Shown in pieces: positions 1-64,000 of a stretch of 64,000 nucleotides of DNA; positions within the stretch are counted from its first letter, which is position 1, and each line of letters begins with the position of its first letter. A program made the translations under genes and the position numbers. Below the pieces are notes generated by a model. The model worked only from the letters and a program-made list of their open reading frames with translations, did not search any database and was not told the origin of the DNA. The DNA is taken from assembly GCF_003712195.1 (NCBI RefSeq), contig NZ_RDSD01000005.1, positions 124,001-188,000 on the forward strand, written 5' to 3'. The DNA comes from Proteiniphilum sp. X52 (lineage in GTDB: Bacteria; Bacteroidota; Bacteroidia; Bacteroidales; Dysgonomonadaceae).

Positions 1-672
1 ATTTGCCCCAAGCATTTCACTATTGCTGTTTGCGTCTGGCATATCCTCTTCCTCTCCAACGGCCTTCACTTCAGGCAGGGAGACGAAAAAAATGAGGATT
101 GCCAGCAGGATGATCACTCCCGCGGCCAGTCCGAAGGGAATGTAGGCCTGATCCATTAACGGATTTTTCACATCAATGAACAAGCTGAGGAAAATAGGGC
201 CGAGGAACCATGCCGATTTGTTCATGATTCCCATGAAACACATGCGTTGTGCAGCCTTTTCTATTGGCCCGCAAATAGTAACATATGGATTGACAGCCGC
301 CTGCAACAAGGTATTCCCTATTCCCCCGATAAAAGAAGCTGCCAGAAACATATAAAAACCGTCCATGGAAGCAGTCATGTTGGCCGAAGGAATAAATAAC
401 AGCATCCCCAAAGCCATGATCAATAATGCTATGACCATGGATTTCTTGTACCCGATCTTCTTTATCAGCATGCCCGCAGGCCTTCCGAAAATCAAAAAGG
501 CGGAAAAAGTCGCTGTCAATACCATGTAGGACATTCCTTTGCTCAAGGAGAAAGCCCCTTCAAGGATGGGCACCATGATGCCATTGATCCCCACACCGAA
601 GCCAATAATGAAAAATGCGATCCCGATAATCAAGAGCGGGAACAAATAATTCGATTTATATTTTTTGTTCAT
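1..672 (-). CDS. Sugar MFS transporter, FucP-like (partial, C-terminus off the window)
   Basis: The reading frame is open from an ATG at 672 to the window edge, giving the first 224 residues. The protein starts MNKKYKSNYLFPLLIIG and shows repeated hydrophobic helices with the glycine-rich pattern of the fucose/glucose-galactose H+ symporter branch of the major facilitator superfamily (FGRPAGMLIKKIGYKK between helices 2 and 3; AASFIGGIGNTLLQAAVNPY in helix 4). A hydrophilic acidic loop (EVKAVGEEEDMPD) lies near residues 205-215 and probably marks the central cytoplasmic loop. It should sit in the inner membrane and import a monosaccharide. It lies downstream of a kinase fragment, a ceramidase-like and a DegT-like gene on the same strand, so it may end that operon. 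The substrate cannot be read from sequence. Confidence 0.88.
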   Translation of the reverse strand, partial: MNKKYKSNYLFPLLIIGIAFFIIGFGVGINGIMVPILEGAFSLSKGMSYMVLTATFSAFLIFGRPAGMLIKKIGYKKSMVIALLIMALGMLLFIPSANMTASMDGFYMFLAASFIGGIGNTLLQAAVNPYVTICGPIEKAAQRMCFMGIMNKSAWFLGPIFLSLFIDVKNPLMDQAYIPFGLAAGVIILLAILIFFVSLPEVKAVGEEEDMPDANSNSEMLGAN

Positions 673-747
673 AATGGATATTTAATTGTTATGCGTGAAG
701 TGTAGTTTCCCACACGGAGTGTTTAAATGCTTAAATCTTGAGGATCC

Positions 748-1140
748 CTAAATTTGATGATATGCGATAAGGCCTTCCATGGGGCTTTGGATGATTTTTC
801 CCGTCTCCATTCCGAATTCGTTCGCGATAAGCGTCAGAGTATCTTTAAACACCCAGCCTATACTTCCCACGCAATTAAACAGATAAGCGGAGTAATCCGG
901 GTAATGCACGATAATATTCCTGAAAAAATCACGGAAGCATTCCCGTTTCACATTTTCACTATAATCATGTCCGAACACCTGCTCCCCGCCCAGAAATCGG
1001 GTGAAAGACGCACAGTAACGGTTAGGCATGGGATCAGCGTAGACACGGTCGATTAATTCATCGGGGGAAACCCTGTACACATTATAGAAGTGTTCCCGAA
1101 TATCGTGCGGCATGTGGCCGCGGATAAAATCCCTGATCAT
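748..1140 (-). pseudogene. C-terminal half of a BadF/BadG-type N-acetylglucosamine kinase-like protein
   Basis: The 130 residues resemble the C-terminal half of Bacteroidetes BadF/BadG/BcrA/BcrD-family sugar kinases, which are usually about 280 residues. They include the segment PMPNRYCASFTRFL, a glycine turn NCVGSIGWVFKDTL and the terminal SPMEGLIAYH. The N-terminal half with the phosphate-binding loop (a DxGxTKT-type motif) is missing. No matching frame occurs upstream, where only 48 bases separate it from the ceramidase-like gene. ATG at 1140 is simply the first Met inside the remnant. I call it a 5'-truncated relic. A translated fragment of unknown function is possible but could not bind ATP in the normal way. 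Confidence 0.6.
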
Positions 1141-1188
1141 GGATATTTTAGTGCTTTAAGTTATTCTTTTACTATTAGCTGGCCCTGT

Positions 1189-3108
1189 TCATCTGTTGTT
1201 TTCCCTGATACGGTTTATCACCCTGTCGAATGTTCCCAGCGGATAGTTGTTGGGCTGTCCGTACCAGAAGAAGGACCCGTATCCCTCGTAGTCTTTTGCT
1301 TTTATATGGGGATCGGTGGCCAGGTAGCTGGGTATATCATTTGTATAGGCGGCTACGGACACTTTTTGGCCGGGCCATAAATCCCTGATGGCAATGGCAA
1401 ATTCAGTGGTTGCCTCCCTTGAAAGTCCCACCAACTTCCAATCCCCGATATTTAACGTCTGCACATACACCGGCATGTCAGTGGGGGGTATTCCGTTTTG
1501 CTCGTAATGGGCCAACATGCGTTTTGCCCAACGGACATCTCTCCGGGCAATACCATCGGCGGGATTGGCTTCCGCATTTTTCAAATATACTTCTACCTGC
1601 TCCCGGCTCCAAGGGGTGACCGGAATAGAAATGGTGTCGAGGTGGAAAGATATATCGCCTTGAATGGGAGACATTGTTTTCTTTAAAACAGACATCACAT
1701 TGTCAGCCAATTGTTTGCCTGTGGCGCGAAAAGTGGTGTTAGGATTGATATCGCCGGCGCACCCTTGAAGGAATACACTGTTTTGGATGCCTGCGGCAGA
1801 TTCTATGATGCTTCTGGCATACCCCGGAAAGTTAGCGCTTGCGATAAAACGGTTTACTTCGGGATCAGCTACGACTGGGTGGCATCCGGTTAAGAACAAG
1901 ACCGATTTTTCATTGTCTTTTTTGGAAATGATTTGTACTACGTCAACCGTATTATCATAGACTGCGTTCTCCATTTTCAGACTCCTGTTTCTCCCGATAG
2001 CAGTGGTATCACGGCCAAAGAACAAATCACTCTTGACGGCATTGTCAATCGATTCTTCTATGGAACGAATGATCCCGGGACGCACCACATTATTCAAATA
2101 TAAAGTGTCGGGATGTTGGTTTTGTTTCTCCCAGGTTATCCAGCTTTGTGTCACTGGTGTAAAATGGGAATGGGATGCGTTGATCAGAACCGCTTCATGC
2201 GGGATCCCCCTTTTCCGGTAAATTTCATCTTTCACACTCTGGATAAAAGAATAATCGAATCCGCACACATCCACTCCGACGATTACGGCGACCTTATTCC
2301 CCTTTTTGAAAGATATGGCCCGAACCGAGAGATTGCCTTCGGAATTGTGCATGTTGGTGTACAACTTGTTATCGAAGGAAGAGGCATATAACTTACCTGC
2401 GCACCAGGCAATCTGCCGGATATCGACCAGATAGGACTCACCGTTTTTATAGCCGATGCGCACCCAGCTCTCTTGGGGATATTTTAACTCGCATTGATAT
2501 AAAACACCATCCTCCCCTAGCGCGTACAGCCTTCTTCCATCCGAAGCCAATGACCGGATCATGCCTACATTGGCCACCACCTTCCATGTTATTTCGCTTT
2601 TATCGAGGGTTCCTTCGCACAGGTCCCCTTTCGCGGTGGCAAGATATAGTTTCTCGCCGGAAGATGTGAGGGATTTTGCATCGTCGACCCGCGATAGTTT
2701 TTCCCAGTTTAGTTTTTTCTGGTCAGGATTTGCCACAACCAGGTCCCCCCCGCTGGTTATCCCGTAGAGGGAGGAGCCATGTCCTGCAAGGAGTTTCACG
2801 GGAAGGTTAGAAGCTATGACCTTTGCTTTTCCCACGGGTTGGCGGTCAAATATTACCATTTCTCCCAGGTCATTGATACCGTAGAATTGTTCACCCAGAG
2901 CCGTGAACTCGGAAAGATGCCCGGTTTCACCCTGCTTCTGCCATCCTAATGTGAAGCGTCCTTCATAGGGTGCGGCAAACCCGGCCAATGTCAGCGAGAC
3001 TGTTTCGTCAGTAGGTTCAATGCTGACAACAGCACTGCCTACCTTATAACTATCCTGACAGGAAATCATGATAAACAGCAGAGTTGCGATTAAGACAGGT
3101 ATTTTCAT
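1189..3108 (-). CDS. Ceramidase-like (neutral/alkaline non-lysosomal fold) lipoprotein with inserted propeller-like region
   Basis: The start is set at ATG 3108, which overlaps the upstream stop as ATGA and gives the lipoprotein signal MKIPVLIATLLFIMISC; longer upstream starts would bury that signal. After about 40 residues of ceramidase-type N-terminus (YKVGSAVVSIEP) comes an insertion of about 200 residues with repeats of the type LYGI..GDLVV, LYLAT.KGDL, LYALGEDGVLY, resembling beta-propeller or tachylectin blades. The ceramidase domain then resumes with metal-ligand and active-site motifs NASHSHFTP, FLTGCHPVV and GCAGDINP. Family members hydrolyse N-acyl amide bonds; the true substrate is unknown. 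Predicted to be anchored in the outer membrane or periplasm and translationally coupled to the DegT-like gene. Confidence 0.85.
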   Translation of the reverse strand: MKIPVLIATLLFIMISCQDSYKVGSAVVSIEPTDETVSLTLAGFAAPYEGRFTLGWQKQGETGHLSEFTALGEQFYGINDLGEMVIFDRQPVGKAKVIASNLPVKLLAGHGSSLYGITSGGDLVVANPDQKKLNWEKLSRVDDAKSLTSSGEKLYLATAKGDLCEGTLDKSEITWKVVANVGMIRSLASDGRRLYALGEDGVLYQCELKYPQESWVRIGYKNGESYLVDIRQIAWCAGKLYASSFDNKLYTNMHNSEGNLSVRAISFKKGNKVAVIVGVDVCGFDYSFIQSVKDEIYRKRGIPHEAVLINASHSHFTPVTQSWITWEKQNQHPDTLYLNNVVRPGIIRSIEESIDNAVKSDLFFGRDTTAIGRNRSLKMENAVYDNTVDVVQIISKKDNEKSVLFLTGCHPVVADPEVNRFIASANFPGYARSIIESAAGIQNSVFLQGCAGDINPNTTFRATGKQLADNVMSVLKKTMSPIQGDISFHLDTISIPVTPWSREQVEVYLKNAEANPADGIARRDVRWAKRMLAHYEQNGIPPTDMPVYVQTLNIGDWKLVGLSREATTEFAIAIRDLWPGQKVSVAAYTNDIPSYLATDPHIKAKDYEGYGSFFWYGQPNNYPLGTFDRVINRIRENNR

Positions 3109-4448
3109 TTTTTCAATTGTTTGGCGAATTTCTGAATACGTCGCACGGCCTCGGCGATTTTCTCCATATCGGAACGGTCTCCAAGGAGCATGGTTTGAGT
3201 GAACCATAATGATTGTTCTTTGGTCAGCTTGTCATTTTGGGGGCATTGGTTACGCTCCACCCACTCTTTCATTGTTTTCTCTCCGTATATCTTCAGGTAA
3301 TGCTTGTTTTTGGCAAGCCCCAGCACATAGTCACTGCTGTTCATTTGCCCGTAGCCGGTGCTGCATGGAACACCTTCGGCAGAAAGAGCTTCGATGAATC
3401 TTTCGCGGCTTAACCCCGCAAATTCGGACTGGTGATAACGGAACATGTATAAATGGTAGGCGCTGTTGGTTGTCCCCTTGTAGAGTTTGGCCGGAGTGAT
3501 TCCCGGTATGTCATTGAATAATTGAGTCAGATAAGAGGCATTCTCACTCCTTGTCCTGGCCTGTTGCTCCAATCGGGCCATCTGTGCCAATAGCAGCCCT
3601 GCCTGAAATTCGGTAAGCCGCAGGTTAGTCCCCCTGGTGCCGGATCCCGTTGCGTAGGAAGTACCCGTTCCTCCCTGTCCCTGATTATGGAAAGTATAGC
3701 ACTGGTCAATGAACTCTTTGCTGTCGCTGGTAATGGCACCCCCTTCAGCACAATTCAAATTCTTCGAAGATTGGAAGCTGAAAGCCCCGCCCAATCCGAA
3801 GGAACCGACTTTTTTCCCTTTCCATTCTGCCAGGTGGGCCTGACAGGCATCTTCAATAACCGGGAGATTATGTTTCTTCCCCATGTCGAGGATCGTATCC
3901 AGGTCGGCGGGAGATCCCCCGATATGTACTGGCATCAAAAGCTTGGTCTGGGGAGTGATAGCCTGTTCTATTTTTTTTGCGTCAATCTGAAACGTTTCAA
4001 TATCGGTGTCGATTAATACGGGCAATGCATAGTTGAGTACCACTACGTTGTAGGAGGCGACAAAAGTATAGACCGGGAGAATAATCTCATCGCCGGGCCC
4101 AACATCCAACGCGCCGAACATGGTGTAGAGTGCGCTGGTGCCACTGGAAACGGCAAGCGAATGCGCCGTTCCGTGAATCTTTGCATATGCTGCTTCAAAT
4201 TTTGCGGTAGTAGTTCCATTGAGACGACCCCATTTATTGGTGTGAAGGACGTCCAACAAAGCTTTTTCTTCGGTTCGGTCGTAAATGGGCCATCTTGAAA
4301 AGCCGTAGGAGGATTTCCGCCCTCCCAATAATGCCGGCTTGTTATTGCTCTGTTTCCCTTGTGCGAATGTGAGGTTTGGCGCTAATGTTAATCCCGCCCC
4401 GGCTATCGCGGAGGCCTTCAGGAAATTTCGTCTGTTTATTGTTTTCAT
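3105..4448 (-). CDS. Tat-exported DegT/DnrJ/EryC1/StrS-family PLP enzyme
   Basis: 447 residues. The N-terminus MKTINRRNFLKASAIAGAGL is a twin-arginine signal peptide. The rest is a sugar-aminotransferase-type fold I PLP enzyme: SSGTSALY cofactor phosphate loop (~101-108), VIEDACQAHLA with the ring-nitrogen Asp at about 200, and the Schiff-base Lys at about 229 in FSFQSSKNLNCAEGGA. Relatives act on nucleotide-linked keto-sugars in the cytoplasm, so a periplasmic copy is unusual; Tat export would carry the protein folded with PLP bound. The stop overlaps the ceramidase-like start by 4 bases, implying the two act together. Aminotransferase, dehydratase or a non-catalytic binding role cannot be distinguished. 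Confidence 0.88.
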   Translation of the reverse strand: MKTINRRNFLKASAIAGAGLTLAPNLTFAQGKQSNNKPALLGGRKSSYGFSRWPIYDRTEEKALLDVLHTNKWGRLNGTTTAKFEAAYAKIHGTAHSLAVSSGTSALYTMFGALDVGPGDEIILPVYTFVASYNVVVLNYALPVLIDTDIETFQIDAKKIEQAITPQTKLLMPVHIGGSPADLDTILDMGKKHNLPVIEDACQAHLAEWKGKKVGSFGLGGAFSFQSSKNLNCAEGGAITSDSKEFIDQCYTFHNQGQGGTGTSYATGSGTRGTNLRLTEFQAGLLLAQMARLEQQARTRSENASYLTQLFNDIPGITPAKLYKGTTNSAYHLYMFRYHQSEFAGLSRERFIEALSAEGVPCSTGYGQMNSSDYVLGLAKNKHYLKIYGEKTMKEWVERNQCPQNDKLTKEQSLWFTQTMLLGDRSDMEKIAEAVRRIQKFAKQLKK

Positions 4449-4491
4449 CTCTTTGTTTTATTTTATTTGTTCTTGTTGCTTCAATTTATTA

Positions 4492-4878
4492 CTATTTTTT
4501 TTGCTGCTGGAAAGTAGATAATTCTTCCATTATTCCCTCATTGGTCAATTTGTTTGAAAATGACTCATTATCTAAGTTCAGACTGGCTGGTACGCAAAAT
4601 GCAGGTATAGACAATAAAGAAATAATCAAACTGATGAGTTGTTTGAAATGCACCTTATTTGTTAAGCTATTACCTGACAGATATAATTGATTCATACATT
4701 TTAATTCTTTTGGTGTAAATCTAAAATTTGCCTGATCGGCAGGTGATGATATTCTTGACTTCGCAATTTTTCCAAAGAAAATTGCTTCAATAGCGGCTTG
4801 TAATCCAGCTAAGTAATCGTTGGCAGTAGATGATTGATTTTGAGCTTTTTTACTCAAGCTTCCAATTTGTTGTACCAA
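4492..4878 (-). CDS. Uncharacterised small ORF (doubtful)
   Basis: An open frame of 128 codons with an ATG at 4878. The product has one hydrophobic stretch (HFKQLISLIISLLSIPAF, ~77-95) and an otherwise polar composition. I recognise no family. It sits between the DegT-like gene and an AT-rich gap, has no obvious promoter of the TAnnTTTG type in front, and could be a chance ORF or the remnant of a decayed gene. Kept only because no better gene occupies this stretch. Confidence 0.22.
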   Translation of the reverse strand: MVQQIGSLSKKAQNQSSTANDYLAGLQAAIEAIFFGKIAKSRISSPADQANFRFTPKELKCMNQLYLSGNSLTNKVHFKQLISLIISLLSIPAFCVPASLNLDNESFSNKLTNEGIMEELSTFQQQKK

Positions 4879-5178
4879 ACAGTGCCCTCTATTTGAACCT
4901 TGTTTTTCTGATTTTTTTATTTAATGGTCTTTTCTTTGAATTTCCATAGGCGTTTCAATTTTAATTCTTTATTATCTGAATTCTATCAGATTTTTAAAAT
5001 GGGATTCATACGATATCGAGTTGCGTTTATTTGCGTTATTCGATTTTATAATAACGCAAATATATGCACGATTGGGGAAGAAAAATTAAAAAGAACAAGA
5101 AAAAATAAATATATTAATGAAATATAACTTTTCCGTTCGGGGGAGGGAGAGGGGTGTGATGTGTTATCAATGTGTATA

Positions 5179-5337
5179 TTAGGTTTTTATATGAGAATCA
5201 CTCAAAAATTCATGGATGGCCTGCGATTTAATTTTTAGTTTCATAAACATAAATTCAGGATACTCCTTTTTGATGTTGGACTTGGTTAGGGGCTTATTTA
5301 GTATCTCCTCCTTTATATATTTCTTATAGCCAGGTGT
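5179..5337 (-). pseudogene. Unidentified C-terminal coding remnant in the 4879-5452 gap
   Basis: The 570-base gap before the DeoR-type gene is AT-rich. On the minus strand it holds a start-less open stretch of 52 codons ending in TAA, whose translation looks protein-like (LTKSNIKKEYPEFMFMKLKI, then SQAIHEFLSDSHIKT). The in-frame stop just upstream (5338-5340) and the lack of an early Met suggest the tail of a deleted gene. I do not recognise the family. Elsewhere in the gap I see no promoter or RNA gene. Confidence 0.25.
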
Positions 5338-5452
5338 TTATCTTGTAATTTAAAAAATGCGGCATATTTTTGAACATTTTGCCTCCAAAAGAGAGAGGGA
5401 TTGATAATATTCCGGACTGATGGGGCGAAAGTTGAATGGAAGAATTATCACA

Positions 5453-6199
5453 TTAAATAATCTCGATCTGTTCTCGATACAGGGCCAGTTCTTTATTCTT
5501 TGGATTCAATTCTGTAATGAGATATGAAATATCATGGAGATCGGCGACTTTGTATCTTTTTGAGATATTCAATTTTTCGGAAATCGCCAATAAAACGGTT
5601 TTGTCTGCCGCTTTTATCATTGCTCTATTTACTTGCACAGTCTCCCAATCAATGTCGGTAAATCCATTTTCTATTGAAATAGCATTCACCCCCATAAAAC
5701 AAAGGTCACACTTTATATTGGAAATCTCATTTATAACACTCGCGCCAGTATGGATATTCGCGTTTTTATTTAATTTACCGCCTATGGTGAGGACATTGAT
5801 ATTTTCGTGAGAAGACAAGGTGATCGCAATCTGAGGGCTCACGGTAAAAACTGTAAGGTTAAGTTTTCGGGGAATTTGATGGGCTAACTCCAAAATGGTT
5901 GTACCCCCCTCAAACAGTAATGTCATATTGTTTTGTATCAATGAAAGAGCTTTCGTTGCAATTTTTTTCTTTTCCTCATGCGCGTAAATGTTATTATCCG
6001 CGATAAAAGGCCTTACAAAAGATTTGCTTATAGCACCTCCATGTACCTTGATAATTCGATCTTCATCAGATAATTCTTTTAAATCTCTTCTGATAGTATC
6101 TTCTGAGACGTTAAGCAACGTGCTCAAATCGACAGACAAAACCTTGTTATGAAGGTTAATCTCTTTCATGATAATTTTATGACGTTCTTCTTTTAACAT
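5453..6199 (-). CDS. DeoR/GlpR-family transcriptional regulator
   Basis: 248 residues. The N-terminal winged helix-turn-helix (about 1-57, SVDLSTLLNVSEDTIRRDLKEL then IIKVHGGA) is the DeoR signature. The C-terminal sugar-phosphate sensor domain follows (about 75-230: LLFEGGTTILELA, FTVSPQIAITLSSHENINVLTIGG, GVNAISIENGFTD, DKTVLLA). Such regulators usually repress sugar catabolic genes and respond to a phosphorylated intermediate. It is divergent from ribF and runs toward the DegT/ceramidase/MFS group on the same strand, about 570-1000 bases upstream, making that group a plausible target (inference). Confidence 0.93.
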   Translation of the reverse strand: MLKEERHKIIMKEINLHNKVLSVDLSTLLNVSEDTIRRDLKELSDEDRIIKVHGGAISKSFVRPFIADNNIYAHEEKKKIATKALSLIQNNMTLLFEGGTTILELAHQIPRKLNLTVFTVSPQIAITLSSHENINVLTIGGKLNKNANIHTGASVINEISNIKCDLCFMGVNAISIENGFTDIDWETVQVNRAMIKAADKTVLLAISEKLNISKRYKVADLHDISYLITELNPKNKELALYREQIEII

Positions 6200-6246
6200 G
6201 ATAAAATCAATAAATAGAAATTATTTAACAGAGATATTATTCGTTG

Positions 6247-6254
6247 CAAATTTA
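6247..6254 (-). promoter_or_regulatory. Putative -7 box (TAAATTTG) for the DeoR-type gene
   Basis: On the minus strand TAAATTTG matches the Bacteroidetes -7 consensus TAnnTTTG and would give a leader of about 40 nt before the ATG at 6199. A well-spaced -33 TTG is not clear, so support is moderate. Confidence 0.45.
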
Positions 6255-6399
6255 GATAAAAAAATGATATTCTTCCGGTTTTGCAATCAGCATCTTCCTC
6301 CAAGAAGCAACCCGCCATGAACAAAAGAATCTTTCTTTTTTAAACAAAGCTTTGCCAAATTCGTTTTATATTCGCACTTAATACATAATAGACTCGATT

Positions 6400-7338
6400 T
6401 TGGAATTTATTGATTTAGCAGTAAAGAAAGGGATTGGTGACCTCTCGTTTGTGGCGACTGTCGGTTTTTTTGATGGTGTGCATATCGGTCACAGGCATTT
6501 GATCGATCAGGTAAAAAGGGCGGCGGAGAGGCGCGGTCTGCCCTCGGCTGTGGTCACTTTCCCTGTACATCCCCGCAAAGTGTTGCAGACAGGTTATCAA
6601 CCGGCGCTTTTATGCGGGTTTGAGGAGAAAATTGAACAATTGGCTACCACAGGTGTCGACTATTGTATCAGCCTTCCGTTTACCGTTGAACTTTCTCAAC
6701 TCTCTGCAAGGGAATTCATGCAAAAGGTTTTGAAAGAACAGCTTCATGTGGATACGCTGCTTGTGGGTTATGATCACCGTTTCGGACATAACAGGCAGGA
6801 CGGTCATCCCGAGTACAGCCAATATGGCAAGGAATTAGGCATGCAAGTAATCCTTGCTACCGAATTTCAATTGGGGGATGATGATGTGAGCTCCTCACAA
6901 ATACGCCGGTTGTTGAAAGCGGGAAAGATCAAAGAAGCCAACGAATTGTTGTCATATAATTACAGGTTGTCGGGCAAGATTGTGGAAGGTTATCAGGTGG
7001 GGCGCACCATTGGTTTTCCTACTGCCAATATGCGGGTTTGGGAGCGGTATAAGGTAGTCCCTGCACTGGGGGTTTATGCCGTGATGGTGCATTTGCGCGA
7101 TCTTGTCTACCCTGGCATGTTATATGTCGGGAGACGTCCTACACTCCATTCAGACAATGAGATCAGCGTAGAGGTCAATCTTTTCGACTTCGACGGTAAT
7201 TTGTATAATCAGTCGATGAGTGTGGAATTTATCGATTTTATCCGTGCCGACCGTAAATTCGATTCCAAAGAAGAGTTGGTGGCGCAAATCCATCAGGATA
7301 AAAGATCAGTAAAGCAACGTTTGAAGAATAAAAAGTAA
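6400..7338 (+). CDS. ribF: Bifunctional riboflavin kinase / FAD synthetase
   Basis: 312 residues. The N-terminal FMN adenylyltransferase domain shows VATVGFFDGVHIGHRHL with the HxGH nucleotide-binding motif, and DDDVSSSQIRRLLKAG near the domain end. The C-terminal riboflavin kinase domain shows GRTIGFPTANM and a typical RADRKFDSKEELVAQI tail. It converts riboflavin to FMN and FAD in the cytoplasm. No ATG precedes the conserved start region, so the TTG at 6400 is taken as the start; the upstream region is AT-rich without a clear ribosome binding site. Length is normal for the family. Confidence 0.95.
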   Translation: MEFIDLAVKKGIGDLSFVATVGFFDGVHIGHRHLIDQVKRAAERRGLPSAVVTFPVHPRKVLQTGYQPALLCGFEEKIEQLATTGVDYCISLPFTVELSQLSAREFMQKVLKEQLHVDTLLVGYDHRFGHNRQDGHPEYSQYGKELGMQVILATEFQLGDDDVSSSQIRRLLKAGKIKEANELLSYNYRLSGKIVEGYQVGRTIGFPTANMRVWERYKVVPALGVYAVMVHLRDLVYPGMLYVGRRPTLHSDNEISVEVNLFDFDGNLYNQSMSVEFIDFIRADRKFDSKEELVAQIHQDKRSVKQRLKNKK

Positions 7339-7420
7339 TAGGGATCTGGCGCTGATTCTGAAAACACTTGTTTACGTGTATTTGTCGGACAATAGTGTTT
7401 GCGAATATATTCAGGTGACG

Positions 7421-8461
7421 TCAATAGATACCCATTGCATTCAACGCTCTCTGGTATGCCGCCGCGTTACGTGCATGTTCGGCATGGGTGGTGGCGAAGT
7501 TGTGCCGGCCGGAGAGGTCGTCTTTGGCGCACATAAAAAGATACCGGTGCTGTTGGGGGGATAATGTGGCCTCCATGGCCTGTATGGAGGGGATGCGGAT
7601 CGGCCCAGGAGGAAGTCCGCCGTTCTTATATGTATTATAAGGCGATTCCACTTCAAGGTGCCTGTAAAGAATACGTCGCAATGAAAAATCGCCAACTGCG
7701 AACTTCACCGTGGGGTCGGCTTCCAATCGCATACCCCTGTTTAATCGGTTCAGGTATAATCCTGCCACGATAGGATATTCATCGGCATAAGTGGCTTCTT
7801 CCTCCACAATAGATGCCAGGGTGGAGACCTGCACAGGCGTAAGTCCTATTTTCCCGGCCTTCTCTTTTCGCGCTTCATTCCAGAAAAGTTCATACTCCCT
7901 TTTCATCCGGTTCAGCAGATTGTCGATGCTTGTATCCCAGTATACTTCGTAGGTATTAGGTATAAACATTGATATGAACGTATATTCGTCGAACCCGAAC
8001 TTCTCGGCATTGGCAGGGTTTTCGAGTGCATTCAGCAATGAAAGGCTGTCTATCATCAACTGTTGAGAGATACGTCCTGCCAGATTTTCACTGATCCGTA
8101 TATTATTAAATGTGAGATTTACAGGGGTTTGGTTTCCCGACCGCAACTTGCGTATCACATCCGGCATTGTCATGCCCTCTTCAATGGCGTATCTCCCGGT
8201 TTTCACCATGTTGGGATAATTCATCCGTTCAGCCAGCATGCGGAAAACCTTTTCAGAGGGAAGCCCAGCCTCTTTCAGTTGGCTGACTACCTCTTCGTAA
8301 TCCTTCTCACGGTCGATATGGATATACGCGGTTCCCGCAAGTGTGAAAGGCTGGAAGATTGTCCCGTATAAGTAGATCCCTGCCGCGGTGAGTGCCGACA
8401 ATAGAATGCCAAGGATTAGCAGCACTGTTTTATTTCTTTTTTTCTTCTTTATCTGTTCCAT
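7421..8461 (-). CDS. mltG: Endolytic murein transglycosylase (YceG/MltG family)
   Basis: 346 residues from ATG 8461, chosen because MEQIKKKKRNKTVLLILGIL gives a basic cytoplasmic tail and a single membrane helix; the longer frame only adds 22 unlikely residues. A LysM-like region is followed by the YceG catalytic domain with the conserved ASIVEEEATYADEYPIVAGL (catalytic Glu), YLNRLNRGMRLEADPTV and YNTYKNGGLPPGPI, where Bacteroidetes proteins normally keep it. It cleaves nascent peptidoglycan in the periplasm and limits strand length. Convergent with ribF. Confidence 0.94.
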   Translation of the reverse strand: MEQIKKKKRNKTVLLILGILLSALTAAGIYLYGTIFQPFTLAGTAYIHIDREKDYEEVVSQLKEAGLPSEKVFRMLAERMNYPNMVKTGRYAIEEGMTMPDVIRKLRSGNQTPVNLTFNNIRISENLAGRISQQLMIDSLSLLNALENPANAEKFGFDEYTFISMFIPNTYEVYWDTSIDNLLNRMKREYELFWNEARKEKAGKIGLTPVQVSTLASIVEEEATYADEYPIVAGLYLNRLNRGMRLEADPTVKFAVGDFSLRRILYRHLEVESPYNTYKNGGLPPGPIRIPSIQAMEATLSPQQHRYLFMCAKDDLSGRHNFATTHAEHARNAAAYQRALNAMGIY

Positions 8462-8601
8462 ATTGTATAACGACTCATGAGGACCGGTACAAAAATAGGA
8501 CATTTTCGTCAAGCAAGAGCAGAACAAATGTATTTGTTTTGCAGAGCGGAGAAAATATCTAATGAAATTGGATGTTTTGGTTTGAAAAAGTCACCTTTTC
8601 T

Positions 8602-8632
8602 TTGACAAGTTGAAAACAATCTTGTATATTTG
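8602..8632 (+). promoter_or_regulatory. Promoter of tRNA-Ser
   Basis: TTG at 8602-8604, a 20-nt spacer and TATATTTG at 8625-8632, a full match to the Bacteroidetes primary-sigma consensus. Transcription would begin about 20 nt before the tRNA 5' end. Confidence 0.75.
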
Positions 8633-8657
8633 CATCCGATTTCGCGAAAATCTATCA

Positions 8658-8744
8658 GGAAGTGTGGGTGAGTGGCTGAAACCACCAGTTTGCTAAACTG
8701 ACGTACGGGCAACTGTACCGGGGGTTCGAATCCCCCCGCTTCCG
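8658..8744 (+). tRNA. tRNA-Ser (anticodon GCT)
   Basis: The 87-nt sequence folds with acceptor GGAAGTG/CGCTTCC, discriminator G, a D-arm containing AGTGGCTGAAACCA, anticodon stem CAGTT..AACTG around loop TTGCTAA (anticodon GCT), a long variable arm typical of tRNA-Ser, and a T-arm with GGTTCGAATCC. CCA is not encoded. The last 23 nt are part of a 24-bp direct repeat found again at 10473-10496, marking this tRNA as an integration site. Confidence 0.95.
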
Positions 8745-8745
8745 C
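8722..8745 (+). repeat. Left copy of 24-bp direct repeat (att-like, tRNA-Ser 3' end)
   Basis: Covers the T-loop, T-stem 3' side and acceptor 3' side of tRNA-Ser. Identical at all 24 positions to 10473-10496. Such tRNA-3'-end duplications are the classic product of site-specific integration by tyrosine recombinases. Confidence 0.85.
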
Positions 8746-8784
8746 TGAAATACAAAGCCGAAAGGCGACAGAAATCAGACAAGG

Positions 8785-8814
8785 CCTACAGGTTCAATAC
8801 TTGTAGGTGTTTTT
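8785..8814 (+). terminator. Terminator after tRNA-Ser
   Basis: Stem CCTACA (8785-8790) / TGTAGG (8802-8807) followed by GTTTTTATTT. It ends the tRNA-Ser transcript just inside the inserted segment. Confidence 0.6.
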
Positions 8815-8982
8815 ATTTCGTTTTGTCGGGTCTGAAAGTCAGGGAAAAGATATAAAAAAAGAGCAGCGCCAATACATAGTTTTTGTATTGACTTGCATCC
8901 ATGCCTCCACGCAATTCATCACAACTACGCCATAAAGTACTATATAATTCTGATTTTTTAATTGCCATCTTTTCTTTATATG

Positions 8983-10167
8983 TCAAAATAACTCTTTCGG
9001 ATTTATTTTTAGAAACTCGTCGTAGGGAACTCCTCCAGTCCCAACAAGTAAGACTTTTTCCGGATGAAATCTTTCTGAAAATATTGCCATGCCGGCATTA
9101 TCCGCTTTCATTCCACTTTTTACCTCAAGTCCAATCACTTTATCTCCTCTTTCCAGAACAAAATCGACTTCGTAATTACCATCACGCCAATAGTAAAGAT
9201 TATATCTCTCCGAAATGGAATGATTAATCAAATGTGTTCCAACAGCAGATTCTACAAACCGCCCCCATAGTTCCGGATTAATGATTGCTTTCTCATAAGT
9301 ATCATTACCATGAGAAGTAATCAAAGCATTATTATACACTTGAAATTTCGGACTTGAACCTCTTTTGCGGATTATGTCTCCTGCATATTTATCTAAACCG
9401 CCCAATAAGCCGCAATCTGATAAAAGCTTTAGGTAATTTGCCAATGTAGTTGTGTTGCCTGCATCTTGAAGTTGGCCTAATATCTTTGTATAAGAAAGAA
9501 TCTGCCCCGAATACAGAGAACCGAGCTCAAACAATCGTTTCAGTAAGGAGGGTTTATCCACTCTTGTCAGCATTAATATGTCTTTGGATATACTGGTTTC
9601 CACAAGAGAGTCTTTTATATAGTTCTTCCAACGTTGTTCATCGTCAATTAGAGATGATGATCCCGGATATCCTCCAAAATAAATATATTGCTCTATGCTC
9701 CAGCCAAAGGCTTCTTGCATTTCTATGTATGACCAGTGTCCCAAATGTAATGTTTCAAACCTACCAGCCAAAGATTCTGTTAATCCTTTCTGGAGTAATA
9801 GTCGGGAAGAACCAAGAAGGATCACTTTAATATTGATGTTCTCACGAGAATCCTTATCCCATTGTTGTTTAACGACTTCACTCCAGTTGTCTATTTTTTG
9901 TATTTCATCAATAACCAATAAGAATTCTGTTGCACCTGATGCCTTCATTCGCAACCTGGCTGATTCCCACACTTGTGCAACCCACGCTGAATTTGTTGCT
10001 GAGATAGCATCCGCAGACTCAAATAGATTGGAAATGGATAATTGAGATAAGAGTTGGGTGACCATCGTCGTTTTACCCACCTGACGAGGCCCCAGAATGA
10101 CTTGAATGAACTTTCTTGGTTCTTCAATTCTTGCTTTAATTGACTTTAAATAAGGTCGTTCAAACAT
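8983..10167 (-). CDS. AAA-family ATPase with DUF4143 domain
   Basis: 394 residues. The N-terminal P-loop ATPase (AAA_14 type) has Walker A GPRQVGKTTMV near 27-37 and Walker B FLLVIDEIQKI near 103-113, with a sensor motif VILLGSSRLLL. The C-terminal DUF4143 half contains the nuclease-like YYWRDGNYEVDFVLERGDKVIGLEVKSG (PD-(D/E)xK-like E..D..EVK layout). These ATPases are abundant in Bacteroidetes and archaea and their role is not established. It is the only intact gene between the tRNA-Ser repeats. A second, divergent member lies at 28887-30239. Start at ATG 10167 follows the family's MFERPYL.. opening. Confidence 0.93.
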   Translation of the reverse strand: MFERPYLKSIKARIEEPRKFIQVILGPRQVGKTTMVTQLLSQLSISNLFESADAISATNSAWVAQVWESARLRMKASGATEFLLVIDEIQKIDNWSEVVKQQWDKDSRENINIKVILLGSSRLLLQKGLTESLAGRFETLHLGHWSYIEMQEAFGWSIEQYIYFGGYPGSSSLIDDEQRWKNYIKDSLVETSISKDILMLTRVDKPSLLKRLFELGSLYSGQILSYTKILGQLQDAGNTTTLANYLKLLSDCGLLGGLDKYAGDIIRKRGSSPKFQVYNNALITSHGNDTYEKAIINPELWGRFVESAVGTHLINHSISERYNLYYWRDGNYEVDFVLERGDKVIGLEVKSGMKADNAGMAIFSERFHPEKVLLVGTGGVPYDEFLKINPKELF

Positions 10168-10195
10168 AGTGTGTAAATTTACTCAATACGATTAG

Positions 10196-10226
10196 CAAAT
10201 TTACTCAATATATTTAATGGCGCAAA
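10196..10226 (-). promoter_or_regulatory. Promoter of the DUF4143 ATPase gene, with repeated AAATTTACTCAATA
   Basis: On the minus strand TTTG, 19-nt spacer, TAAATTTG: an exact consensus layout. The 14-bp AAATTTACTCAATA occurs twice on the plus strand (10175-10188 and 10197-10210); one copy overlaps the -7 box, so the pair could be an operator. Confidence 0.65.
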
Positions 10227-10243
10227 TAGTTTCTTCTAATTTT

Positions 10244-10299
10244 TTTAGTGCAAGGGTGCAAGTGTCTATATCATAGATAGCTTGCACCCTTGCACTAAA
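10244..10299. repeat. Perfect 19-bp inverted repeat
   Basis: TTTAGTGCAAGGGTGCAAG at 10244-10262 pairs without mismatch with 10281-10299, around an 18-nt centre that itself contains CTAT/ATAG. It lies between the ATPase promoter and the right att-like repeat. There is no T-run on the 3' side in either direction, so it does not look like a simple terminator; a recombinase- or regulator-binding site or a structured RNA are alternatives. Confidence 0.8.
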
Positions 10300-10319
10300 C
10301 TTAAAACATTATTCCATAG

Positions 10320-10451
10320 GTGTTTGTAAATTTAAAAAAATGGAGTAATTCTGAACCTGAGTATTATGGTGACAAAGCTAAGGCAAAAACAGTCATTGAG
10401 AATGCGCCCTTAGTCGTACCCATAAACCCAATGAAAGAAATAAAATATTGA
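10320..10451 (+). pseudogene. Unidentified 43-codon C-terminal remnant
   Basis: Open frame without a start, directly after a TAG at 10317-10319, ending TGA at 10449-10451; translation includes EPEYYGDKAKAKTVIENAPL and ends NPMKEIKY. It stops 22 bases before the right att-like repeat. Position near an att site fits the tail of a lost element gene, but I cannot assign a family. Confidence 0.25.
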
Positions 10452-10472
10452 AAATTAATAGGTTGGATGGTA

Positions 10473-10496
10473 GGGTTCGAATCCCCCCGCTTCCGC
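10473..10496 (+). repeat. Right copy of 24-bp direct repeat (att-like)
   Basis: Identical to the 3' end of tRNA-Ser (8722-8745). No tRNA 5' part precedes it. A hairpin (CCCTTGCA .. TGCAGGGG, followed by TTT) lies 12 bases further on and may be the original tRNA terminator. Confidence 0.85.
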
Positions 10497-10542
10497 GAAA
10501 AATGTAGACCCTTGCAGGCGATCAGTTTGCAGGGGTTTATGA

Positions 10543-11865
10543 TTATTTGCCCAATGAAAAACGGATACCTATCCTAAGATGAACGTTCACAGGCTTCTCC
10601 TTATATATTGTTTCAACCTCATTTCCATTCTTAAAATAATAGATCACCCCCGGCTCGGCATACAATCCTATCTTTGAAAAAAGATTATATTCCACCCCTA
10701 CCGAGGTGTTGACCGACCATTGCAGCCGGTCTACGGATACATTCTCTTTTTCGGCGGATTCAGCTTTGCCATTCATCACATAACCCGTGCTTAATGTGCC
10801 GGAAACGTTCTTTTCGACCATTCCTCCTCCTGCCACGTAGACTGACACATTCCTGACCTTCCAGAGATTATAATTAATGCCCAGAGGGATACCAATATTG
10901 TGGAGGGTTTGTTCACCGGTGTAATAATGACTGTGGCTGCCCGACCGGAGTTGCGACGATAAGATGGTATAGGTTAACCCGCTTGTAAGACTCCATTTCT
11001 CGTTCAAATTATACTTTATGGAGGCTCCCATTGTCACGGGCTGTCTATGTCTCACCTCAGTATAGACCGTACTCTGTTTATTTGCATCAACAATCCCTTC
11101 ATGCGGATATTTTACTAAAAGAGACATCCCATCATCTTTTCCCATGGAAACCTCTTCGGCCAAAAAACTTCTGTAACCATTGTAAGTGTTTGAAGAGCCT
11201 GATGAGGTATTTGACGCGTGGAGACTTGCCTGCCACCTGGTGGGTTTGTGCTCCCGGGTAATTGTCGGATAATCGATATTGGGTTCAGGGGTGTGATAAT
11301 CGTGATGCTGGCCTCTTAACACGGAGTGTCTGTCGGTGACTTTTTCCTCTATCCCGGATCCTTCCCCGGGATGTTCGCTTTGGTCTCCACTGTCAGGCTC
11401 GTCCTCTTCCTTACCATTAAAGAAATCATCCGTTTTTCTGTCTGCGGACGCTGTAGAGGCCAATGCCGTGAAGGTTATGGTATGGTTGTCAGGGGCAAGC
11501 GACTCACGGTGGCCTTCTTCCGGGACAAGAATCTCCTCGTTATCGTGGTCTATGGAGAGATTGCTCCCCGGCGTGTGTCCCACTTCGGGTCTCTGGGAAA
11601 TTGCAGGAGAATGCCGGGTGTCTTCGTTCAGGAAAAGATCGCCGACAAAAAGGAGGATTGACAGGATGGCTGCTGCCACGCCAATCCTTTTAGCCCACAA
11701 CAGTGCCTTTTTCCGCCCTGATGGAGATTGAAAAGGGTGTTTCCTCGTCCGGAAAGGGAGTTCTTTGGTTACGATCTGCTCAATATTTTCCCATAATCCC
11801 TCCGGAGAAGGTTCTTCATGAGCTTCCATCCTTTCGCGCAGATTATCCGACCACCGACTATTCAT
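10543..11865 (-). CDS. Anti-sigma-like inner-membrane protein fused to outer-membrane beta-barrel domain
   Basis: 440 residues. An N-terminal cytoplasmic part (SNDL-type: NLRERMEAHEEPSPEGLWENIEQIV) precedes one membrane helix at about residues 60-80 (RIGVAAAILSILLFVGDLFL). A low-complexity acidic/His linker follows (~90-215). The last 200 residues alternate as beta strands with YNLNEKWSLTSGLTYTILS, GVEYNLFSKIGLYAEPGVIYYF and a terminal VHLRIGIRFSLGK, like PorT/OmpA-type barrels. In Bacteroidetes this architecture commonly follows an ECF sigma gene, and here a decayed sigma gene lies immediately upstream (8 bases away). If the sigma partner is dead, this gene may be an orphan. Confidence 0.75.
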   Translation of the reverse strand: MNSRWSDNLRERMEAHEEPSPEGLWENIEQIVTKELPFRTRKHPFQSPSGRKKALLWAKRIGVAAAILSILLFVGDLFLNEDTRHSPAISQRPEVGHTPGSNLSIDHDNEEILVPEEGHRESLAPDNHTITFTALASTASADRKTDDFFNGKEEDEPDSGDQSEHPGEGSGIEEKVTDRHSVLRGQHHDYHTPEPNIDYPTITREHKPTRWQASLHASNTSSGSSNTYNGYRSFLAEEVSMGKDDGMSLLVKYPHEGIVDANKQSTVYTEVRHRQPVTMGASIKYNLNEKWSLTSGLTYTILSSQLRSGSHSHYYTGEQTLHNIGIPLGINYNLWKVRNVSVYVAGGGMVEKNVSGTLSTGYVMNGKAESAEKENVSVDRLQWSVNTSVGVEYNLFSKIGLYAEPGVIYYFKNGNEVETIYKEKPVNVHLRIGIRFSLGK

Positions 11866-11872
11866 GACTTCA

Positions 11873-12135
11873 TTATTTTAAAGACTTGTATTGATTCATC
11901 TGCTTTGCTAAAAAATGTTTAGCCCTGTGCAACTGGGATGCCGAGGTGGTTTCACTATACGGCTGCTCCATGCTTTTAGAGATCCCGCTCCCTTGTATTT
12001 AAAATTGGCTATCGATTTGAATATCTTTATAAAACTTTCCTGTAAAACATCCTTTACGTCGTCACTGTTAGAGATATAACGAGATCCCACTGTGGTGAGA
12101 TACCCGGAATAATTAACATTGACATCAAAAAATTT
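11873..12135 (-). pseudogene. Decayed ECF RNA polymerase sigma factor
   Basis: One frame encodes sigma region 2 (NYSGYLTTVGSRYISNSD then VKDVLQESFIKIF, up to SLKAWSSRIV). A shift of frame then leads into a tail QPYSETTSASQLHRAKHFLA, which is the end of region 4, and stops at 11873-11875. About 80-100 residues covering the region 2-4 linker and most of the region 4 helix-turn-helix are gone, as is the normal N-terminus: an in-frame TAG lies at 12136-12138. The longest ATG-initiated piece (ATG 12090) gives only 60 residues. It appears to be a deletion relic upstream of the anti-sigma-like gene. Confidence 0.75.
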
Positions 12136-12143
12136 CTAAACCA

Positions 12144-12175
12144 GAGGTTGTACCATTCCACAAAGGTACAACCTC
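12144..12175 (-). promoter_or_regulatory. Dyad overlapping a promoter -7 box before the sigma relic
   Basis: GAGGTTGTACC and GGTACAACCTC form a perfect 11-bp inverted repeat with a 10-nt centre. On the minus strand the left arm contains TACCTTTG (plus-strand 12161-12168), a -7 consensus box. The dyad therefore straddles the -7 box and the start of transcription, as an operator would. It could equally be a hairpin ending the NigD-like transcript, but a T-run does not follow directly. Confidence 0.5.
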
Positions 12176-12252
12176 ATAATTATCCTGACCGTAAAAAACT
12201 TTTTATTTTACAGGCACAGATATTCCCTTTTTTTTGTCGTTATCGTTTTCCC

Positions 12253-13002
12253 CTATTTTACATTAAGCTCACTCCTTTCGTAGGTTGTGGCTGATTGGAC
12301 TGGCGATGAAGTGCGGGAGTTATAGTCAAATTCTGCTGACTTCTCTCCGCTGAATGAATTCCATTTCAACTTCAGTTTTACTGTTTTGCCTCCCGTGTCG
12401 GGCAGTTTATCCAGTTTGAACGCTACCAAAGCGTCTCCCATTGTTCCGTGTACATCACCGGAAGCATTATGCCTGAATTCCACTTCATACGGTTTCTCGG
12501 GATCCGGGCTTTTAAGAAGATTGACATAATGGACCTTTCCCCGGTTTCCTCCCCATAGGGTTCTGAAACGCAAGGTGAGGTAACCGTCCTCGACAAGCGT
12601 CACCCAATCGTTGACGATCTCCACCGGATCGTTTCCGTATTTATCATCATTTCCATTTCCCAGATCGGGAACCATCGGTTTTGTCCGAATGCTGTCAATC
12701 CAGTTTACATGTACCGCTTTGCTGTATTTCCCAGTCGGCTGGTCGACCTCTTTGTAGTTCACTAAAGCACGGACTTCTTTGGAATCGAAGGGATGTTTTG
12801 TCAGGTTTACAGGCAGTAGCGTTGTCTTGTCATCCAATTGCAGATAAACAGAGTTGTCGCCGACTGCCTTGACTGTCACCAGCGCGTTGGGCCAATAGCT
12901 GTATTCCGGGGAATCATCATCCAGACAGGACTGAAGGAAAAGGAGGAGACAAAAAAGTCCTCCTGTCAATAAAAGTGGTTTTGTAATCTTCATGACTTTC
13001 AT
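12253..13002 (-). CDS. NigD-like lipoprotein
   Basis: 249 residues from ATG 13002 (ATG 12993 is an alternative). A lipoprotein signal ends at LQSCLDDD. The rest matches the NigD-like pattern of Bacteroidetes: an N-terminal small beta domain (YWPNALVTVKAVGDNSVYLQ, LDDKTTLLPVN, RALVNYKEVD) and a C-terminal beta-sandwich (WVTLVEDGYLTLRFRTLWGG, VHYVNLLKSPDPEKPYEVEF, FRHNASGD). The family is named after a bacteriocin locus but its function is unsettled; most members are surface or periplasmic lipoproteins. It is monocistronic here. Confidence 0.88.
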   Translation of the reverse strand: MKVMKITKPLLLTGGLFCLLLFLQSCLDDDSPEYSYWPNALVTVKAVGDNSVYLQLDDKTTLLPVNLTKHPFDSKEVRALVNYKEVDQPTGKYSKAVHVNWIDSIRTKPMVPDLGNGNDDKYGNDPVEIVNDWVTLVEDGYLTLRFRTLWGGNRGKVHYVNLLKSPDPEKPYEVEFRHNASGDVHGTMGDALVAFKLDKLPDTGGKTVKLKLKWNSFSGEKSAEFDYNSRTSSPVQSATTYERSELNVK

Positions 13003-13243
13003 ATTGATAAATTGACACACATATATATTTCTCTCTTTCTATAAAGAATAAATCCTGAAAATAGGGAAACCTTGCGTCAGGACAGTTTATTTAACAAAAT
13101 TTGCCAACAAAATTCCATCATGCGCGTTCCCTCTGAATATGCCGGGATTTTATCAGTACCCCATACAAATTGAATCGTAATGTTAAAATATCTTTGTGAT
13201 AGACTGACTCTATCCCGTCATGTGGAAATCTATCAAAAATATG
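13003..13243. other. Intergenic region upstream of the NigD-like gene
   Basis: About 240 bases of AT-rich sequence with no convincing coding frame. Together with the short transcription unit described next it makes the gap before the aminotransferase about 780 bases long. Confidence 0.5.
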
Positions 13244-13273
13244 TTGTATAACATGTTTTTTGTTGTATCTTTG
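13244..13273 (+). promoter_or_regulatory. Consensus promoter of a short transcription unit
   Basis: TTG (13244-13246), 19-nt spacer, TATCTTTG (13266-13273). The -33 region lies inside the near-palindrome ATGTTGTATAACAT (13241-13254), a possible operator. Predicted start of transcription is near 13280. Confidence 0.7.
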
Positions 13274-13401
13274 TGTCGATTTAAATGGCAAGCGAGTTAT
13301 TTGAAATCACTTTTAGGTTATCAATTAATTTACTGACAAGGGCTTCTTGTAACTTTTGAACGGTTGCCGATAAATCATAACTTTTAAATGAAAGGAAAAT
13401 T

Positions 13402-13548
13402 ATGACTATCAAAAGCCTAACTAAAGAAGAAATTCTGTCTCAGATAAAATATCTGGAGCAGAACATCTCAAACGGGTCTGCCGCATACCGTGCAAACAGG
13501 GTGAACAGGCTTAGGAGTTTGAGAGCCGGCTTGCGTATGGCGAGCTGA
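13402..13548 (+). CDS. Small basic protein, 48 aa, unknown function
   Basis: ATG 13402 to TGA 13548; begins MTIKSLTKEEILSQIKYLEQ and ends LRSLRAGLRMAS. The C-terminal half is rich in Arg, and the whole could form two amphipathic helices. AGGAAAATT lies just before the start and could serve as a weak ribosome site. It sits in a unit with its own promoter and terminator. A 24-codon ORF (13285-13359) precedes it only a few bases from the predicted transcription start and could be a leader peptide. I recognise no family; the transcript might instead act as an RNA. Confidence 0.45.
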   Translation: MTIKSLTKEEILSQIKYLEQNISNGSAAYRANRVNRLRSLRAGLRMAS

Positions 13549-13557
13549 TGAAACGGA

Positions 13558-13608
13558 CTGGTGTCTGAAGCTGAGTAATCCGAAAGGGATTACGAAAGCT
13601 TTGTTTTA
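13558..13608 (+). ncRNA. Structured RNA segment after the 48-aa ORF
   Basis: GTAATCC and GGATTAC pair around GAAAG, and outer GAAGCT pairs with AGCTTTG, giving a two-tier hairpin between the ORF stop and the terminator. This adds RNA structure to a unit of only about 385 nt, so a regulatory RNA is possible. Confidence 0.35.
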
Positions 13609-13636
13609 AGAACTTATTCGAATAATTATATATATG

Positions 13637-13668
13637 AAGGCTGTTGGATACAGCCTTTTTGTTTTTTG
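13637..13668 (+). terminator. Intrinsic terminator of the short unit
   Basis: AAGGCTGT (13637-13644), loop TGGAT, ACAGCCTT (13650-13657), followed by TTTGTTTTTT. Confidence 0.85.
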
Positions 13669-13714
13669 TAAACCAGTATGGTTATATCATAATCATTTAT
13701 ATAGGAAATCGCCT

Positions 13715-13742
13715 TTTGAAATGGTATTTTTATATATCTTTG
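13715..13742 (+). promoter_or_regulatory. Putative promoter of the aminotransferase gene
   Basis: TATCTTTG at 13735-13742 matches the -7 box; TTTG at 13715-13718 is 16 nt upstream, a little short. The leader would be about 30 nt. Confidence 0.5.
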
Positions 13743-13782
13743 CCTCCGTTATCTAACAAAAAGTCTAAATTTATTGCAATTT

Positions 13783-14976
13783 ATGAAGGATTTATTATCA
13801 GCCAGACTGACCGCCTTATCGCCTTCTGAAACGTTCGCGATGGCACAAAAGAGCAATGAACTGAAAGCCCAGGGCATTGATGTGATCAACATGAGTGTGG
13901 GGGAACCCGACTTTAATACTCCTACGCATATAAAAGAGGCGGCCAAGAAAGCGATTGACGATAATTTCTCTTTTTATTCTCCGGTGGCCGGATTTCCCGA
14001 CCTGAAGAAAGCGATTTGCGAAAAGCTGCAAGCCGAAAATGAGCTGGAATACACACCTGCTCAAATTGTGGTTTCCGGTGGAGCAAAACAGTCGTTGTGT
14101 AATGTTATCCTTTCTATTGTGGATAAGGGAGAAGAGGTGATTATTCCCGCGCCATACTGGGTGAGTTATCCGGAGATGGTGAAACTTGCGGAAGGAACGC
14201 CGGTCTTCGTGTATGCCGGAATTGAGCAGAATTTCAAAATCACTCCGCGCCAGCTCGAGGAAGCCATTACCCTGAAGACCAAAGCATTGATCCTCTGTTC
14301 TCCGTCGAATCCGACCGGAAGTGTATACACCAAAGAAGAATTAACCGCGTTGGCTGGTGTGTTGGAAAAATATCCGCATGTATATGTGATTGCCGATGAG
14401 ATATATGAACATATCAACTATGCCGGACAGCATGAGTCGATGGCGCAGTTCGACACTATCCGCGACCGGGTGGTGGTGGTGAACGGTGTCTCGAAAGGTT
14501 ACGCCATGACCGGCTGGCGTATAGGGTGGATTGCCGCGCCGCAATGGATCGCATCGGCTTGCAGCATGTTGCAGGGACAATATACATCGGGTCCGTCTTC
14601 CATTTCGCAAAAGGCGGCATTGGCGGCCTATACCGGCGATCAATCCTGTGTGAGTGAGATGCGGATAGCCTTTGAAAGGAGGAAGAACCTTATCGTGGAA
14701 CTCCTGGGGCAAATCCCCGGATTGAAAGTGAACAATCCCATGGGTGCTTTTTACATCTTCCCCGATTGTTCAAGCTATCTGGGCAGGTCGTATAACGGAA
14801 AGAGAGTGGGGACGGCCACCGATCTGGCCATGTATATACTGGAAGAGGCGCATGTGGCGTGCGTGGGAGGAGACGCTTTTGGCGCTCCCGGGTGCATCCG
14901 CTTGTCGTACGCCACTTCCGATGGGAATATCATCGAGGCGGTTGCGCGCATTAAAAGGGTGCTGGAGAAACTGTGA
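13783..14976 (+). CDS. aspC: Class I pyridoxal-phosphate aminotransferase (aspartate aminotransferase type)
   Basis: 397 residues from ATG 13783; the frame also opens at a TTG three codons earlier, which is less likely. Fold-type I aminotransferase features: NMSVGEPDFNTP (substrate entry loop), VSGGAKQSLCN (phosphate loop), CSPSNPTGSVY (ring-contact Asn), VIADEIYEHINY (Asp to pyridine nitrogen), VSKGYAMTGWRIGW with Schiff-base Lys238, and the C-terminal Arg in GCIRLSYA. Expected to interconvert aspartate and oxaloacetate in the cytoplasm. Monocistronic, with a promoter and a terminator. Confidence 0.93.
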   Translation: MKDLLSARLTALSPSETFAMAQKSNELKAQGIDVINMSVGEPDFNTPTHIKEAAKKAIDDNFSFYSPVAGFPDLKKAICEKLQAENELEYTPAQIVVSGGAKQSLCNVILSIVDKGEEVIIPAPYWVSYPEMVKLAEGTPVFVYAGIEQNFKITPRQLEEAITLKTKALILCSPSNPTGSVYTKEELTALAGVLEKYPHVYVIADEIYEHINYAGQHESMAQFDTIRDRVVVVNGVSKGYAMTGWRIGWIAAPQWIASACSMLQGQYTSGPSSISQKAALAAYTGDQSCVSEMRIAFERRKNLIVELLGQIPGLKVNNPMGAFYIFPDCSSYLGRSYNGKRVGTATDLAMYILEEAHVACVGGDAFGAPGCIRLSYATSDGNIIEAVARIKRVLEKL

Positions 14977-15015
14977 TGAAATAGGCTTGAGTTTATTGGA
15001 ATGGATTCTTACAAT

Positions 15016-15055
15016 AAAGCCCGGATTGATCGAAGTCAACCGGGCTTTTCATTTT
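15016..15055 (+). terminator. Terminator between aminotransferase and EEP genes
   Basis: AAAGCCCGG and CCGGGCTTT pair around 15 nt; TTTTCATTTTT follows on the plus strand. On the minus strand TTTATTG follows, so it may act in both directions between these convergent genes. Confidence 0.8.
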
Positions 15056-15078
15056 TGCAGATTGTCTGGCTGAACCTG

Positions 15079-15939
15079 TCACATCTTTGCCTGAATGACT
15101 ACGGGAAAGTGGTCGGAAGGAAACCGTCCGTATGGCCTGTCGTTGAGTACCCCGTATTTTTTGACTGTGATGCCGGGGCTAACCCAGATATAATCGATCC
15201 GGCTATTTGAAGGCGCGTCCGGTCTGAACGCGTTGAAAGTGCCTTCTGTCCCGTAGGGCGGTTCCTCTGTTACAAGGTAGGAGTCGTTAAGTTTGCCTGC
15301 ATTATAAATGGTTTGGATGGGTTCATCGTCAGGGGTGGCGTTGAAGTCGCCCGTAGCGAATACCGGGTACTTACCTGCAATCTCTTCAATCTTTTTCAGC
15401 AATAATAGTGATGAATTCCTCCGGGCCGTTTTTCCTTGGTGGTCATAGTGGGAATTGAACACAAAGAACGTTTTTCCAGATACCTGGTCTTTGAATTTCG
15501 CCCATGAGCAGATGCGGTTGCAACAGGTGGCATCCCACCCTTTTCCGGGTACTTCCGGCGTTTCGGAGAACCAGAAATCTCCGTTGTCGATCAATTCAAG
15601 GCGTTCTTTCCTGTAGATGATTGCCGAGTGTTCACCGGCATCTTTGCCATCGTCGCGTCCGGCGCCCACATAGGCATAACCCTCCAGTTCAAGGATATCA
15701 TCAAGCTGGTGCTTAAACCCTTCTTGTGTGCCGACGATATCCAGATCGTGGAAGGCTATCAGACTTCTTACCATCCCTTTCCTGTTCGCCCAGGCATTCT
15801 CACCATCGTGGGGCGTGTCCATCCTCAGGTTGAACGATGCGACTCTCAGGTCGCATTCTTTCCCAATACCGCTATTGGTACGGGCTGCCGCTATTATTGT
15901 CATAAGAGACAAACCTAAAATAAATACTGTTTTTTTCAT
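15079..15939 (-). CDS. Secreted endonuclease/exonuclease/phosphatase-family (EEP) phosphodiesterase
   Basis: 286 residues with a signal peptide (MKKTVFILGLSLMTIIAAA). EEP fold motifs in order: VASFNLRMDTPHDGENAW, DIVGTQEGFKHQLDDI (metal Glu), FVFNSHYDHQGKTARRNS (catalytic His region), VFATGDFNATPDDEP (Asp/Asn), SRIDYIWVS, and GRFPSDHFPVV (final Asp-His). Relatives include sphingomyelinases, inositol-polyphosphate phosphatases and nucleases; the periplasmic or surface location and neighbours favour a phosphodiesterase on lipid or sugar-phosphate substrates. Its ATG overlaps the stop of the upstream metallophosphoesterase gene by 4 bases (ATGA). Last gene of the SusCD locus. Confidence 0.9.
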   Translation of the reverse strand: MKKTVFILGLSLMTIIAAARTNSGIGKECDLRVASFNLRMDTPHDGENAWANRKGMVRSLIAFHDLDIVGTQEGFKHQLDDILELEGYAYVGAGRDDGKDAGEHSAIIYRKERLELIDNGDFWFSETPEVPGKGWDATCCNRICSWAKFKDQVSGKTFFVFNSHYDHQGKTARRNSSLLLLKKIEEIAGKYPVFATGDFNATPDDEPIQTIYNAGKLNDSYLVTEEPPYGTEGTFNAFRPDAPSNSRIDYIWVSPGITVKKYGVLNDRPYGRFPSDHFPVVIQAKM

Positions 15940-17114
15940 TTTTTTCCGTTGATTATATGTGTGTGCAATGTTTTTCCTGACATGTCTTTCTGCCGCACAT
16001 CTATTCGGGAGTCCACCTTTATGTCGAGGTAGGTCTCATCATCATTGATAAGCACGGGAAAAAGAATGTGCTGATCTTCTCCCTTGTCGATGAACTGATA
16101 GTTGTGCGTATGTCCGCACAACATCAGGTCGATATTGGCTTTATTCAGCAGTGGCAGGAATTTTCGGGCGATATCCCGTGTCCCGTGCCAGGTTGAGCCT
16201 GTGGGTGGAATATGCATGATGACAATCCGGAAAGGTGTCGATTGGAATTCGGGGGTCGCGATAACGGTTTCAATCCACTCTCTTTGTTGATCCCTGTATG
16301 GGTCGAACTGCGCCAATTCGGAATATTCGATGTCGGAGTCGGGTTTGTCTTCGCCGCTGTCGAGGACCAGAAAGAAGGCGGGGCCATGGCGAAAAGCATA
16401 ATAAAAATTCCCGTTACTTCCCGGAAAGTAATCATAAAGCCCGGTATTTGCCTTTCCCCGGGTTTCGTGGTTGCCCCGCGCGTAAAACAACGGAATCTCC
16501 TTGGCGAACAGTTCTACCGCGGTATCCATAAACCCCGCGAATATTTCTTTTTCCTCATTAAGGGTGGAAATCATGTCTCCGTTAAAGATTACCAGGTCGG
16601 TGTTCTCTTTTTTCACGTCGCTCAACATCGCCCGTAAATTGTCGTTCTTTCCGTGTATGTCGTTGACCACCCGGAACGAAAAAGCTTTTTTGTTCCGGTC
16701 CAAAGTGGTGAAGGCGGGAGGTTTGCTGCTGTATACATTGGATGATGCAATAGAGCCGAACAGGATCTGGTGACCCGCATAGCCGGCCACCTCTTTTGAG
16801 AAGATCCGGTACCGGTATTCGGTGCCGGGGGAAAGGCCTTTCACGGTTATACGGTGTAATTTGCCGATCACGCGGTTTCCGTGTGATGTGTTGTAATACC
16901 TGGGCCTTTCGGTGGCGTAAAAACTGTCGTTTCCCGCCGGAGCCAGTTCGAGCCAGGATACGGCATCGTTGTCGGTTGTCCAGATGATGGTCGCCTCGTC
17001 TTCACCTATCCGCTGGATATAAGGACCGTTTGTGATCTGTATTCCTTGGGATAAAAGAAAGAATGGACAGCAAAAGAAAGATAATAACCAGGTTGTCTTC
17101 ATAAGATTCTTCAT
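15936..17114 (-). CDS. Secreted purple-acid-phosphatase-like metallophosphoesterase
   Basis: 392 residues. Signal peptide (MKTTWLLSFFCCPFFLLSQG; ATG 17102 is an alternative start). A fibronectin-like N-terminal domain (GPYIQRIGEDEATIIWTTDN .. YRYRIFSKE, ~25-105) as in purple acid phosphatases leads to a calcineurin-like domain with FRVVNDIHGK, LVIFNGDMIS, YARGNHETRG, VIMHIPPTGS and LMLCGHTHNY, all the dinuclear metal motifs. It removes phosphate from monoesters or cleaves diesters in the periplasm. Coupled to the EEP gene; a 260-base gap separates it from the GDPD gene upstream, in which I see no gene. Confidence 0.92.
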   Translation of the reverse strand: MKNLMKTTWLLSFFCCPFFLLSQGIQITNGPYIQRIGEDEATIIWTTDNDAVSWLELAPAGNDSFYATERPRYYNTSHGNRVIGKLHRITVKGLSPGTEYRYRIFSKEVAGYAGHQILFGSIASSNVYSSKPPAFTTLDRNKKAFSFRVVNDIHGKNDNLRAMLSDVKKENTDLVIFNGDMISTLNEEKEIFAGFMDTAVELFAKEIPLFYARGNHETRGKANTGLYDYFPGSNGNFYYAFRHGPAFFLVLDSGEDKPDSDIEYSELAQFDPYRDQQREWIETVIATPEFQSTPFRIVIMHIPPTGSTWHGTRDIARKFLPLLNKANIDLMLCGHTHNYQFIDKGEDQHILFPVLINDDETYLDIKVDSRIDVRQKDMSGKTLHTHIINGKK

Positions 17115-17376
17115 TTGGGAACTATTTTATCCGTTACTTTTCGAACGCCTAAGTTAGATCATTCGGATAAAAAAAGCAAACGGTGAGTCGTATAATGCTC
17201 CATTGTGGCCGGGGGCACGGTTCCATTTCTTTAGTATGTGAATAAAACACTAAAGAACATCTTTTTGTCAAAATAAGCAAATGGATCGGTTGGATTGTTG
17301 AAAAGGCTACTCTTACAAGCAATGAATAAAATTGGCCATCGCGTTGATTTATCTGATTTTTAAGTACTGAATCACA

Positions 17377-18705
17377 TTACTCCCAGCATAATAATATCTC
17401 TTTGAGGTCTTGAGGATAATCCGTCGTGATAAAATCAACGCCCATTGATATGAAATATTCAAAATCGGCAGTTGTATTCACTGTCCAGACATTTGTTTTC
17501 AGTCCTATATTTTGGGCGGTCTGTACCCAACCGGTATTTGTCTTGAGAACGCCGGATGAATAATCAAGGCCCCAGTATCTTTCCGCCTTCAAAGCTTCCG
17601 GAGCGAGATTTCCGTTGAGGTAAGCCACCCGGTTTCGGGGATTATTCGCAATGAGATTTTTACATATATTTTGGCTGAAAGATATATAATCAACCAGATC
17701 GGCAATTCCACCCCTATCCACCAGCTCCAATACACCCGCGACAGCCCTGTTTTCGTTTATTACCGTTGAATGAGGTTTTATTTCAATGATCAGTTTCGTC
17801 TTTTCCTGTCTTTTTACAATATCAATGCAATCTGCCAGAGTGGGAATCGGTTCGCCGTTAGACAACCTCACTTCTTGCAGGGCCGAATAAGTTGAATTCT
17901 CTATATTGATACCGTTTATCGTAGGATCATGGTTCAAAACGACTACGCCGTCTTTAGTGATCCAGACATCCAATTCTGAACCATAAATATCCAATTCAAA
18001 AGCACGCTGTAACGAAGCCAATGAATTTTGAGGGTAATCAGGAACCCTCCAATAACCTCTATGGGCAATGATTTTGGGAGTTGTTCTCTGAATAACCGGA
18101 ATCAAAACCAGATGGTTTACAGCCGATTCATTCTCAGGCTTAATCCTCACCACACCTTCCCGATAAGACATTTCATCCGGCAACGTTGAGATTGTGAAAT
18201 TATATTTTTTCTTACCTTTTTGCCATGCGTTGTCTTTTCTTTCAGTAATCCATTCGGGAAGTTCAAATTCAATCCGGACGTTCGACGTTATTTCCAAGGT
18301 GAATTCGAGTTTGGGGCACCGGACGAAAACAAAGTCTTGATCCACGGATATAAGAGGTTGTACTCCTGCTTGGTTTATGGAGATATTTATATTTTCCGAC
18401 CCACTTTTCACCGAGACAATCGCCTTTCTGTTTTGAAACATCTCATTTTCGGAAACCGCTATCTTCAGATTGGCTATTGTAACGTTCGATAGTGAGGGTT
18501 TACACCAATCCGGATTATCAGAAACGGCCCGAATTGATTTATCGGAGGTGACCGTGTAAAATATACTACTTGCTCCTGCATCTAAATTCACTATGGAATC
18601 AGCTGGCTGGATGGTCAGAAAACTTTTCATTTCATCCAAATCACTATTATGACATGATAATAGTAAATAGAGGAAAAGAAAAAGCCCTGTTTTCAGAGGT
18701 TTCAT
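17377..18705 (-). CDS. BACON-domain glycerophosphodiester phosphodiesterase lipoprotein
   Basis: 442 residues from ATG 18705, chosen because it begins a lipoprotein signal (MKPLKTGLFLFLYLLLSC). Two BACON-type beta domains (~30-200; SDNPDWCKPSLSNV, VSVKSGSENINISINQAG) precede a GDPD catalytic domain: IIAHRGYWRVPDYPQNSLAS (His/Arg), GSELDVWITKDGVVVLNHDP (metal Glu/Asp, His), LIIEIKPH, and TNVWTVNTTADF near the end. GDPDs release glycerol-3-phosphate and an alcohol from deacylated phospholipid head groups or teichoic-like polymers. The BACON domains probably bind glycan or surface. Upstream it carries a 40-bp leader nearly identical to that of the IPT/NHL gene. Confidence 0.92.
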   Translation of the reverse strand: MKPLKTGLFLFLYLLLSCHNSDLDEMKSFLTIQPADSIVNLDAGASSIFYTVTSDKSIRAVSDNPDWCKPSLSNVTIANLKIAVSENEMFQNRKAIVSVKSGSENINISINQAGVQPLISVDQDFVFVRCPKLEFTLEITSNVRIEFELPEWITERKDNAWQKGKKKYNFTISTLPDEMSYREGVVRIKPENESAVNHLVLIPVIQRTTPKIIAHRGYWRVPDYPQNSLASLQRAFELDIYGSELDVWITKDGVVVLNHDPTINGINIENSTYSALQEVRLSNGEPIPTLADCIDIVKRQEKTKLIIEIKPHSTVINENRAVAGVLELVDRGGIADLVDYISFSQNICKNLIANNPRNRVAYLNGNLAPEALKAERYWGLDYSSGVLKTNTGWVQTAQNIGLKTNVWTVNTTADFEYFISMGVDFITTDYPQDLKEILLCWE

Positions 18706-18710
18706 ATCAT

Positions 18711-18750
18711 TAAAATATTTATTTTCACCGAAGTCAGATATTGGCCTGCT
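18711..18750 (-). promoter_or_regulatory. Conserved leader element (copy 1)
   Basis: Directly upstream of the GDPD gene, with TGAAAATAAATATTTTA at 18711-18727. Nearly the same 40 bases stand in front of the IPT/NHL gene (27811-27850). The AT-rich core is quasi-palindromic and could be a ribosomal-protein-S1-type entry site or regulator site. Confidence 0.5.
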
Positions 18751-18894
18751 GTGGCATAGCTCAGACAAGCTTGGCTTTGGCCAGTTGGTTGTAAATCAAT
18801 TCATCTCATTTCATGTGAAATCGTATCTCACTATGCAGATATTGTATCCGGGAGGATAATGGCATATCGGTCCGGTAATACCTTCAGGTAAAAA

Positions 18895-20151
18895 CTATTC
18901 AACCCCTTCCAATTCCCTTATGTCATCCAGACTCAATGCTCCGTTCCAGATGCTTAATTCGGCGATATCAAATTCGTTATCATCTTTCTTAGCCCAGGGT
19001 CCCCCGCATAAAATTATTCCGTTTAGGTCTATCCTGAACCTGGAGTCGGAAGTCCCGCTGGTATGGAATTGTTGCCCATCAATAAAGAATCGGACATCTC
19101 CCGGTTTGAATGACAAATATAACCGATGCCATTTATCGGCCTCTATCAATCCGGCACCCGCATAGCCCGTCGCACCGACCCCGATAGTGGGTGGATTACT
19201 GTTTCTCACAAATATCTCTGCATCGCCCGTATTGGATAGATTTGTTTGGAAGAACGAGTAAAATCTTCCTACGACCGGAATTTTAAATTCAAAAAACAAC
19301 GTATATTCTGAAATATAATTTTCTCCTTCCTTTGGAATCATGCCATGATCCGCCAGAAAATGGCAATTTACCGGAATACGCACAGCCTTATTGTTGCTTG
19401 AGGGTCCATCTACTGGGAGAAAATGCGCATCAGGATCATAATCCACATTACGAACCATTTGCAACTCTTTTCCTTCCGTCGCTTTTGTCAGGTTTTGCGG
19501 GTCTTCAAACAACCAAGACCCTATTTTCTTGATACGTTCCCGTTGTACAACAGGCACAACCACTCTTGTTCCGGAATTTTCGGCCGCCGCTTTAATGGTG
19601 ATATTACCCGCGCGTTCTCCTGGCGCAATTGCGCTAAATCCAAAAACATGAGTGCCGTCTTCCTGGCGTATTCTTTCACTTATCCAATCCGGTAGCTCCA
19701 ACTCATAAGCAATGTTTCCCGTAATCTTCAGCGTAAATTCTAAATTGTCGTTATTAAGCAGAACATATGGCTTGTCCGGAACAATAGATGGAATCCAGCT
19801 CTGCGTTACAGTAATAGTAACATCGTCGAAACCTGCAGAAGACACGGTGATTTGAGCGGTGCGCTCTTCTGCTTTTCCATTTTGGGTGACCACTATTTTC
19901 AGATTATCCACCTTGTCTTTTATTATTTCAACTGTACACCAGGAGGGATCGGAAGAGTTTGCGGTAAAATCACGATTGGTGCTTACTGTTACATATCTTG
20001 TTTCAGATTCTCCCACAAAAGCCTGGGTTAAATCATTTCCCGCTACTCCAAAGTAAGGGGTTGTGTCTTCCGTGACTTTTTCATCCTTATCGCAGGAAAG
20101 TAATATGCATGCGATAAAACAGCCAGCAAATATTTTTGTTAATTTATTCAT
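18895..20151 (-). CDS. BACON + LamG/concanavalin-like surface lipoprotein
   Basis: 418 residues. Lipoprotein signal MNKLTKIFAGCFIACILLSC. Two BACON domains (~40-120 with SSDPSWCTVEIIKDKVDNLK and a typical VTITVTQSW ending; ~125-210). The last ~200 residues form a LamG-type jelly roll (EYTLFFEFKIPVVGRFYSFF, ADKWHRLYLSFKPGDVRFFI, IAELSIWNGALSLDDIRELE). No catalytic motifs are seen, so a surface glycan-binding protein of the SusCD system is the likely role. Gaps of about 190 bases flank it on both sides. Confidence 0.88.
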   Translation of the reverse strand: MNKLTKIFAGCFIACILLSCDKDEKVTEDTTPYFGVAGNDLTQAFVGESETRYVTVSTNRDFTANSSDPSWCTVEIIKDKVDNLKIVVTQNGKAEERTAQITVSSAGFDDVTITVTQSWIPSIVPDKPYVLLNNDNLEFTLKITGNIAYELELPDWISERIRQEDGTHVFGFSAIAPGERAGNITIKAAAENSGTRVVVPVVQRERIKKIGSWLFEDPQNLTKATEGKELQMVRNVDYDPDAHFLPVDGPSSNNKAVRIPVNCHFLADHGMIPKEGENYISEYTLFFEFKIPVVGRFYSFFQTNLSNTGDAEIFVRNSNPPTIGVGATGYAGAGLIEADKWHRLYLSFKPGDVRFFIDGQQFHTSGTSDSRFRIDLNGIILCGGPWAKKDDNEFDIAELSIWNGALSLDDIRELEGVE

Positions 20152-20341
20152 AATTGATCTGCATATAATATTATCTATAAACTAAGGCTGTAAAAATTCT
20201 CGAAATTTAAAATCCTCATTTTCATTAAAGTTTGACTATTGCTGTGACCGGCCATTTCCTTGGGCGAATGATTCCCTTGCACGTTTCATATTCTTTGGCG
20301 TGAGCCTATTTCATAGCATTATTCCAATTTATAACTCTGGG

Positions 20342-21238
20342 TTATAATTCATCCTCCTCGGTAGGCGGCGCGTCGATATTTCTTATCACAGAGTGTACGG
20401 TCTGACGTTTAGCCGACGCATCTGTAAATTGATAATACAGTTCGAAAGTTTGAGTGACAGGGTCGTATTTGCTTCCTCCAAGATCCGTTACATCGGCAAT
20501 TCCCCACGGAGAGATAGAAACACTGTTGTCTTCGGCAACAGTCAGTACCATGAAATTTGTAAGGAGGTCTTTATCCTCATCGGAAAGATTATGGACAGGC
20601 ATCCTCACTTTATTTACGGATAAGGCCTTCAATAAGGGCTGGATACCAACAATTGTGGCTGGAGAGGTTCTTGAGCTGCCGTTATAATTCCCTGCAAACC
20701 TATTTACCATTTCAATTTGATATACAATCGATTTCAATTTCGGATTTATGTCGTAGTCAGCGTTATTTGAAACCAGAGACAGGGGAAGGGCGTAAGGAAT
20801 AGAGGGATCCAGCCCCGAAAAATCAAACGGAACAGACAATATGCCGTATTGTTTTCCGGCTTTGATGGTAACATATTGTTCTCCATTCAATTGGTAGTTG
20901 TCGTCCGGGAGCATCACCCTGTTGGCATATCCCGGGTCTGCCAAAAGCTGAAGGGCATTCAGGGAATCCAATGCGTGCCGGTTGACTTTCAACCGTACCT
21001 GTAAATCGTGAGTGAGAGGCTGGGATGAGGCGCAGTAAACAGAGACTGCTATCGTGTCATTTTCGGTTTCAAAAGAATGCTCCCCTACATGCAGTAGATT
21101 GTTACTGTTTACTATATATACTGTCTTTTTATATTGTTCTCCGAAATCGACCTCATTGGAACAGGATGTCAATACTCCTGTCAGGCAAAAAACAATGATA
21201 AATCTTACTCCTGCAACTTTTTTCCTAATTGTCTTCAT
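20342..21238 (-). CDS. DUF1735/DUF4361-type surface lipoprotein (SusE-position)
   Basis: 298 residues from ATG 21238 (ATG 21262 would add eight). Lipoprotein signal ends LTGVLTSCSNEVDF. The N-terminal domain (KTVYIVNSNNLLHVGEH .. GLDPSIPYALPLSLVSNNAD) is the DUF1735 layout, with the proline-rich IPYALPL strand typical of Bacteroidetes SusE-like binding proteins; the C-terminal beta domain (~190-298) matches the DUF4361 position. Third gene after SusC-SusD, where glycan-binding lipoproteins are usual. Confidence 0.85.
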   Translation of the reverse strand: MKTIRKKVAGVRFIIVFCLTGVLTSCSNEVDFGEQYKKTVYIVNSNNLLHVGEHSFETENDTIAVSVYCASSQPLTHDLQVRLKVNRHALDSLNALQLLADPGYANRVMLPDDNYQLNGEQYVTIKAGKQYGILSVPFDFSGLDPSIPYALPLSLVSNNADYDINPKLKSIVYQIEMVNRFAGNYNGSSRTSPATIVGIQPLLKALSVNKVRMPVHNLSDEDKDLLTNFMVLTVAEDNSVSISPWGIADVTDLGGSKYDPVTQTFELYYQFTDASAKRQTVHSVIRNIDAPPTEEDEL

Positions 21239-21279
21239 AGGATTAATTTTAATAATATTCATTCTGTTCGGTAGTTAAA

Positions 21280-23319
21280 TTAATATCCGATCATTTGGAT
21301 AAGATTGTAATTCTTGTCAATTTCACTTTTGGGTATCGGCCAGAAAGTCTGCCGGGTAGTAAACACTTTATACAGGTAAGGTCTTTCAGTGGCTTTGACG
21401 ATGTTGTAAAATCTTTCCGCTTCTTGGGTCTTGGCGCTGACATCCAGTCCCATGACCGGCTCATTTTCGTGTATTACCGCCGTTTTATTACGGCGTGTGT
21501 CGAAGTAACGCCTTCCTTCCCACATCATTTCCAACAAGCGTTCCCGGGCTATGAGTTCTCTCATCTTTTGCCGGTCGGCTATGTCGTTGTCGGTAATCCC
21601 GGGTAATCCCACACGGTGGCGTATCAAATTGAAACAACGTTTCATCTCTGCCTGATCCCGTGAGACAGTTATCCCGTCTATAGTATAGTTTCCGTCTAAT
21701 TCGTTCATGGCTTCTACATAATTCAGATATACTTCCGCCATGCGGTAGAGAATGCTGTATTTTGTTTTTCTTCTCCCGTTAGGTAACCACGAATCCTCAT
21801 AATGGTTGAACTTGCGGCATAAATAACCGGTCATTGCATATTCTTCACCTTGGGCTGAAGGTCTCTGTGCAGCCGCTTCCTTTCCGCTTATGCTGTTGGC
21901 GAAGAATTTGGCCACTTTGCCATCGGCGCCAACCCTGTCGGGTGGGGTAGAGACAGATGGATAGAATGAATTGTTGAAAGCCACCGTAGCATAAAATCGA
22001 ATTTCCCTGTGGGCATACCATTTTCGGGTTCCTGCCAGCAATGTGAATCCGTTGGTCATCCTGTCTCCTGAGAAGGTGGAGTCTCGCTCGGTATATCCGG
22101 TTTGTTCATAGGGATATTGACTGCTTGCATTATGGATATCCCTTCCGTCAGCCATGTAATACATGTCTACGATGCGTTGGGGAAAATAAAAACCGCTCCA
22201 TCCGTCTATCATTCCGGGATCCATGTAACGGCCGTATTCTGCAGCATCAGAACCTTGCTTGGTAAACAAGAGTTCCGGGTTAGTGGATGCCTGCACGCAT
22301 TCTCCGTTAAACATATCCAGATATGAATGATAATGGTCGATCCCGCCTACTCCAGAAGGGAAATTGCTTTTTTCATCCGCCGGGACAGGAACATCGGGAG
22401 TATTCGCCATGACCGGGACGGTATACAGGTCATTAGGTTTTAGAGTGACCAACTCTTTGGCGGCAGCCGCGGCTTTTGCCCATTTTTCCATTCTCCTTTC
22501 AGGATTTAGTAAAGGAATTCCCGCTTTATTCCTGAAACTGGCAAACTCTCCATTTTGTCCGTTAAACAGTGGGCTGGCAGTGTATAGGGTTAAGCGGGAT
22601 AATACGGCTCTGGCGGCATTTTTGGTCGCTTTCCCTATTTCCGATTTATCCATGACTGATTCAGGGAGCAAGTCGATAGAAGTCCTCAATAATCCTTCCA
22701 CATAGTCGCTGCATTCATCCCAGGTGTTGCGCTCTATCATTAATTGGTCGATAGGAGTATCAAAATCAACCGGTTGGTCTGGGACGATAGGGATGGGGCC
22801 GTATGTCAACATCAACTCGAAATAGCACAACGCCTTGACGAATGTAGCTTCGCCTTTCCATTCCAATATCTGAACAGGTCCGGCTTCTTTGCATTCATCT
22901 ATCCGCATCAGGAAAGTATTGGCCCTGCGAATACCTTCATAAAACCTGTTATAGCGGTCTCCAAAACCATAAAAATTTTCAGACGTCAATTCATTATTCG
23001 ACCACACCGCGTATGAATGATAATTTCCGCGTTTATATCCCGACACGCATTCATCGGCAATGGGAGTCCATGGCATGGTGACATTATTCCTGCCGGGATT
23101 CCCGCGAAACGAACCATTATCAACTACATAGCCATATACGTTGTACAGGTATCTTTGCGCGTATTCCTGCTTGGCGAATACGGAATCCAAAGTAAACAAG
23201 TCTGTAATATACGGGTCAATATCCAAAAAGGTGCAGGAGGAATAGAACATCGATCCAACGGCAAGGAAAGCACCCGAAAACAGTATTATTGATTTTCTGA
23301 ATATTTTCTTTTGTAACAT
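21280..23319 (-). CDS. SusD/RagB-family nutrient-binding lipoprotein
   Basis: 679 residues, within the long end of the family. Signal peptide with lipobox SMFYSSCTFLDID. TPR-like N-terminal helices (YAQRYLYNVYGYVVD, ANTFLMRIDEC) and the family's conserved C-terminal block (YRMAEVYLNYVEAMNELDG, IRHRVGLPGI, LIARERLLEMMWEGRRYFDT, FWPIPKSEID). It caps the SusC channel on the outer membrane and binds the substrate. Gap to SusC only 21 bases. The substrate is not readable, but the downstream esterases point to phosphorylated material. Confidence 0.97.
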   Translation of the reverse strand: MLQKKIFRKSIILFSGAFLAVGSMFYSSCTFLDIDPYITDLFTLDSVFAKQEYAQRYLYNVYGYVVDNGSFRGNPGRNNVTMPWTPIADECVSGYKRGNYHSYAVWSNNELTSENFYGFGDRYNRFYEGIRRANTFLMRIDECKEAGPVQILEWKGEATFVKALCYFELMLTYGPIPIVPDQPVDFDTPIDQLMIERNTWDECSDYVEGLLRTSIDLLPESVMDKSEIGKATKNAARAVLSRLTLYTASPLFNGQNGEFASFRNKAGIPLLNPERRMEKWAKAAAAAKELVTLKPNDLYTVPVMANTPDVPVPADEKSNFPSGVGGIDHYHSYLDMFNGECVQASTNPELLFTKQGSDAAEYGRYMDPGMIDGWSGFYFPQRIVDMYYMADGRDIHNASSQYPYEQTGYTERDSTFSGDRMTNGFTLLAGTRKWYAHREIRFYATVAFNNSFYPSVSTPPDRVGADGKVAKFFANSISGKEAAAQRPSAQGEEYAMTGYLCRKFNHYEDSWLPNGRRKTKYSILYRMAEVYLNYVEAMNELDGNYTIDGITVSRDQAEMKRCFNLIRHRVGLPGITDNDIADRQKMRELIARERLLEMMWEGRRYFDTRRNKTAVIHENEPVMGLDVSAKTQEAERFYNIVKATERPYLYKVFTTRQTFWPIPKSEIDKNYNLIQMIGY

Positions 23320-23340
23320 GAGAATAACCTTTTAATTTTT

Positions 23341-26300
23341 TTAAAACGACATTTGCAATGCAAGCGTATATGACCTGGTAAGCGGGTATACGGCACCGTT
23401 GTCGCTGGCCTGTTCCGGGTCCCAGAATTTCACTTTATCCCAAACATGCAAGTTGTCTCCTATTAACGAAACACGCAGATTGTTCATCATCATCTTTTGG
23501 GTCAACATTTTCGGGAAGGTGTATCCTATCTCCAATGTCTTCAATCGCAAATAACTTGCATCTGCCAGCCAAAATGTCGACCTGCGGTTATTATTCACGT
23601 TGTTGCCATAGGTTAAACGCGGAAAGCGAGCATTTGGATTTTCCGTAGCCGGATCACCCGAGTAGGATGCCGGCGTCCACCTGTTTTTCTGATCCTTGAC
23701 AATTGACAATACATTGCCTAATCTTTCTCCTGCGAACGGATAGAATCCTGTTCCCCCAAAGAAGAAATCCGATTTGCCTGCTCCCCTGAAGAAGATATTG
23801 AAATCAAGTCCTTTCCATTTGACAGAACCTGCGAACCCATATTGTATCTTGGGAATCCGGGCATTTCCAATCGGTACTATGTCATCACTGTTGATCACCC
23901 CGTCCCCATTCACATCCTGATATTTGATGTCGCCCGGCAATACTTTCCCGAATTGGGGCGGGCTGTTCTTTACATCGTCCTCATCCTTAAACAGGCCTAA
24001 TGCGATAAGTCCGCGGGTAATTCCGTATGAATTTCCTTTTTGAGCCAAATACGGGTAACGGGGTATCACTTCATCGTAATCTATTATCTTGTCCCTGGTG
24101 AAGGTGAAGTTTCCGCGTGCCTCAATGATGAAATCTCCCAATGTCTTGGTATAGGAGGCTGTACCATCCGTGCCCCAACTTTTCATCCTTCCCACATTAC
24201 CCCAAACGGTAGATCCGATACCCAGTGTGCCGGGTAGCGTATTACGCGCCATAAAGATGTTGTCTCTCCTGTCCAGAAAGGCATCTATCGTTACGTTTAC
24301 TGCATTTTTCCATAAGATGAAATCAATGCCCCAGTTATGTTTTTTGGCACTCTCCCATACCAGTCCGGTAGATCCCAGTTCTGAATCGGTAACACCGGAA
24401 TAATAACTGGGAACATCTCCGAGATAATAACCTGTTGCATTCATATTTACCCTGGTTAAATATGGAAAACGTACTTCAGCTCCGTTTCTTTCTATTTTGT
24501 CATTACCTACCAGCCCGAAAGAGTAACGAAATTTTAAAGTATTGACAAATGGGATATTATCTTTTATATATTGGTAATTCGACACAACATATCCTACGGC
24601 TACCGAAGGGAAAAATCCGAATCGTTGCCTTTTGGGGAAATTTTCCGAACCGTTATAACCAAAATTGCCTTCCACGAAATATATATCATCGAAAGAATAG
24701 GTAAACCTGCCTGCCATACCTTGATTTCGTCTGGGAATGGACGATAATTCGTTATATACATCCGTTCGTTGGTAATCTTTCTGCTGGTACAGTAAAAGCG
24801 CTCCCACACGGTGTTTCTCATTGATTATTTTGTCATAATTGATTTTCCCCTCAAGGTAAATCGTGCGTCTTCCGTAAGAGGAGCTGTGATAGCTCATCGG
24901 CGAGGCAACCACCGTTTTTGTTGTAAGAAGTTCTCCTGTTTGCCAATTGCGGTCAACAGCCATATATAAATCTGGCATCTTATAACGTGTCTGGGTATGG
25001 CTGTTATCGTTATCGAAAGAGATACTTCCCGTAGTTTTTAATCCATCCACCAATGAGCCGAGATCCTGCTCTATCGTCAATAATGTCTCAATCGCATTGG
25101 AACGGTCCGATCTATAGCCTGTCTCATTCAGTAGAACCGTGGGGGATGTATTATTCCCCGAGCCATAAGATGGGTACATACCGTTAGAATACATTACCGG
25201 AACAGTCATTGGCGTTATATTGGATACCGCATCCCATATTTGGCCGGTATCGCCCATTCCCGGGCGGTTTTGATCCACTAGTTTTGCCGAAAGTAATAAA
25301 CTGACTTTGGTGCTTTTGGTTGCATTTACATCGATATTACTACGGAAAGAATATTGATTGCGACGTACATCTGAATGGTATTTTTGCATTCCTTCCTGTT
25401 TATATATCGCGTCATTGGTGCGATAAAACAGGCTCATATAATATCTTGCCAATTTCCCGCCTCCGGATATATTGACATTGCCCTGTAATGCATGTGTTTT
25501 ATCCCTTAATATTTCTTTTTGCCAATTTACATCAGGATAAAGGTCCGGATCCATCCCATATTTAATAATGTCGAATATTTCCGGCGAATAAACCGGAAGT
25601 CCGCCTCTTACCACCCTCGCTTCATTAGCCAGTATCGCGTAATCGTGCGCGCTCAAATAATCAGGGAGTCTGGGAAGTGTTTCCATACTGCTTTTAAAAT
25701 TGGCATTGATCGTTATTTTTCCTTCTTCACCGCGTCTGGTATTGATAAGGATAACCCCGTTAGCGCCACGGGCGCCATATATTGCCGTAGCAGTGGCGTC
25801 TTTTAATACCGAAAAACTTTCAATGTCTTCTGGTGCTAAATCATTTAAACCCGCAGCGCCGCGATCTATTCCGTCAATCAATACCAACGCGCTGCTTCCT
25901 CCGCCAAAGGTGCTGATACCCCGTATCCAGAATTCGGACACATCTGATCCTGGTTCACCGCTGGATTGAACCCCTATTAATCCTGCAATACGCCCCGCCA
26001 GATTATTTGTTACGGAAGTTATACCTCCCACCTTAAGTTCATCCGGCCTTATGGTGGCTATGGAACCCACAACGCTCACTTTTCTCTGTGTCCCATAACC
26101 CACCACACTGACTTCTTCAAGCATTTGAGTGGATTCTTTAAGGACTACGTTGATGAATTGATGGGGGGCACTCCCTACCTTAACTTGCTCAGGGATGAAC
26201 CCAATATAGGAAAAAAACAGTGTGTCGCCGGCCAATGTGTTGATCTCATATCTTCCTTCATAATCAGTAACCACTCCTCTGCTGGCGTCGGATTTCGCAT

Positions 26301-26433
26301 ATACATTGACCCCCACCAAAGTTTCCTCATTGCTGTCGGTAACTACGCCACTAACCTTTACTCTTGTTTGAGCATGCGTGAAAAAACATAACAAGAAGCA
26401 CGCATGGAATGCTGCAATTTTGTTTAGTCCCAT
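23341..26433 (-). CDS. SusC/RagA-family TonB-dependent outer-membrane transporter
   Basis: 1030 residues. Signal peptide, CarboxypepD-regulatory-like domain (VKVSGVVTDSNEETLVGVNV, ~20-105), TonB-box-like segment EVSVVGYGTQRK, plug domain (ITSVTNNLAGRIAGL .. VLIDGIDRGAAGLNDLAPED .. ATAIYGARGANGVILI) and a C-terminal barrel ending SYTLALQMSF. It imports the ligand delivered by SusD using TonB energy. It is second in the locus, after the IPT/NHL lipoprotein. Confidence 0.98.
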   Translation of the reverse strand: MGLNKIAAFHACFLLCFFTHAQTRVKVSGVVTDSNEETLVGVNVYAKSDASRGVVTDYEGRYEINTLAGDTLFFSYIGFIPEQVKVGSAPHQFINVVLKESTQMLEEVSVVGYGTQRKVSVVGSIATIRPDELKVGGITSVTNNLAGRIAGLIGVQSSGEPGSDVSEFWIRGISTFGGGSSALVLIDGIDRGAAGLNDLAPEDIESFSVLKDATATAIYGARGANGVILINTRRGEEGKITINANFKSSMETLPRLPDYLSAHDYAILANEARVVRGGLPVYSPEIFDIIKYGMDPDLYPDVNWQKEILRDKTHALQGNVNISGGGKLARYYMSLFYRTNDAIYKQEGMQKYHSDVRRNQYSFRSNIDVNATKSTKVSLLLSAKLVDQNRPGMGDTGQIWDAVSNITPMTVPVMYSNGMYPSYGSGNNTSPTVLLNETGYRSDRSNAIETLLTIEQDLGSLVDGLKTTGSISFDNDNSHTQTRYKMPDLYMAVDRNWQTGELLTTKTVVASPMSYHSSSYGRRTIYLEGKINYDKIINEKHRVGALLLYQQKDYQRTDVYNELSSIPRRNQGMAGRFTYSFDDIYFVEGNFGYNGSENFPKRQRFGFFPSVAVGYVVSNYQYIKDNIPFVNTLKFRYSFGLVGNDKIERNGAEVRFPYLTRVNMNATGYYLGDVPSYYSGVTDSELGSTGLVWESAKKHNWGIDFILWKNAVNVTIDAFLDRRDNIFMARNTLPGTLGIGSTVWGNVGRMKSWGTDGTASYTKTLGDFIIEARGNFTFTRDKIIDYDEVIPRYPYLAQKGNSYGITRGLIALGLFKDEDDVKNSPPQFGKVLPGDIKYQDVNGDGVINSDDIVPIGNARIPKIQYGFAGSVKWKGLDFNIFFRGAGKSDFFFGGTGFYPFAGERLGNVLSIVKDQKNRWTPASYSGDPATENPNARFPRLTYGNNVNNNRRSTFWLADASYLRLKTLEIGYTFPKMLTQKMMMNNLRVSLIGDNLHVWDKVKFWDPEQASDNGAVYPLTRSYTLALQMSF

Positions 26434-26455
26434 AATATCTTCTTATAGTTATTAT

Positions 26456-27805
26456 TTATTGTATGGAGATACAGCGTACAACACGATTGAATGTGTCAGC
26501 AACATAAATGAGACCGTCATAGGTCGCGGTAATGTCGTACGGGCGGTTAAACAGCGCTTCTTCCGGTTTTCCGTCCTTATATCCTGATACCGGGCTTCCG
26601 GGGGCTGGACCGGCAAAGACCGTACAATTGAGAAGAGGATCTACTTTCCACACACAATGGAATTTTTGATCACAAATATACACGTTGCCATCATGGTCTG
26701 ATCCTAAGCCGCACAAAGTGCCGAGTTGGGCTTCACGTCCTTGACCTTCTTTTGATGTGGAAGAAACAAGTCCCGTACCGATAATCCATTCCATGTCATC
26801 CCATGTTATCCATGGAGCGGTTTTCCCCGGCGGTGTATGCTGCGGGTCGAACCGCATAATTCGTCCGGATGCTTCCAACGAAAGATACATTTTGCGGTCC
26901 ACGGCATTAAATGTCATGTGAGAATATTGTCCTGTGGGAATATTTTGACCTATCAATTCTACTTTCCGGGTTTCCTGATGAACCCTGATAAAGCGTTCCC
27001 CACTCTCACTCATCATATATACATACGTATTGTCAGCACCTAGAGCGCAGGCATCATAATTGCCGAATATCCAATTTCCCTGTTCATCTTGTTGATCGTA
27101 ATATATTTCCGACTCGATATAATTACTTGCCTTGCTTAGGCTGTAAAACAGCATTGGGCGTTGGGCTTTCCATCTTTCCATGACGTAATTGTGAGTGAAC
27201 TGCTCGTTAAATGTGGTACTCCAGGGGACTTTCATATTAAGGACCGTTGTCATTTTGTTTTCAGTGGTCGATATCAATCGCATGCGCGCCCCAGTCTGGT
27301 CGTCTGCCACCAATACATTCCCAATATCATCGACCGCAATTTTTGCCGGACGATAAAACGTGGCATCCAATGCAGGTCCATCAACCGGCGGATTGCCAGA
27401 AACATTCCATATTCCTGCAATCGTCGTTACCACAGCTTTTATATAGTATCGGAATCGCATACTTTGCAATACGGCTTCTTTTCCATCCACCACCACCCTG
27501 ACAGCCGAATACTCCCCAGGCTGTTTAGGTACCAATGCGTAAATGGCGTTATCCTGCACCCTGAGTATCAAAGCCTCTTTTTCATTAAAATAAAGATGTA
27601 CTTTTTCTTTATCGTTCCCAAAGTTTTCCCCGCTTACAACAACTTTAGTCCCTAAGCCTCCTTTCTTTGGCCCGATGTCTTCTACAACCACAGCCCTATT
27701 GGGGTCATGGGGTTTGTCATACTGATTTGTGTGGTCATCACTGTTTCCGTTACACCCTGTGAATAACGGAAATAAAATTGCAAAGAAGAGTTTTGTCTTA
27801 TTCAT
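26456..27805 (-). CDS. IPT/TIG and NHL-repeat lipoprotein, first gene of the SusCD locus
   Basis: 449 residues from ATG 27805; this start gives the lipoprotein signal MNKTKLFFAILFPLFTGC, whereas the longer frame would add 17 residues from the conserved leader. An IPT/TIG Ig-like domain (VVVEDIGPKKGGLGTKVVVS, ~35-120) is followed by NHL-type propeller repeats (~125-449: FYRPAKIAVDDIGNVLVAD, GLGSDHDGNVYICDQKFH, LFNRPYDITATYDGLIYVAD). Such proteins accompany SusCD loci as surface glycan-binding components. No HTCS, FecR or ECF regulator is next to it, so control is probably by the small HTH pair upstream or by unlinked factors. Confidence 0.9.
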   Translation of the reverse strand: MNKTKLFFAILFPLFTGCNGNSDDHTNQYDKPHDPNRAVVVEDIGPKKGGLGTKVVVSGENFGNDKEKVHLYFNEKEALILRVQDNAIYALVPKQPGEYSAVRVVVDGKEAVLQSMRFRYYIKAVVTTIAGIWNVSGNPPVDGPALDATFYRPAKIAVDDIGNVLVADDQTGARMRLISTTENKMTTVLNMKVPWSTTFNEQFTHNYVMERWKAQRPMLFYSLSKASNYIESEIYYDQQDEQGNWIFGNYDACALGADNTYVYMMSESGERFIRVHQETRKVELIGQNIPTGQYSHMTFNAVDRKMYLSLEASGRIMRFDPQHTPPGKTAPWITWDDMEWIIGTGLVSSTSKEGQGREAQLGTLCGLGSDHDGNVYICDQKFHCVWKVDPLLNCTVFAGPAPGSPVSGYKDGKPEEALFNRPYDITATYDGLIYVADTFNRVVRCISIQ

Positions 27806-27810
27806 GTGAT

Positions 27811-27850
27811 TAAAATATTTATTTTCACTAAAGTCAGGTATTTGAATTTC
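27811..27850 (-). promoter_or_regulatory. Conserved leader element (copy 2)
   Basis: Upstream of the IPT/NHL gene, TGAAAATAAATATTTTA at 27811-27827 and about 35 of 39 positions shared with 18711-18750 over the wider element. Weaker similarity extends further upstream (around TATGCC). A third copy of the 17-bp core lies before the SurA-like gene. Confidence 0.5.
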
Positions 27851-28126
27851 ATGCAACTTTCGGCATAACTTATGCGAGATTTGTCTCTGCTCTCACTTAA
27901 CGAAATAGTTGCTCGCCATGGCAGCATTCAACTGCAAAAAAACAATAATGTAAAGGACTCGTGAAGAGGAAAAGAAGAGTGGATTACTTGATATTTCACT
28001 GAAGGAGGAAATGTTTAGGTATTTCTTGTGAAGTTTCCCCCATGTGTTTTCAATACTTTTGAATGAGCTTTTATTTATGAATAAAGTATCGTAGTATTTA
28101 TTTTGAGATTTTTCTTGGCTGTGTTG

Positions 28127-28315
28127 TCACTCCCTTTTTTCTCCATATTTTGCTACAGCCGTTCTTATAATCCTTATGTAAGTGCCTCCTTTTCGGGAAC
28201 GCAAGGCGCGACTGACGGTATTCGGATGTATGCCCAATGCCAGGGCGACCTCTTTTTTCCAGCCGTGCGGCAAAAGCGAAGGCAATTCCGGCGGTGATGA
28301 TTTTTTTGTTTCCAT
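28127..28315 (-). CDS. Small HTH DNA-binding protein (Cro-like)
   Basis: 62 residues, ATG 28315. Contains a helix-turn-helix KEVALALGIHPNTVSRALRS with a conserved TYIRIIRTAV helix after it, the pattern of small Bacteroidetes phage-repressor-like proteins. Divergent from the 138-aa regulator at 28424 with a shared 108-base control region. Such pairs work as a bistable switch; target genes are unknown. Confidence 0.7.
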   Translation of the reverse strand: METKKSSPPELPSLLPHGWKKEVALALGIHPNTVSRALRSRKGGTYIRIIRTAVAKYGEKRE

Positions 28316-28340
28316 ATTCTTAGATTTTTACAATTATGCC

Positions 28341-28381
28341 TATCTTTGAAGACGTGGTGAGTATTCACCATTGCAAAGATA
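28341..28381. promoter_or_regulatory. Symmetric divergent operator-promoter
   Basis: TATCTTTG (28341-28348, -7 box to the right) and CAAAGATA (28374-28381, -7 box to the left) flank the dyad TGGTGAgtatTCACCA (28355-28370). Both predicted transcription starts fall in or beside the dyad. GATAATTATC (28384-28393) is a second perfect palindrome near the leftward -33 region. Confidence 0.65.
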
Positions 28382-28423
28382 AGGATAATTATCATGAAAA
28401 CCTAATTTTTAAAGATAAAAATC

Positions 28424-28840
28424 ATGACGGATAAGCAAAAAATAGTGGAATATCTTAAATATAAAGGGATTTCAAAGAATAAATTTTATATACAAACGGG
28501 CTTGTCGGTAGGTTTTTTGGATAGTGGGAAGAGTTTGGGGGTGGATAAACTGAGGGAGATATTAGATATTTATCATGATTTGAATCCGGCTTGGTTTCTG
28601 CCCGGGAATGGGCCTATGCTGTTGTCAGGCAATGAACCGAATGAGAGTGAGGAACGTTACGTCAAGTCAATAAATATCACCGATTTGATCGCAAGAATTG
28701 AGGTGTTGTCCGTCCAGCTTGGCACCCAAATCAATGAAAACAAACACCTTCAAGAGACCAACGGGCGGTTGCTGGCATTGCTCGACGATTTAAGGAGAAG
28801 TTCTCCTGATGATGTGCGGCACGGGTTTGAAGATGAATAA
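28424..28840 (+). CDS. Phage-repressor-like HTH regulator
   Basis: 138 residues. N-terminal helix-turn-helix of the Bacteroidetes CI/XRE-like group (KYKGISKNKFYIQTGLSVGF, VDKLREILDIYHDLNPAWF) ends in LLPGNGPM-type linker WFLPGNGPMLLSG. The C-terminal part (~75-130) is a predicted coiled coil (LIARIEVLSVQLGTQINENK .. LQETNGRLLALLDDL) suited to dimerisation. It faces the small Cro-like gene and probably binds the symmetric operator between them. No peptidase (LexA-type) domain is present. Confidence 0.8.
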   Translation: MTDKQKIVEYLKYKGISKNKFYIQTGLSVGFLDSGKSLGVDKLREILDIYHDLNPAWFLPGNGPMLLSGNEPNESEERYVKSINITDLIARIEVLSVQLGTQINENKHLQETNGRLLALLDDLRRSSPDDVRHGFEDE

Positions 28841-28886
28841 TTCCGCTCAGAGGTATAGTGGTTGAAGTGCTATTTGTCCACTGAAG

Positions 28887-30239
28887 TCAGACTGTTTTTT
28901 GTATTTCTTTCAATATTTCTTTGAGTACGCAGATATAATAAAACGGCAGGTTGATCAGTTTGAATTTTTTCCCCTTTTGTGTCGTGACTTTGTCAATTGA
29001 AAACGGCTGTGACCAAATCCTCACTGCAATATCGTGCGGTGCTTCGTCCATAAACAAATGTAAGGACCGGAGTTTGGCATTATGTCCTGATTTTACTTCT
29101 ATGGGGATAACCTGACTGTCATATTGCAATACAAAATCCACTTCCGCATCGGAGTCTTTTTTGTTTCGTACCCAAAAGTTCCGTTGATTCGAAACGCGGT
29201 TATCTAAAGCAAGTAGTTCCTGCGCCACAATTTGTTCGGCAATTTTTCCCCGACACGCGTCTAAAATGTCGGTTGCCCCAAACACTTCTTTTTGCACATT
29301 TGCAGCATAATTTACCAGACCGCAATCGAGCCAGAATAATTTCGGCGAGCGTTTCAAATCTTTTGTTATGGGGACAACCGTGTCGGTTGTCGGATGGCAA
29401 AGTTCCAGGACAAAGGTTTTTTCCAATGTGCGAAACGCTTCTCCCATTTCACGTGCCTTATACGAGGATCCGGCAAAACCTCCTAAAGTAATGCGTTCTG
29501 CGGTAAATTTCCATCCCGCTTGTAAAATGTAGCGGACAGTTTGACTCATTGTATCGTTTCGGGCATATTTTTCAACATCATCACGATAACTTGTCAGTAA
29601 ACTCTCATAAATGCTGTTCAGGCCAACAAAATTCTTGTTTGCGGCATAGTCTGCAATTACTTCAGGCATGCCGCCGATAAGTGTGAAAGTGTTGAACAAA
29701 TTTATTGTTTTAGCATGTAATGCTTCGGGTATTTGACCGTCAGGCAAGGCTTTTTCAAGTTGCGTTTCGCCGATAGCCCTCAGAAATTCGTTGAAAACGC
29801 AGGGGCGGACAGCCAAATATTCTACCCGTCCGACAGGAAAAGATGCTTTTTTGTTCAACATCGTTTCCAATAGTGAACCCGCTGCTATCACATATAAATC
29901 AGGTGTTTTTGCCTCATAAAAATAACGGAGTTTAGTGATGGCCCTGTTTGAATTTTGAATTTCGTCAATAAACAGGAGTGTTTTGCCCGGTTTGTTTTCC
30001 TTGTTGCAAAAAAGGAAAATTTCAGCCATAAGATTGTCAATTTCCTGTTCTTTTTCGAACAAAGCCATTGTGCTCGGATCTTTTTCAAAATTCAAATACA
30101 GGTAATTTGTGAAATTCTTCGAAAAACAGTCCACAAGCGTAGTTTTGCCAACTTGACGAGATCCTCTTAGTATCAATGGTTTGTGGTTCGATTTTGCAGC
30201 CCATTTCTCTAATTCTGCAATAATATTTCGTTCAAACAT
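28887..30239 (-). CDS. AAA-family ATPase with DUF4143 domain (second copy)
   Basis: 450 residues from ATG 30239, the MFERNI start matching the other family member; the frame stays open 67 codons further only because it reads through 33-bp tandem repeats. Walker A GSRQVGKTTLV, Walker B LLFIDEIQN, sensor VIAAGSLLETML, and C-terminal DUF4143 with the nuclease-like FWVRNKKDSDAEVDFVLQYD and IPIEVKSG. Overall similarity to the ATPase at 8983 is only partial, so these are separate acquisitions or old paralogues. A -7 box TATATTTG (plus-strand 30256-30263) lies just upstream. Function of the family is unresolved. Confidence 0.93.
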   Translation of the reverse strand: MFERNIIAELEKWAAKSNHKPLILRGSRQVGKTTLVDCFSKNFTNYLYLNFEKDPSTMALFEKEQEIDNLMAEIFLFCNKENKPGKTLLFIDEIQNSNRAITKLRYFYEAKTPDLYVIAAGSLLETMLNKKASFPVGRVEYLAVRPCVFNEFLRAIGETQLEKALPDGQIPEALHAKTINLFNTFTLIGGMPEVIADYAANKNFVGLNSIYESLLTSYRDDVEKYARNDTMSQTVRYILQAGWKFTAERITLGGFAGSSYKAREMGEAFRTLEKTFVLELCHPTTDTVVPITKDLKRSPKLFWLDCGLVNYAANVQKEVFGATDILDACRGKIAEQIVAQELLALDNRVSNQRNFWVRNKKDSDAEVDFVLQYDSQVIPIEVKSGHNAKLRSLHLFMDEAPHDIAVRIWSQPFSIDKVTTQKGKKFKLINLPFYYICVLKEILKEIQKTV

Positions 30240-30272
30240 AGCTTCAATATTTCTGCAAATATAATATTTCTC

Positions 30273-30402
30273 TGTCAAATCGAGGGTGGAAAATGGTGAT
30301 ATTTGTATCAAATCGGGGGTATAAATCGTTGAATTTTGTATCAAATCGGGGGTTTGAATTGTTGAATTTTGTTTCAAATCGGGGGTGTGAATTGCAGGAA
30401 TA
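30273..30402. repeat. 33-bp tandem repeats upstream of the DUF4143 ATPase
   Basis: Three units with exact 33-base spacing start at 30304, 30337 and 30370 (core TCAAATCGGGGGT), and a more diverged unit starts at 30273. They lie between the ATPase gene and the divergent ileS promoter. No spacer-like variable units, so not CRISPR. Confidence 0.85.
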
Positions 30403-30426
30403 AGTTTTTTTTGTGCCAGGTTTAGA

Positions 30427-30456
30427 TTGCCGTTTCTCAATTTATTGTTACCTTTG
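30427..30456 (+). promoter_or_regulatory. ileS promoter
   Basis: TTG (30427-30429), 19-nt spacer, TACCTTTG (30449-30456); leader about 30 nt. Confidence 0.75.
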
Positions 30457-30491
30457 CACCTTATTTTTGTGTGGTATAAATTTCATTGACA

Positions 30492-33400
30492 ATGAATGAG
30501 AAATTTCCGGAGTACAGCCATTTAGACCTCTCGGCAATAAACAGGGAGATGTTGAAAGCCTGGGATGAAAAAGAGGTTTTCAGGAAAAGTCTGGAGACGC
30601 GGGAGGGACATGCGCCGTTTGTGTTTTACGAAGGGCCGCCCTCGGCTAACGGTATGCCGGGCATCCATCATGTGATTGCACGTTCCATTAAAGATATTTT
30701 CTGTCGTTATAAAACCATGAAAGGTTTTCTGGTCAACCGGAAAGCAGGGTGGGACACGCACGGGTTACCCGTGGAACTGGGTGTGGAGAAATCGCTGGGA
30801 ATTACCAAGGAGGATATCGGTAAAAAAATATCGGTCGAAGAATACAACGCGGCGTGCCGCACCGAAGTAATGAAATATACCCGGGAATGGGAAGAACTTA
30901 CCCGTAAGATGGGATACTGGGTGGATATGAGCGATCCCTATATCACTTATGACAACCGTTATATCGAAACCCTGTGGTATCTCCTGAAAGATTTGTACGA
31001 AAAAGGATATCTCTATAAGGGATACACCATACAGCCATACTCGCCTGCGGCCGGTACAGGCCTCAGCACACATGAACTGAACCAGCCGGGATGTTACCGC
31101 GACGTGAAAGATACGACCTGTACGGCCCAGTTCTTGATAAAGAATCCGCCGCCGGAGTGGGCTGAATTCGGGGAGCCGTTCTTCCTGGCGTGGACCACTA
31201 CGCCCTGGACCCTACCCTCCAACGTGCTGCTCGCTGTGGGATCCAAGATCGATTACATAGCGGTGCAGACCTATAATCCCTACAGCGGCAGGCCGATGAC
31301 TGCCGTGCTGGCCAAAAATCTACTCGACGCCTATTTCCCGGCGAAAAACGCCGCGCTTTCGTTGGATGATTATAAGGCAGGCGACAAGAATATCCCTTTC
31401 CGCGTGATCGATAAAGTATGGAAAGGAGCGGAACTCGCGGGCATGGCGTATGAACAGCTCATCCCCTGGGTGAAAGTGTCGGAGAACGGGCTGAAGGTGG
31501 TGACAGGTGACTTTGTGACTACCGAAGACGGTACCGGTATCGTGCACATAGCGCCCACCTTCGGTGCGGATGACGCGAGAGTGGGAAAAGAGAATGATGT
31601 CCCCGGGTTGACGCTTACCGACAAAGAGGGGAATCTCCGCCCCATGGTCGACCTCACCGGAAAATATTTCCGCATTGAAGATCTCGATCCCGAGTTTGTG
31701 CAAGGCAATGTAAATGCCGACCTCTACGGGGAATATGCCGGCAGGTATGTGAAAAATGCATACGACGACACGTTCACAGAGGAGGATGCGACACTCGATA
31801 TCGACCTCTCGGTGATGCTTAAACAGCAAAACCGCGCGTTCCGGATAGAGAAGCAGGTACATAATTACCCGCATTGTTGGCGGACAGACAAACCGGTATT
31901 GTATTATCCGCTGGATAGCTGGTTCATCCGTACCACGGCCTGCCGCGATAAGATGATAGAACTGAACAACACCATCCACTGGAAGCCGCAATCTACCGGT
32001 ACCGGCCGTTTTGGAAAATGGCTCGAGAACCTGCAGGACTGGAACCTGAGCCGTAGCCGCTATTGGGGCACGCCCCTGCCGGTGTGGCGTACCGAGGATG
32101 GAAAAGAGGAAAAATGTATCGGTTCGGTAAAAGAACTCTTTGAGGAGATGCGCAAGGCAATGGATGCCGGCGTGATGAAAGCGCTGCCTTGGAGCGGCTT
32201 GGATCTGGAAGAGGGGAAGGAACCGGACTATGATAAGATAGACTTGCATCGTCCCTATGTGGATGATATCGTGCTGTTGTCCGACAGCGGCAAGCCGATG
32301 AGGCGGGAGACAGACCTGATCGACGTGTGGTTCGACAGTGGCGCCATGCCTTTTGCACAGGTGTTTTATCCCCATATCGGAGAAGATGATTTTCAAAAAA
32401 TATTTCCTGCCGATTTTATTGCGGAGGGAGTAGACCAGACGCGCGGATGGTTTTATACCCTGCACGCCATCGCCTCGATGGTGAAAGAAAGTGTGGCTTT
32501 TAAAAATGTGGTGTCCAACGGGTTGGTGCTCGACAAGAACGGCAATAAAATGTCGAAGCGGCTGGGCAACGCGGTAGATCCCTTTGAAACGATAGAACGG
32601 CATGGTTCCGACCCGTTACGCTGGTATATGATCACCAATGCTGCTCCATGGGAGAATCTGAAATTCGATATAGAGGGAGTGGAAGAGGCGCGTCGTAAAT
32701 TTTTCGGGACACTTTATAACACTTATTCGTTCTTTGTGTTATATGCCAACGTGGATGATTTCCGCGATCAATATCGGCGGATCGCCCTCGACGAGCGGCC
32801 CGAGATCGACCGTTGGATTTTGTCGATGTTACATTCGCTGATAAAAGAGGCCGATCAAAGTTATGAGGCATACGAACCAACCAAAGCGGGACGTGCCATT
32901 GCCGATTTCGTGAACGATCATCTCAGCAACTGGTATGTGCGCCTCAATCGTAAACGTTTCTGGGGGGGAGAGATGACCGATGATAAGTTGTCAGCCTACC
33001 AGACACTCTATCAATGCCTGGTGACCGTGGCTAAGCTGATGGCACCTATCGCTCCCTTTTACGCTGACCGGCTCTATCTGGATCTGACTTCGGCGACGGG
33101 CAACGAGCAGTGTGAGTCGGTACATCTGGCTGATTTTCCGTTGTGGGATGATTCGCTTATTGATAAGCAACTCGAAGAACAGATGTATCTTGCCCAGACC
33201 GCTTCATCCATCGTGCTCTCATTGCGCCGGAAGGTAAATGTCAAGGTGCGACAGCCCCTCTCCAAGATTATGATCCCCGTCGTGGACGAGCAGCAGAAAA
33301 GAAATATCCAGGCTGTAGAGTCGTTGATACTCAGCGAGGTGAATGTGAAAGAGTTGCAGTACGTCGATACTGCCAGCGAGATATTAGTGAAACGGGTGAA

Positions 33401-33908
33401 GCCCGATTTCAAAAAACTGGGCCCGCGCTACGGGAAAATAATGAAACAGCTTGCACCCAGAATACAGGGCATGACGCCTGAAGAAATACAGGAACTGGAA
33501 AAAAACACCCGTTTCTGTTTGACGGTGGAGGGACAGGAGGCTGTCGTCACGCTCGATGATGTGGAAATCATCTCCGAGGATATCCCGGGGTGGCTGGTGG
33601 CCAATGAAGGGCGATTGACAGTGGCGCTGGATGTTACGCTTACCAGTGAACTCAGGGAAGAGGGAATTGCCCGCGAGTTGGTGAACAGGATACAAAACCT
33701 GCGCAAAGCGAAAGAATTTGAGATCACTGACCGCATCACCATCCGACTTTCGTCAAGCCCTGCCTTTGACCAGGCCGTCATCCATAATGCCGCTTATATT
33801 AAAAATCAGGTGCTGGCCGATGAAATCATCCTAGTGGGTGAACCGCTTGAAGATGTGATAGAGATCGATGATGAGACACTCACTATCAGCATTGTGAGAA
33901 ACAGTTGA
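30492..33908 (+). CDS. ileS: Isoleucyl-tRNA synthetase
   Basis: 1138 residues from ATG 30492 (the frame opens two codons earlier at TTG). Class I synthetase: HIGH-type motif PPSANGMPGIHH at ~50-62, CP1 editing domain with LAWTTTPWTLPSNV and GTGIVHIAPTFGADDARVG, KMSKR at ~686-690, and an anticodon-binding helical domain (~780-950). The CxxC zinc-binding C-terminus of E. coli type is absent; the long C-terminal extension fits the eukaryote-like IleRS2 class often linked with mupirocin insensitivity (family knowledge, not tested here). Followed by a DksA/TraR-like gene and lspA, a common Bacteroidetes order. Confidence 0.98.
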   Translation: MNEKFPEYSHLDLSAINREMLKAWDEKEVFRKSLETREGHAPFVFYEGPPSANGMPGIHHVIARSIKDIFCRYKTMKGFLVNRKAGWDTHGLPVELGVEKSLGITKEDIGKKISVEEYNAACRTEVMKYTREWEELTRKMGYWVDMSDPYITYDNRYIETLWYLLKDLYEKGYLYKGYTIQPYSPAAGTGLSTHELNQPGCYRDVKDTTCTAQFLIKNPPPEWAEFGEPFFLAWTTTPWTLPSNVLLAVGSKIDYIAVQTYNPYSGRPMTAVLAKNLLDAYFPAKNAALSLDDYKAGDKNIPFRVIDKVWKGAELAGMAYEQLIPWVKVSENGLKVVTGDFVTTEDGTGIVHIAPTFGADDARVGKENDVPGLTLTDKEGNLRPMVDLTGKYFRIEDLDPEFVQGNVNADLYGEYAGRYVKNAYDDTFTEEDATLDIDLSVMLKQQNRAFRIEKQVHNYPHCWRTDKPVLYYPLDSWFIRTTACRDKMIELNNTIHWKPQSTGTGRFGKWLENLQDWNLSRSRYWGTPLPVWRTEDGKEEKCIGSVKELFEEMRKAMDAGVMKALPWSGLDLEEGKEPDYDKIDLHRPYVDDIVLLSDSGKPMRRETDLIDVWFDSGAMPFAQVFYPHIGEDDFQKIFPADFIAEGVDQTRGWFYTLHAIASMVKESVAFKNVVSNGLVLDKNGNKMSKRLGNAVDPFETIERHGSDPLRWYMITNAAPWENLKFDIEGVEEARRKFFGTLYNTYSFFVLYANVDDFRDQYRRIALDERPEIDRWILSMLHSLIKEADQSYEAYEPTKAGRAIADFVNDHLSNWYVRLNRKRFWGGEMTDDKLSAYQTLYQCLVTVAKLMAPIAPFYADRLYLDLTSATGNEQCESVHLADFPLWDDSLIDKQLEEQMYLAQTASSIVLSLRRKVNVKVRQPLSKIMIPVVDEQQKRNIQAVESLILSEVNVKELQYVDTASEILVKRVKPDFKKLGPRYGKIMKQLAPRIQGMTPEEIQELEKNTRFCLTVEGQEAVVTLDDVEIISEDIPGWLVANEGRLTVALDVTLTSELREEGIARELVNRIQNLRKAKEFEITDRITIRLSSSPAFDQAVIHNAAYIKNQVLADEIILVGEPLEDVIEIDDETLTISIVRNS

Positions 33909-33935
33909 GAATTATGTGATTTATGCGTATATTTG
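33905..33935 (+). promoter_or_regulatory. Promoter of the DksA/TraR-like gene
   Basis: TTG (33905-33907, overlapping the ileS stop), 20-nt spacer, TATATTTG (33928-33935). Confidence 0.7.
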
Positions 33936-33956
33936 CAAAAAAAATAATGAACTATT

Positions 33957-34337
33957 ATGAGCGAAAAGACGAGATATTCAGACGAGGAATTGGAAGAATT
34001 CCGGGCTATCATTAATGAGAAATTGCAGATAGCCAAACAGGAGTATGAAAATTACCGCGCTGCCGTCACCAATGCCGACGGAAACGACACGGTGGATACC
34101 TCTCCTACCTATAAAGTGTTGGAGGAAGGTGCCTCCACACTCTCCAAAGAAGAAGCGGGAAGGCTGGCACAACGTCAGATGAAGTTTATCCAGAATCTTC
34201 AGGCTGCCATGGTGCGCATTGAGAACGGGACTTACGGCATATGTCGTGAAACCGGCAAACTGATCCCCAAAGAACGTCTTCGCGCGGTGCCCCATGCCAC
34301 ATTGAGTATCGAGGCCAAGTCGCAAAAGAAAAAGTAG
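33957..34337 (+). CDS. DksA/TraR-like protein lacking most zinc-finger cysteines
   Basis: 126 residues. Coiled-coil N-terminal region (~8-80, EELEEFRAIINEKLQIAKQE ..) and a C-terminal segment NGTYGICRETGKLIPKERL with RAVPHATLSIE aligned to the DksA zinc finger. Only one Cys remains (CRETG), whereas the C4 finger needs four. DksA-family proteins enter the RNA polymerase secondary channel and modulate initiation with ppGpp. Bacteroidetes versions between ileS and lspA commonly have this reduced finger, so it may be functional without zinc. The acidic tip residues usual in DksA are not obvious. Confidence 0.85.
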   Translation: MSEKTRYSDEELEEFRAIINEKLQIAKQEYENYRAAVTNADGNDTVDTSPTYKVLEEGASTLSKEEAGRLAQRQMKFIQNLQAAMVRIENGTYGICRETGKLIPKERLRAVPHATLSIEAKSQKKK

Positions 34338-34436
34338 TCACGTCCCCGATGAAGACGAGGTTGGTGTCTGTGAAAGTTGAAAGGGGGAGCAATGCTTCTT
34401 CCGGGTTTTTTATGCCCGTAAAATAAAGAGAAACTT

Positions 34437-35114
34437 ATGAAGAAAAGTGTGCGAAACAGATGGATTGCTATTGCCGTTGTTGTGGCGGTGCTCCTTGTCG
34501 ATCAACTTTCCAAGATATGGGTGAAAACACATATGGGTTTGTATGATGCCATTGATGTTTTCGACTGGTTTAAGATCTATTTTGTGGAGAATAACGGCAT
34601 GGCATTCGGTATTGAGGCGGGAGGAAAATTGTTTCTCTCGCTTTTCCGTATCGTGGCTGTTGTTTTTATTGTCATTTATCTCTCGCGGCTGATAAAGCAG
34701 CATTACGGAGCCGGATTTATCGCCTGTGTGGCGATGATCCTTGCCGGCGCTTCGGGAAATATCATAGACAGCATCTTCTATGGGGTCATTTTCGAGGCAA
34801 GCTATCCGGGACATGTGGCCTCGTTTGTTCCCTGGGGCGAGGGATATGCTTCCCTGCTTCACGGCAGAGTCGTGGATATGCTTTACTTTCCCATGGTCAG
34901 CGGGACATATCCGGATTGGGTGCCCTTTCTCGGGGGAGAGGAATTCCTTTTCTTCCGGTTTATCTTTAATATTGCCGACTCCGCGATTACCGTGGGTGTC
35001 ATCCTGATACTGCTTTTTTACCGAAGAACATTATCCTGTTCATTGCTCTCCAAGAGCGAGCGTGAAAGACTGGAAAAAGAAAAACAAGATCAGCCATTCG
35101 CAAGTGAAGAGTAG
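34437..35114 (+). CDS. lspA: Lipoprotein signal peptidase (signal peptidase II)
   Basis: 225 residues, somewhat longer than the usual ~165 because of a periplasmic insertion and a charged C-terminal tail. Four membrane helices. LLVDQLSKIWVK in helix 1, VENNGMAFGI, and the two catalytic aspartates in GNIIDSIFYG (Asp111) and FNIADSAITVG (Asp181). It cleaves prolipoprotein signal peptides after lipidation, needed for the many lipoproteins in this window. Overlaps the next gene. Confidence 0.96.
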   Translation: MKKSVRNRWIAIAVVVAVLLVDQLSKIWVKTHMGLYDAIDVFDWFKIYFVENNGMAFGIEAGGKLFLSLFRIVAVVFIVIYLSRLIKQHYGAGFIACVAMILAGASGNIIDSIFYGVIFEASYPGHVASFVPWGEGYASLLHGRVVDMLYFPMVSGTYPDWVPFLGGEEFLFFRFIFNIADSAITVGVILILLFYRRTLSCSLLSKSERERLEKEKQDQPFASEE

Positions 35115-36018
35115 AAAGAGTGTCGCATATTTGTTCCTGTTCATTCTATTAGGCGGACTGGCCTGCTCCTGTCAGAACCGTCCCAGGGAGGTGTTGAACA
35201 GAAAACAGATGGAACGGCTGATGTATGATGTGTATATCGCCGAGGCAACCATGGAAAACGACTATCACCATTTCGACACTCCCGAGAAGAAAGAAGCGTA
35301 TATCAATAAGGTGTTTCAGTTACATAAAACCACTCAGGCGCAGTGGGATACCTCGTTGTCATGGTATTCCGACAGAATCGATCTCTATCTGAAAATGAAT
35401 GACTCGGTAAAGGCTCGCCTGCAGCGTGCCCGGCAAGAAATTGATGCTGTGATGGCACAGCAGGCCCAGGGGCAACAGATCGATCCCGCACAACTACCCC
35501 CCTCTTACCTGCCTCCTGTGTATATGTTCTCGATGCCTGATGCAAAAAGAGGACTCCGCTTCCGCCTGGATTCCGCGGACATTTCTTCCAAAGTCATCGG
35601 AGAAGATTTTCTGTTTACTTTCAGCACAATAGGAATCCCGTCCCGGTTTCCCTCTTCCCTTACATCATTGATTACAATGGTTTATTCAGATACTACCATC
35701 TACCGATTCCGGAAAATAAGGGAAAATAAAACTTACGAACTCACCGGGTCAAAGTATATTCCCGGAGATACGATCACTGAAATAAGAGGCTTTATACATC
35801 TGCAGGACGCGACGGGTGTGATGCCTCACATCCAATTATACAATATATTTTTCGGAGATATACAGTCAGCCGTGTTAGGAACAGACACTTTAAGGATGGG
35901 GTTGGATACGCTGGATGGGGAACCGTTAAATCCTGATTCTGCCGCGCTTCCAGTCCCGGATTCCATCCGTTTTTTTCAACCTGATTCCCTGCAAGAGATG
36001 CAACATGATTCCCCATAG
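35104..36018 (+). CDS. DUF4296-domain lipoprotein
   Basis: About 304 residues from GTG 35104, which begins a clean lipoprotein signal (KSRKSVAYLFLFILLGGLAC); GTG 35062 is an alternative giving 318 residues and a longer basic N-terminus. Both overlap lspA (11 or 53 bases). DUF4296 covers ~35-120 (LMYDVYIAEATMENDY, YINKVFQLHKTTQAQWDTSLSWYSDRI). The rest is a beta-rich domain of unknown function ending in a proline-rich acidic tail. Co-translation with lspA, which processes it, is conserved in Bacteroidetes. No catalytic motif seen. Confidence 0.85.
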   Translation: MKSRKSVAYLFLFILLGGLACSCQNRPREVLNRKQMERLMYDVYIAEATMENDYHHFDTPEKKEAYINKVFQLHKTTQAQWDTSLSWYSDRIDLYLKMNDSVKARLQRARQEIDAVMAQQAQGQQIDPAQLPPSYLPPVYMFSMPDAKRGLRFRLDSADISSKVIGEDFLFTFSTIGIPSRFPSSLTSLITMVYSDTTIYRFRKIRENKTYELTGSKYIPGDTITEIRGFIHLQDATGVMPHIQLYNIFFGDIQSAVLGTDTLRMGLDTLDGEPLNPDSAALPVPDSIRFFQPDSLQEMQHDSP

Positions 36019-36062
36019 AGAAAAGTGATATGTCATAATGACTTATATTTTAGATAAATTGC

Positions 36063-36070
36063 TATATTTG
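36063..36070 (+). promoter_or_regulatory. -7 box for ppdK
   Basis: TATATTTG, consensus -7 box; leader about 55 nt. A matching -33 TTG is not clear. Confidence 0.5.
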
Positions 36071-36130
36071 CGGATATAATAAAAATAATAATAAAATTTT
36101 AACATTTACTTGTCGTAATTTAACATCAAA

Positions 36131-38848
36131 ATGAAAAAAAAGAGAGTTTATACCTTTGGAAACGGTGCGGCTGAAGGGCGGGCAGATATGAAAAACCTGC
36201 TTGGCGGGAAGGGAGCGAATCTTGCAGAAATGAATTTAATTGGCGTTCCCGTTCCTCCGGGTTTCACTATTACTACTGAAGTCTGTACGGAATATAACGA
36301 ATTGGGTAGAGATTATGTGGTAGGTCTGCTGAAAGAGGAGGTAGAGAAAGCGGTAGCCCAAATTGAAGAGCTGACAGGCACAAAGTTCGGGGACAAGGAG
36401 AATCCCTGTCTGGTGTCTGTCCGTTCCGGCTCGCGAGTATCCATGCCCGGAATGATGGACACCGTGTTAAATCTTGGCTTGAATGATGATGCCGTGGAAG
36501 GAATTGCCAGGAAGTCGGGTAATGAGCGTTTTGCCTGGGATTCCTATCGCCGTTTTGTGCAGATGTATGGGGATGTGGTGTTGGGAATGAAGCCCCAAAG
36601 TAAGGAAGACATCGATCCTTTCGAAGAGATTATGGATGAGGTGAAGGAATCCAAAGGAATAGAACTGGATACCGATCTTACCACCGACGATCTGAAAGAA
36701 CTTGTGAAAAAATTCAAGACGGCTGTAAAGGAAAATACCGGCAATGAGTTTCCGGTAGATCCCTGGGATCAGTTGTGGGGAGCTGTCTGTGCCGTATTCG
36801 ACAGTTGGATGAATGAACGCGCGATCCTTTATCGTAAGATGAACAATATCCCTGAAGAGTGGGGTACCGCTGTCAATGTGCAGGCCATGGTGTATGGCAA
36901 TATGGGTAAGACCTCCGGTACGGGAGTTGCTTTCACCCGCGATGCTGCTACCGGGGAAGATATCTTCAACGGTGAATATCTGATCGACGCACAGGGAGAA
37001 GATGTGGTGGCCGGAGTACGCACACCTCAACAGATCACCATCGAGGGATCCCGTCGTTGGGCAAAACTGCAGGGTGTTTCCGAAGAGGAGCGTGCCGCAA
37101 AATATCCCTCACTCGAAGAAGCGCTTCCCGAGTGTGCAAAGGAATTAATTGAAGTTCAGCAGAAGCTGGAGGATTATTTCAAGGATATGCAGGACCTGGA
37201 GTTCACCATCCAGGACGGAAAACTCTGGTTATTGCAGACCCGTGGTGGAAAACGTACCGGTGCTGCGATGGTGAAAATCGCCATTGACATGCTCCACCAG
37301 GGATATATTGATGAAAAAACCGCGCTCAAACGGTGTGACCCTGAAAAGTTGGATGAGTTGCTCCATCCTGTGTTCGATAAGAAATTGTTAGCCCAGGCAA
37401 AACCGCTGACCAATGGTCTGCCCGCTTCCCCGGGAGCTGCTACCGGTCAGGTGGTTTTTCATGCCGATGAGGCCGAAGAATGGAGCAAGCAAGGCAAAAA
37501 AGTGATCCTTTGCCGTATTGAGACATCGCCCGAAGATTTACGTGGCATGGCTACTGCGCAAGGAATCCTTACCGCACGCGGCGGAATGACTTCCCATGCA
37601 GCCGTAGTGGCAAGAGGAATGGGTAAATGTTGTGTCTCGGCTGCCAACCATGTGGTGATCAATTATAAAGAACGTACCATGACCATTGGCGGCAAGGAGC
37701 TGAAAGAGGGAGACTGGATATCATTGAACGGCTCCACCGGTCTTGTGTATGAAGGTAGGATAGAGACCCAGGATGCTGAACTGGATGGCGATTTCAACGA
37801 ATTGATGGAGATCGCCGATAAATATGCCCGTATGGATGTGAGAACCAATGCCGACACCCCGCGTGACGCCAAAGTGGCCCGCGATTTTGGAGCTAGGGGT
37901 ATTGGCTTGTGCCGTACGGAACATATGTTCTTTGAAGAAGATAAGATCATTCCCATGAGGGAGATGATCCTCGCGAAAGATGAGGAGGGGCGTAGAAAAG
38001 CGTTGGAAAAACTGCTCCCATTGCAGAAAAAGGATTTTGCCGGAATTTTCAGGGCGATGGACGGCCTGCCCGTTACTGTCCGCCTGCTTGATCCGCCATT
38101 GCACGAGTTTGTCCCCCACGATGAAAAAGGGCAGATGGAAATGGCCAGGGTGATGGGAATCTCTTACAAAGATATTCACGAACGGGTGGAAGGATTGCTC
38201 GAATCGAACCCGATGCTCGGATTGCGTGGTTGCCGCCTTGGAAACCTCTATCCGGAAATCACCGAGATGCAGGCCCGTGCCATCATGGAAGTGGCCATTG
38301 AACTGAAGAAAGAAGGTATTGGCGCTTGTCCTGAAATCATGGTTCCCCTCACCGGTATCGTCCATGAGTTCAAAGCTCAGAAAGACATCATCGAAAATAC
38401 CATCCAAAAAGTATTTGCAGAAAAGAACGATTCGGTGGAATATAAGATCGGCACGATGATTGAGATACCTCGCGCGGCGCTTACGGCGCATAAGATTGCC
38501 AGAGAGGCCGACTTCTTCTCGTTCGGGACCAACGACCTTACGCAAATGACCTTCGGTTATAGCCGCGACGACGTGGCTAAATTCCTGCCGATGTATCTGG
38601 ATAAGGGAATCCTGAAACATGATCCGTTTGCGGTAATCGACCAAAATGGAGTGGGACAGCTGGTAAGTATGGCTGTGCAGAAAGGACGTGAAGTCAGACC
38701 CACCCTTAAGTGCGGCATTTGTGGAGAGCACGGGGGTGAACCCTCGTCAGTGAAATTCTGCCATACGGTGGGACTGAACTATGTTTCCTGTTCACCGTTC
38801 CGTGTGCCTATTGCACGCTTGGCCGCGGCACAGGCGGCGATCGGATAG
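36131..38848 (+). CDS. ppdK: Pyruvate, phosphate dikinase
   Basis: 905 residues, full length. ATP-grasp nucleotide domain at the N-terminus (LLGGKGANLAEM, VSVRSGSRVSMPGMMDTVLN, SGTGVAFTRDAATGE), the swivelling phosphohistidine domain with GGMTSHAAVVARGMGKCC (His489), and the C-terminal PEP/pyruvate TIM barrel with RTEHMFFE, LGLRGCRLG and catalytic Cys in CGICGEHGGEPSS. Interconverts pyruvate + ATP + Pi with PEP + AMP + PPi in the cytoplasm, giving PPi-linked glycolysis or gluconeogenesis, typical of anaerobic Bacteroidetes. Monocistronic with a strong terminator. Confidence 0.98.
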   Translation: MKKKRVYTFGNGAAEGRADMKNLLGGKGANLAEMNLIGVPVPPGFTITTEVCTEYNELGRDYVVGLLKEEVEKAVAQIEELTGTKFGDKENPCLVSVRSGSRVSMPGMMDTVLNLGLNDDAVEGIARKSGNERFAWDSYRRFVQMYGDVVLGMKPQSKEDIDPFEEIMDEVKESKGIELDTDLTTDDLKELVKKFKTAVKENTGNEFPVDPWDQLWGAVCAVFDSWMNERAILYRKMNNIPEEWGTAVNVQAMVYGNMGKTSGTGVAFTRDAATGEDIFNGEYLIDAQGEDVVAGVRTPQQITIEGSRRWAKLQGVSEEERAAKYPSLEEALPECAKELIEVQQKLEDYFKDMQDLEFTIQDGKLWLLQTRGGKRTGAAMVKIAIDMLHQGYIDEKTALKRCDPEKLDELLHPVFDKKLLAQAKPLTNGLPASPGAATGQVVFHADEAEEWSKQGKKVILCRIETSPEDLRGMATAQGILTARGGMTSHAAVVARGMGKCCVSAANHVVINYKERTMTIGGKELKEGDWISLNGSTGLVYEGRIETQDAELDGDFNELMEIADKYARMDVRTNADTPRDAKVARDFGARGIGLCRTEHMFFEEDKIIPMREMILAKDEEGRRKALEKLLPLQKKDFAGIFRAMDGLPVTVRLLDPPLHEFVPHDEKGQMEMARVMGISYKDIHERVEGLLESNPMLGLRGCRLGNLYPEITEMQARAIMEVAIELKKEGIGACPEIMVPLTGIVHEFKAQKDIIENTIQKVFAEKNDSVEYKIGTMIEIPRAALTAHKIAREADFFSFGTNDLTQMTFGYSRDDVAKFLPMYLDKGILKHDPFAVIDQNGVGQLVSMAVQKGREVRPTLKCGICGEHGGEPSSVKFCHTVGLNYVSCSPFRVPIARLAAAQAAIG

Positions 38849-38870
38849 GCATCTTTTTGGACATCTCATT

Positions 38871-38904
38871 GCAGAGGCGCCCCAACGGCGTCTCTGCCTG
38901 TTTT
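38871..38904 (+). terminator. ppdK terminator
   Basis: GCAGAGGCGCC (38871-38881) and GGCGTCTCTGC (38887-38897) pair with one G.T over loop CCAAC, followed by CTGTTTT. Confidence 0.85.
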
Positions 38905-39018
38905 ATAACCGTCAATCCTTTATAACTACTTTTAACCATCAAACTATTTTGCTACTAAGCGGATTATCATTACTTTTACATCAGTATTTTAATGGGATGG
39001 TGTGATGATTTGATTATC

Positions 39019-39146
39019 GCGAGTTCCATATACCGAAATAAAAAAATAAAATAATCATATGAAACGAGCATGATAATCATTATCACACAAGATCATGACT
39101 AAAGCGAGTTCCATATGACACCATTGAAAATAAATATTTTAGTCAT
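39019..39146 (+). repeat. Duplicated leader of the SurA-like gene
   Basis: GCGAGTTCCATAT occurs at 39019-39031 and 39104-39116 (85 bases apart). Each copy continues through AT-rich sequence to TCATATGAAA, the second being the real start codon and the first leading into a seven-codon-type mini-ORF (ATGAAACGAGCA then TGA). The second copy contains TGAAAATAAATATTTTA (39125-39141), shared with the two leader elements of the SusCD locus. Confidence 0.65.
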
Positions 39147-40514
39147 ATGAAATATTCAGTGAAGATATTTTCTATTATCGTGTTGTTATTCGCTTCCGGT
39201 CTGATGTTCGCCCAAAATAATGTGATCGATGAAATCGTATGGGTGGTAGGCGATGAAGCTATCCTGAAATCAGAAGTGGAAGAATACCGCAAAGAGATTC
39301 TGATGCAGAATCAGCGCATTGAAGGTGACCCCTATTGTTTCATTCCCGAGCAGCTGGCTGTCAGGAAACTGTTTCTCGATCAGGCGAAATTGGACAGTAT
39401 TACGGTACAGGAATCACAGGTGACCCGTTCTCTTGAGTATATGATCAATGAATATATTGCTTCCGTTGGTTCGGTAGAGAGGTTGGAAGAGTATTGGGGT
39501 AAAAGTATCAGCGCAATCCGGGAAGACATGCGTGACCAGATTCGTGAGCAACAGCTTATAGAAGGAGTGCAGCAGAAACATTTTGGGAACGTGCAATTGA
39601 CCCCTTCCGAAATCCGGAAGTACTATAACAGCCTTCCGCAGGATAGCTTGCCCTTTATTTCGACTACGTTGGAAGTACAAATTATTACCGTGGAGCCCGA
39701 AATCCCGTTGGAGGAAATCGATAAGGTGAAAGCCCAACTGCGTAATTTTACGGAACAGATAACCAGTGGAAAGAACACCTTTTCCACACTGGCATTGCTT
39801 CATTCCGAAGATCCGGGAAGCGCGCTCAGGGGAGGAGAACTCGGTTTCATGAGCCGCTCCACCTTGTCTCCTGAATTTGCCAATGTGGCCTTCACGCTGA
39901 ATGATCCGCAAAAAGTATCGAATGTGGTGGAAACAGAGTATGGTTTTCATATTATCCAGTTGATCGAGCGGAGAAACGATATGGGGAATTTCCGGCATAT
40001 ACTGTTGAAACCCAAAGCACCCAAGGTGTCTCTCGACACGGCGCTGATCCGTCTCGATTCCATCAGGACAGGGATCACGGCCAAAAAGATCACGTTCGAT
40101 GACGCGGCCACTTATCTCTCCGCGGATAAAGATACCCGGAATAACAGGGGGATCATGGTGAACAATACTCCCAGAAGCCCCAATGCCGGCACGCCCCGTT
40201 TTGCGCTGAACGAGTTGAATCAGGATATTGCGAAGATTGCGGGAGAGATGGCAAAAGGAGAGGTGTCCGAGCCGTTTATTATGATGAATGACAAAGGACG
40301 CGAAGTGGCAGCCCTCATTAAAATTACCGACCGGAATGAAGGGCATAGGGCCAATATCAATAACGATTATCAGGTTATCAAACAAATGGCTGAGAATGCC
40401 AAACAGCAAAAGCTTGTGGATGAATGGCTGCAGGATAAGATCCGGAAAACCTATGTCCGCATAGATCCGCAATGGCAGGGATGCGAGTATAAATATAGGG
40501 ATTGGTTAAAGTAA
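39147..40514 (+). CDS. SurA-like periplasmic peptidyl-prolyl isomerase
   Basis: 455 residues. Signal peptide (MKYSVKIFSIIVLLFASGLMFAQ). N-terminal SurA chaperone region (IDEIVWVVGDEAILKSEVEE) and two parvulin domains: the first clear (FSTLALLHSEDPGSALRGGE, LGFMSRSTLSPEF, TEYGFHIIQLIERR), the second degenerate (GNFRHILLKPK .. ITFDDAATYLS). It helps fold outer-membrane proteins in the periplasm. The next gene encodes an OstA/LptA-like protein 21 bases downstream, a sensible pairing for envelope assembly. Confidence 0.93.
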   Translation: MKYSVKIFSIIVLLFASGLMFAQNNVIDEIVWVVGDEAILKSEVEEYRKEILMQNQRIEGDPYCFIPEQLAVRKLFLDQAKLDSITVQESQVTRSLEYMINEYIASVGSVERLEEYWGKSISAIREDMRDQIREQQLIEGVQQKHFGNVQLTPSEIRKYYNSLPQDSLPFISTTLEVQIITVEPEIPLEEIDKVKAQLRNFTEQITSGKNTFSTLALLHSEDPGSALRGGELGFMSRSTLSPEFANVAFTLNDPQKVSNVVETEYGFHIIQLIERRNDMGNFRHILLKPKAPKVSLDTALIRLDSIRTGITAKKITFDDAATYLSADKDTRNNRGIMVNNTPRSPNAGTPRFALNELNQDIAKIAGEMAKGEVSEPFIMMNDKGREVAALIKITDRNEGHRANINNDYQVIKQMAENAKQQKLVDEWLQDKIRKTYVRIDPQWQGCEYKYRDWLK

Positions 40515-40535
40515 AGTAAAGGCTTTCTTATAACA

Positions 40536-42161
40536 ATGGAGAAACAACGCTCGCATTCTTTCCGTGGAAGCAAATTCCTGTCGGGCCTGCTTTCGCTCAT
40601 TATAATGTCGGCTTATGCACAGCAACCACCCATGCGGCAGTCTGTCGGAGAGCCGCCTGTCGAGATCGTGGAAATGCGGCGGGCTGATTTGTTGAGTAAA
40701 AGGGACGGATTGGATGCGCAGATCTTTACGGGCAATGTGATCTTCTATCATGAGGGAGCGTTCATGTATTGCGATAGTGCTTACCTCTATCAGCAAGCCA
40801 ATACGTTTGAAGCATTCAGTAATGTGAGGATGGAGCAGGGGGACACCATCTTTGTGTACGGTGATTACCTGCACTACGATGGGAATATCCGCTTGGCCAG
40901 GCTTCGCGACAACATACGGATGGAGGATCGTACCGCCACGCTCTTTACCGATAGCCTTGATTACGATCGGTCGGCCAATCTCGGATATTACTTTGATGGA
41001 GGGATGTTGGTAGACGAGGAGAACGAGTTGACCTCTTATTGGGGGCAATATAGTCCCGTCACCAAGGAGGCGCTGTTCAGCGACAGCGTGAAACTGGTCA
41101 ATGAAGATTATATTATTTACGCCGATACGCTGAAATACAATACCGAATCGAAATTTGCCGATATCCTCGGACCTTCGCGTATTGTATCGGACAGCGGTTA
41201 TGTCCATACAAGCAAGGGATGGTATAACACCGTGACAGATGATTCCAAATTGTTGGATCGTTCGCAAGTCTATAGCAATGACGGAACAAAAGTGCTTATC
41301 GGAGACACCATTCTCTATAACCGTCAAACGGGTTTGGGTGAGGTCTTTGGCGATATGTTCCTCGAGGACAGGGCGCAAAAAGCCATCCTGCGGGGGAATT
41401 ACGGTTACTATGACGAAAAAACGGAATACGGGATGGCTACCGGCAGGGCATATGCCATCGACTACTCTCAAGGGGACAGCCTGTTCGTGCACGGTGACAC
41501 GCTCATCATGAAAACCGATTCGATACATCGCGAGGTAAAGGCTTTCTATGATGTGAGGTTCTACCGCTCCGATCTTCAGGGGGTGTGTGACTCGTTGCAC
41601 TACGCGTCGGCCGACTCCATGCTCTATATGATTGGCGATCCCGTGGTATGGAGCGATAATAATCAGGTGTCGGGGAATCAGATCGATATCTTTCTGAATG
41701 ATTCCACCATCGAAAAAGCCATTGTCAAGGATTATGCATTGGCTATTCAGAAGAGAATAGAAGAGGATCAGTTCAATCAATTGAGTGGGAGAGATATGAC
41801 CGCTTTCTTTCGCGGCGGGGAACTCTATCATGTGTTGGTGGAAGGGGACGCCGTAACGTTATATTATGCGGTACAGGAAGATAGCACCATCATCGGGCTG
41901 AACAGGATGGAGAGCGCTTATCTGGAAATAGATACGGAAAATAACCAGATTACAAAGTTAAAAACATATTCTGCCACCTCAGGCGTTATGACTCCTTTAC
42001 CCCTGTTAAAACCCGAAGAGACCCGGCTGAAAGATTTTGTCTGGCTCGATTATTTGCGTCCTACTGGCCCTGATGATATATTCCGCGGTAACCAACGGCG
42101 TAGCTCCGAAGCTGCCGAGCCCCGTCGGGGGCGTTTTGAGAGGGAAGATATCACACTCTGA
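40536..42161 (+). CDS. OstA/LptA-like LPS-transport-associated protein
   Basis: 541 residues with a signal region (KFLSGLLSLIIMSAYAQQ). The body is built from repeated beta-jellyroll strands of OstA/LptA type (FTGNVIFYHEGAFMYCDSAY, YLYQQANTFEAFSNVRMEQG, DTIFVYGDYLHYDG, LLDRSQVYSNDGTKVLIGD). Bacteroidetes OstA-like proteins of this size are thought to form part of the periplasmic LPS bridge; there is no LptD barrel. Ends in a basic low-complexity tail (RGNQRRSSEAAEPRRGRFER). Co-transcribed with the SurA-like gene. Confidence 0.9.
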   Translation: MEKQRSHSFRGSKFLSGLLSLIIMSAYAQQPPMRQSVGEPPVEIVEMRRADLLSKRDGLDAQIFTGNVIFYHEGAFMYCDSAYLYQQANTFEAFSNVRMEQGDTIFVYGDYLHYDGNIRLARLRDNIRMEDRTATLFTDSLDYDRSANLGYYFDGGMLVDEENELTSYWGQYSPVTKEALFSDSVKLVNEDYIIYADTLKYNTESKFADILGPSRIVSDSGYVHTSKGWYNTVTDDSKLLDRSQVYSNDGTKVLIGDTILYNRQTGLGEVFGDMFLEDRAQKAILRGNYGYYDEKTEYGMATGRAYAIDYSQGDSLFVHGDTLIMKTDSIHREVKAFYDVRFYRSDLQGVCDSLHYASADSMLYMIGDPVVWSDNNQVSGNQIDIFLNDSTIEKAIVKDYALAIQKRIEEDQFNQLSGRDMTAFFRGGELYHVLVEGDAVTLYYAVQEDSTIIGLNRMESAYLEIDTENNQITKLKTYSATSGVMTPLPLLKPEETRLKDFVWLDYLRPTGPDDIFRGNQRRSSEAAEPRRGRFEREDITL

Positions 42162-42186
42162 TCCTTTTCTCCCCACGACAATAATA

Positions 42187-42375
42187 CAAGCAAGCTTGGC
42201 TTACCTCTCGAGTTTTCGTATATTTGTAGAATATAAGATGCGTCTCGGGCAAGCTCAAGCAAGCTTGGCTTACCTCTCGACTTTCATTATATTTGTAGAA
42301 TACAAGATGCGTCTCGGGTAAGCTCAAGCAAGCTTGGCTTACCTCTCGACTTTCATTATATTTGTAAAAACCAAA
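42187..42375 (+). repeat. 69-bp tandem promoter repeats
   Basis: Three copies start at 42187, 42256 and 42325, exact 69-base offsets, the third cut short at the leader of the next gene. Each contains TTGGCTTACC, a 20-nt spacer from TTG, and TATATTTG (42219-42226, 42288-42295, 42357-42364), so each is a complete consensus promoter. They point toward the 42388 gene and mutL. Confidence 0.85.
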
Positions 42376-42387
42376 CAGCAGCTTATT

Positions 42388-42711
42388 ATGGGTATTTTCT
42401 TTTTTTACAATAACCGCAAGCCGCGTAAATTCAATTATACGCCTATCCTTTACAATCCGGAAGAGGAGGAACGCAAGAAGAACTTGCGGGACCGGATCGA
42501 GAAGGTCAAAAGAGAGATGGGTGTGCTGCCGGAGGAAAAAACAGCCGAAAAGAAAGACTTTAAGGCGGAATTTGTCTCTCAAACACGTCATCTGAAAAAA
42601 CGTAAAGAAAGGGAAAGTTCCGGGAGAAATTCTTTTTTTGCCAATAATGGATTACTTGTCATTATTCTGGTGGTCCTTTTCGCGATCTTCTTCTTCTGGT
42701 TTTTACGATAG
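42388..42711 (+). CDS. Small single-pass membrane protein upstream of mutL
   Basis: 107 residues, ATG 42388. The N-terminal ~80 residues are basic and charged (NNRKPRKFNYTPILYNPEEE, KNLRDRIEKVKREMGVL) and one C-terminal helix (NNGLLVIILVVLFAIFFFWF) anchors it, so the charged part should be cytoplasmic. Common in Bacteroidetes next to mutL, with no assigned function. Reading starts 24 bases after the last promoter repeat. Confidence 0.85.
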   Translation: MGIFFFYNNRKPRKFNYTPILYNPEEEERKKNLRDRIEKVKREMGVLPEEKTAEKKDFKAEFVSQTRHLKKRKERESSGRNSFFANNGLLVIILVVLFAIFFFWFLR

Positions 42712-42729
42712 ATAGCACAGAAACACACC

Positions 42730-44565
42730 ATGCCTGACATCATTCATCTCCTTCCTGATTCCATCGCCAACCAAATTGCCGCGGGTGAGGTGATACAACG
42801 CCCCGCATCTGTGGTGAAGGAACTGATCGAGAACTCGCTCGACGCGGGTGCCACACATGTCATTCTCAGCCTAAAGGACGCCGGACGCACCTTTATCCAG
42901 GTAATAGATAATGGCAAAGGGATGTCTGCCACCGATCTGCGAATGGCTTTCGAACGTCATGCAACCTCCAAGATACGGAGTGCCGACGATCTGTTCTCCC
43001 TTACCACGATGGGATTCCGGGGGGAAGCCCTCCCTTCTATTGCCGCGATTTCCCATATTGAAGTGAAGAGTCGGAGGGAAGAAGATGAATTGGGGTCGTT
43101 GCTGGTCATTTCCGGGTCAAAAGTCGACAAGCAGGAAATGGTCGCTGCTGCCGTTGGAACTTCCGTCACCGTGAAGAATATTTTCTTCAATGTGCCGGCC
43201 AGGAGAAAGTTCCTGAAATCCAACGAAACCGAACGCCGGAATATTTTCACGGAATTCGAGCATATCGTGCTGGTCAATCCTGATGTGGAGTTCACATTGA
43301 TTGAAAATGGAGTGGAAACCCTTCATCTTCCCAAAACAGGATTGAGACAGCGCATCGTTCAGATAGAAGGGAAGAATATGAACCAGCAGTTGATCGAAAT
43401 CAATGAAGAAACTACGCTTGGAAAGATTTACGGTTATATAGCCCGGCCCGAATTTGCAAGGAAGGGAAAAGTAAGTCAGTTCTTTTTCGTGAATAACCGC
43501 TATATCAGGCATCCCTACTTCCACCGCGCGGTTACTACCGCCTTTGAGCCACTTATTGCCGCGAACGAGAAACCGGGTTACTACATCTATTTTCAGGTCG
43601 ATCCTGATACAATTGATGTGAATATTCACCCCACAAAGACCGAGGTGAAGTTCGAGAACGAACAGGCACTATGGCAGATACTGATGGTTACCGTAAAAGA
43701 GTCGCTGGGAAAATTCAACGCGATCCCTACAATCGACTTCGACAGGGATGACGCGCCCGAGATACCGGTTTACAACCCTTCCCATGCCTCATCGATGCCG
43801 AAGGTGAACGTGGATCCCGGTTATAATCCTTTTCACAGTCACCGTGCTGAACCCCCCAAGCCGAAAGCGCCTGCCTTTGGTTGGGAGCAGCTTTACAAAG
43901 GATTCGAAAAAGAGAAGGAATTGGTTGACCAGATACAGGGCGGTACCCCCGCAACCCTGTTCAAGCCGGCGGGGGGCGATCGTAATATCCCTGAGAATGA
44001 GCTCTTTCCCGAGCATTATCAATATAAGCAGAAATATATACTCACCTCGGTGAAATCGGGACTGATGATCATCGATCAACATAGGGCGCATGTGCGTATC
44101 CTATTCGATAAATATCTGGAGCAGATAAGGAATAAAAGAGGACTCTCGCAACGGGTATTGTTTCCTGAGGTATTGGAACTCTCGGCTTCCGAGGCGGCCG
44201 CCTTGCCTTCCATCATGGAGGATCTGGAGGCGTTGGGATTTGAATTGAGCGATCTGGGTAATCACAGTTTTGCCATACAGGCTGTTCCTTCTGAAATTGA
44301 AAATGCTGCTCCTGCCGCGCTGATCCGTTCCATGATCGGTAAAAGTATGGAGACAGGCAGTGACGTGAAATCGGAAATTCAGGAATCGATAGCGCTTTCG
44401 CTTGCCAATCTAACGGCTATTCCTTATGGGAATACGTTGACTACCGAGGAGATGTTGCTTATCGTGAGCCAGCTATTCGCGTCTCCCTTTCCCGCTCATA
44501 CTCCCGACGGACAGACGGTTATCAGCGTAATCTCGGAAACGGAGATTGAAAAGAAAATGCAATGA
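42730..44565 (+). CDS. mutL: DNA mismatch repair protein MutL
   Basis: 611 residues. GHKL ATPase domain: VIQRPASVVKELIENSLDAG, VIDNGKGM, ATSKIRSADDL, TMGFRGEALPSIAAIS, and VDVNIHPTKTEVKFENE in the second domain. A Pro/Lys-rich linker (~330-430) leads to the dimerisation domain. The usual endonuclease motif DQHA(X)2E(X)4E is altered to DQHRAHVRILFDKY at Asp449, with the Glu missing, so it probably lacks nicking activity. It couples mismatch recognition to excision in the cytoplasm. Confidence 0.97.
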   Translation: MPDIIHLLPDSIANQIAAGEVIQRPASVVKELIENSLDAGATHVILSLKDAGRTFIQVIDNGKGMSATDLRMAFERHATSKIRSADDLFSLTTMGFRGEALPSIAAISHIEVKSRREEDELGSLLVISGSKVDKQEMVAAAVGTSVTVKNIFFNVPARRKFLKSNETERRNIFTEFEHIVLVNPDVEFTLIENGVETLHLPKTGLRQRIVQIEGKNMNQQLIEINEETTLGKIYGYIARPEFARKGKVSQFFFVNNRYIRHPYFHRAVTTAFEPLIAANEKPGYYIYFQVDPDTIDVNIHPTKTEVKFENEQALWQILMVTVKESLGKFNAIPTIDFDRDDAPEIPVYNPSHASSMPKVNVDPGYNPFHSHRAEPPKPKAPAFGWEQLYKGFEKEKELVDQIQGGTPATLFKPAGGDRNIPENELFPEHYQYKQKYILTSVKSGLMIIDQHRAHVRILFDKYLEQIRNKRGLSQRVLFPEVLELSASEAAALPSIMEDLEALGFELSDLGNHSFAIQAVPSEIENAAPAALIRSMIGKSMETGSDVKSEIQESIALSLANLTAIPYGNTLTTEEMLLIVSQLFASPFPAHTPDGQTVISVISETEIEKKMQ

Positions 44566-44657
44566 GATATTCTTGTAGCACGGAAAAGCGACCATGCGCT
44601 ATCGGGAAAAAGAATAAACAAACAGGGATATTTTTAATCCATCACATTAAAACAGGT

Positions 44658-45626
44658 ATGATGCACTACTCTTATTGTGGAAACAGCGGCGTGCGACTCC
44701 CTAAAATATCGTTGGGACTTTGGCACAATTTCGGATTTGAAGATGATTATGAGACGGCGCGTGAAATGGTTATCTTTGCTTTTGAGCAGGGCATAACCCA
44801 TTTTGACCTTGCGAATAATTACGGGCCCCCTCCCGGCTCGGCAGAGTCGAACTTCGGGAAAATACTGCATGAGAACCTCTCTTCCCACCGCGACCAGATG
44901 ATCATCTCATCCAAAGCAGGGCATCTGATGTGGGAAGGACCTTATGGCGACGGCTCGTCGAGGAAATATCTTATGGCCAGCATCGATCAGAGTCTCAAAC
45001 GGACCGGACTGGAATATTTCGATATCTTTTATTCGCATCGTTACGATCCCAATACACCAGTGGAGGAGACCATGCAGGCGCTGGTAGATATTGTGCGCCA
45101 GGGAAAGGCGCTTTACATAGGCCTCTCCAAATATCCTCCCGTACAGGCGCGTGTTGCCATGAATTATCTGAAAGGGAGAGACGTCCCCTGTTTTATCTTT
45201 CAGGATAAATACAGTATGTTCAATCGCCTTCCTGAAAAGGATATGCTGGATATTACCGAAGAATTCGGCTCCGGATTTATTGCTTTTTCCCCGTTGGCGC
45301 AAGGTCTCCTTACCGATAAATATCTGAACGGTATTCCGCAAGATTCGCGCGCGGCCAATCCTTCCGGTTTTCTGCAGAAAGAACAGGTGACTCCATTCCT
45401 TGTCGATAAGGTGAGGCTGTTGAACAAGGTGGCCGCGCGGCGTGGGCAGACCATGGCGGAGATGGCGCTGGCATGGGCGTTGAGAGACAAGAGGATTACT
45501 TCTCTTATCGTGGGGGCACGGAATGTAGCCCAATTGAGGGATAATCTGAAGGCATTGGAGAATAGCTCTTTCACGCCGGAAGAACTGCAACGGATCGATG
45601 CCATCCTTGACGGAGCCACGCTATGA
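44658..45626 (+). CDS. Aldo/keto reductase (YghZ/MgrA type)
   Basis: 322 residues from ATG 44658; the frame opens 32 codons earlier but MMHYSYCGNSGVRLPKISLG matches the family start. AKR tetrad: Asp in ITHFDLANNYG, Tyr (same motif), Lys in MIISSKAGH, His in IFYSHRYD. NADPH-site segment near LIVGARNVAQLRDNLKAL. YghZ-type enzymes reduce glyceraldehyde-3-phosphate and methylglyoxal. Overlaps the next gene as ATGA. Confidence 0.92.
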   Translation: MMHYSYCGNSGVRLPKISLGLWHNFGFEDDYETAREMVIFAFEQGITHFDLANNYGPPPGSAESNFGKILHENLSSHRDQMIISSKAGHLMWEGPYGDGSSRKYLMASIDQSLKRTGLEYFDIFYSHRYDPNTPVEETMQALVDIVRQGKALYIGLSKYPPVQARVAMNYLKGRDVPCFIFQDKYSMFNRLPEKDMLDITEEFGSGFIAFSPLAQGLLTDKYLNGIPQDSRAANPSGFLQKEQVTPFLVDKVRLLNKVAARRGQTMAEMALAWALRDKRITSLIVGARNVAQLRDNLKALENSSFTPEELQRIDAILDGATL

Positions 45627-46093
45627 AACGATTCACGCTTACCCTTTCGGTCATTATCCTGCTTGTGTGGTCCTGTGGGGAAGAAGCGCCCCGGCAGACG
45701 GTCCCTTTTGCATCGGTCAATTTCAGGGTCGACCCGAATAGTTATGACCCTATTTTGAATAATCCACACACATATAAAATCTTTACGGAAGAAGAACGAC
45801 GTCTTCCTTCCGATCGTTTTGGCTATGCCGGCGTGTTGGTCGTCTCCGACGCAAGGGGGGATCTGCACGCCTTTGATCTCTGCTGTCCTCATGAAGACAG
45901 AAAAGGGATAGTTGTAGCCCCCGAGTATGAAGAGAATGGGGGGTATAATGGCAAGGTGAAATGCGTCTCATGTGGTTCCGTCTTTGTCACTATGTTCGGT
46001 CTCGGCAGTGTGGAGTCGGGACCCTCAACGGAACCCTTGCAACGGTACAATGTGTTGCCGCTGCAGGATGGCAGTTACCGGGTAGTAAATTAA
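45623..46093 (+). CDS. Rieske-like [2Fe-2S] lipoprotein with a C-x-H / C-x2-C ligand set
   Basis: 156 residues. Lipoprotein signal (MKRFTLTLSVIILLVWSC). Rieske-type domain with first cluster motif C88-P-H90 (CCPHED) and second motif C114-V-S-C117-G-S-V-F. Classic Rieske proteins have C-x-H and C-x2-H; here the second His is Cys, giving a three-Cys one-His set as in some other [2Fe-2S] families, which would shift the redox potential. Coupled to the aldo/keto reductase. Probably periplasmic electron transfer or structural; the partner is unknown. Confidence 0.8.
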   Translation: MKRFTLTLSVIILLVWSCGEEAPRQTVPFASVNFRVDPNSYDPILNNPHTYKIFTEEERRLPSDRFGYAGVLVVSDARGDLHAFDLCCPHEDRKGIVVAPEYEENGGYNGKVKCVSCGSVFVTMFGLGSVESGPSTEPLQRYNVLPLQDGSYRVVN

Positions 46094-46182
46094 CCTCGGC
46101 GAATTTAATATTTTTTTTGATAAAAAACACGCCTCTCTTTGTTCTGCCGTCATTAGGGTGGTGGTGATTCGATTTTTTTTAC

Positions 46183-46190
46183 TACCTTTG
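46183..46190 (+). promoter_or_regulatory. -7 box for the antiporter gene
   Basis: TACCTTTG; a leader of about 70 nt precedes ATG 46263. The -33 region is not clear. Confidence 0.5.
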
Positions 46191-46262
46191 CGCCCTAATT
46201 TTCACGGGTATGATTCTTTTTACTTATTTTTCTGTTATACCCCTAAAATAAGAGTTCTACGA

Positions 46263-47471
46263 ATGAAAAAAGTTTATTTTTTCTCTTTCCTGCTGGTTAC
46301 CGGCCTTATTTTATCACAGCTTGTCCCTCATCTTTTAGAGGATAATTTCTATTCCTTCAAGATTTTCTTAGATGCGCTGTTGTATATTTCCCTGGCGTTT
46401 ATCATGATCAATGTTGGGCGTGAGTTTGAAATAAATAAAAAACAGTGGCGATCCTACAGCAAAGATTATCTGGTGGCTATGGGAGCCGCTGCTTTTCCAT
46501 GGATTTTGGTGGCACTTTATTATCTTTTTTTTGTGGCGCCCCTTGAGATGCGAATTTGGAGTGATGGAGATGCATGGAAAGAAACATTCCTGTTGAGCCG
46601 TTTTGCGGCACCCACTTCGGCAGGCATCCTCTTTACGATGCTGATCGCTGCCGGATTAAAGCACACATGGGTATATAAAAAGGTACAGGTGCTGGCTATC
46701 TTCGATGATTTGGACACGATCCTGCTGATGATCCCTTTGCAGATAATGATGATCGGGATGCGGTGGCAGATGTTCGTGATACTGGTTGTGGCTGTTGGAT
46801 TGATTTGGGCAGGTTGGAAAAAGATGAATGCCTACAATCTCCGTCAGGACTGGAAATCGATATTGTTGTATTCCGTCGTTTTGTTTGGCCTGATAGAGGC
46901 TCTTTACCAGGTATCCACCTATTTCTTCGGTGGTGACGGCAGTATTCATATAGAGATTCTTCTTCCGGCTTTTGTCCTGGGGATGATTATGAAAGGCGAC
47001 CATAATGCCGCGCCCGATCTGAAAAGTGAAAGGGTAGGAGATTTTATATCTTACCTCTTTATGTTATTGGTTGGGATGAGTATGCCTTTGTTTCTTGGAG
47101 TGGACTTCGGTACAGTCGCCGAGCAGTCGTCCTCTATAATTTCCCGCATACCGATACCTTCCTGGCGAGTGATTGCTTTGCATGTCGTTTTGGTAACTCT
47201 GATTTCCAATATAGGAAAGCTCTTTCCCTTGCTTTTTTATAGGGATCGCAAGATTGGTGAAAGACTTGCCGTTTCAGTGGGTATGTTTACCCGTGGGGAG
47301 GTGGGTGCCGGAGTGTTATTTATAGCGATCGGATATCAATTGGGAGGTGTTCTGCTGATTGTCTCGGTTTTGGCTATGTGTCTGAATCTGTTGCTCACCG
47401 GATTCTTTATCAGTTATGCCAAGAAACTGACTCGGGATGCTGTACGGGAAACGATAGAGATAGGTGTTTAG
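46263..47471 (+). CDS. Sodium/proton antiporter (CPA-type Na_H_Exchanger family)
   Basis: 402 residues from ATG 46263; upstream Met at 46158 would add 35 residues lying before and across the promoter. About 11-12 hydrophobic helices with YISLAFIMINVGREFEIN, FAAPTSAGILFTMLIAAGL, LAIFDDLDTILLMIPLQ (acidic pair in the transport helix, analogous to the DD of NhaA-type antiporters), and MFTRGEVGAGVLFIAIGYQ. Inner-membrane exchange of Na+ (or K+) for H+. Confidence 0.9.
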   Translation: MKKVYFFSFLLVTGLILSQLVPHLLEDNFYSFKIFLDALLYISLAFIMINVGREFEINKKQWRSYSKDYLVAMGAAAFPWILVALYYLFFVAPLEMRIWSDGDAWKETFLLSRFAAPTSAGILFTMLIAAGLKHTWVYKKVQVLAIFDDLDTILLMIPLQIMMIGMRWQMFVILVVAVGLIWAGWKKMNAYNLRQDWKSILLYSVVLFGLIEALYQVSTYFFGGDGSIHIEILLPAFVLGMIMKGDHNAAPDLKSERVGDFISYLFMLLVGMSMPLFLGVDFGTVAEQSSSIISRIPIPSWRVIALHVVLVTLISNIGKLFPLLFYRDRKIGERLAVSVGMFTRGEVGAGVLFIAIGYQLGGVLLIVSVLAMCLNLLLTGFFISYAKKLTRDAVRETIEIGV

Positions 47472-47524
47472 GTTGATATGAGCAGGATAAATTACATTCT
47501 GCTGTAAAAATTCTCCGTATTGCT

Positions 47525-47554
47525 TTGAAATACGGAGAAACATCTTTACATTTG
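47525..47554 (+). promoter_or_regulatory. Promoter for the tRNA-Gly/tRNA-Leu unit
   Basis: TTG (47525-47527), 19-nt spacer, TACATTTG (47547-47554). It lies about 170 nt before tRNA-Gly because of the duplicated fragment. Confidence 0.7.
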
Positions 47555-47603
47555 CAGTCGCAAAAAAGGACAGCGTTTTTAACGCGTCCATAATCTTTGT
47601 GCT

Positions 47604-47649
47604 GAATATTATTGCGGAAGTAGCTCAGTTGGTAGAGCATAACCTTGCC
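47604..47649 (+). repeat. Duplicated 5' half of tRNA-Gly (tRNA fragment)
   Basis: 46 bases identical to 47714-47759 (110-base offset): ten upstream bases plus the tRNA-Gly 5' half through the anticodon GCC. It lacks the 3' half. The following sequence holds GGCAAGG (47675-47681 region), the reverse complement of the fragment's CCTTGCC, so it can fold back on itself. Confidence 0.85.
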
Positions 47650-47723
47650 CCAAAAGGAAAATGAAACTAACCTTGGCAAGGAGTGGCTGCAGAGTGGTTT
47701 GGTTGAGCATGTGGAATATTATT

Positions 47724-47796
47724 GCGGAAGTAGCTCAGTTGGTAGAGCATAACCTTGCCAAGGTTAGGGTCGCGGGTTCGAGTCCCGTCTTCCGCT
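47724..47796 (+). tRNA. tRNA-Gly (anticodon GCC)
   Basis: 73 nt. Acceptor GCGGAAG/CTTCCGC, discriminator T, D-arm GCTCAGTTGGTAGAGC, anticodon stem-loop ACCTTGCCAAGGT (GCC), T-arm GCGGGTTCGAGTCCCGT. CCA not encoded. Confidence 0.96.
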
Positions 47797-47804
47797 CAAG
47801 GTGC

Positions 47805-47888
47805 GCTCGGATGGTGGAATGGTAGACACGCAAGACTTAAAATCTTGTGGCCATTAAGGCTGTGCGGGTTCAAGTCCCGCTCCGAGTA
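47805..47888 (+). tRNA. tRNA-Leu (anticodon TAA)
   Basis: 84 nt plus an encoded CCA (47889-47891). Acceptor GCTCGGA/TCCGAGT with a G.T end pair, discriminator A, anticodon loop CTTAAAA (TAA), long variable arm TGGCCATTAAGGCTG, T-arm CGGGTTCAAGTCCCG. Eight bases after tRNA-Gly, same transcript. Confidence 0.96.
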
Positions 47889-47895
47889 CCAGGAG

Positions 47896-47934
47896 CCGCT
47901 GCAAGTCAATTGACTTACAGCGGTTTTTCTTTTT
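47896..47934 (+). terminator. Terminator of the tRNA unit
   Basis: CCGCTG/CAGCGG outer stem with inner AAGTCAA/TTGACTT, followed by TTTTTCTTTTT. Confidence 0.88.
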
Positions 47935-48552
47935 ACGGGGCGGCAAAGGAGCGCCAAAGAAAATGACAGATAGCGTTTAAACAACTTTAACCATGCGCCT
48001 ATATTTTCCCGTTCCACCTGCCTGTATTTTCCCTTTTAGTCTTTTTTGGAGTACATCGTTCAGCAATTATGACATGAATCAATCTTCACCCGCTTACAAT
48101 ACCCAAAGCTCCCCATCATCACCAATTTTCCCGAGTTGAAAAAATGTCCTTCGGGACATCGAAGAATGTCCCCAAAGGGTTACAGGTAGTAGGGATGAAA
48201 AACACCGTTACTGCTACTTACTACCTGACTACAAATCACACATACATGTAGTAATTACTAGAAAAAACCTCCTTACGGCACATTATCATTTCATTTTCAA
48301 ACATTGTATTTGAATATAAGTAGTGTGGTACGATAAACCTCAAAAAGTAAGAAAAAAATCAGTTCCCCCGATGCAACTTTTCTTTGTGTGATTTCGTCTA
48401 TATGATACTACAGTGTGCCTGACGTCGAATGATCGCCGGTCCTGCGGGAGAAACTGTTCTCTATGCAGTGGTTTTTATAAAACGATATAAAGGAACCATA
48501 CTGTTTAAACATACTCCGAATTCGCATCAATTGAATATTAAACTGAAATAAT
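47935..48552. other. 620-base intergenic region with hairpins
   Basis: No convincing gene. Structure seen: ATGTCC-TTCG-GGACAT tetraloop hairpin at 48144-48159 with a third ATGTCC copy a few bases later, and CAGGTAGTA (48183-48191)/TACTACCTG (48219-48227). These could be an attenuator or the leader of the BACON/TonB operon, but no T-run follows either. Confidence 0.5.
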
Positions 48553-48942
48553 ATGGAACTTAAAAATCTCAAGTTATCTTCGATTGTATTATTTGTCTTA
48601 ATCCCCTTTCTTCTGTCATGTTCCAAGGAAAAAACTCCTCAAACACTTGAGGTGGACAAAACGGAACTACACTTTCCCGCCGGTGCTGCCAGCCGCGAAT
48701 TCAATATCACCACCACAGGCGTATGGAGGATAGAAGCCACGGGACTGTCGCCTTATATAGGACCCAATAGGGGCGATGCGGATTGGTACACCGTAGAGCC
48801 GATGGGCGAAACGGGAAATGCCAAAGTAACCGTGACATCGAAAGAGGGAACGGCCGGCAACACGGCCACACTGAAAATCAAATACGATGGAAGGGAGAAA
48901 ATCGTGGAGCTTAAACAAGATGCTGTATCCGAAGGCGAATAG
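48553..48942 (+). CDS. BACON-domain lipoprotein, first gene of a TonB-receptor operon
   Basis: 129 residues. Lipoprotein signal (SSIVLFVLIPFLLSC). One BACON-type Ig-like domain (~33-125: LEVDKTELHFPAGAASREFN, TGVWRIEATG, NAKVTVTSKEGTAGNTATLK, IVELKQDA). It is short, so only a surface or periplasmic binding role is likely. Four bases separate its stop from the TonB receptor start. Confidence 0.88.
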   Translation: MELKNLKLSSIVLFVLIPFLLSCSKEKTPQTLEVDKTELHFPAGAASREFNITTTGVWRIEATGLSPYIGPNRGDADWYTVEPMGETGNAKVTVTSKEGTAGNTATLKIKYDGREKIVELKQDAVSEGE

Positions 48943-48946
48943 AACC

Positions 48947-51337
48947 ATGTCTAAAGCACTCCTGTCTACGGGAATCGGCTTGTTGACATTTTTTGCTTCC
49001 GAAGCCCAAAACCATACCATCAGCGGTTATGTTTCCGATCTCTCTTCCAAGGAAATACTTATCGGTGCTACTATTATTGACGACGTGTCGGGCAAAGGGG
49101 CTTCGACCAACAGTTACGGCTTTTACAGCCTGACCCTGCCGGCAGGCAATATCAGGATAAGGTGTCAATCCGTAGGATACCTTACATACGAAAAGGATTT
49201 TAACCTGATAAGCGATACAGTGTTGAATATACCTTTATCTCAATCGGCATCGGAACTGGAAGAGATTGTGGTAATTGCCCGGCGACACAGTGTGAATGCG
49301 AAACACGGTGCAACGGACGTGCCCATTGAAAAGATAAGGAACACCCCGGCTCTGTTCGGGGAAAGCGACCTGATGAAGTCATTACAGTATGTTCCGGGTG
49401 TGCAACATGCCACCGAGGGTAAAAGCGACTTGACCGTGCGGGGTGGCAGCCCCGACCAGAACCTCGTGCTCCTCGATGGAAATGCGCTCTATAACATCAA
49501 CCACCTGTTTGGGTTCCTTTCCGTTTTCAATACCGACGCGCTTAAAAACGTCACACTCTACAAATCCGCGTTTCCCGCCCGTTTCGGCGGACGCCTATCT
49601 TCGGTTATCGACGTCAATACCAAAGATGGAAACAAGGAGAAAATCGCCGGTTCCGCGACCGTCGGACTGCTTGCCGCCAAATTCAATCTTGAGGGCCCTG
49701 TAATCAAGGATAAAACTTCTTTTACCCTTTCTGCCAGGCGTTCTTATGCCGACCTGTTCATGGGGAAAATCCAGGAGTGGACGGACGAGGATGGAAATAG
49801 TCGGGATAATTTCTATTTCTACGACCTCAACGCGAAACTGCATCACAAGTTCAACGACAAAACTTCCTTCCACGTGATGGCATACAAGGGAGTGGACAGC
49901 TATAAAAACAGGATGCGGGAAAAAGATATTCCCGGTGAACGAACCCATTCTTCTACCCACCAGGATTGGAGCTGGGGTAACACCATCGTGGCGGCTCGCT
50001 TCAACAGGTCCCTTGCCGGCAACCTGTTCATGAATGCCAATCTCTCTTACAACCGTTATGCTTACCGGACTTCCATTGAAGAGAAATTTAATTTCATTGA
50101 ATCGGAAAAAGAAAAGAGCGCGCATAACCGTTTACGCTACGATTCGGGAATCAGAGATTATACCGGTAGCCTCGAATGGGAATATATTCCCTCCACGAGA
50201 CATTACGTGAGGGCAGGAGCGCATTTTGTTTTCCATCATTTCCGGCCGGAAGTTTTCCGGCTTTCCGAAAATGTCGGCAATGCTATAAATGCTGATTACC
50301 AATCCCCCGCACTTCCCTCTGCACGGACACATGCAAAAGAGACGGCGGTGTATGTGGAGGATGAGTGGACTGCCGCCAGACCGTTTATCCTGAATGGAGG
50401 AGTGCGGTTGTCGACATTTCATGTACGGGAGAAAATGTATGCGGCGCTTGATCCCCGCTTTTCGGCCAGGTGTCTTTTGGATGGGAGCACTTCCGTAAAA
50501 GCCGGGTACAGCCGTATGCGGCAATACATTCACCTGTTGTCGAACAATTCCCTCCTGTTCCAGACCGACCTTTGGGTTCCGGTCACCGATAAGGTCAAGC
50601 CGATGAATTCCAACCAGTATTCGGTGGGAGTATATAAGACTTTCAACCGCTTATTTGATTTTTCCATAGAAACTTATTACAAGACGATGGACAACGTGAT
50701 AGAATACAAAGACGGGGCTTCGTTTTCCGGCTCATCTGCAAGTTGGGAAGACAAGGTGGAGGCCGGCAAGGGGCGTTCCTACGGTATGGAATTATCCGTC
50801 GAAAAACCATCGGGAAAGCTGACCGGATCGGCGGCTTACGCATGGGCAAAAACAGAACGGAGGTTCGAGAGGATTAACGACGGGGAATGGTTTCCTGCCA
50901 GATTCGACAGGCGGCATACCGCCAACCTTTATCTTTCCTATCGACTGAACAGGAAAATGGATCTTACCATCCAATGGACATACGCTTCGGGCGACAGGAT
51001 GACCATCCCGTTGATGGTCGTGGAAGCCGCGGATATTCCCGACGCATGGAAACCGGGCGAAGGGTTGACGCAGTTCGATCATCGGAACAATTATCGCCTG
51101 CCCGCTTATCACCGGCTCGATATCGGGATGAATTACACGCCTAAGAAAGAGGGTGCGCGGTACGGAGTCTGGAATTTCAGTATCTACAACCTGTATAACC
51201 GGATGAACACTTTCAAACTCTACGTGCAAACGGATGTGGAGAAGGATGCGGGCGGCAAGAACACATACACGAGACGGTTAAGGAAAATAACCCTTTTCCC
51301 GGTATTGCCATCCCTATCATACACGTATAATTTTTAA
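48947..51337 (+). CDS. TonB-dependent receptor with carboxypeptidase-like regulatory domain
   Basis: 796 residues from ATG 48947, which gives a signal peptide (MSKALLSTGIGLLTFFASEA); the upstream frame overlaps the BACON gene and is unlikely. Regulatory beta domain (HTISGYVSDLSSKEILIGAT, ~22-105), plug with GESDLMKSLQYVPGVQ, SDLTVRGGSPDQNLVLLDGN and FPARFGGRLSSVIDV, then a barrel to the aromatic terminus YTYNF. It is not of SusC type; receptors paired with DUF4249 are usual in Bacteroidetes. Substrate unknown. Confidence 0.95.
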   Translation: MSKALLSTGIGLLTFFASEAQNHTISGYVSDLSSKEILIGATIIDDVSGKGASTNSYGFYSLTLPAGNIRIRCQSVGYLTYEKDFNLISDTVLNIPLSQSASELEEIVVIARRHSVNAKHGATDVPIEKIRNTPALFGESDLMKSLQYVPGVQHATEGKSDLTVRGGSPDQNLVLLDGNALYNINHLFGFLSVFNTDALKNVTLYKSAFPARFGGRLSSVIDVNTKDGNKEKIAGSATVGLLAAKFNLEGPVIKDKTSFTLSARRSYADLFMGKIQEWTDEDGNSRDNFYFYDLNAKLHHKFNDKTSFHVMAYKGVDSYKNRMREKDIPGERTHSSTHQDWSWGNTIVAARFNRSLAGNLFMNANLSYNRYAYRTSIEEKFNFIESEKEKSAHNRLRYDSGIRDYTGSLEWEYIPSTRHYVRAGAHFVFHHFRPEVFRLSENVGNAINADYQSPALPSARTHAKETAVYVEDEWTAARPFILNGGVRLSTFHVREKMYAALDPRFSARCLLDGSTSVKAGYSRMRQYIHLLSNNSLLFQTDLWVPVTDKVKPMNSNQYSVGVYKTFNRLFDFSIETYYKTMDNVIEYKDGASFSGSSASWEDKVEAGKGRSYGMELSVEKPSGKLTGSAAYAWAKTERRFERINDGEWFPARFDRRHTANLYLSYRLNRKMDLTIQWTYASGDRMTIPLMVVEAADIPDAWKPGEGLTQFDHRNNYRLPAYHRLDIGMNYTPKKEGARYGVWNFSIYNLYNRMNTFKLYVQTDVEKDAGGKNTYTRRLRKITLFPVLPSLSYTYNF

Positions 51338-51339
51338 TC

Positions 51340-52266
51340 ATGAAACGGCGCTACATACACGACCTGTATCCGGCTCTTTGCCTGTTGGCGGTTTTCCAAT
51401 CGTGCGAGAGCGACGCGAGTTTCACAGGCGGGGAGTCGGTTCCCAAAATGGTGGTAAATTCCATCATAAATACCGAGGCGGAAAAACAGGTGTTAAAACT
51501 GTCTGAAAGTGTGTTCGCTTTCGGCAGTCAAACACAAAAACCGGTTGAGAACGCGGAATTGCAACTGACCGTGAATGGCAATGAGGTGGAATTGACCTTT
51601 GAAGAGGCAAAAGGGCTGGACCGCTATTATGGTTTTCCGGCCAATTTAAGTCCCGGCGACAAGGTGGAGATCCGGGGCAAATCTCCCCGACATGATGATG
51701 TATACGGTATGGACTCTGTCCCCGAACCAGCCGATATAACCGGGATTAAAACCGAATGGTTTACGGGAAAGACGGATAACAGAAGCTATCTGCGGATACT
51801 GATCACCCTAAAGGATACCCCCCGTGAGAAAAATTATTATAGGGTTATAGTCCGTGTGAAAAATATTTATGAATTCAATGGTGATTATGATCCCGACTGG
51901 CTTCGCTATGATGTACATGTGGATCAGGAACCCCTATTCAACTACATGCCGAACACGCCGTGGGACGAAACTCCCAATACATACCGTGTCTTTTCGGACG
52001 AAATGATTGACGGGAAAGAATATACGCTCAATATTTACGTGCAGATGGATAAAGAAAACCTTTGGGGAGCCAATCCGCGGACATTCATAAAAGCGGAAAT
52101 ACATACCTTGTCGGAAAATCTTTACAGGTATCTCCGTTCCGTGGAGCTTGCAGGGAACGGGGATAACTTTACCGAACCGGTTAAAATATTTTCCAATATC
52201 AGCGGAGGGTATGGAGTGTTGGGAATTTATAATATCAATGACAAAATTGTTGAGATAGAGAGGTAG
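51340..52266 (+). CDS. DUF4249 lipoprotein
   Basis: 308 residues. Lipoprotein signal (LYPALCLLAVFQSC). Beta-rich DUF4249 domain: VPKMVVNSIINTEAEKQVLK, ENAELQLTVNGNEVELTF, YYGFPANLSPGDKVEIRGKS, ending SNISGGYGVLGIYN. Two bases after the TonB receptor stop, so one operon. The family pairs with TonB receptors as SusD does with SusC, probably capturing ligand; no structure-based function is known to me. Confidence 0.92.
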   Translation: MKRRYIHDLYPALCLLAVFQSCESDASFTGGESVPKMVVNSIINTEAEKQVLKLSESVFAFGSQTQKPVENAELQLTVNGNEVELTFEEAKGLDRYYGFPANLSPGDKVEIRGKSPRHDDVYGMDSVPEPADITGIKTEWFTGKTDNRSYLRILITLKDTPREKNYYRVIVRVKNIYEFNGDYDPDWLRYDVHVDQEPLFNYMPNTPWDETPNTYRVFSDEMIDGKEYTLNIYVQMDKENLWGANPRTFIKAEIHTLSENLYRYLRSVELAGNGDNFTEPVKIFSNISGGYGVLGIYNINDKIVEIER

Positions 52267-52486
52267 CCTTCTTGATGCTTGACAACCATATTTTCACATC
52301 CCGATATGGTTCTTTCGTGAAAAAAATGTAACTTTGTGTTGTATGCTAAACCGGTATTGACGTGGATTTTTATAAACTGATATGCCGGGAATCCTGTGTC
52401 TGAACCGGCCATGAGGATTAATCTAAGGGTAGAAGCTGATATTTTGGCATTGATCGTGAGAAATTAATATATAAAAATATAGTCGT

Positions 52487-53515
52487 ATGAAGAACTTGGC
52501 AACATCCTACATGGGCATTCCGCTCAAAAACCCGGTCATCCTGGGGGCATCAGAACTGGCATCTGAGATCGATTCACTGAAAAAAGCCGAGCAGGCGGGA
52601 GCTGCAGCCGTAGTCTATAAAACACTCTTTGAAGAACAGATACAGTTGGAAGATCTGCAATTCGACGAGTTGAAGGATGAGTACAACGATATCCATGCCG
52701 AGATGACCTCGCTTCATCCAGATATCGATCGCTCCGAGATAGAGTATTACCTAGTAAAGATCCGCAATGCGAAAGAAAACCTTTCCGTGCCGGTGATAGC
52801 CAGTCTGAATGCCGTGAACGAATCATCCTGGTTCCGCTACGCACGCCTGATCGAAGAGGCCGGCGTGGACGGAATAGAACTCAACCTTTACCAGACACCC
52901 ACGCAGTTCGACCTTGATGCGGCGGAAATCGAAAATCGACAGATAGCGATGGTTGCTCAGATAAAAAAACAACTCTCCATACCGGTGAGTGTGAAACTCA
53001 GTTCCGACTATACCAATATCCTGCACTTCGCGAAACGTCTCGATGAAGCGGGCGTGGACGGAATGGTGCTTTTTAATTCTTTCTTTCAGCCTGATATCGA
53101 TATTGAGAAGGAGAGTCACCGAAGAGCATTTAACCTGAGTAAGAAGGGTGATTACAAACCGTCGTTGCGTATCGCAGGAATGCTCTACGGTCGTGTGAAT
53201 GCTGCCGTATGTGGTAGCAGGGGTGTCTTCAACGGGGATGATGTGATCAAGCTGATCCTCTCCGGAGCAACCTGCGTGCAGGTGGTAAGCGCTGTCTACA
53301 GGCATGGGATGAGACAGATCACGGGAATGATCCGTGAGATTGAGGAATGGATGGAAAGGAAAGGTTACGATACTTTGGATCAGTTCAGGGGGAAACTTTC
53401 GGACAGTGTGCTCAATAAAGACGACAATCTGCTCATCTACAAGAGGGCACAGTACGTCGACCTGATCCTTCATTCCGACACCATCTTCGGGAATATGCAG
53501 CACCGGGGTTTTTAA
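52487..53515 (+). CDS. Dihydroorotate dehydrogenase-like flavoprotein
   Basis: 342 residues, a TIM-barrel of DHODH type with N-terminal MGIPLKNPVILGASELASEI, VIASLNAVNESSW, DGIELNLYQTPT, SVKLSSDYTN and FMN-phosphate region LSGATCVQVVSAVYRHG. The usual catalytic Cys/Ser loop is not evident, and Bacteroidetes carry a separate true pyrD, so this belongs to the DHODH-like subgroup of unknown substrate. Stands alone after the DUF4249 operon and convergent with yjbQ. Confidence 0.85.
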   Translation: MKNLATSYMGIPLKNPVILGASELASEIDSLKKAEQAGAAAVVYKTLFEEQIQLEDLQFDELKDEYNDIHAEMTSLHPDIDRSEIEYYLVKIRNAKENLSVPVIASLNAVNESSWFRYARLIEEAGVDGIELNLYQTPTQFDLDAAEIENRQIAMVAQIKKQLSIPVSVKLSSDYTNILHFAKRLDEAGVDGMVLFNSFFQPDIDIEKESHRRAFNLSKKGDYKPSLRIAGMLYGRVNAAVCGSRGVFNGDDVIKLILSGATCVQVVSAVYRHGMRQITGMIREIEEWMERKGYDTLDQFRGKLSDSVLNKDDNLLIYKRAQYVDLILHSDTIFGNMQHRGF

Positions 53516-53572
53516 CAATAGCGTTTCGGATAACGCGCGGCAATGGCAATGGCGGCGGCCATGCCGATCAGT

Positions 53573-53596
53573 CAGGAGACTTCGTTCAGTCTCCTG
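53573..53596. terminator. Hairpin between convergent genes
   Basis: CAGGAGAC / GTCTCCTG around TTCGTTCA; no T-run, position between two converging genes. Confidence 0.5.
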
Positions 53597-53639
53597 ATTG
53601 CCTTTGAAATCTTCCGGAAGCCGTGGATGTTATTGAAGG

Positions 53640-54140
53640 CTACTCTCCGATGATTTGCACTTCGCAAACCCTTTTCCGTTCACGGATCTGGTCCCAGTCC
53701 ACAAAGTAGATGAATCCGAAATCGCCCAACGAGAGCTTTCCGTCGACCAGGGGTATGGTTTCGGAGCGTCCGAAAAACACGGAACGTAAGTGGGCGTCAG
53801 TGTTCAGGCTGCCTTTCGGTTCTTCATCCGGGAAAGTGAGCGCGAATTTGATGTGCTCCGGACCCGGATGCAAATATTGCCCTTCGGTTCTGCATGTCGG
53901 CACCAGCTTCTCCATGATGTTGTTCAAATCCTGTTGCAGGTATTCCCTGCCGAAGAAATTGAGGTCGTGCGAACATTCCTGCGTCATCACCGAGCAGGTG
54001 GTGTGGTGCGAATAAACGACACAAATGCCGTTCCGCACACCGGATTCATCCACAATTCTTTTTACCTCGTCCGTCACGTTGTGAAAATCCGGCCTGTGAT
54101 CTTTCGACTGAAGGTCGATCGTTCCCCTGTAAAGTCTCAT
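53640..54140 (-). CDS. YjbQ/UPF0047-family protein
   Basis: 166 residues. Conserved VVYSHHTTCSVMTQECSHDL, LHPGPEHIKFALTFPDEEPK-type core and GDFGFIYFVDWDQIRERK end. The family is listed as secondary thiamine-phosphate synthase on the basis of a weak activity in E. coli, but its true function is unsettled. Last gene of the eleven-gene catabolic operon, 36 bases after the TIM-family gene. Its presence there suggests a role on a sugar-derived intermediate (inference). Confidence 0.9.
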   Translation of the reverse strand: MRLYRGTIDLQSKDHRPDFHNVTDEVKRIVDESGVRNGICVVYSHHTTCSVMTQECSHDLNFFGREYLQQDLNNIMEKLVPTCRTEGQYLHPGPEHIKFALTFPDEEPKGSLNTDAHLRSVFFGRSETIPLVDGKLSLGDFGFIYFVDWDQIRERKRVCEVQIIGE

Positions 54141-54176
54141 TTTTTAATCTCCTTTCTTGGTTGTTTTGTAAATCAG

Positions 54177-54950
54177 TTATTTATTCAAATCGTCCCATGC
54201 TTTTCGAACGGCGCCGATCATTTCCTCCAGCATCGCCTCCGGATCCTCCGCCCTCATGATCCCGCTGGTGGTGCCCGTGGCGTCGGCCCCCGCCCGGATC
54301 GTCCTGTAAACATCCTGCCCGTTCGTGATTCCGGCTGCCTGCAATATCTGGATCTCCCTGTTTACCTTCTTTATGGCGGAAGTGGTCGCCCTCACGTACT
54401 CCTCGTCGCTGGTCTGTCCCGTGCCGATCAGCTCCGTGGGTTCGGCCACGATAATGTTGGGAGAAAGGTGGGCAATTGCTTCCGCCTCGCGGATGGAGTC
54501 GGCACATGCCATGGAAACCAGGCCCACTTCATCCGCCCGTTTGATTGCCCGGGACAAATCGGCCAGGGTCATCGGCTTTTCGGCGTGGTTGAGAATGACG
54601 CCGACGGCGCCGGCCGCTTTCAGCGCCTCGGGAAGGATGGAGCCGTTTCCCCTGCCTATCGGGATAGGATCCATGTGTTGGGCAAAAACAAGCACGTGCT
54701 TTGTCTCCTTGGCCAACAGGTAGATGTCCGACGGTTGCAGTGTCAGGATTATTCTCACATCGTACTTGACGGAAGCTTCATCGGCCGCTTTCGCCAGCCT
54801 CAGCATCCTTTCCCCGTACATGTAGGCTTTGGGGCCGATTTCAAAAAATGGCGGTTTAATTGTTAATCCCTTATACATATCGTTTAGTAATTCCTTTAAG
54901 TTTCGCAATCTTTCTTGTTTGGTACTAACACTCGGTTCCCGCTGCTTCAT
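54177..54950 (-). CDS. Triosephosphate-isomerase-family sugar-phosphate isomerase
   Basis: 257 residues. TIM barrel resembling archaeal TIM and the EryH/LerI tetrulose-phosphate isomerases: catalytic Lys in EIGPKAY, VFAQHMDP, NHAEKPM (catalytic His), IIVAEPTELIGTG (catalytic Glu), TTSGIMRAEDPEAML (phosphate loop). A dedicated glycolytic TIM is expected elsewhere, so this copy is likely pathway-specific. Its ATG directly follows the stop of the SIS gene; ATG 54878 is an alternative start matching archaeal lengths. Confidence 0.88.
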   Translation of the reverse strand: MKQREPSVSTKQERLRNLKELLNDMYKGLTIKPPFFEIGPKAYMYGERMLRLAKAADEASVKYDVRIILTLQPSDIYLLAKETKHVLVFAQHMDPIPIGRGNGSILPEALKAAGAVGVILNHAEKPMTLADLSRAIKRADEVGLVSMACADSIREAEAIAHLSPNIIVAEPTELIGTGQTSDEEYVRATTSAIKKVNREIQILQAAGITNGQDVYRTIRAGADATGTTSGIMRAEDPEAMLEEMIGAVRKAWDDLNK

Positions 54951-55559
54951 TTACCCGTTCAGCCTGCTGCCGACGGCGCCGCCCGGGTGGATCAGGGCAA
55001 ACTGCTCCAGCGAATACCCGGTGATCTCCATGATGGAGGCGAGCAGGGCGTCAAAAATGGCGATGGTGGCCACGAAGCTGGCCGTCGCCATGACATTCAA
55101 CCCGTCACTTTCCTTCTCGATTTTCAGGGGGAGAACGATTTGTGATTTTTTAGCCAGGGGAGCCTCCAGGTTCTCGGTAACACCGATAAGTACCACCTCT
55201 TTTTTATTGCACACCTCGATGATGGGCAACAGCTCGGCGGTCTTTCCTCCCCGGGAGACCATCACCACCGCGTCTCCCTTTTTCATGCATCCCATTCCTC
55301 CGTGGATGGCTTCCGCCGGCGACAGGAATTGCGCGTTTCTCTCGATGCAGCACAACGAGTGGGCGAACTTTTTGGCCGCGATACCGGATGACCCGCTGGC
55401 GCAGGTGATTATCTTGGGACAGCGGCTCAATGCTTCAACGGCTTTCACGAAGCTCTCCTTGTCCAGGTAATCCGCGATGTCCGAAATGGCCTTGCTCTCA
55501 ATCCTTAAGGATTGTTTTGCCCGTCGCAGGATCGCCTCTTTTTCTAACTCTTTCATCAT
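54951..55559 (-). CDS. SIS-domain phosphosugar isomerase
   Basis: 202 residues from ATG 55559, chosen because it overlaps the FGGY stop as ATGA. SIS fold of KdsD/KpsF N-terminal or hexulose-phosphate-isomerase type: CASGSSGIAAKKFAHSLC, SPAEAIHGGMGCMKKGDAVV, SRGGKTAELLPII, LIGVTENLEAPLAKKSQIVL, LEQFALIHPGGAVGSRL. The terminal HPGGxxG is typical of KdsD; no CBS domains are present. Expected to interconvert aldose and ketose phosphates in the cytoplasm, with the FGGY kinase supplying substrate. Confidence 0.93.
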   Translation of the reverse strand: MMKELEKEAILRRAKQSLRIESKAISDIADYLDKESFVKAVEALSRCPKIITCASGSSGIAAKKFAHSLCCIERNAQFLSPAEAIHGGMGCMKKGDAVVMVSRGGKTAELLPIIEVCNKKEVVLIGVTENLEAPLAKKSQIVLPLKIEKESDGLNVMATASFVATIAIFDALLASIMEITGYSLEQFALIHPGGAVGSRLNG

Positions 55560-56968
55560 GTATTTAGCCATTTATATTTTTCCACATTTACCGGATCCGG
55601 GTTTACCAGCCGGGCATGTCTCGCCTGTGTTCCGAAAGACTCTTTCCTTTCTTCTTGTTGGATATCCCCTCTCGCCGCGATCAACGCGGCTCCCCGGCAG
55701 GCCAACTCACGGCATTCGGGTACAATAAAAACCTTGTTGAGGATATCGGCCTTCACATGCGTCCACAAAAGGCTCCGGGCTCCCCCTCCGGAAGCTGTTA
55801 TCGCTTCCGAAAGGTTTTCTTGATCCAGGCTGGCCACCAAGTCTCGTAAGCTTAAACCGGTCGATTCGAGAATCGCCCTTACAAAATGTCCGTGGGAATG
55901 CTTGTCTGTGATGTTCCGGAACCCCGAAAGCGATTCAAACTTGTCGGCACAGGGAGAAGCCTTTAAACCGTCACTTCCCGGGGCGATGCCTTCGGCCCTC
56001 TTTAGCAGTTCTTCAATGGATAATCCGGGAGCAAACTTTTTTTGATACCACTCCAGCGCTGTAGCCCCGTTTTCATTGAAAGCCATTTGAAAATAATATC
56101 CTTTCCTTAATCCGGGAGCGATGTTTATTCCCGTTCTCGGACAAAAGCCTTGCCGGTAATTCACGCATGCCAGCACGGTGCCCGTCGACTCGCAAACCTG
56201 GGTTGAGCTCGTTAAGCCGGCGCCCACAGCGACCATATGGTGGTCCAATCCTCCCAGGAAGAATTTCGTGTCGGCAGCCAATCCCAGTCGTATCGCTCTT
56301 TCTCCGGCTAAGGTGCCGACAAGGCTTCCCGTTCTTTGGGGAGGGAACAGGAGCTTTTTGTGGATATCCAACGTTTCCAATGCTTCGTCCCACCACTTTT
56401 CTCCAGGCACATCGAACAGTCCCGTCATGGATGACGTGCTGAAGTCGCTTGCTTTTTGTCCGGTTAACGAGAATGTCAGGTAGTCTGAAACGGACGCAAT
56501 GCTGGTTGCCTTCTCCCAGATTTCCGGCTTGTTCTCCCGGAACCAAACTATCTTGGCCGCCATGGATTGCAGGCCGGGCAAAATTCCTAATCCTGTCTTC
56601 TTCAGAAAATTGGGGTTTCCCAATAAAGAGCGCAGGACGGAAGGCATTTGTCCGGCTCTTTTGTCGGGCCACAGAATCAATGGAGTGAGCGGATGAGCCG
56701 TTTCGTCCAGCAGGACAAAACTGTTGGCTTGCGATGAGTAGGAAACGGCGACCAGCTCGTTGGGGGTGATTCCTGCCTTTTCAATTGCCCAATTAACGCA
56801 TTTACGCAGTGCAGCCCAAAATTCAGCGATGGGCAATTCACAGATATTCCCATCGCCTGTCTGTTTATTCACCAAGCAGCGTCCCAATCCGGCGAGATAT
56901 CCCTGTTCATCGAATACGCCCGCCTTGAAGTAACTTGTTCCCAGATCTATTCCAAGGTAGAATCCCAT
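55556..56968 (-). CDS. FGGY-family carbohydrate kinase
   Basis: 470 residues. N-terminal FGGY domain MGFYLGIDLGTSYFKAGVF (phosphate 1 motif), SSQANSFVLLDE, WPDKRAGQM; C-terminal domain GLDHHMVAVGAGL, ESTGLSLRDLVASL and ITASGGGARSLLW (adenosine motif). Somewhat short versus xylulokinase or glycerol kinase (~490-500). Cytoplasmic kinase of a ketose, polyol or related sugar; specificity cannot be read. The stop overlaps the SIS start, one base separates it from the ceramidase-like gene upstream. Confidence 0.95.
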   Translation of the reverse strand: MGFYLGIDLGTSYFKAGVFDEQGYLAGLGRCLVNKQTGDGNICELPIAEFWAALRKCVNWAIEKAGITPNELVAVSYSSQANSFVLLDETAHPLTPLILWPDKRAGQMPSVLRSLLGNPNFLKKTGLGILPGLQSMAAKIVWFRENKPEIWEKATSIASVSDYLTFSLTGQKASDFSTSSMTGLFDVPGEKWWDEALETLDIHKKLLFPPQRTGSLVGTLAGERAIRLGLAADTKFFLGGLDHHMVAVGAGLTSSTQVCESTGTVLACVNYRQGFCPRTGINIAPGLRKGYYFQMAFNENGATALEWYQKKFAPGLSIEELLKRAEGIAPGSDGLKASPCADKFESLSGFRNITDKHSHGHFVRAILESTGLSLRDLVASLDQENLSEAITASGGGARSLLWTHVKADILNKVFIVPECRELACRGAALIAARGDIQQEERKESFGTQARHARLVNPDPVNVEKYKWLNT

Positions 56969-56969
56969 T

Positions 56970-58283
56970 TCACTTCAATTTTAATTGCCGGATTGTTTCG
57001 GCCAGCATGAGTTCCCCGGCCTTGTGATCAAAGAAGGAATTTCCCGCCTCGTAAAATCCTTTTTCGTGCGCTTCCCGGGTGACGATATACCCTTGAAGTT
57101 CTCCGTTGGCATAGGTGATGAAAGCCACATTGGCCACATGTTCTTTCAGTTCCAGCCCGTACTCCACGAACACCTCGCCGGGCCAGGCTGCAAATTTCCA
57201 TTCACCCACCTTGATTATTTGTATTTCAGCGGGCAGCACGCTTCGGTATGCCTGTTCCAATTGGTTGTCCCGGGCTAATTTGGCCAAACAGAGGAGCTCT
57301 TCCGAACCAAACCAGTTCACTTCTGCCGTGCGTATCTCTCGCGGATCTTTCGAACTCTTTTTAAGCTCTTCGAAACGTTTTCTGGTTTTGTCGCGATGTT
57401 CCTTTGCCCGCTCCACCGAGGGGAAAGTCCGTCTGGGCAGATCGACGAATTTTTGAGCGGCCGAAACAGGTATATGGGAGGAGTAAGTCACCGTCTCCGT
57501 TAGTTTGGAAATGATGGAATCTGTCACAATCTGTCCTATTCGTTCAGCCTCTTCAAACGTGTTGGATTTCGTGACATGCCGGGGACTCTGATTGCCGGCA
57601 GTTCCGGTAAAATATACGACAGGACACTCTTTTCCCAGCAAATCATTTTGAAGTGATTTCCTGACATAATGCGGAAAATCTCCACTGTACAGCGTTGAGT
57701 CTTCGTGCAGAATGGTTGGATGCATATTGCAAACCAGCATACAACCGATAAAAGCACCGGTTTTATTCTTGACTAACAGAACGGGCACATCCATATCCTT
57801 TGCTCCGGTGGGATTATGACGGTTTGTCCCAACGCCTGTTGCATCTCCAACAACAACGGCAATCTCAGCCCACGTCGCCTTTTCCACTGCCTGGCAAGCG
57901 GCTTTTACGGTGCTCTCTTCCATGAATTTCAGGAAGCTTCCGTCAACTTTGGGAACGACGGGGTCGTTCGCGCTGATTGCCAGGTCTACGGTAACCGGAG
58001 CCGAATGGGTATGCGTTGCCGCTATCAGGATGTTGGAATCCCGTATCCCGGTTTTTTTGGAAATTCCTTCTCTTATCCGCGCCGTGGACGCTTTACTCAC
58101 GTATATGACATCGTTGGAGATAAACAAGACCTGATTTTTCCCGTCCGTCAAATACAAAGCTGAACTTAACAGGTCGTCGTGCGTGCCGGTGCTCATTCTC
58201 TCCACATAGGGGTAGCCGTACAAGAAGTGCGATTCTTGCGGGGTGATGTTTACGGTTGCCGCGCCGGCTTTTAACTTGCTCAT
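56970..58283 (-). CDS. Ceramidase-fold hydrolase without signal peptide
   Basis: 437 residues. N-terminal neutral/alkaline ceramidase domain: AATVNITPQESHFLYGY, LIAATHTHSAPVT (Zn His pair), GTNRHNPTG, LVCNMHPTILHEDSTLYSGD, FTGTAGNQSPR. The N-terminus MSKLKAGAA has no signal, so it is cytoplasmic, unlike the lipoprotein relative at 1189-3108. Inside a sugar operon between NagB-like and FGGY genes, it more likely cleaves an N-acyl or related bond of a sugar derivative than ceramide. The reaction is unassigned. Confidence 0.9.
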   Translation of the reverse strand: MSKLKAGAATVNITPQESHFLYGYPYVERMSTGTHDDLLSSALYLTDGKNQVLFISNDVIYVSKASTARIREGISKKTGIRDSNILIAATHTHSAPVTVDLAISANDPVVPKVDGSFLKFMEESTVKAACQAVEKATWAEIAVVVGDATGVGTNRHNPTGAKDMDVPVLLVKNKTGAFIGCMLVCNMHPTILHEDSTLYSGDFPHYVRKSLQNDLLGKECPVVYFTGTAGNQSPRHVTKSNTFEEAERIGQIVTDSIISKLTETVTYSSHIPVSAAQKFVDLPRRTFPSVERAKEHRDKTRKRFEELKKSSKDPREIRTAEVNWFGSEELLCLAKLARDNQLEQAYRSVLPAEIQIIKVGEWKFAAWPGEVFVEYGLELKEHVANVAFITYANGELQGYIVTREAHEKGFYEAGNSFFDHKAGELMLAETIRQLKLK

Positions 58284-58295
58284 GTCCGATGTTTT

Positions 58296-59276
58296 CTAAT
58301 ATTCCTTATTCCAGTCTGTTTCAATGTTTTGCGCGATGGTTTCCGACACGTAGACATCCGTCCTCAATGTCTGAAGGATGGATTCGGGCACCAGCGGCGT
58401 CACCGGCCCGTGCAGCACGAGACGCGTGGTGAATCGTTGCCATGCGGTGGTGGTGCCGTGCACCGTAATGGAGTGCGTGTCGAAGCGGTGCTTGGCGTTT
58501 ATCACATCAGCGGGGCCAATGGTGGCTGCCTTGGGAGGCACCGCCGCCAGGTTGCCGCTCTTGCCGAACACGCCGTGCAACGAGTTTTGGGCGAGGGTGA
58601 AGGGGCTTAGCGTGCAGATTCTTGCTCCCATCTGCTTCCAGTCTTCCAGGGAGCCTTGGAATTCGGGCGCGTCGGGTTCGATAAAAGCCAGATGGCCTGT
58701 CCACCCGGGCCCGCTGTAGCAGATATCCGCTCCTCCCGCATCGGCGATCATCTTGCTGTAATCCCTCACATTCTTGTTGGTAAAGCCGACGAATTGCTTT
58801 TTGTCCGGTCTCAACTTTTCATCTATCGCGTAATAGAAATACTTCATCATGGCATGGGTAAATCCGAGTTCCCATTCTTCGGGCGCGATATTCCCGTTTT
58901 CGTCGGCGTACTCGTCCATCGCGAAAGCGTAGATATTTCGACAGTCGATATTACAAGCATTGATTAATCGGGCCAGATGTCTGTATAGCCGAGCAGGATT
59001 GGGCAGTATCATCACGAGTCTTTCCCCGGTATCCGAAGAATGCTTTATTCTTCTGAACATATCGGTAATCCAATAATGCGCGACATCCGCATCGGGAATT
59101 ACCTTTATCCTGAAATCGGGATTAGGGTGTTTCTCCATATCCTCTCTTTTGATGGCTGACACCCTGTTAATTTCTTTTTTATCTCTAAAGGGTACCCATT
59201 CAGACGGGTTGAAGTCGAATTGCTGATGCCCTGTATTATGCCCAGGGTCAAGCACAAATTTCCGAGTTTGTTCCAT
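58296..59276 (-). CDS. NagB-like glucosamine-6-phosphate deaminase/isomerase homologue with altered active site
   Basis: 326 residues from ATG 59276, one base after the nagA stop. Core NagB motifs: LPNPARLYRHLARLINA, FAMDEYADE with Asp121 (E. coli Asp72), and GPGWTGHLAFIEP with His195 and Glu200 (E. coli His143, Glu148). The catalytic Asp141 equivalent is Thr193. An N-terminal extension (~50 residues) and a C-terminal part with VHGTTTAWQRFTTRLVL differ from true NagB. It probably acts on a related sugar phosphate, perhaps isomerising without deamination. Confidence 0.85.
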   Translation of the reverse strand: MEQTRKFVLDPGHNTGHQQFDFNPSEWVPFRDKKEINRVSAIKREDMEKHPNPDFRIKVIPDADVAHYWITDMFRRIKHSSDTGERLVMILPNPARLYRHLARLINACNIDCRNIYAFAMDEYADENGNIAPEEWELGFTHAMMKYFYYAIDEKLRPDKKQFVGFTNKNVRDYSKMIADAGGADICYSGPGWTGHLAFIEPDAPEFQGSLEDWKQMGARICTLSPFTLAQNSLHGVFGKSGNLAAVPPKAATIGPADVINAKHRFDTHSITVHGTTTAWQRFTTRLVLHGPVTPLVPESILQTLRTDVYVSETIAQNIETDWNKEY

Positions 59277-59277
59277 A

Positions 59278-60480
59278 TTATTTCCTCTCAAAAAAACATT
59301 TGCCGTTTATCCATGTTTGTAAAACATCCAGATTCTCGTTTAACACGACGAAATCGGCGTCGTAACCTTTCTTTAGTATTCCTTTCTTATGTCCAATCCC
59401 AAGAACCATAGCCGGATGATGGCTTACCAACTTCGAGGCGTGCACCAGATCTAGCCCGAGCCATTTTACGGCATTTTTTAATGCCCGGTCCATTGTCAGT
59501 CCGCTTCCGGCCAGCGTGTTGTCTTTCACCAGGCGTGCGGGAGCGCCTTTATGGGCGAATTCAATCTCCCCGCTGTTGCCAAAGACAAAACGTCCGGCTC
59601 CTAAACCTGCACCCACATTGGCGTCGGTGATCAAACAAACTTTTCCGGGGCCTCGCGATTTGCATTTGAGCGCTGTTTTTACGGCTATCGGATCCACATG
59701 CACTCCGTCAAGAATAAAATCCACGCCGACCCGCTCGTCGGCCAGGATGGCTTCCACGGCGCCACAAGGGCGCACGCCGGGTTCGGAGACGGGGGGACAG
59801 GGGAAAACGTCGTAGAAGTGCGTGGCATGACGCGCCCCCAAGGCTATGGCGCGTTGAGTTTGTTCTACCGTTGCCGCCGTGTGGGTAATAAATACGGGGG
59901 TATTGTTCTCGGCCATGAACGGGATCAGCCGGTCGATGCCTTCCACGTCGGGGGAAATGCTGAAAATGGCCCTGTAGGGTTTTGCGGCTTGAATCAGAGC
60001 TTGTACTCTTCCTTCATCTGCTCCGCAGGTGGCTCCGGCGCCTAAAGCTCCTGTGATCTTGAGAAACGGTCCTTCGAGGTGGAAACCCAATATTTCCGTT
60101 CCTTCGGTCTCTGTTATGGACAACTCCGAGAGAAACTCTGCATCTTCTCCTTTAGGCCTGGGAGCTAATGTGGGCAAAAATCCTGTAACTCCGTATTGAG
60201 GTAAAATTTTACAGATTTCTTTCAAATCTTCCCCGCCGTTGTCCACCAACATGTGCTGAATGCCGTGTATATGCAGATCGATGAATCCGGGCGTGATATA
60301 CGATTCACCCAAATCAATCACATCACATCCCGGAGGAGATTCTCCTATATCGATAATTTTTCCTCTACGTGTTGTGAGATATCCTTTAACTATTTCAGAG
60401 TCTGAAATTATAATCCCCTTAAAAGCAACTTGATCATTATTTTGCATATGTTCAACGTAACCTGTATTTATTTTTATCAT
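59278..60480 (-). CDS. nagA: N-acetylglucosamine-6-phosphate deacetylase
   Basis: 400 residues, amidohydrolase fold. YITPGFIDLHIHGIQ (HxH), LGFHLEGPFLK (metal Glu), IFITHTAATVEQTQ and RHATHFYDVFPCP (metal His pair; usual HLFNAM is HFYDVF), VCLITDANVGAG (catalytic Asp), LAGSGLTMDRALKNAV. Removes acetyl from GlcNAc-6-P-like substrates. ATG 60447 is a possible later start. In this operon with an unusual NagB-like partner the substrate may be another N-acyl amino-sugar phosphate. Confidence 0.92.
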   Translation of the reverse strand: MIKINTGYVEHMQNNDQVAFKGIIISDSEIVKGYLTTRRGKIIDIGESPPGCDVIDLGESYITPGFIDLHIHGIQHMLVDNGGEDLKEICKILPQYGVTGFLPTLAPRPKGEDAEFLSELSITETEGTEILGFHLEGPFLKITGALGAGATCGADEGRVQALIQAAKPYRAIFSISPDVEGIDRLIPFMAENNTPVFITHTAATVEQTQRAIALGARHATHFYDVFPCPPVSEPGVRPCGAVEAILADERVGVDFILDGVHVDPIAVKTALKCKSRGPGKVCLITDANVGAGLGAGRFVFGNSGEIEFAHKGAPARLVKDNTLAGSGLTMDRALKNAVKWLGLDLVHASKLVSHHPAMVLGIGHKKGILKKGYDADFVVLNENLDVLQTWINGKCFFERK

Positions 60481-60498
60481 CTAAAGAGTAGGAGGGTA

Positions 60499-61275
60499 CT
60501 ACGCATGCATTCCGCCATCCATCAAGATGTTTTCTCCATTTATATAAGCGCCGGCATCCGATGCCAACAGCACCATCAGGCCCTTTATGTCGTCGTTGTT
60601 CGCCATTCGTCCTAAAGGAACTTTCTTGTTGTAATTCTCCAGGAAGCGCTCGGGTTGATTGTTGAACAAACCTCCAGGACTCACGCAATTCACCCGGATG
60701 TTTTTTCCGGCATAGACACGTGCCAAGTAACGGGTTAGGTTAATTATTCCTGCCCTGTGGAAATAGTAATCGGGAGGCGGTATGCCCAGATTCGTACCTT
60801 CATAGTTGGAAAGGTCCGGACCAAACATTCCCATCATAGAGGCTATATTTATGATACTTCCTCCGCCGCTTTTCTCAATTAAGTCTGCCATTTCACGTAA
60901 AATATCCATAGCTCCGGTTGCATTTATACGCATGGATTCGGCAAAATTCTCAATGGGATCATTATACGTCTTCATCGGTCTTGAGACGGCATTATTTACA
61001 AAAACGTCTAATTTCCCAAATTTTTTGGTGATTGACGCTTTTAGGGCTACCACAGAGTCATGATTCCCTTGATCTACCGGCATGGCATGAACATCCCATC
61101 CATTCTTCCGGAACTTAGAGACTGTTTTCACTACCTTCTCCATGTTTCGAGAAGCAATGATTATGGTTCCTTCAGCCTCTGCCAACCCTTCTACGATGCA
61201 TTTACCATAGTTTCCAGCGCCACCTGACACTAAAATTATTTTACCTTTTAAATTCATCAAATCTTTTATGTTCAT
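60499..61275 (-). CDS. SDR-family oxidoreductase with catalytic Lys replaced by Arg
   Basis: 258 residues. Rossmann fold with LVSGGAGNYGKCIVE (GxxxGxG-like), NNAVSRP, INIASMMGMFG (Ser), YYFHRAGIINLTRYLA where the YxxxK motif is Tyr170-x3-Arg174, and SPGGLFNN. The codon is AGG at 60754-60756. Closest to 3-oxoacyl-ACP-reductase-like sugar dehydrogenases. Probably oxidises a hydroxyl of the pathway sugar; the Arg could reduce or alter activity. ATG 61257 is a possible later start. Confidence 0.92.
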   Translation of the reverse strand: MNIKDLMNLKGKIILVSGGAGNYGKCIVEGLAEAEGTIIIASRNMEKVVKTVSKFRKNGWDVHAMPVDQGNHDSVVALKASITKKFGKLDVFVNNAVSRPMKTYNDPIENFAESMRINATGAMDILREMADLIEKSGGGSIINIASMMGMFGPDLSNYEGTNLGIPPPDYYFHRAGIINLTRYLARVYAGKNIRVNCVSPGGLFNNQPERFLENYNKKVPLGRMANNDDIKGLMVLLASDAGAYINGENILMDGGMHA

Positions 61276-61285
61276 TTTAAATCTG

Positions 61286-62212
61286 TTAAAACTTAGACAT
61301 GTCTATGGTTTTTCCACCTTGTTTCGAACTTTCAATAGCCGCAATGATGGTTCGGATGATATTTTCCGTTTTATGGAAAGAAAGCCTGGAGGAGCCTTGC
61401 TCTACGGATTTGACAAACTCCATAATGTTGTCTCTGAACATGGAGTAGGAATTTTTTATATCCATTAATCGCCATCCCTGCTGTCCAAATAAAGATATCT
61501 GGAATGTACCCGTAATGTCCATAAACAAATGAATTGTTGCCTGAAAACCATTTGCAAACCCAATATACACAATCTCTTTGTTTTTTTTACCGATGGATTT
61601 GACGCACATGGGTTTAGGATCATTCAAGAGAGCGAACAATCCTTCCACAATATGAACGCCGTACTTGATCCAATCTTTTTTGCCTACCGCTGTTGCAAGT
61701 TCGAGCTTACCCAAAGAGTCAATCTCTTGTTTTACAATCCTGGTCTCATTGGCGTAACGCATGGACGAACACGACATGATCAATTTACCTTTAGCATTTT
61801 CATCAGCAAAATATTGCAGATCTTCTTTTGTGTTTGCAAGTGGTTTATCGATAAAAATAGGTATTCCCGCATCCAAAAAAGGTTTAGCCATGGCCACATG
61901 ATTTTCAGGGTCATCTCTTGATAAGAGAATTGCGTCCACAAGAGGAGCCATGTCTTCCAGCTTATTCACTATTCGGGGTATTTTGCTTGATTTAGCGATA
62001 CTTTCCGAAATTTCGCGGTTCTGTGTCCATACACATGTCACTTTTGCGTTGGATATTCCGAGTGTGTCTTTATTTGCTTCCAAATAATTCGCGACAGCCG
62101 GATAACCGATTTTCGTTATTTCACCGGCATCAAACACTCCATTTATAATAGATGACCATGAGTAGGGGTGTGCATTTCCAAGACTCATTCCGATTATACC
62201 CATTTTTATCAT
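61286..62212 (-). CDS. Gfo/Idh/MocA-family oxidoreductase
   Basis: 308 residues, short for the family (usually 330-400). N-terminal NAD(P) fold MGIIGMSLGNAHPYSW, DAILLSRDDPENHVAMAKPF, IPIFIDKPLANTKED (DKP in place of EKP, Lys kept), then the alpha/beta C-terminal domain with GVHIVEGLFALLNDP (HxxE-type). Likely oxidises or reduces a sugar or inositol carbonyl. Ten to eighteen bases from both neighbours. Confidence 0.92.
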   Translation of the reverse strand: MIKMGIIGMSLGNAHPYSWSSIINGVFDAGEITKIGYPAVANYLEANKDTLGISNAKVTCVWTQNREISESIAKSSKIPRIVNKLEDMAPLVDAILLSRDDPENHVAMAKPFLDAGIPIFIDKPLANTKEDLQYFADENAKGKLIMSCSSMRYANETRIVKQEIDSLGKLELATAVGKKDWIKYGVHIVEGLFALLNDPKPMCVKSIGKKNKEIVYIGFANGFQATIHLFMDITGTFQISLFGQQGWRLMDIKNSYSMFRDNIMEFVKSVEQGSSRLSFHKTENIIRTIIAAIESSKQGGKTIDMSKF

Positions 62213-62230
62213 GTATTTTAATTTTATCTG

Positions 62231-63187
62231 TTACGTTAACCATTTCATTTTATCCCAATAGGGGAGATTGATAAAATCCGGTTCAGGATATGCTAATTGC
62301 CTCGCTTGATCCAGTTTTTCTTTACTTAAATAAACCCCATCTACCGTTCTTAGCGCTTCTTCCAAATATTCTTGCCTGTCAATGCCCACCAATACCGAAG
62401 AAACTTCCGGAAAAGACAATGCAAATTTGGTGGCTAATGCCGGCAATTTATAATTGGTCCCCTCCAATAATACGTGGTATTTTGCAATGTGGTTTTCGAC
62501 GTCTTTGAGTGCATGATGAAGATTTTTCCCCCTGTCGCTTAACAGACCCTTTAGTAAAACCGACCTTACCACTATCCCGACACCTTTCTTTTGTGCATCC
62601 TCAAACAGATCTCCTTGTCGCTGATCCATCAAATTAAAAGGAAGTTGAATCATATTCCAGAATCCGCTATCGATTACTTTTTTAGAAACCTCGTTTGTAT
62701 AGCTTGAAACTCCGGCGGCCTTAAAAATCCCCTGGTTTTTAAAGTCTGAAAAAGCATTCAAAATTTCATCACTATCCAGAATTTCCATGGTCGCTTGATG
62801 AAGCATATAAATATCTATGTAATCGGTTTGTAGAGCTTCAAGACTTTCAGTCAATGATTTTTCTATAATACCTTTAATATCTTTTTGGGGCGGTAGTTTC
62901 CCTTTCTTGTCGAGTAGAGGGACACATTTGGATGCTATTACCACTTTCCTGCGTCTGTCTTTGAAAGCTTTACCCATGATGCGCTCGCTGTTTCCATACA
63001 TTCTGGCCGTATCAAAAAAATTAATTCCGGAATCTGAAGCTATCTGAAGTAGTTCTACGGCTTTATCTTCTGAAAGCATATCCTTCTCGCTGTTTATTCC
63101 TATCCCGTAAGGCATACCAATTTCTACTCCGCCGAAAGCTATTTCAGAGATGTAAATTTCTGTATTTCCTAACTGTCTTTTATTCAT
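62231..63187 (-). CDS. Aldo/keto reductase
   Basis: 318 residues. AKR motifs: INFFDTARMYGNSERIMG (Asp, Tyr), KVVIASKC (Lys), DIYMLHQAT (His), and FALSFPEVSSVLVGIDRQEY near the cofactor site. NADPH-dependent reduction of a sugar aldehyde or ketone is the expected reaction. Second gene visible in the operon, 92 bases after the aldolase. Confidence 0.93.
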   Translation of the reverse strand: MNKRQLGNTEIYISEIAFGGVEIGMPYGIGINSEKDMLSEDKAVELLQIASDSGINFFDTARMYGNSERIMGKAFKDRRRKVVIASKCVPLLDKKGKLPPQKDIKGIIEKSLTESLEALQTDYIDIYMLHQATMEILDSDEILNAFSDFKNQGIFKAAGVSSYTNEVSKKVIDSGFWNMIQLPFNLMDQRQGDLFEDAQKKGVGIVVRSVLLKGLLSDRGKNLHHALKDVENHIAKYHVLLEGTNYKLPALATKFALSFPEVSSVLVGIDRQEYLEEALRTVDGVYLSKEKLDQARQLAYPEPDFINLPYWDKMKWLT

Positions 63188-63279
63188 GAATTGGTTGAAT
63201 AGATAACTGATTTTTAAATAAGTGGCAGCTAACTTTGGGCTAATAACTACTTATCCGTACGTTCCTTTAGATTTGTTTT

Positions 63280-64000
63280 TCACAACCGATTCAATTTTAT
63301 AAAACCTCTTATTAATTCTTGACAATATGTATTTAATCCAATTACATCTGCTCCTATGCTTATGAACTGATATCCCATATCTATCAGCTTGCCGGCATTA
63401 TCGAGATTTCCTGTTGTAGCAGCAAATTTTCCGTATTTTCGGGCAACTTCCGCTACACGTTTCCGAGTTTCCATTAGCAGAGGATGCTCCCACTGTCCCG
63501 GTGCGCCAATCCCCTGGCTAAAATCTCCGGGTCCGAAAAACAACATATCATATCCTTCAAGCGATGCTATGGCTTCTAAATCATCCAACGGTTCGGGATC
63601 TTCTATTTGCAAAGCAATGAATCGCTGTTCATTGGCTTTTTTCAGGTACTCACAAAAATCCATGGCAGAATATGCTCCGTCTGCATTTCCACCGTCAATG
63701 GAACGGCGTCCAATAGGATGAAACCGAGTGAAGTAAACCACTCTTTTTGCATCTTCCAAGTTCATGATATGCGGTACTAAAATTCCGGTTGCATCCAATT
63801 CCAACGGTTTGATATAGTCACTGTAACTTCCGCGCGAAACACGCACCATAATATCCACATCGTGTGATTTTGCCGCCCAGTTCTGTGCTTTTATATCTGC
63901 CCAGTCCTGCACCACGTGCTCTCTGTCCAACCAGAGACAGTCAAATCCTGACATAGCTGCTATCTCGGCAATTTCCCCGCCAGGTAGATTCAATTTAAAG
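63280..64000 (-). CDS. HpcH/HpaI-family aldolase (N-terminus off the window)
   Basis: The frame is open to the window edge; about 240 residues are visible. Class II pyruvate aldolase motifs: GFDCLWLDREHVVQDW, GILVPHIMNLEDAKRVV, FIALQIEDPEPLDDLEAI, MLFFGPGDFSQGIGAPGQW. Enzymes of this family cleave 2-keto-3-deoxy sugar acids or related compounds into pyruvate and an aldehyde. As first visible gene of the operon it would supply the last cleavage, with the TIM/SIS/kinase acting on the other half. A truncated true start lies upstream; any internal TTG is not meaningful. Confidence 0.93.
   Translation of the reverse strand, partial: FKLNLPGGEIAEIAAMSGFDCLWLDREHVVQDWADIKAQNWAAKSHDVDIMVRVSRGSYSDYIKPLELDATGILVPHIMNLEDAKRVVYFTRFHPIGRRSIDGGNADGAYSAMDFCEYLKKANEQRFIALQIEDPEPLDDLEAIASLEGYDMLFFGPGDFSQGIGAPGQWEHPLLMETRKRVAEVARKYGKFAATTGNLDNAGKLIDMGYQFISIGADVIGLNTYCQELIRGFIKLNRL

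Follow-up and report, generated by a model that had tools for sequence, protein, structure and literature searches.

A composite polysaccharide utilisation locus of Proteiniphilum sp. X52 combining Nag-like, ceramidase-fold and YjbQ proteins, with a possible role in amino-sugar catabolism

The eleven genes at the end of the window (the whole stretch of 64,000 nucleotides of Proteiniphilum sp. X52 that was analysed) form the probable catabolic end of a polysaccharide utilisation locus (PUL), and their operon is a composite built from separable modules. The best explanation of this gene set, with close to an even chance, is the catabolism of an unphosphorylated N-acyl amino sugar, which would be either released by the action of an ulosonate aldolase or taken up as such.

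Gene content and extent of the locus

Eleven open reading frames, all on the minus strand, run from position 53640 to the window end. The first-pass annotation had named eleven same-strand genes with mostly short gaps; all were present, and their families were confirmed with Pfam and NCBIfam:

53640..54140, minus strand: long-form YjbQ (UPF0047) with an extra stretch of about 25 residues carrying a PGPxH motif (TIGR00149 match, alignment)
54177..54950, minus strand: archaeal-type enzyme of the triosephosphate isomerase (TIM) family (PRK04302, 1hg3 match)
54951..55571, minus strand: SIS-domain sugar-phosphate isomerase, KpsF/GutQ-like without CBS domains (Pfam SIS, 3fxa match)
55556..56968, minus strand: FGGY carbohydrate kinase, XylB-like, under the XylB cut-off (Pfam FGGY_N/FGGY_C)
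56970..58283, minus strand: predicted cytoplasmic ceramidase-fold zinc amidohydrolase (Pfam Ceramidase_alk, AF2 model, zinc ligands)
58296..59291, minus strand: NagB-like protein without the phosphate loop; an ATG close to 59276 is the likely start (nagB score, alignment)
59278..60480, minus strand: predicted NagA-like deacylase, metal site intact, phosphate-binding residues replaced (nagA score, alignment)
60499..61275, minus strand: SDR oxidoreductase (PRK09186/PtmA-like), module A (profile matches; present in module A of G162)
61286..62212, minus strand: Gfo/Idh/MocA oxidoreductase, module A (Pfam; 58% identical in module A of G162)
62231..63187, minus strand: aldo/keto reductase (AKR), module A (Pfam; 50% identical in module A of G162)
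63280..64000, minus strand: HpcH/HpaI pyruvate aldolase, module A, truncated where the window ends (Pfam, 86.5 bits)

Intergenic distances calculated from coordinates were 36 (YjbQ-TIM), 0 (TIM-SIS), 1 (FGGY-ceramidase-fold) and 12 bases (ceramidase-fold-NagB-like) among the downstream genes, and 18 (NagA-like-SDR), 10 (SDR-Gfo/Idh), 18 (Gfo/Idh-AKR) and 92 bases (AKR-HpaI) among the upstream genes. Started from an alternative ATG, the SIS gene would overlap the FGGY stop by 4 bases (ATGA). Promoter and terminator scans were at chance level and uninformative on transcription units.

The HpaI gene is incomplete in the window, and its longest open reading frame reaches window-equivalent position 64077 (L004:10281-11078). 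Past position 64000 the same-strand run continues after HpaI with genes for an MFS transporter, a BNR protein, a secreted protein of 482 aa without a known family, a LamG protein, SusD and SusC; a XylR/AraC-type regulator gene in this region is divergent. The BNR and LamG proteins of this run are sialidase-like/LamG proteins. Lying upstream of the eleven genes and on their strand, the adjacent SusC/SusD pair with the BNR and LamG proteins is the combination of SusC/SusD with secreted glycan-active genes that defines a PUL. For the substrate, the strongest hint comes from the SusC/SusD and sialidase-like genes, which lay outside the view of the first-pass annotation.

Enzymes of the locus

The NagA-like protein scored 213.6 bits against the curated cut-off of 225.65 (TIGR00221), with the NagA metal and catalytic residues E131, H195, H216 and D273 all aligned and kept. 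Residues N219, A220 and R227 of E. coli NagA, which bind the 6-phosphate, are D, V and S in the window protein; the R227 equivalent was gone in all aligned NagA-like rows (10/10), and Asn at 219 was kept in one. Alphaproteobacterial NagA-like proteins retain the equivalents of both Asn219 and Arg227, which counts against the best explanation. The NagB-like protein scored far under the TIGR00502 cut-off (55.3 bits vs. 236.9), has lost the TGGTP phosphate loop and has T in place of D141, and keeps D72, H143 and E148. Deamination by this protein is uncertain because the equivalent of catalytic Asp141 is gone; loss of TGGTP says little by itself, since further NagB-type proteins encoded in this genome, and those of Alphaproteobacteria, are without the motif too. 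Order- and phylum-wide searches for NagB-like homologues found nothing close outside the protein's own family and so yielded no deeper Bacteroidota relatives of the core, and the protein's AF2 model was too poor for use (pLDDT 44). Because both Nag-type proteins lack the E. coli 6-phosphate-binding residues, the N-acetyl amino-sugar phosphate proposed in the first-pass annotation is unsupported; its broader proposal of a catabolic pathway of amino-sugar type was supported.

The ceramidase fold is known for lipids. The window protein scored 52.1 bits with Pfam PF04734 (Ceramidase_alk; cut-off 32.1) and missed the neutral-ceramidase equivalog cut-off of NCBIfam NF041649 (24.8 bits vs. 1200). Its AF2 model (pLDDT 70.6) matched 2zxc (Foldseek E 1e-16; VIA-align Z 27.5, rmsd 3.7, 364 residues). 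Positions H91, H188, E370 and Y399, invariant in nine sequences, align to H97, H204, E411 and Y448 of P. aeruginosa neutral ceramidase, the zinc ligands of that enzyme. The protein has 437 aa and aligned to residues 2-486 of 2zxc/2zws only, the C-terminal domain being missing, and its N-terminus (MSKLKAGAATVNITP) has neither a hydrophobic stretch nor a secretion signal. The signal-less ceramidase-fold hydrolase noticed earlier was thus upheld at the level of fold and metal site. Five alphaproteobacterial genera also carry NagA-like, NagB-like and ceramidase-fold genes side by side with those for sugar ABC transporters, and on sequence grounds ceramidase-fold proteins would work in the cytosol alongside amino-sugar enzymes in two phyla.

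It is rather unlikely that the substrate is no amino sugar but a sugar acid, a cyclitol or a nucleoside-like compound, towards which the NagA-like, NagB-like and ceramidase-fold proteins would have lactonase, isomerase or C-O/C-N hydrolase activity. The missing Asp141 of the NagB-like protein, whose fold also includes 6-phosphogluconolactonase, is consistent with such a role, as are the location of its distant homologue in a nucleoside operon of Vibrio nigripulchritudo and the presence of other ceramidase-fold genes beside DegT and Gfo/Idh genes, or beside many Gfo/Idh genes. However, the metal site of the NagA-like protein is intact, the three genes recur jointly across two phyla, and one locus (G420) combines a NagP-like MFS transporter with a GH109-family protein.

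The FGGY kinase missed the cut-off of the xylulokinase model TIGR01312 (XylB; 233 bits vs. 380.25). The SIS protein, of 206 aa and consisting of the SIS domain only, missed that of KpsF/GutQ TIGR00393 (118.2 bits vs. 203.7), and had 3fxa as its best PDB match (E 2e-53). FGGY and SIS genes are side by side in Pantoea/Duffyella plasmids. The HpaI model score was 122.9 bits against a cut-off of 368.8. No obvious hexulose-phosphate aldolase that would make the split into trioses or tetroses was found among the core genes, which counts against the best explanation.

A variant of the ordinary sialic acid or GlcNAc route is unlikely as well. In such a variant the aldolase would yield ManNAc, NagA and NagB would act on 6-phosphates, and the extra enzymes would serve minor derivatives, in agreement with the sialidase-like proteins, the acid transporters, the DHDPS-family aldolase of some loci and a NagA score only slightly below its cut-off. 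Against it, the phosphate-binding residues are gone from both Nag-type proteins, a canonical NagB is already encoded elsewhere in the genome, as are two NagA proteins that score above cut-off, the operon has neither a hexosamine kinase nor a NanE epimerase, and an FGGY kinase is unexpected for hexosamines.

With 195.9 bits against a cut-off of 132 for PRK04302, the TIM is of the archaeal-type subfamily, and the EryH/LerI-like label that it had been given is unsupported. Its best PDB match was 1hg3 (E 1e-46), the catalytic Lys, His and Glu positions are retained in the alignment, and a canonical TIM is encoded elsewhere in the genome. YjbQ/UPF0047 is a widespread family with solved structures and, to our knowledge, no settled role. 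The window YjbQ, the only copy in the genome, scored over the curated cut-off of TIGR00149 (89.4 bits vs. 67.75), a model whose name carries thiamine-phosphate synthase activity, and is 90-98% identical in relatives. Its insertion with PGPxH is common to all TIM-linked YjbQ forms and missing from E. coli YjbQ. The latter is listed as of unknown function, and its overproduction rescued a pdxB mutant (PMC7954711); a paper on enzyme promiscuity is about ThiG and scarcely mentions YjbQ (PMC4731195). Long YjbQ adjoins an archaeal-type TIM in three phyla, including Shinella, Lacticaseibacillus and Enterococcus (Pseudomonadota and Bacillota). With this repeated adjacency and the sole genomic YjbQ in a sugar locus, the role of YjbQ becomes a defined test.

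Modules and their exchange in relatives

The core from NagA-like through NagB-like, ceramidase-fold, FGGY, SIS and TIM to YjbQ was complete and in the same order in nine loci (53-98% protein identity), and the predicted co-occurrence of ceramidase-fold, NagB-like and YjbQ genes across relatives was therefore conserved. The four genes HpaI-AKR-Gfo/Idh-SDR (module A) were found without the core in G162, and elsewhere were swapped for a DHDPS-type aldolase or an N-acetylhexosamine-type transporter, so that the operon did not hold as one eleven-gene pathway unit. In G465 the replacement has left a trace: a 25-residue SDR remnant (92% identical) immediately precedes NagA, at the site that a DHDPS-type aldolase locus has come to occupy. 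Three feeding routes were found across loci, namely an anion-type MFS with HpaI, an anion-type MFS with a DHDPS-type aldolase, and a NagP-like MFS; the expected link to one transporter failed accordingly. BNR/sialidase-like proteins were present in both HpaI-type and DHDPS-type loci. Locus L012, labelled Clostridiales, was rejected as a separate phylum and left out of the phylum count, its genes being near-identical to those of Petrimonas and a mis-binned contig being likely.

That the eleven genes are a chance chain of modules for unrelated substrates behind one shared promoter is improbable. Module A, the NagA-like-NagB-like-ceramidase-fold group and TIM-YjbQ are each found without the others, but five fully read loci (the window, G443, G444, G482 and G474) have module A linked to the core with one common gene order, and relatives of HpaI, AKR and SDR also follow the ceramidase-fold and FGGY genes in the divergent locus L013. 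The order of the seven-gene block kept in nine loci, together with purifying selection on all eleven genes relative to Petrimonas (dN/dS 0.02-0.17), argues against a chance arrangement. Biosynthesis of a nonulosonic-type surface sugar is very improbable, as the cluster as read contains no NeuA/NeuB-like genes or glycosyltransferases and its SusC/SusD, secreted sialidase-like proteins and importers indicate uptake, despite the aldolase, the SDR score of 138 bits to flagellin-modification PtmA and a class-III aminotransferase that neighbours module A in Petrimonas and forms a fusion with an amidohydrolase in G162.

Proposed route and comparison with known systems

From gene content, conservation and swapping of modules, metal sites, lost phosphate-binding residues and the ceramidase fold, we infer the following reactions for the catabolism of an unphosphorylated N-acyl amino sugar. 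SusC/SusD and the sialidase-fold enzymes would release an acidic sugar, probably a 3-deoxy-2-ulosonate, for uptake by the anion-type MFS. AKR, Gfo/Idh and SDR may modify it, and HpaI would split the sugar acid into pyruvate and an N-acylated amino sugar, which would stay unphosphorylated. The NagA-like and ceramidase-fold metal hydrolases would then deacylate this sugar, possibly at two positions, and deamination or isomerisation of the product to a ketose would fall to the NagB-like protein. Phosphorylation by the FGGY kinase would be followed by conversion of the ketose phosphate to central-metabolism phosphates by the SIS isomerase, the archaeal-type TIM and long YjbQ.

The best guess at the substrate, itself rather doubtful, is a 6-deoxy or di-N-acyl amino sugar, or a nonulosonic acid of the legionaminic or pseudaminic kind. 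If it were a bacterial nonulosonic acid, the locus would allow surface sugars of bacteria to be recycled, a process without a described pathway in the literature searched. More tentatively, the locus may encode an undescribed amino-sugar route. In it, NagA-like and NagB-like proteins would be the partners of cytoplasmic ceramidase-fold enzymes that serve as de-N-acylases or related C-N hydrolases of unphosphorylated amino sugars. Long YjbQ would be a dedicated sugar-phosphate enzyme that pairs with the archaeal-type TIM, the substrates possibly being tetrose or triose phosphates, alongside FGGY and SIS. If true, two families without an assigned job would gain roles in sugar catabolism. In line with the earlier claim that no described pathway has this gene set, none matching was found in the literature searched for YjbQ, for legionaminic/pseudaminic catabolism, for ceramidase with amino sugars, or for Petrimonas/Proteiniphilum.

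The locus shares with nag/aga operons (NagA, NagB, AgaS; GlcNAc/GalNAc) a set of deacylase, deaminase-type protein and SIS isomerase, but its Nag-type proteins are without phosphate-binding residues and a ceramidase-fold hydrolase, FGGY kinase, TIM and YjbQ are added. With sialic acid PULs (NanA, NanE, NanOx) it shares SusC/SusD, sialidase-fold enzymes, an acid importer, a pyruvate aldolase and Gfo/Idh, but it has HpaI instead of NanA in the window, no NanE, and differs at the amino-sugar end. The window ceramidase-fold protein resembles neutral ceramidase (P. aeruginosa 2zws/2zxc, human 4wgk) in its catalytic-domain fold, with a Z of about 27, its full set of zinc ligands and its GNxSP motif; unlike that enzyme it is short, signal-less, without the C-terminal domain and located among sugar genes. 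The window YjbQ scores over the cut-off of the YjbQ/UPF0047 family model, but is the long form and 22% identical to E. coli YjbQ. Tetritol pathways, in which a kinase, a TIM-type isomerase and a second small protein act on sugar phosphates, resemble the operon; they use the EryH/LerI TIM with an RpiB-type partner (EryI/DerI), whereas here the TIM is archaeal-type and YjbQ takes the partner's place.

Continuation of the operon past the window

The eleven genes listed in the first-pass annotation (HpaI, AKR, Gfo/Idh, SDR, NagA-like, NagB-like, ceramidase-fold, FGGY, SIS, TIM and YjbQ) were found on one strand by ORF reading and family searches, with the close spacing reported there. HpaI was truncated by the window end, its longest ORF reaching window-equivalent position 64077. 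Past HpaI, on stretches L004 and L005, six genes followed in succession on the same strand:

L004:11185-12438, operon strand, MFS transporter
L004:12475-13680, operon strand, BNR sialidase-like lipoprotein
L004:13728-15176, operon strand, secreted 482-aa protein, no family
L004:15295-17055, operon strand, LamG protein
L004:17075-18556, operon strand, SusD
From L004:18575 into L005, to about position 1870, operon strand, SusC
L005:3518-4672, divergent, XylR/AraC-type regulator

Read together with these neighbours, the eleven-gene set makes up the cytoplasmic part at one end of a polysaccharide utilisation locus (PUL). The genes claimed to make up an eleven-gene pathway were all present, but a single pathway unit is not supported, and they are better described as part of a PUL joining three reusable modules, module A (HpaI-AKR-Gfo/Idh-SDR) being separable from the seven-gene core (NagA-like to YjbQ).

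A short transposase-like remnant lay upstream of SusC (L005 2270-2760), and a dihydroorotate-dehydrogenase-family gene (window 52487-53515, plus strand) was convergent with the operon end. The BNR lipoprotein resembled Dfer_1899 (PDB 5hx0, solved, uncharacterised; E 1e-175) and had four close homologues in G162, the genome of a class-mate.

Conservation of the core and exchange of its neighbours

Loci from a close-relative scan of genome contigs and from 101 family genomes (11 positive) were compared gene by gene. The complete core occurred in identical order in nine loci (the window, G443, G444, both G465 loci, G482, G474, G440 and contig JAAYSS010000124), with a break in NagB of G440 and with kinase and SIS within a single ORF in G465 locus C157. 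It was truncated by contig ends in G460, G480 and G462, apparently interrupted by insertion-sequence-like ORFs in G420 (L035 10581-11357 and 5214-6134), and present only in part in stretch L013. The ceramidase-fold, NagB-like and YjbQ genes, proposed for a neighbourhood check, thus stayed together in all nine loci, but not with a single transporter, as the upstream MFS type varied. Outside Dysgonomonadaceae, the family of Petrimonas, no close NagB-like match was found in samples of 395 phylum and 393 order genomes. Against Petrimonas, dN/dS was 0.02-0.17 across all eleven genes, YjbQ being the most constrained (0.021). Stretch L012, labelled Clostridiales, carried genes near-identical to Petrimonas and is probably a mis-binned contig.

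Five loci had module A ahead of the core: the window, G443, G444, G482 and G474, of which G482 and G474 also had additional inserted genes. In G480 an SDR end was directly upstream of NagA. All four module A genes, and zero core genes, were present in G162, beside SusD, sialidase-like and 482-aa-type proteins and a fused amidohydrolase/class-III aminotransferase; Petrimonas had the latter as an unfused pair adjoining HpaI. In G465 locus C130, a 25-residue SDR piece (92% identical) persisted directly upstream of NagA amid an anion-type MFS and a DHDPS-family aldolase, so that module exchange is visible. In a third arrangement (L009/L036, L010, L032, L035), a FucP/NagP-type MFS was directly upstream of NagA; the L035 protein, the only one scored, gave 328.6 bits with the NagP model (cut-off 625) and 258.6 bits with the GluP subfamily (202.55). 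Near it were a GH109-family (alpha-N-acetylgalactosaminidase family) protein (6t2b, E 6e-87) and another with very weak GH20 resemblance. The three arrangements suggest two supply routes for the core: cleavage of an acidic sugar by a pyruvate aldolase, or direct import of what looks like an N-acetylhexosamine.

Outside Bacteroidota, plasmids from Devosia, Ponticoccus, Microvirga, Nitratireductor and Martelella carried NagB-like, SIS, NagA-like and ceramidase-fold genes as a single run, with a sugar ABC transporter after it and a LacI-type regulator alongside; none of FGGY, TIM and YjbQ was in that run. FGGY adjoined SIS on Pantoea and Duffyella plasmids. Archaeal-type TIM adjoined YjbQ in Shinella (with SDR, a xylose-isomerase-like protein and FGGY kinase), Lacticaseibacillus paracasei and Enterococcus faecium (with PTS and class II aldolase) and E. 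raffinosus (with class II aldolase); a second E. faecium arrangement was PTS, YjbQ, Rpe and HxlB. The YjbQ proteins of these arrangements were 38-50% identical to the window YjbQ and shared its PGPxH-type insertion, whereas E. coli YjbQ lacked it (22% identity).

Active sites of the ceramidase-fold, NagA-like and NagB-like proteins

The Pfam match was confined to the N-terminal half of the ceramidase-fold protein, and a nine-relative profile aligned with both solved neutral ceramidases. The zinc ligands corresponded to H91, H188, E370 and Y399, all invariant in the profile, and the GNxSP motif was likewise retained. An AlphaFold2 model (pLDDT 70.6, built from only nine sequences) gave Z 27.5 against the P. 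aeruginosa neutral ceramidase 2zxc, with 364 residues aligned; the next unrelated rows were far lower, near 8. Unlike neutral ceramidases, the protein had no C-terminal domain or signal peptide, and it scored far under the equivalog level. The signal-less ceramidase-fold hydrolase first described is upheld by ligands, fold and absent signal peptide; alignment and model indicate that it is equipped as a ceramidase-type zinc amidase, which does not imply action on ceramide.

Elsewhere in the host genome (L006 8622-16420), two signal-bearing ceramidase-fold proteins each adjoined a DegT/AHBA-synthase-like aminotransferase near a Gfo/Idh gene, another system employing this fold. Additional paralogues (24-27% identical) within or beside PULs of relatives (L032, L033, L076) hint at frequent use of the fold on glycans among Bacteroidota.

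Compared with the E. coli enzymes (L047), whose known residue roles we take to apply, the NagA-like protein retained metal and catalytic residues with N219, A220 and R227 replaced; the NagB-like protein retained D72, H143 and E148, lacked the TGGTP loop and had Thr for Asp141. As TGGTP was also missing from two other host NagB-type proteins and from alphaproteobacterial ones, the NagB argument needs the loop, D141 and the other changes combined. The joint loss in both proteins reads as a core substrate unphosphorylated at C6, and the N-acetyl amino-sugar phosphate originally proposed was not borne out. The host genome also encoded a full-scoring NagB (411 bits) and two NagA above cut-off. A NagB-like homologue on a Vibrio nigripulchritudo plasmid (L066 9998-10894) neighboured nucleoside hydrolase, adenosylhomocysteinase, adenosine deaminase, ribokinase and a nucleoside transporter.

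Putative reactions and relation to known systems

The genes present, their order and conservation, the swapping of modules, the active-site residues and the fold are shown by the sequences and the model; the reaction steps that follow we infer. Sialidase-fold enzymes would free an acidic sugar; once imported, it would be modified by AKR, Gfo/Idh and SDR before HpaI splits it into pyruvate and an N-acyl amino sugar. Removal of the acyl groups would fall to the NagA-like and ceramidase-fold enzymes, the NagB-like enzyme would deaminate or isomerise, FGGY would phosphorylate, and SIS, TIM and YjbQ would complete the sequence. A di-N-acyl, 6-deoxy nonulosonic acid, for example legionaminic or pseudaminic acid, would be consistent with all of these features: two amide hydrolases, no 6-phosphate use, entry through an aldolase, and sialidase-like enzymes. 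It is a guess of low probability.

The core contained no obvious hexulose-phosphate aldolase. That TIM and YjbQ act on a tetrose-phosphate is an idea only; pdxB is a step in four-carbon phosphate metabolism. The idea is compatible with the reported relief of an E. coli pdxB mutant by yjbQ overproduction (PMC7954711).

The first-pass annotation thus held in its observations and in part of its interpretation. Its remark of knowing no described pathway with this set agrees with the open-licence papers searched, none of which gave a characterised pathway matching the seven-gene core, an absence that is weak evidence. The operon would be a variant on the amino-sugar catabolic type, and the ceramidase fold and the long YjbQ may each have a new enzyme role in it, both directly testable.
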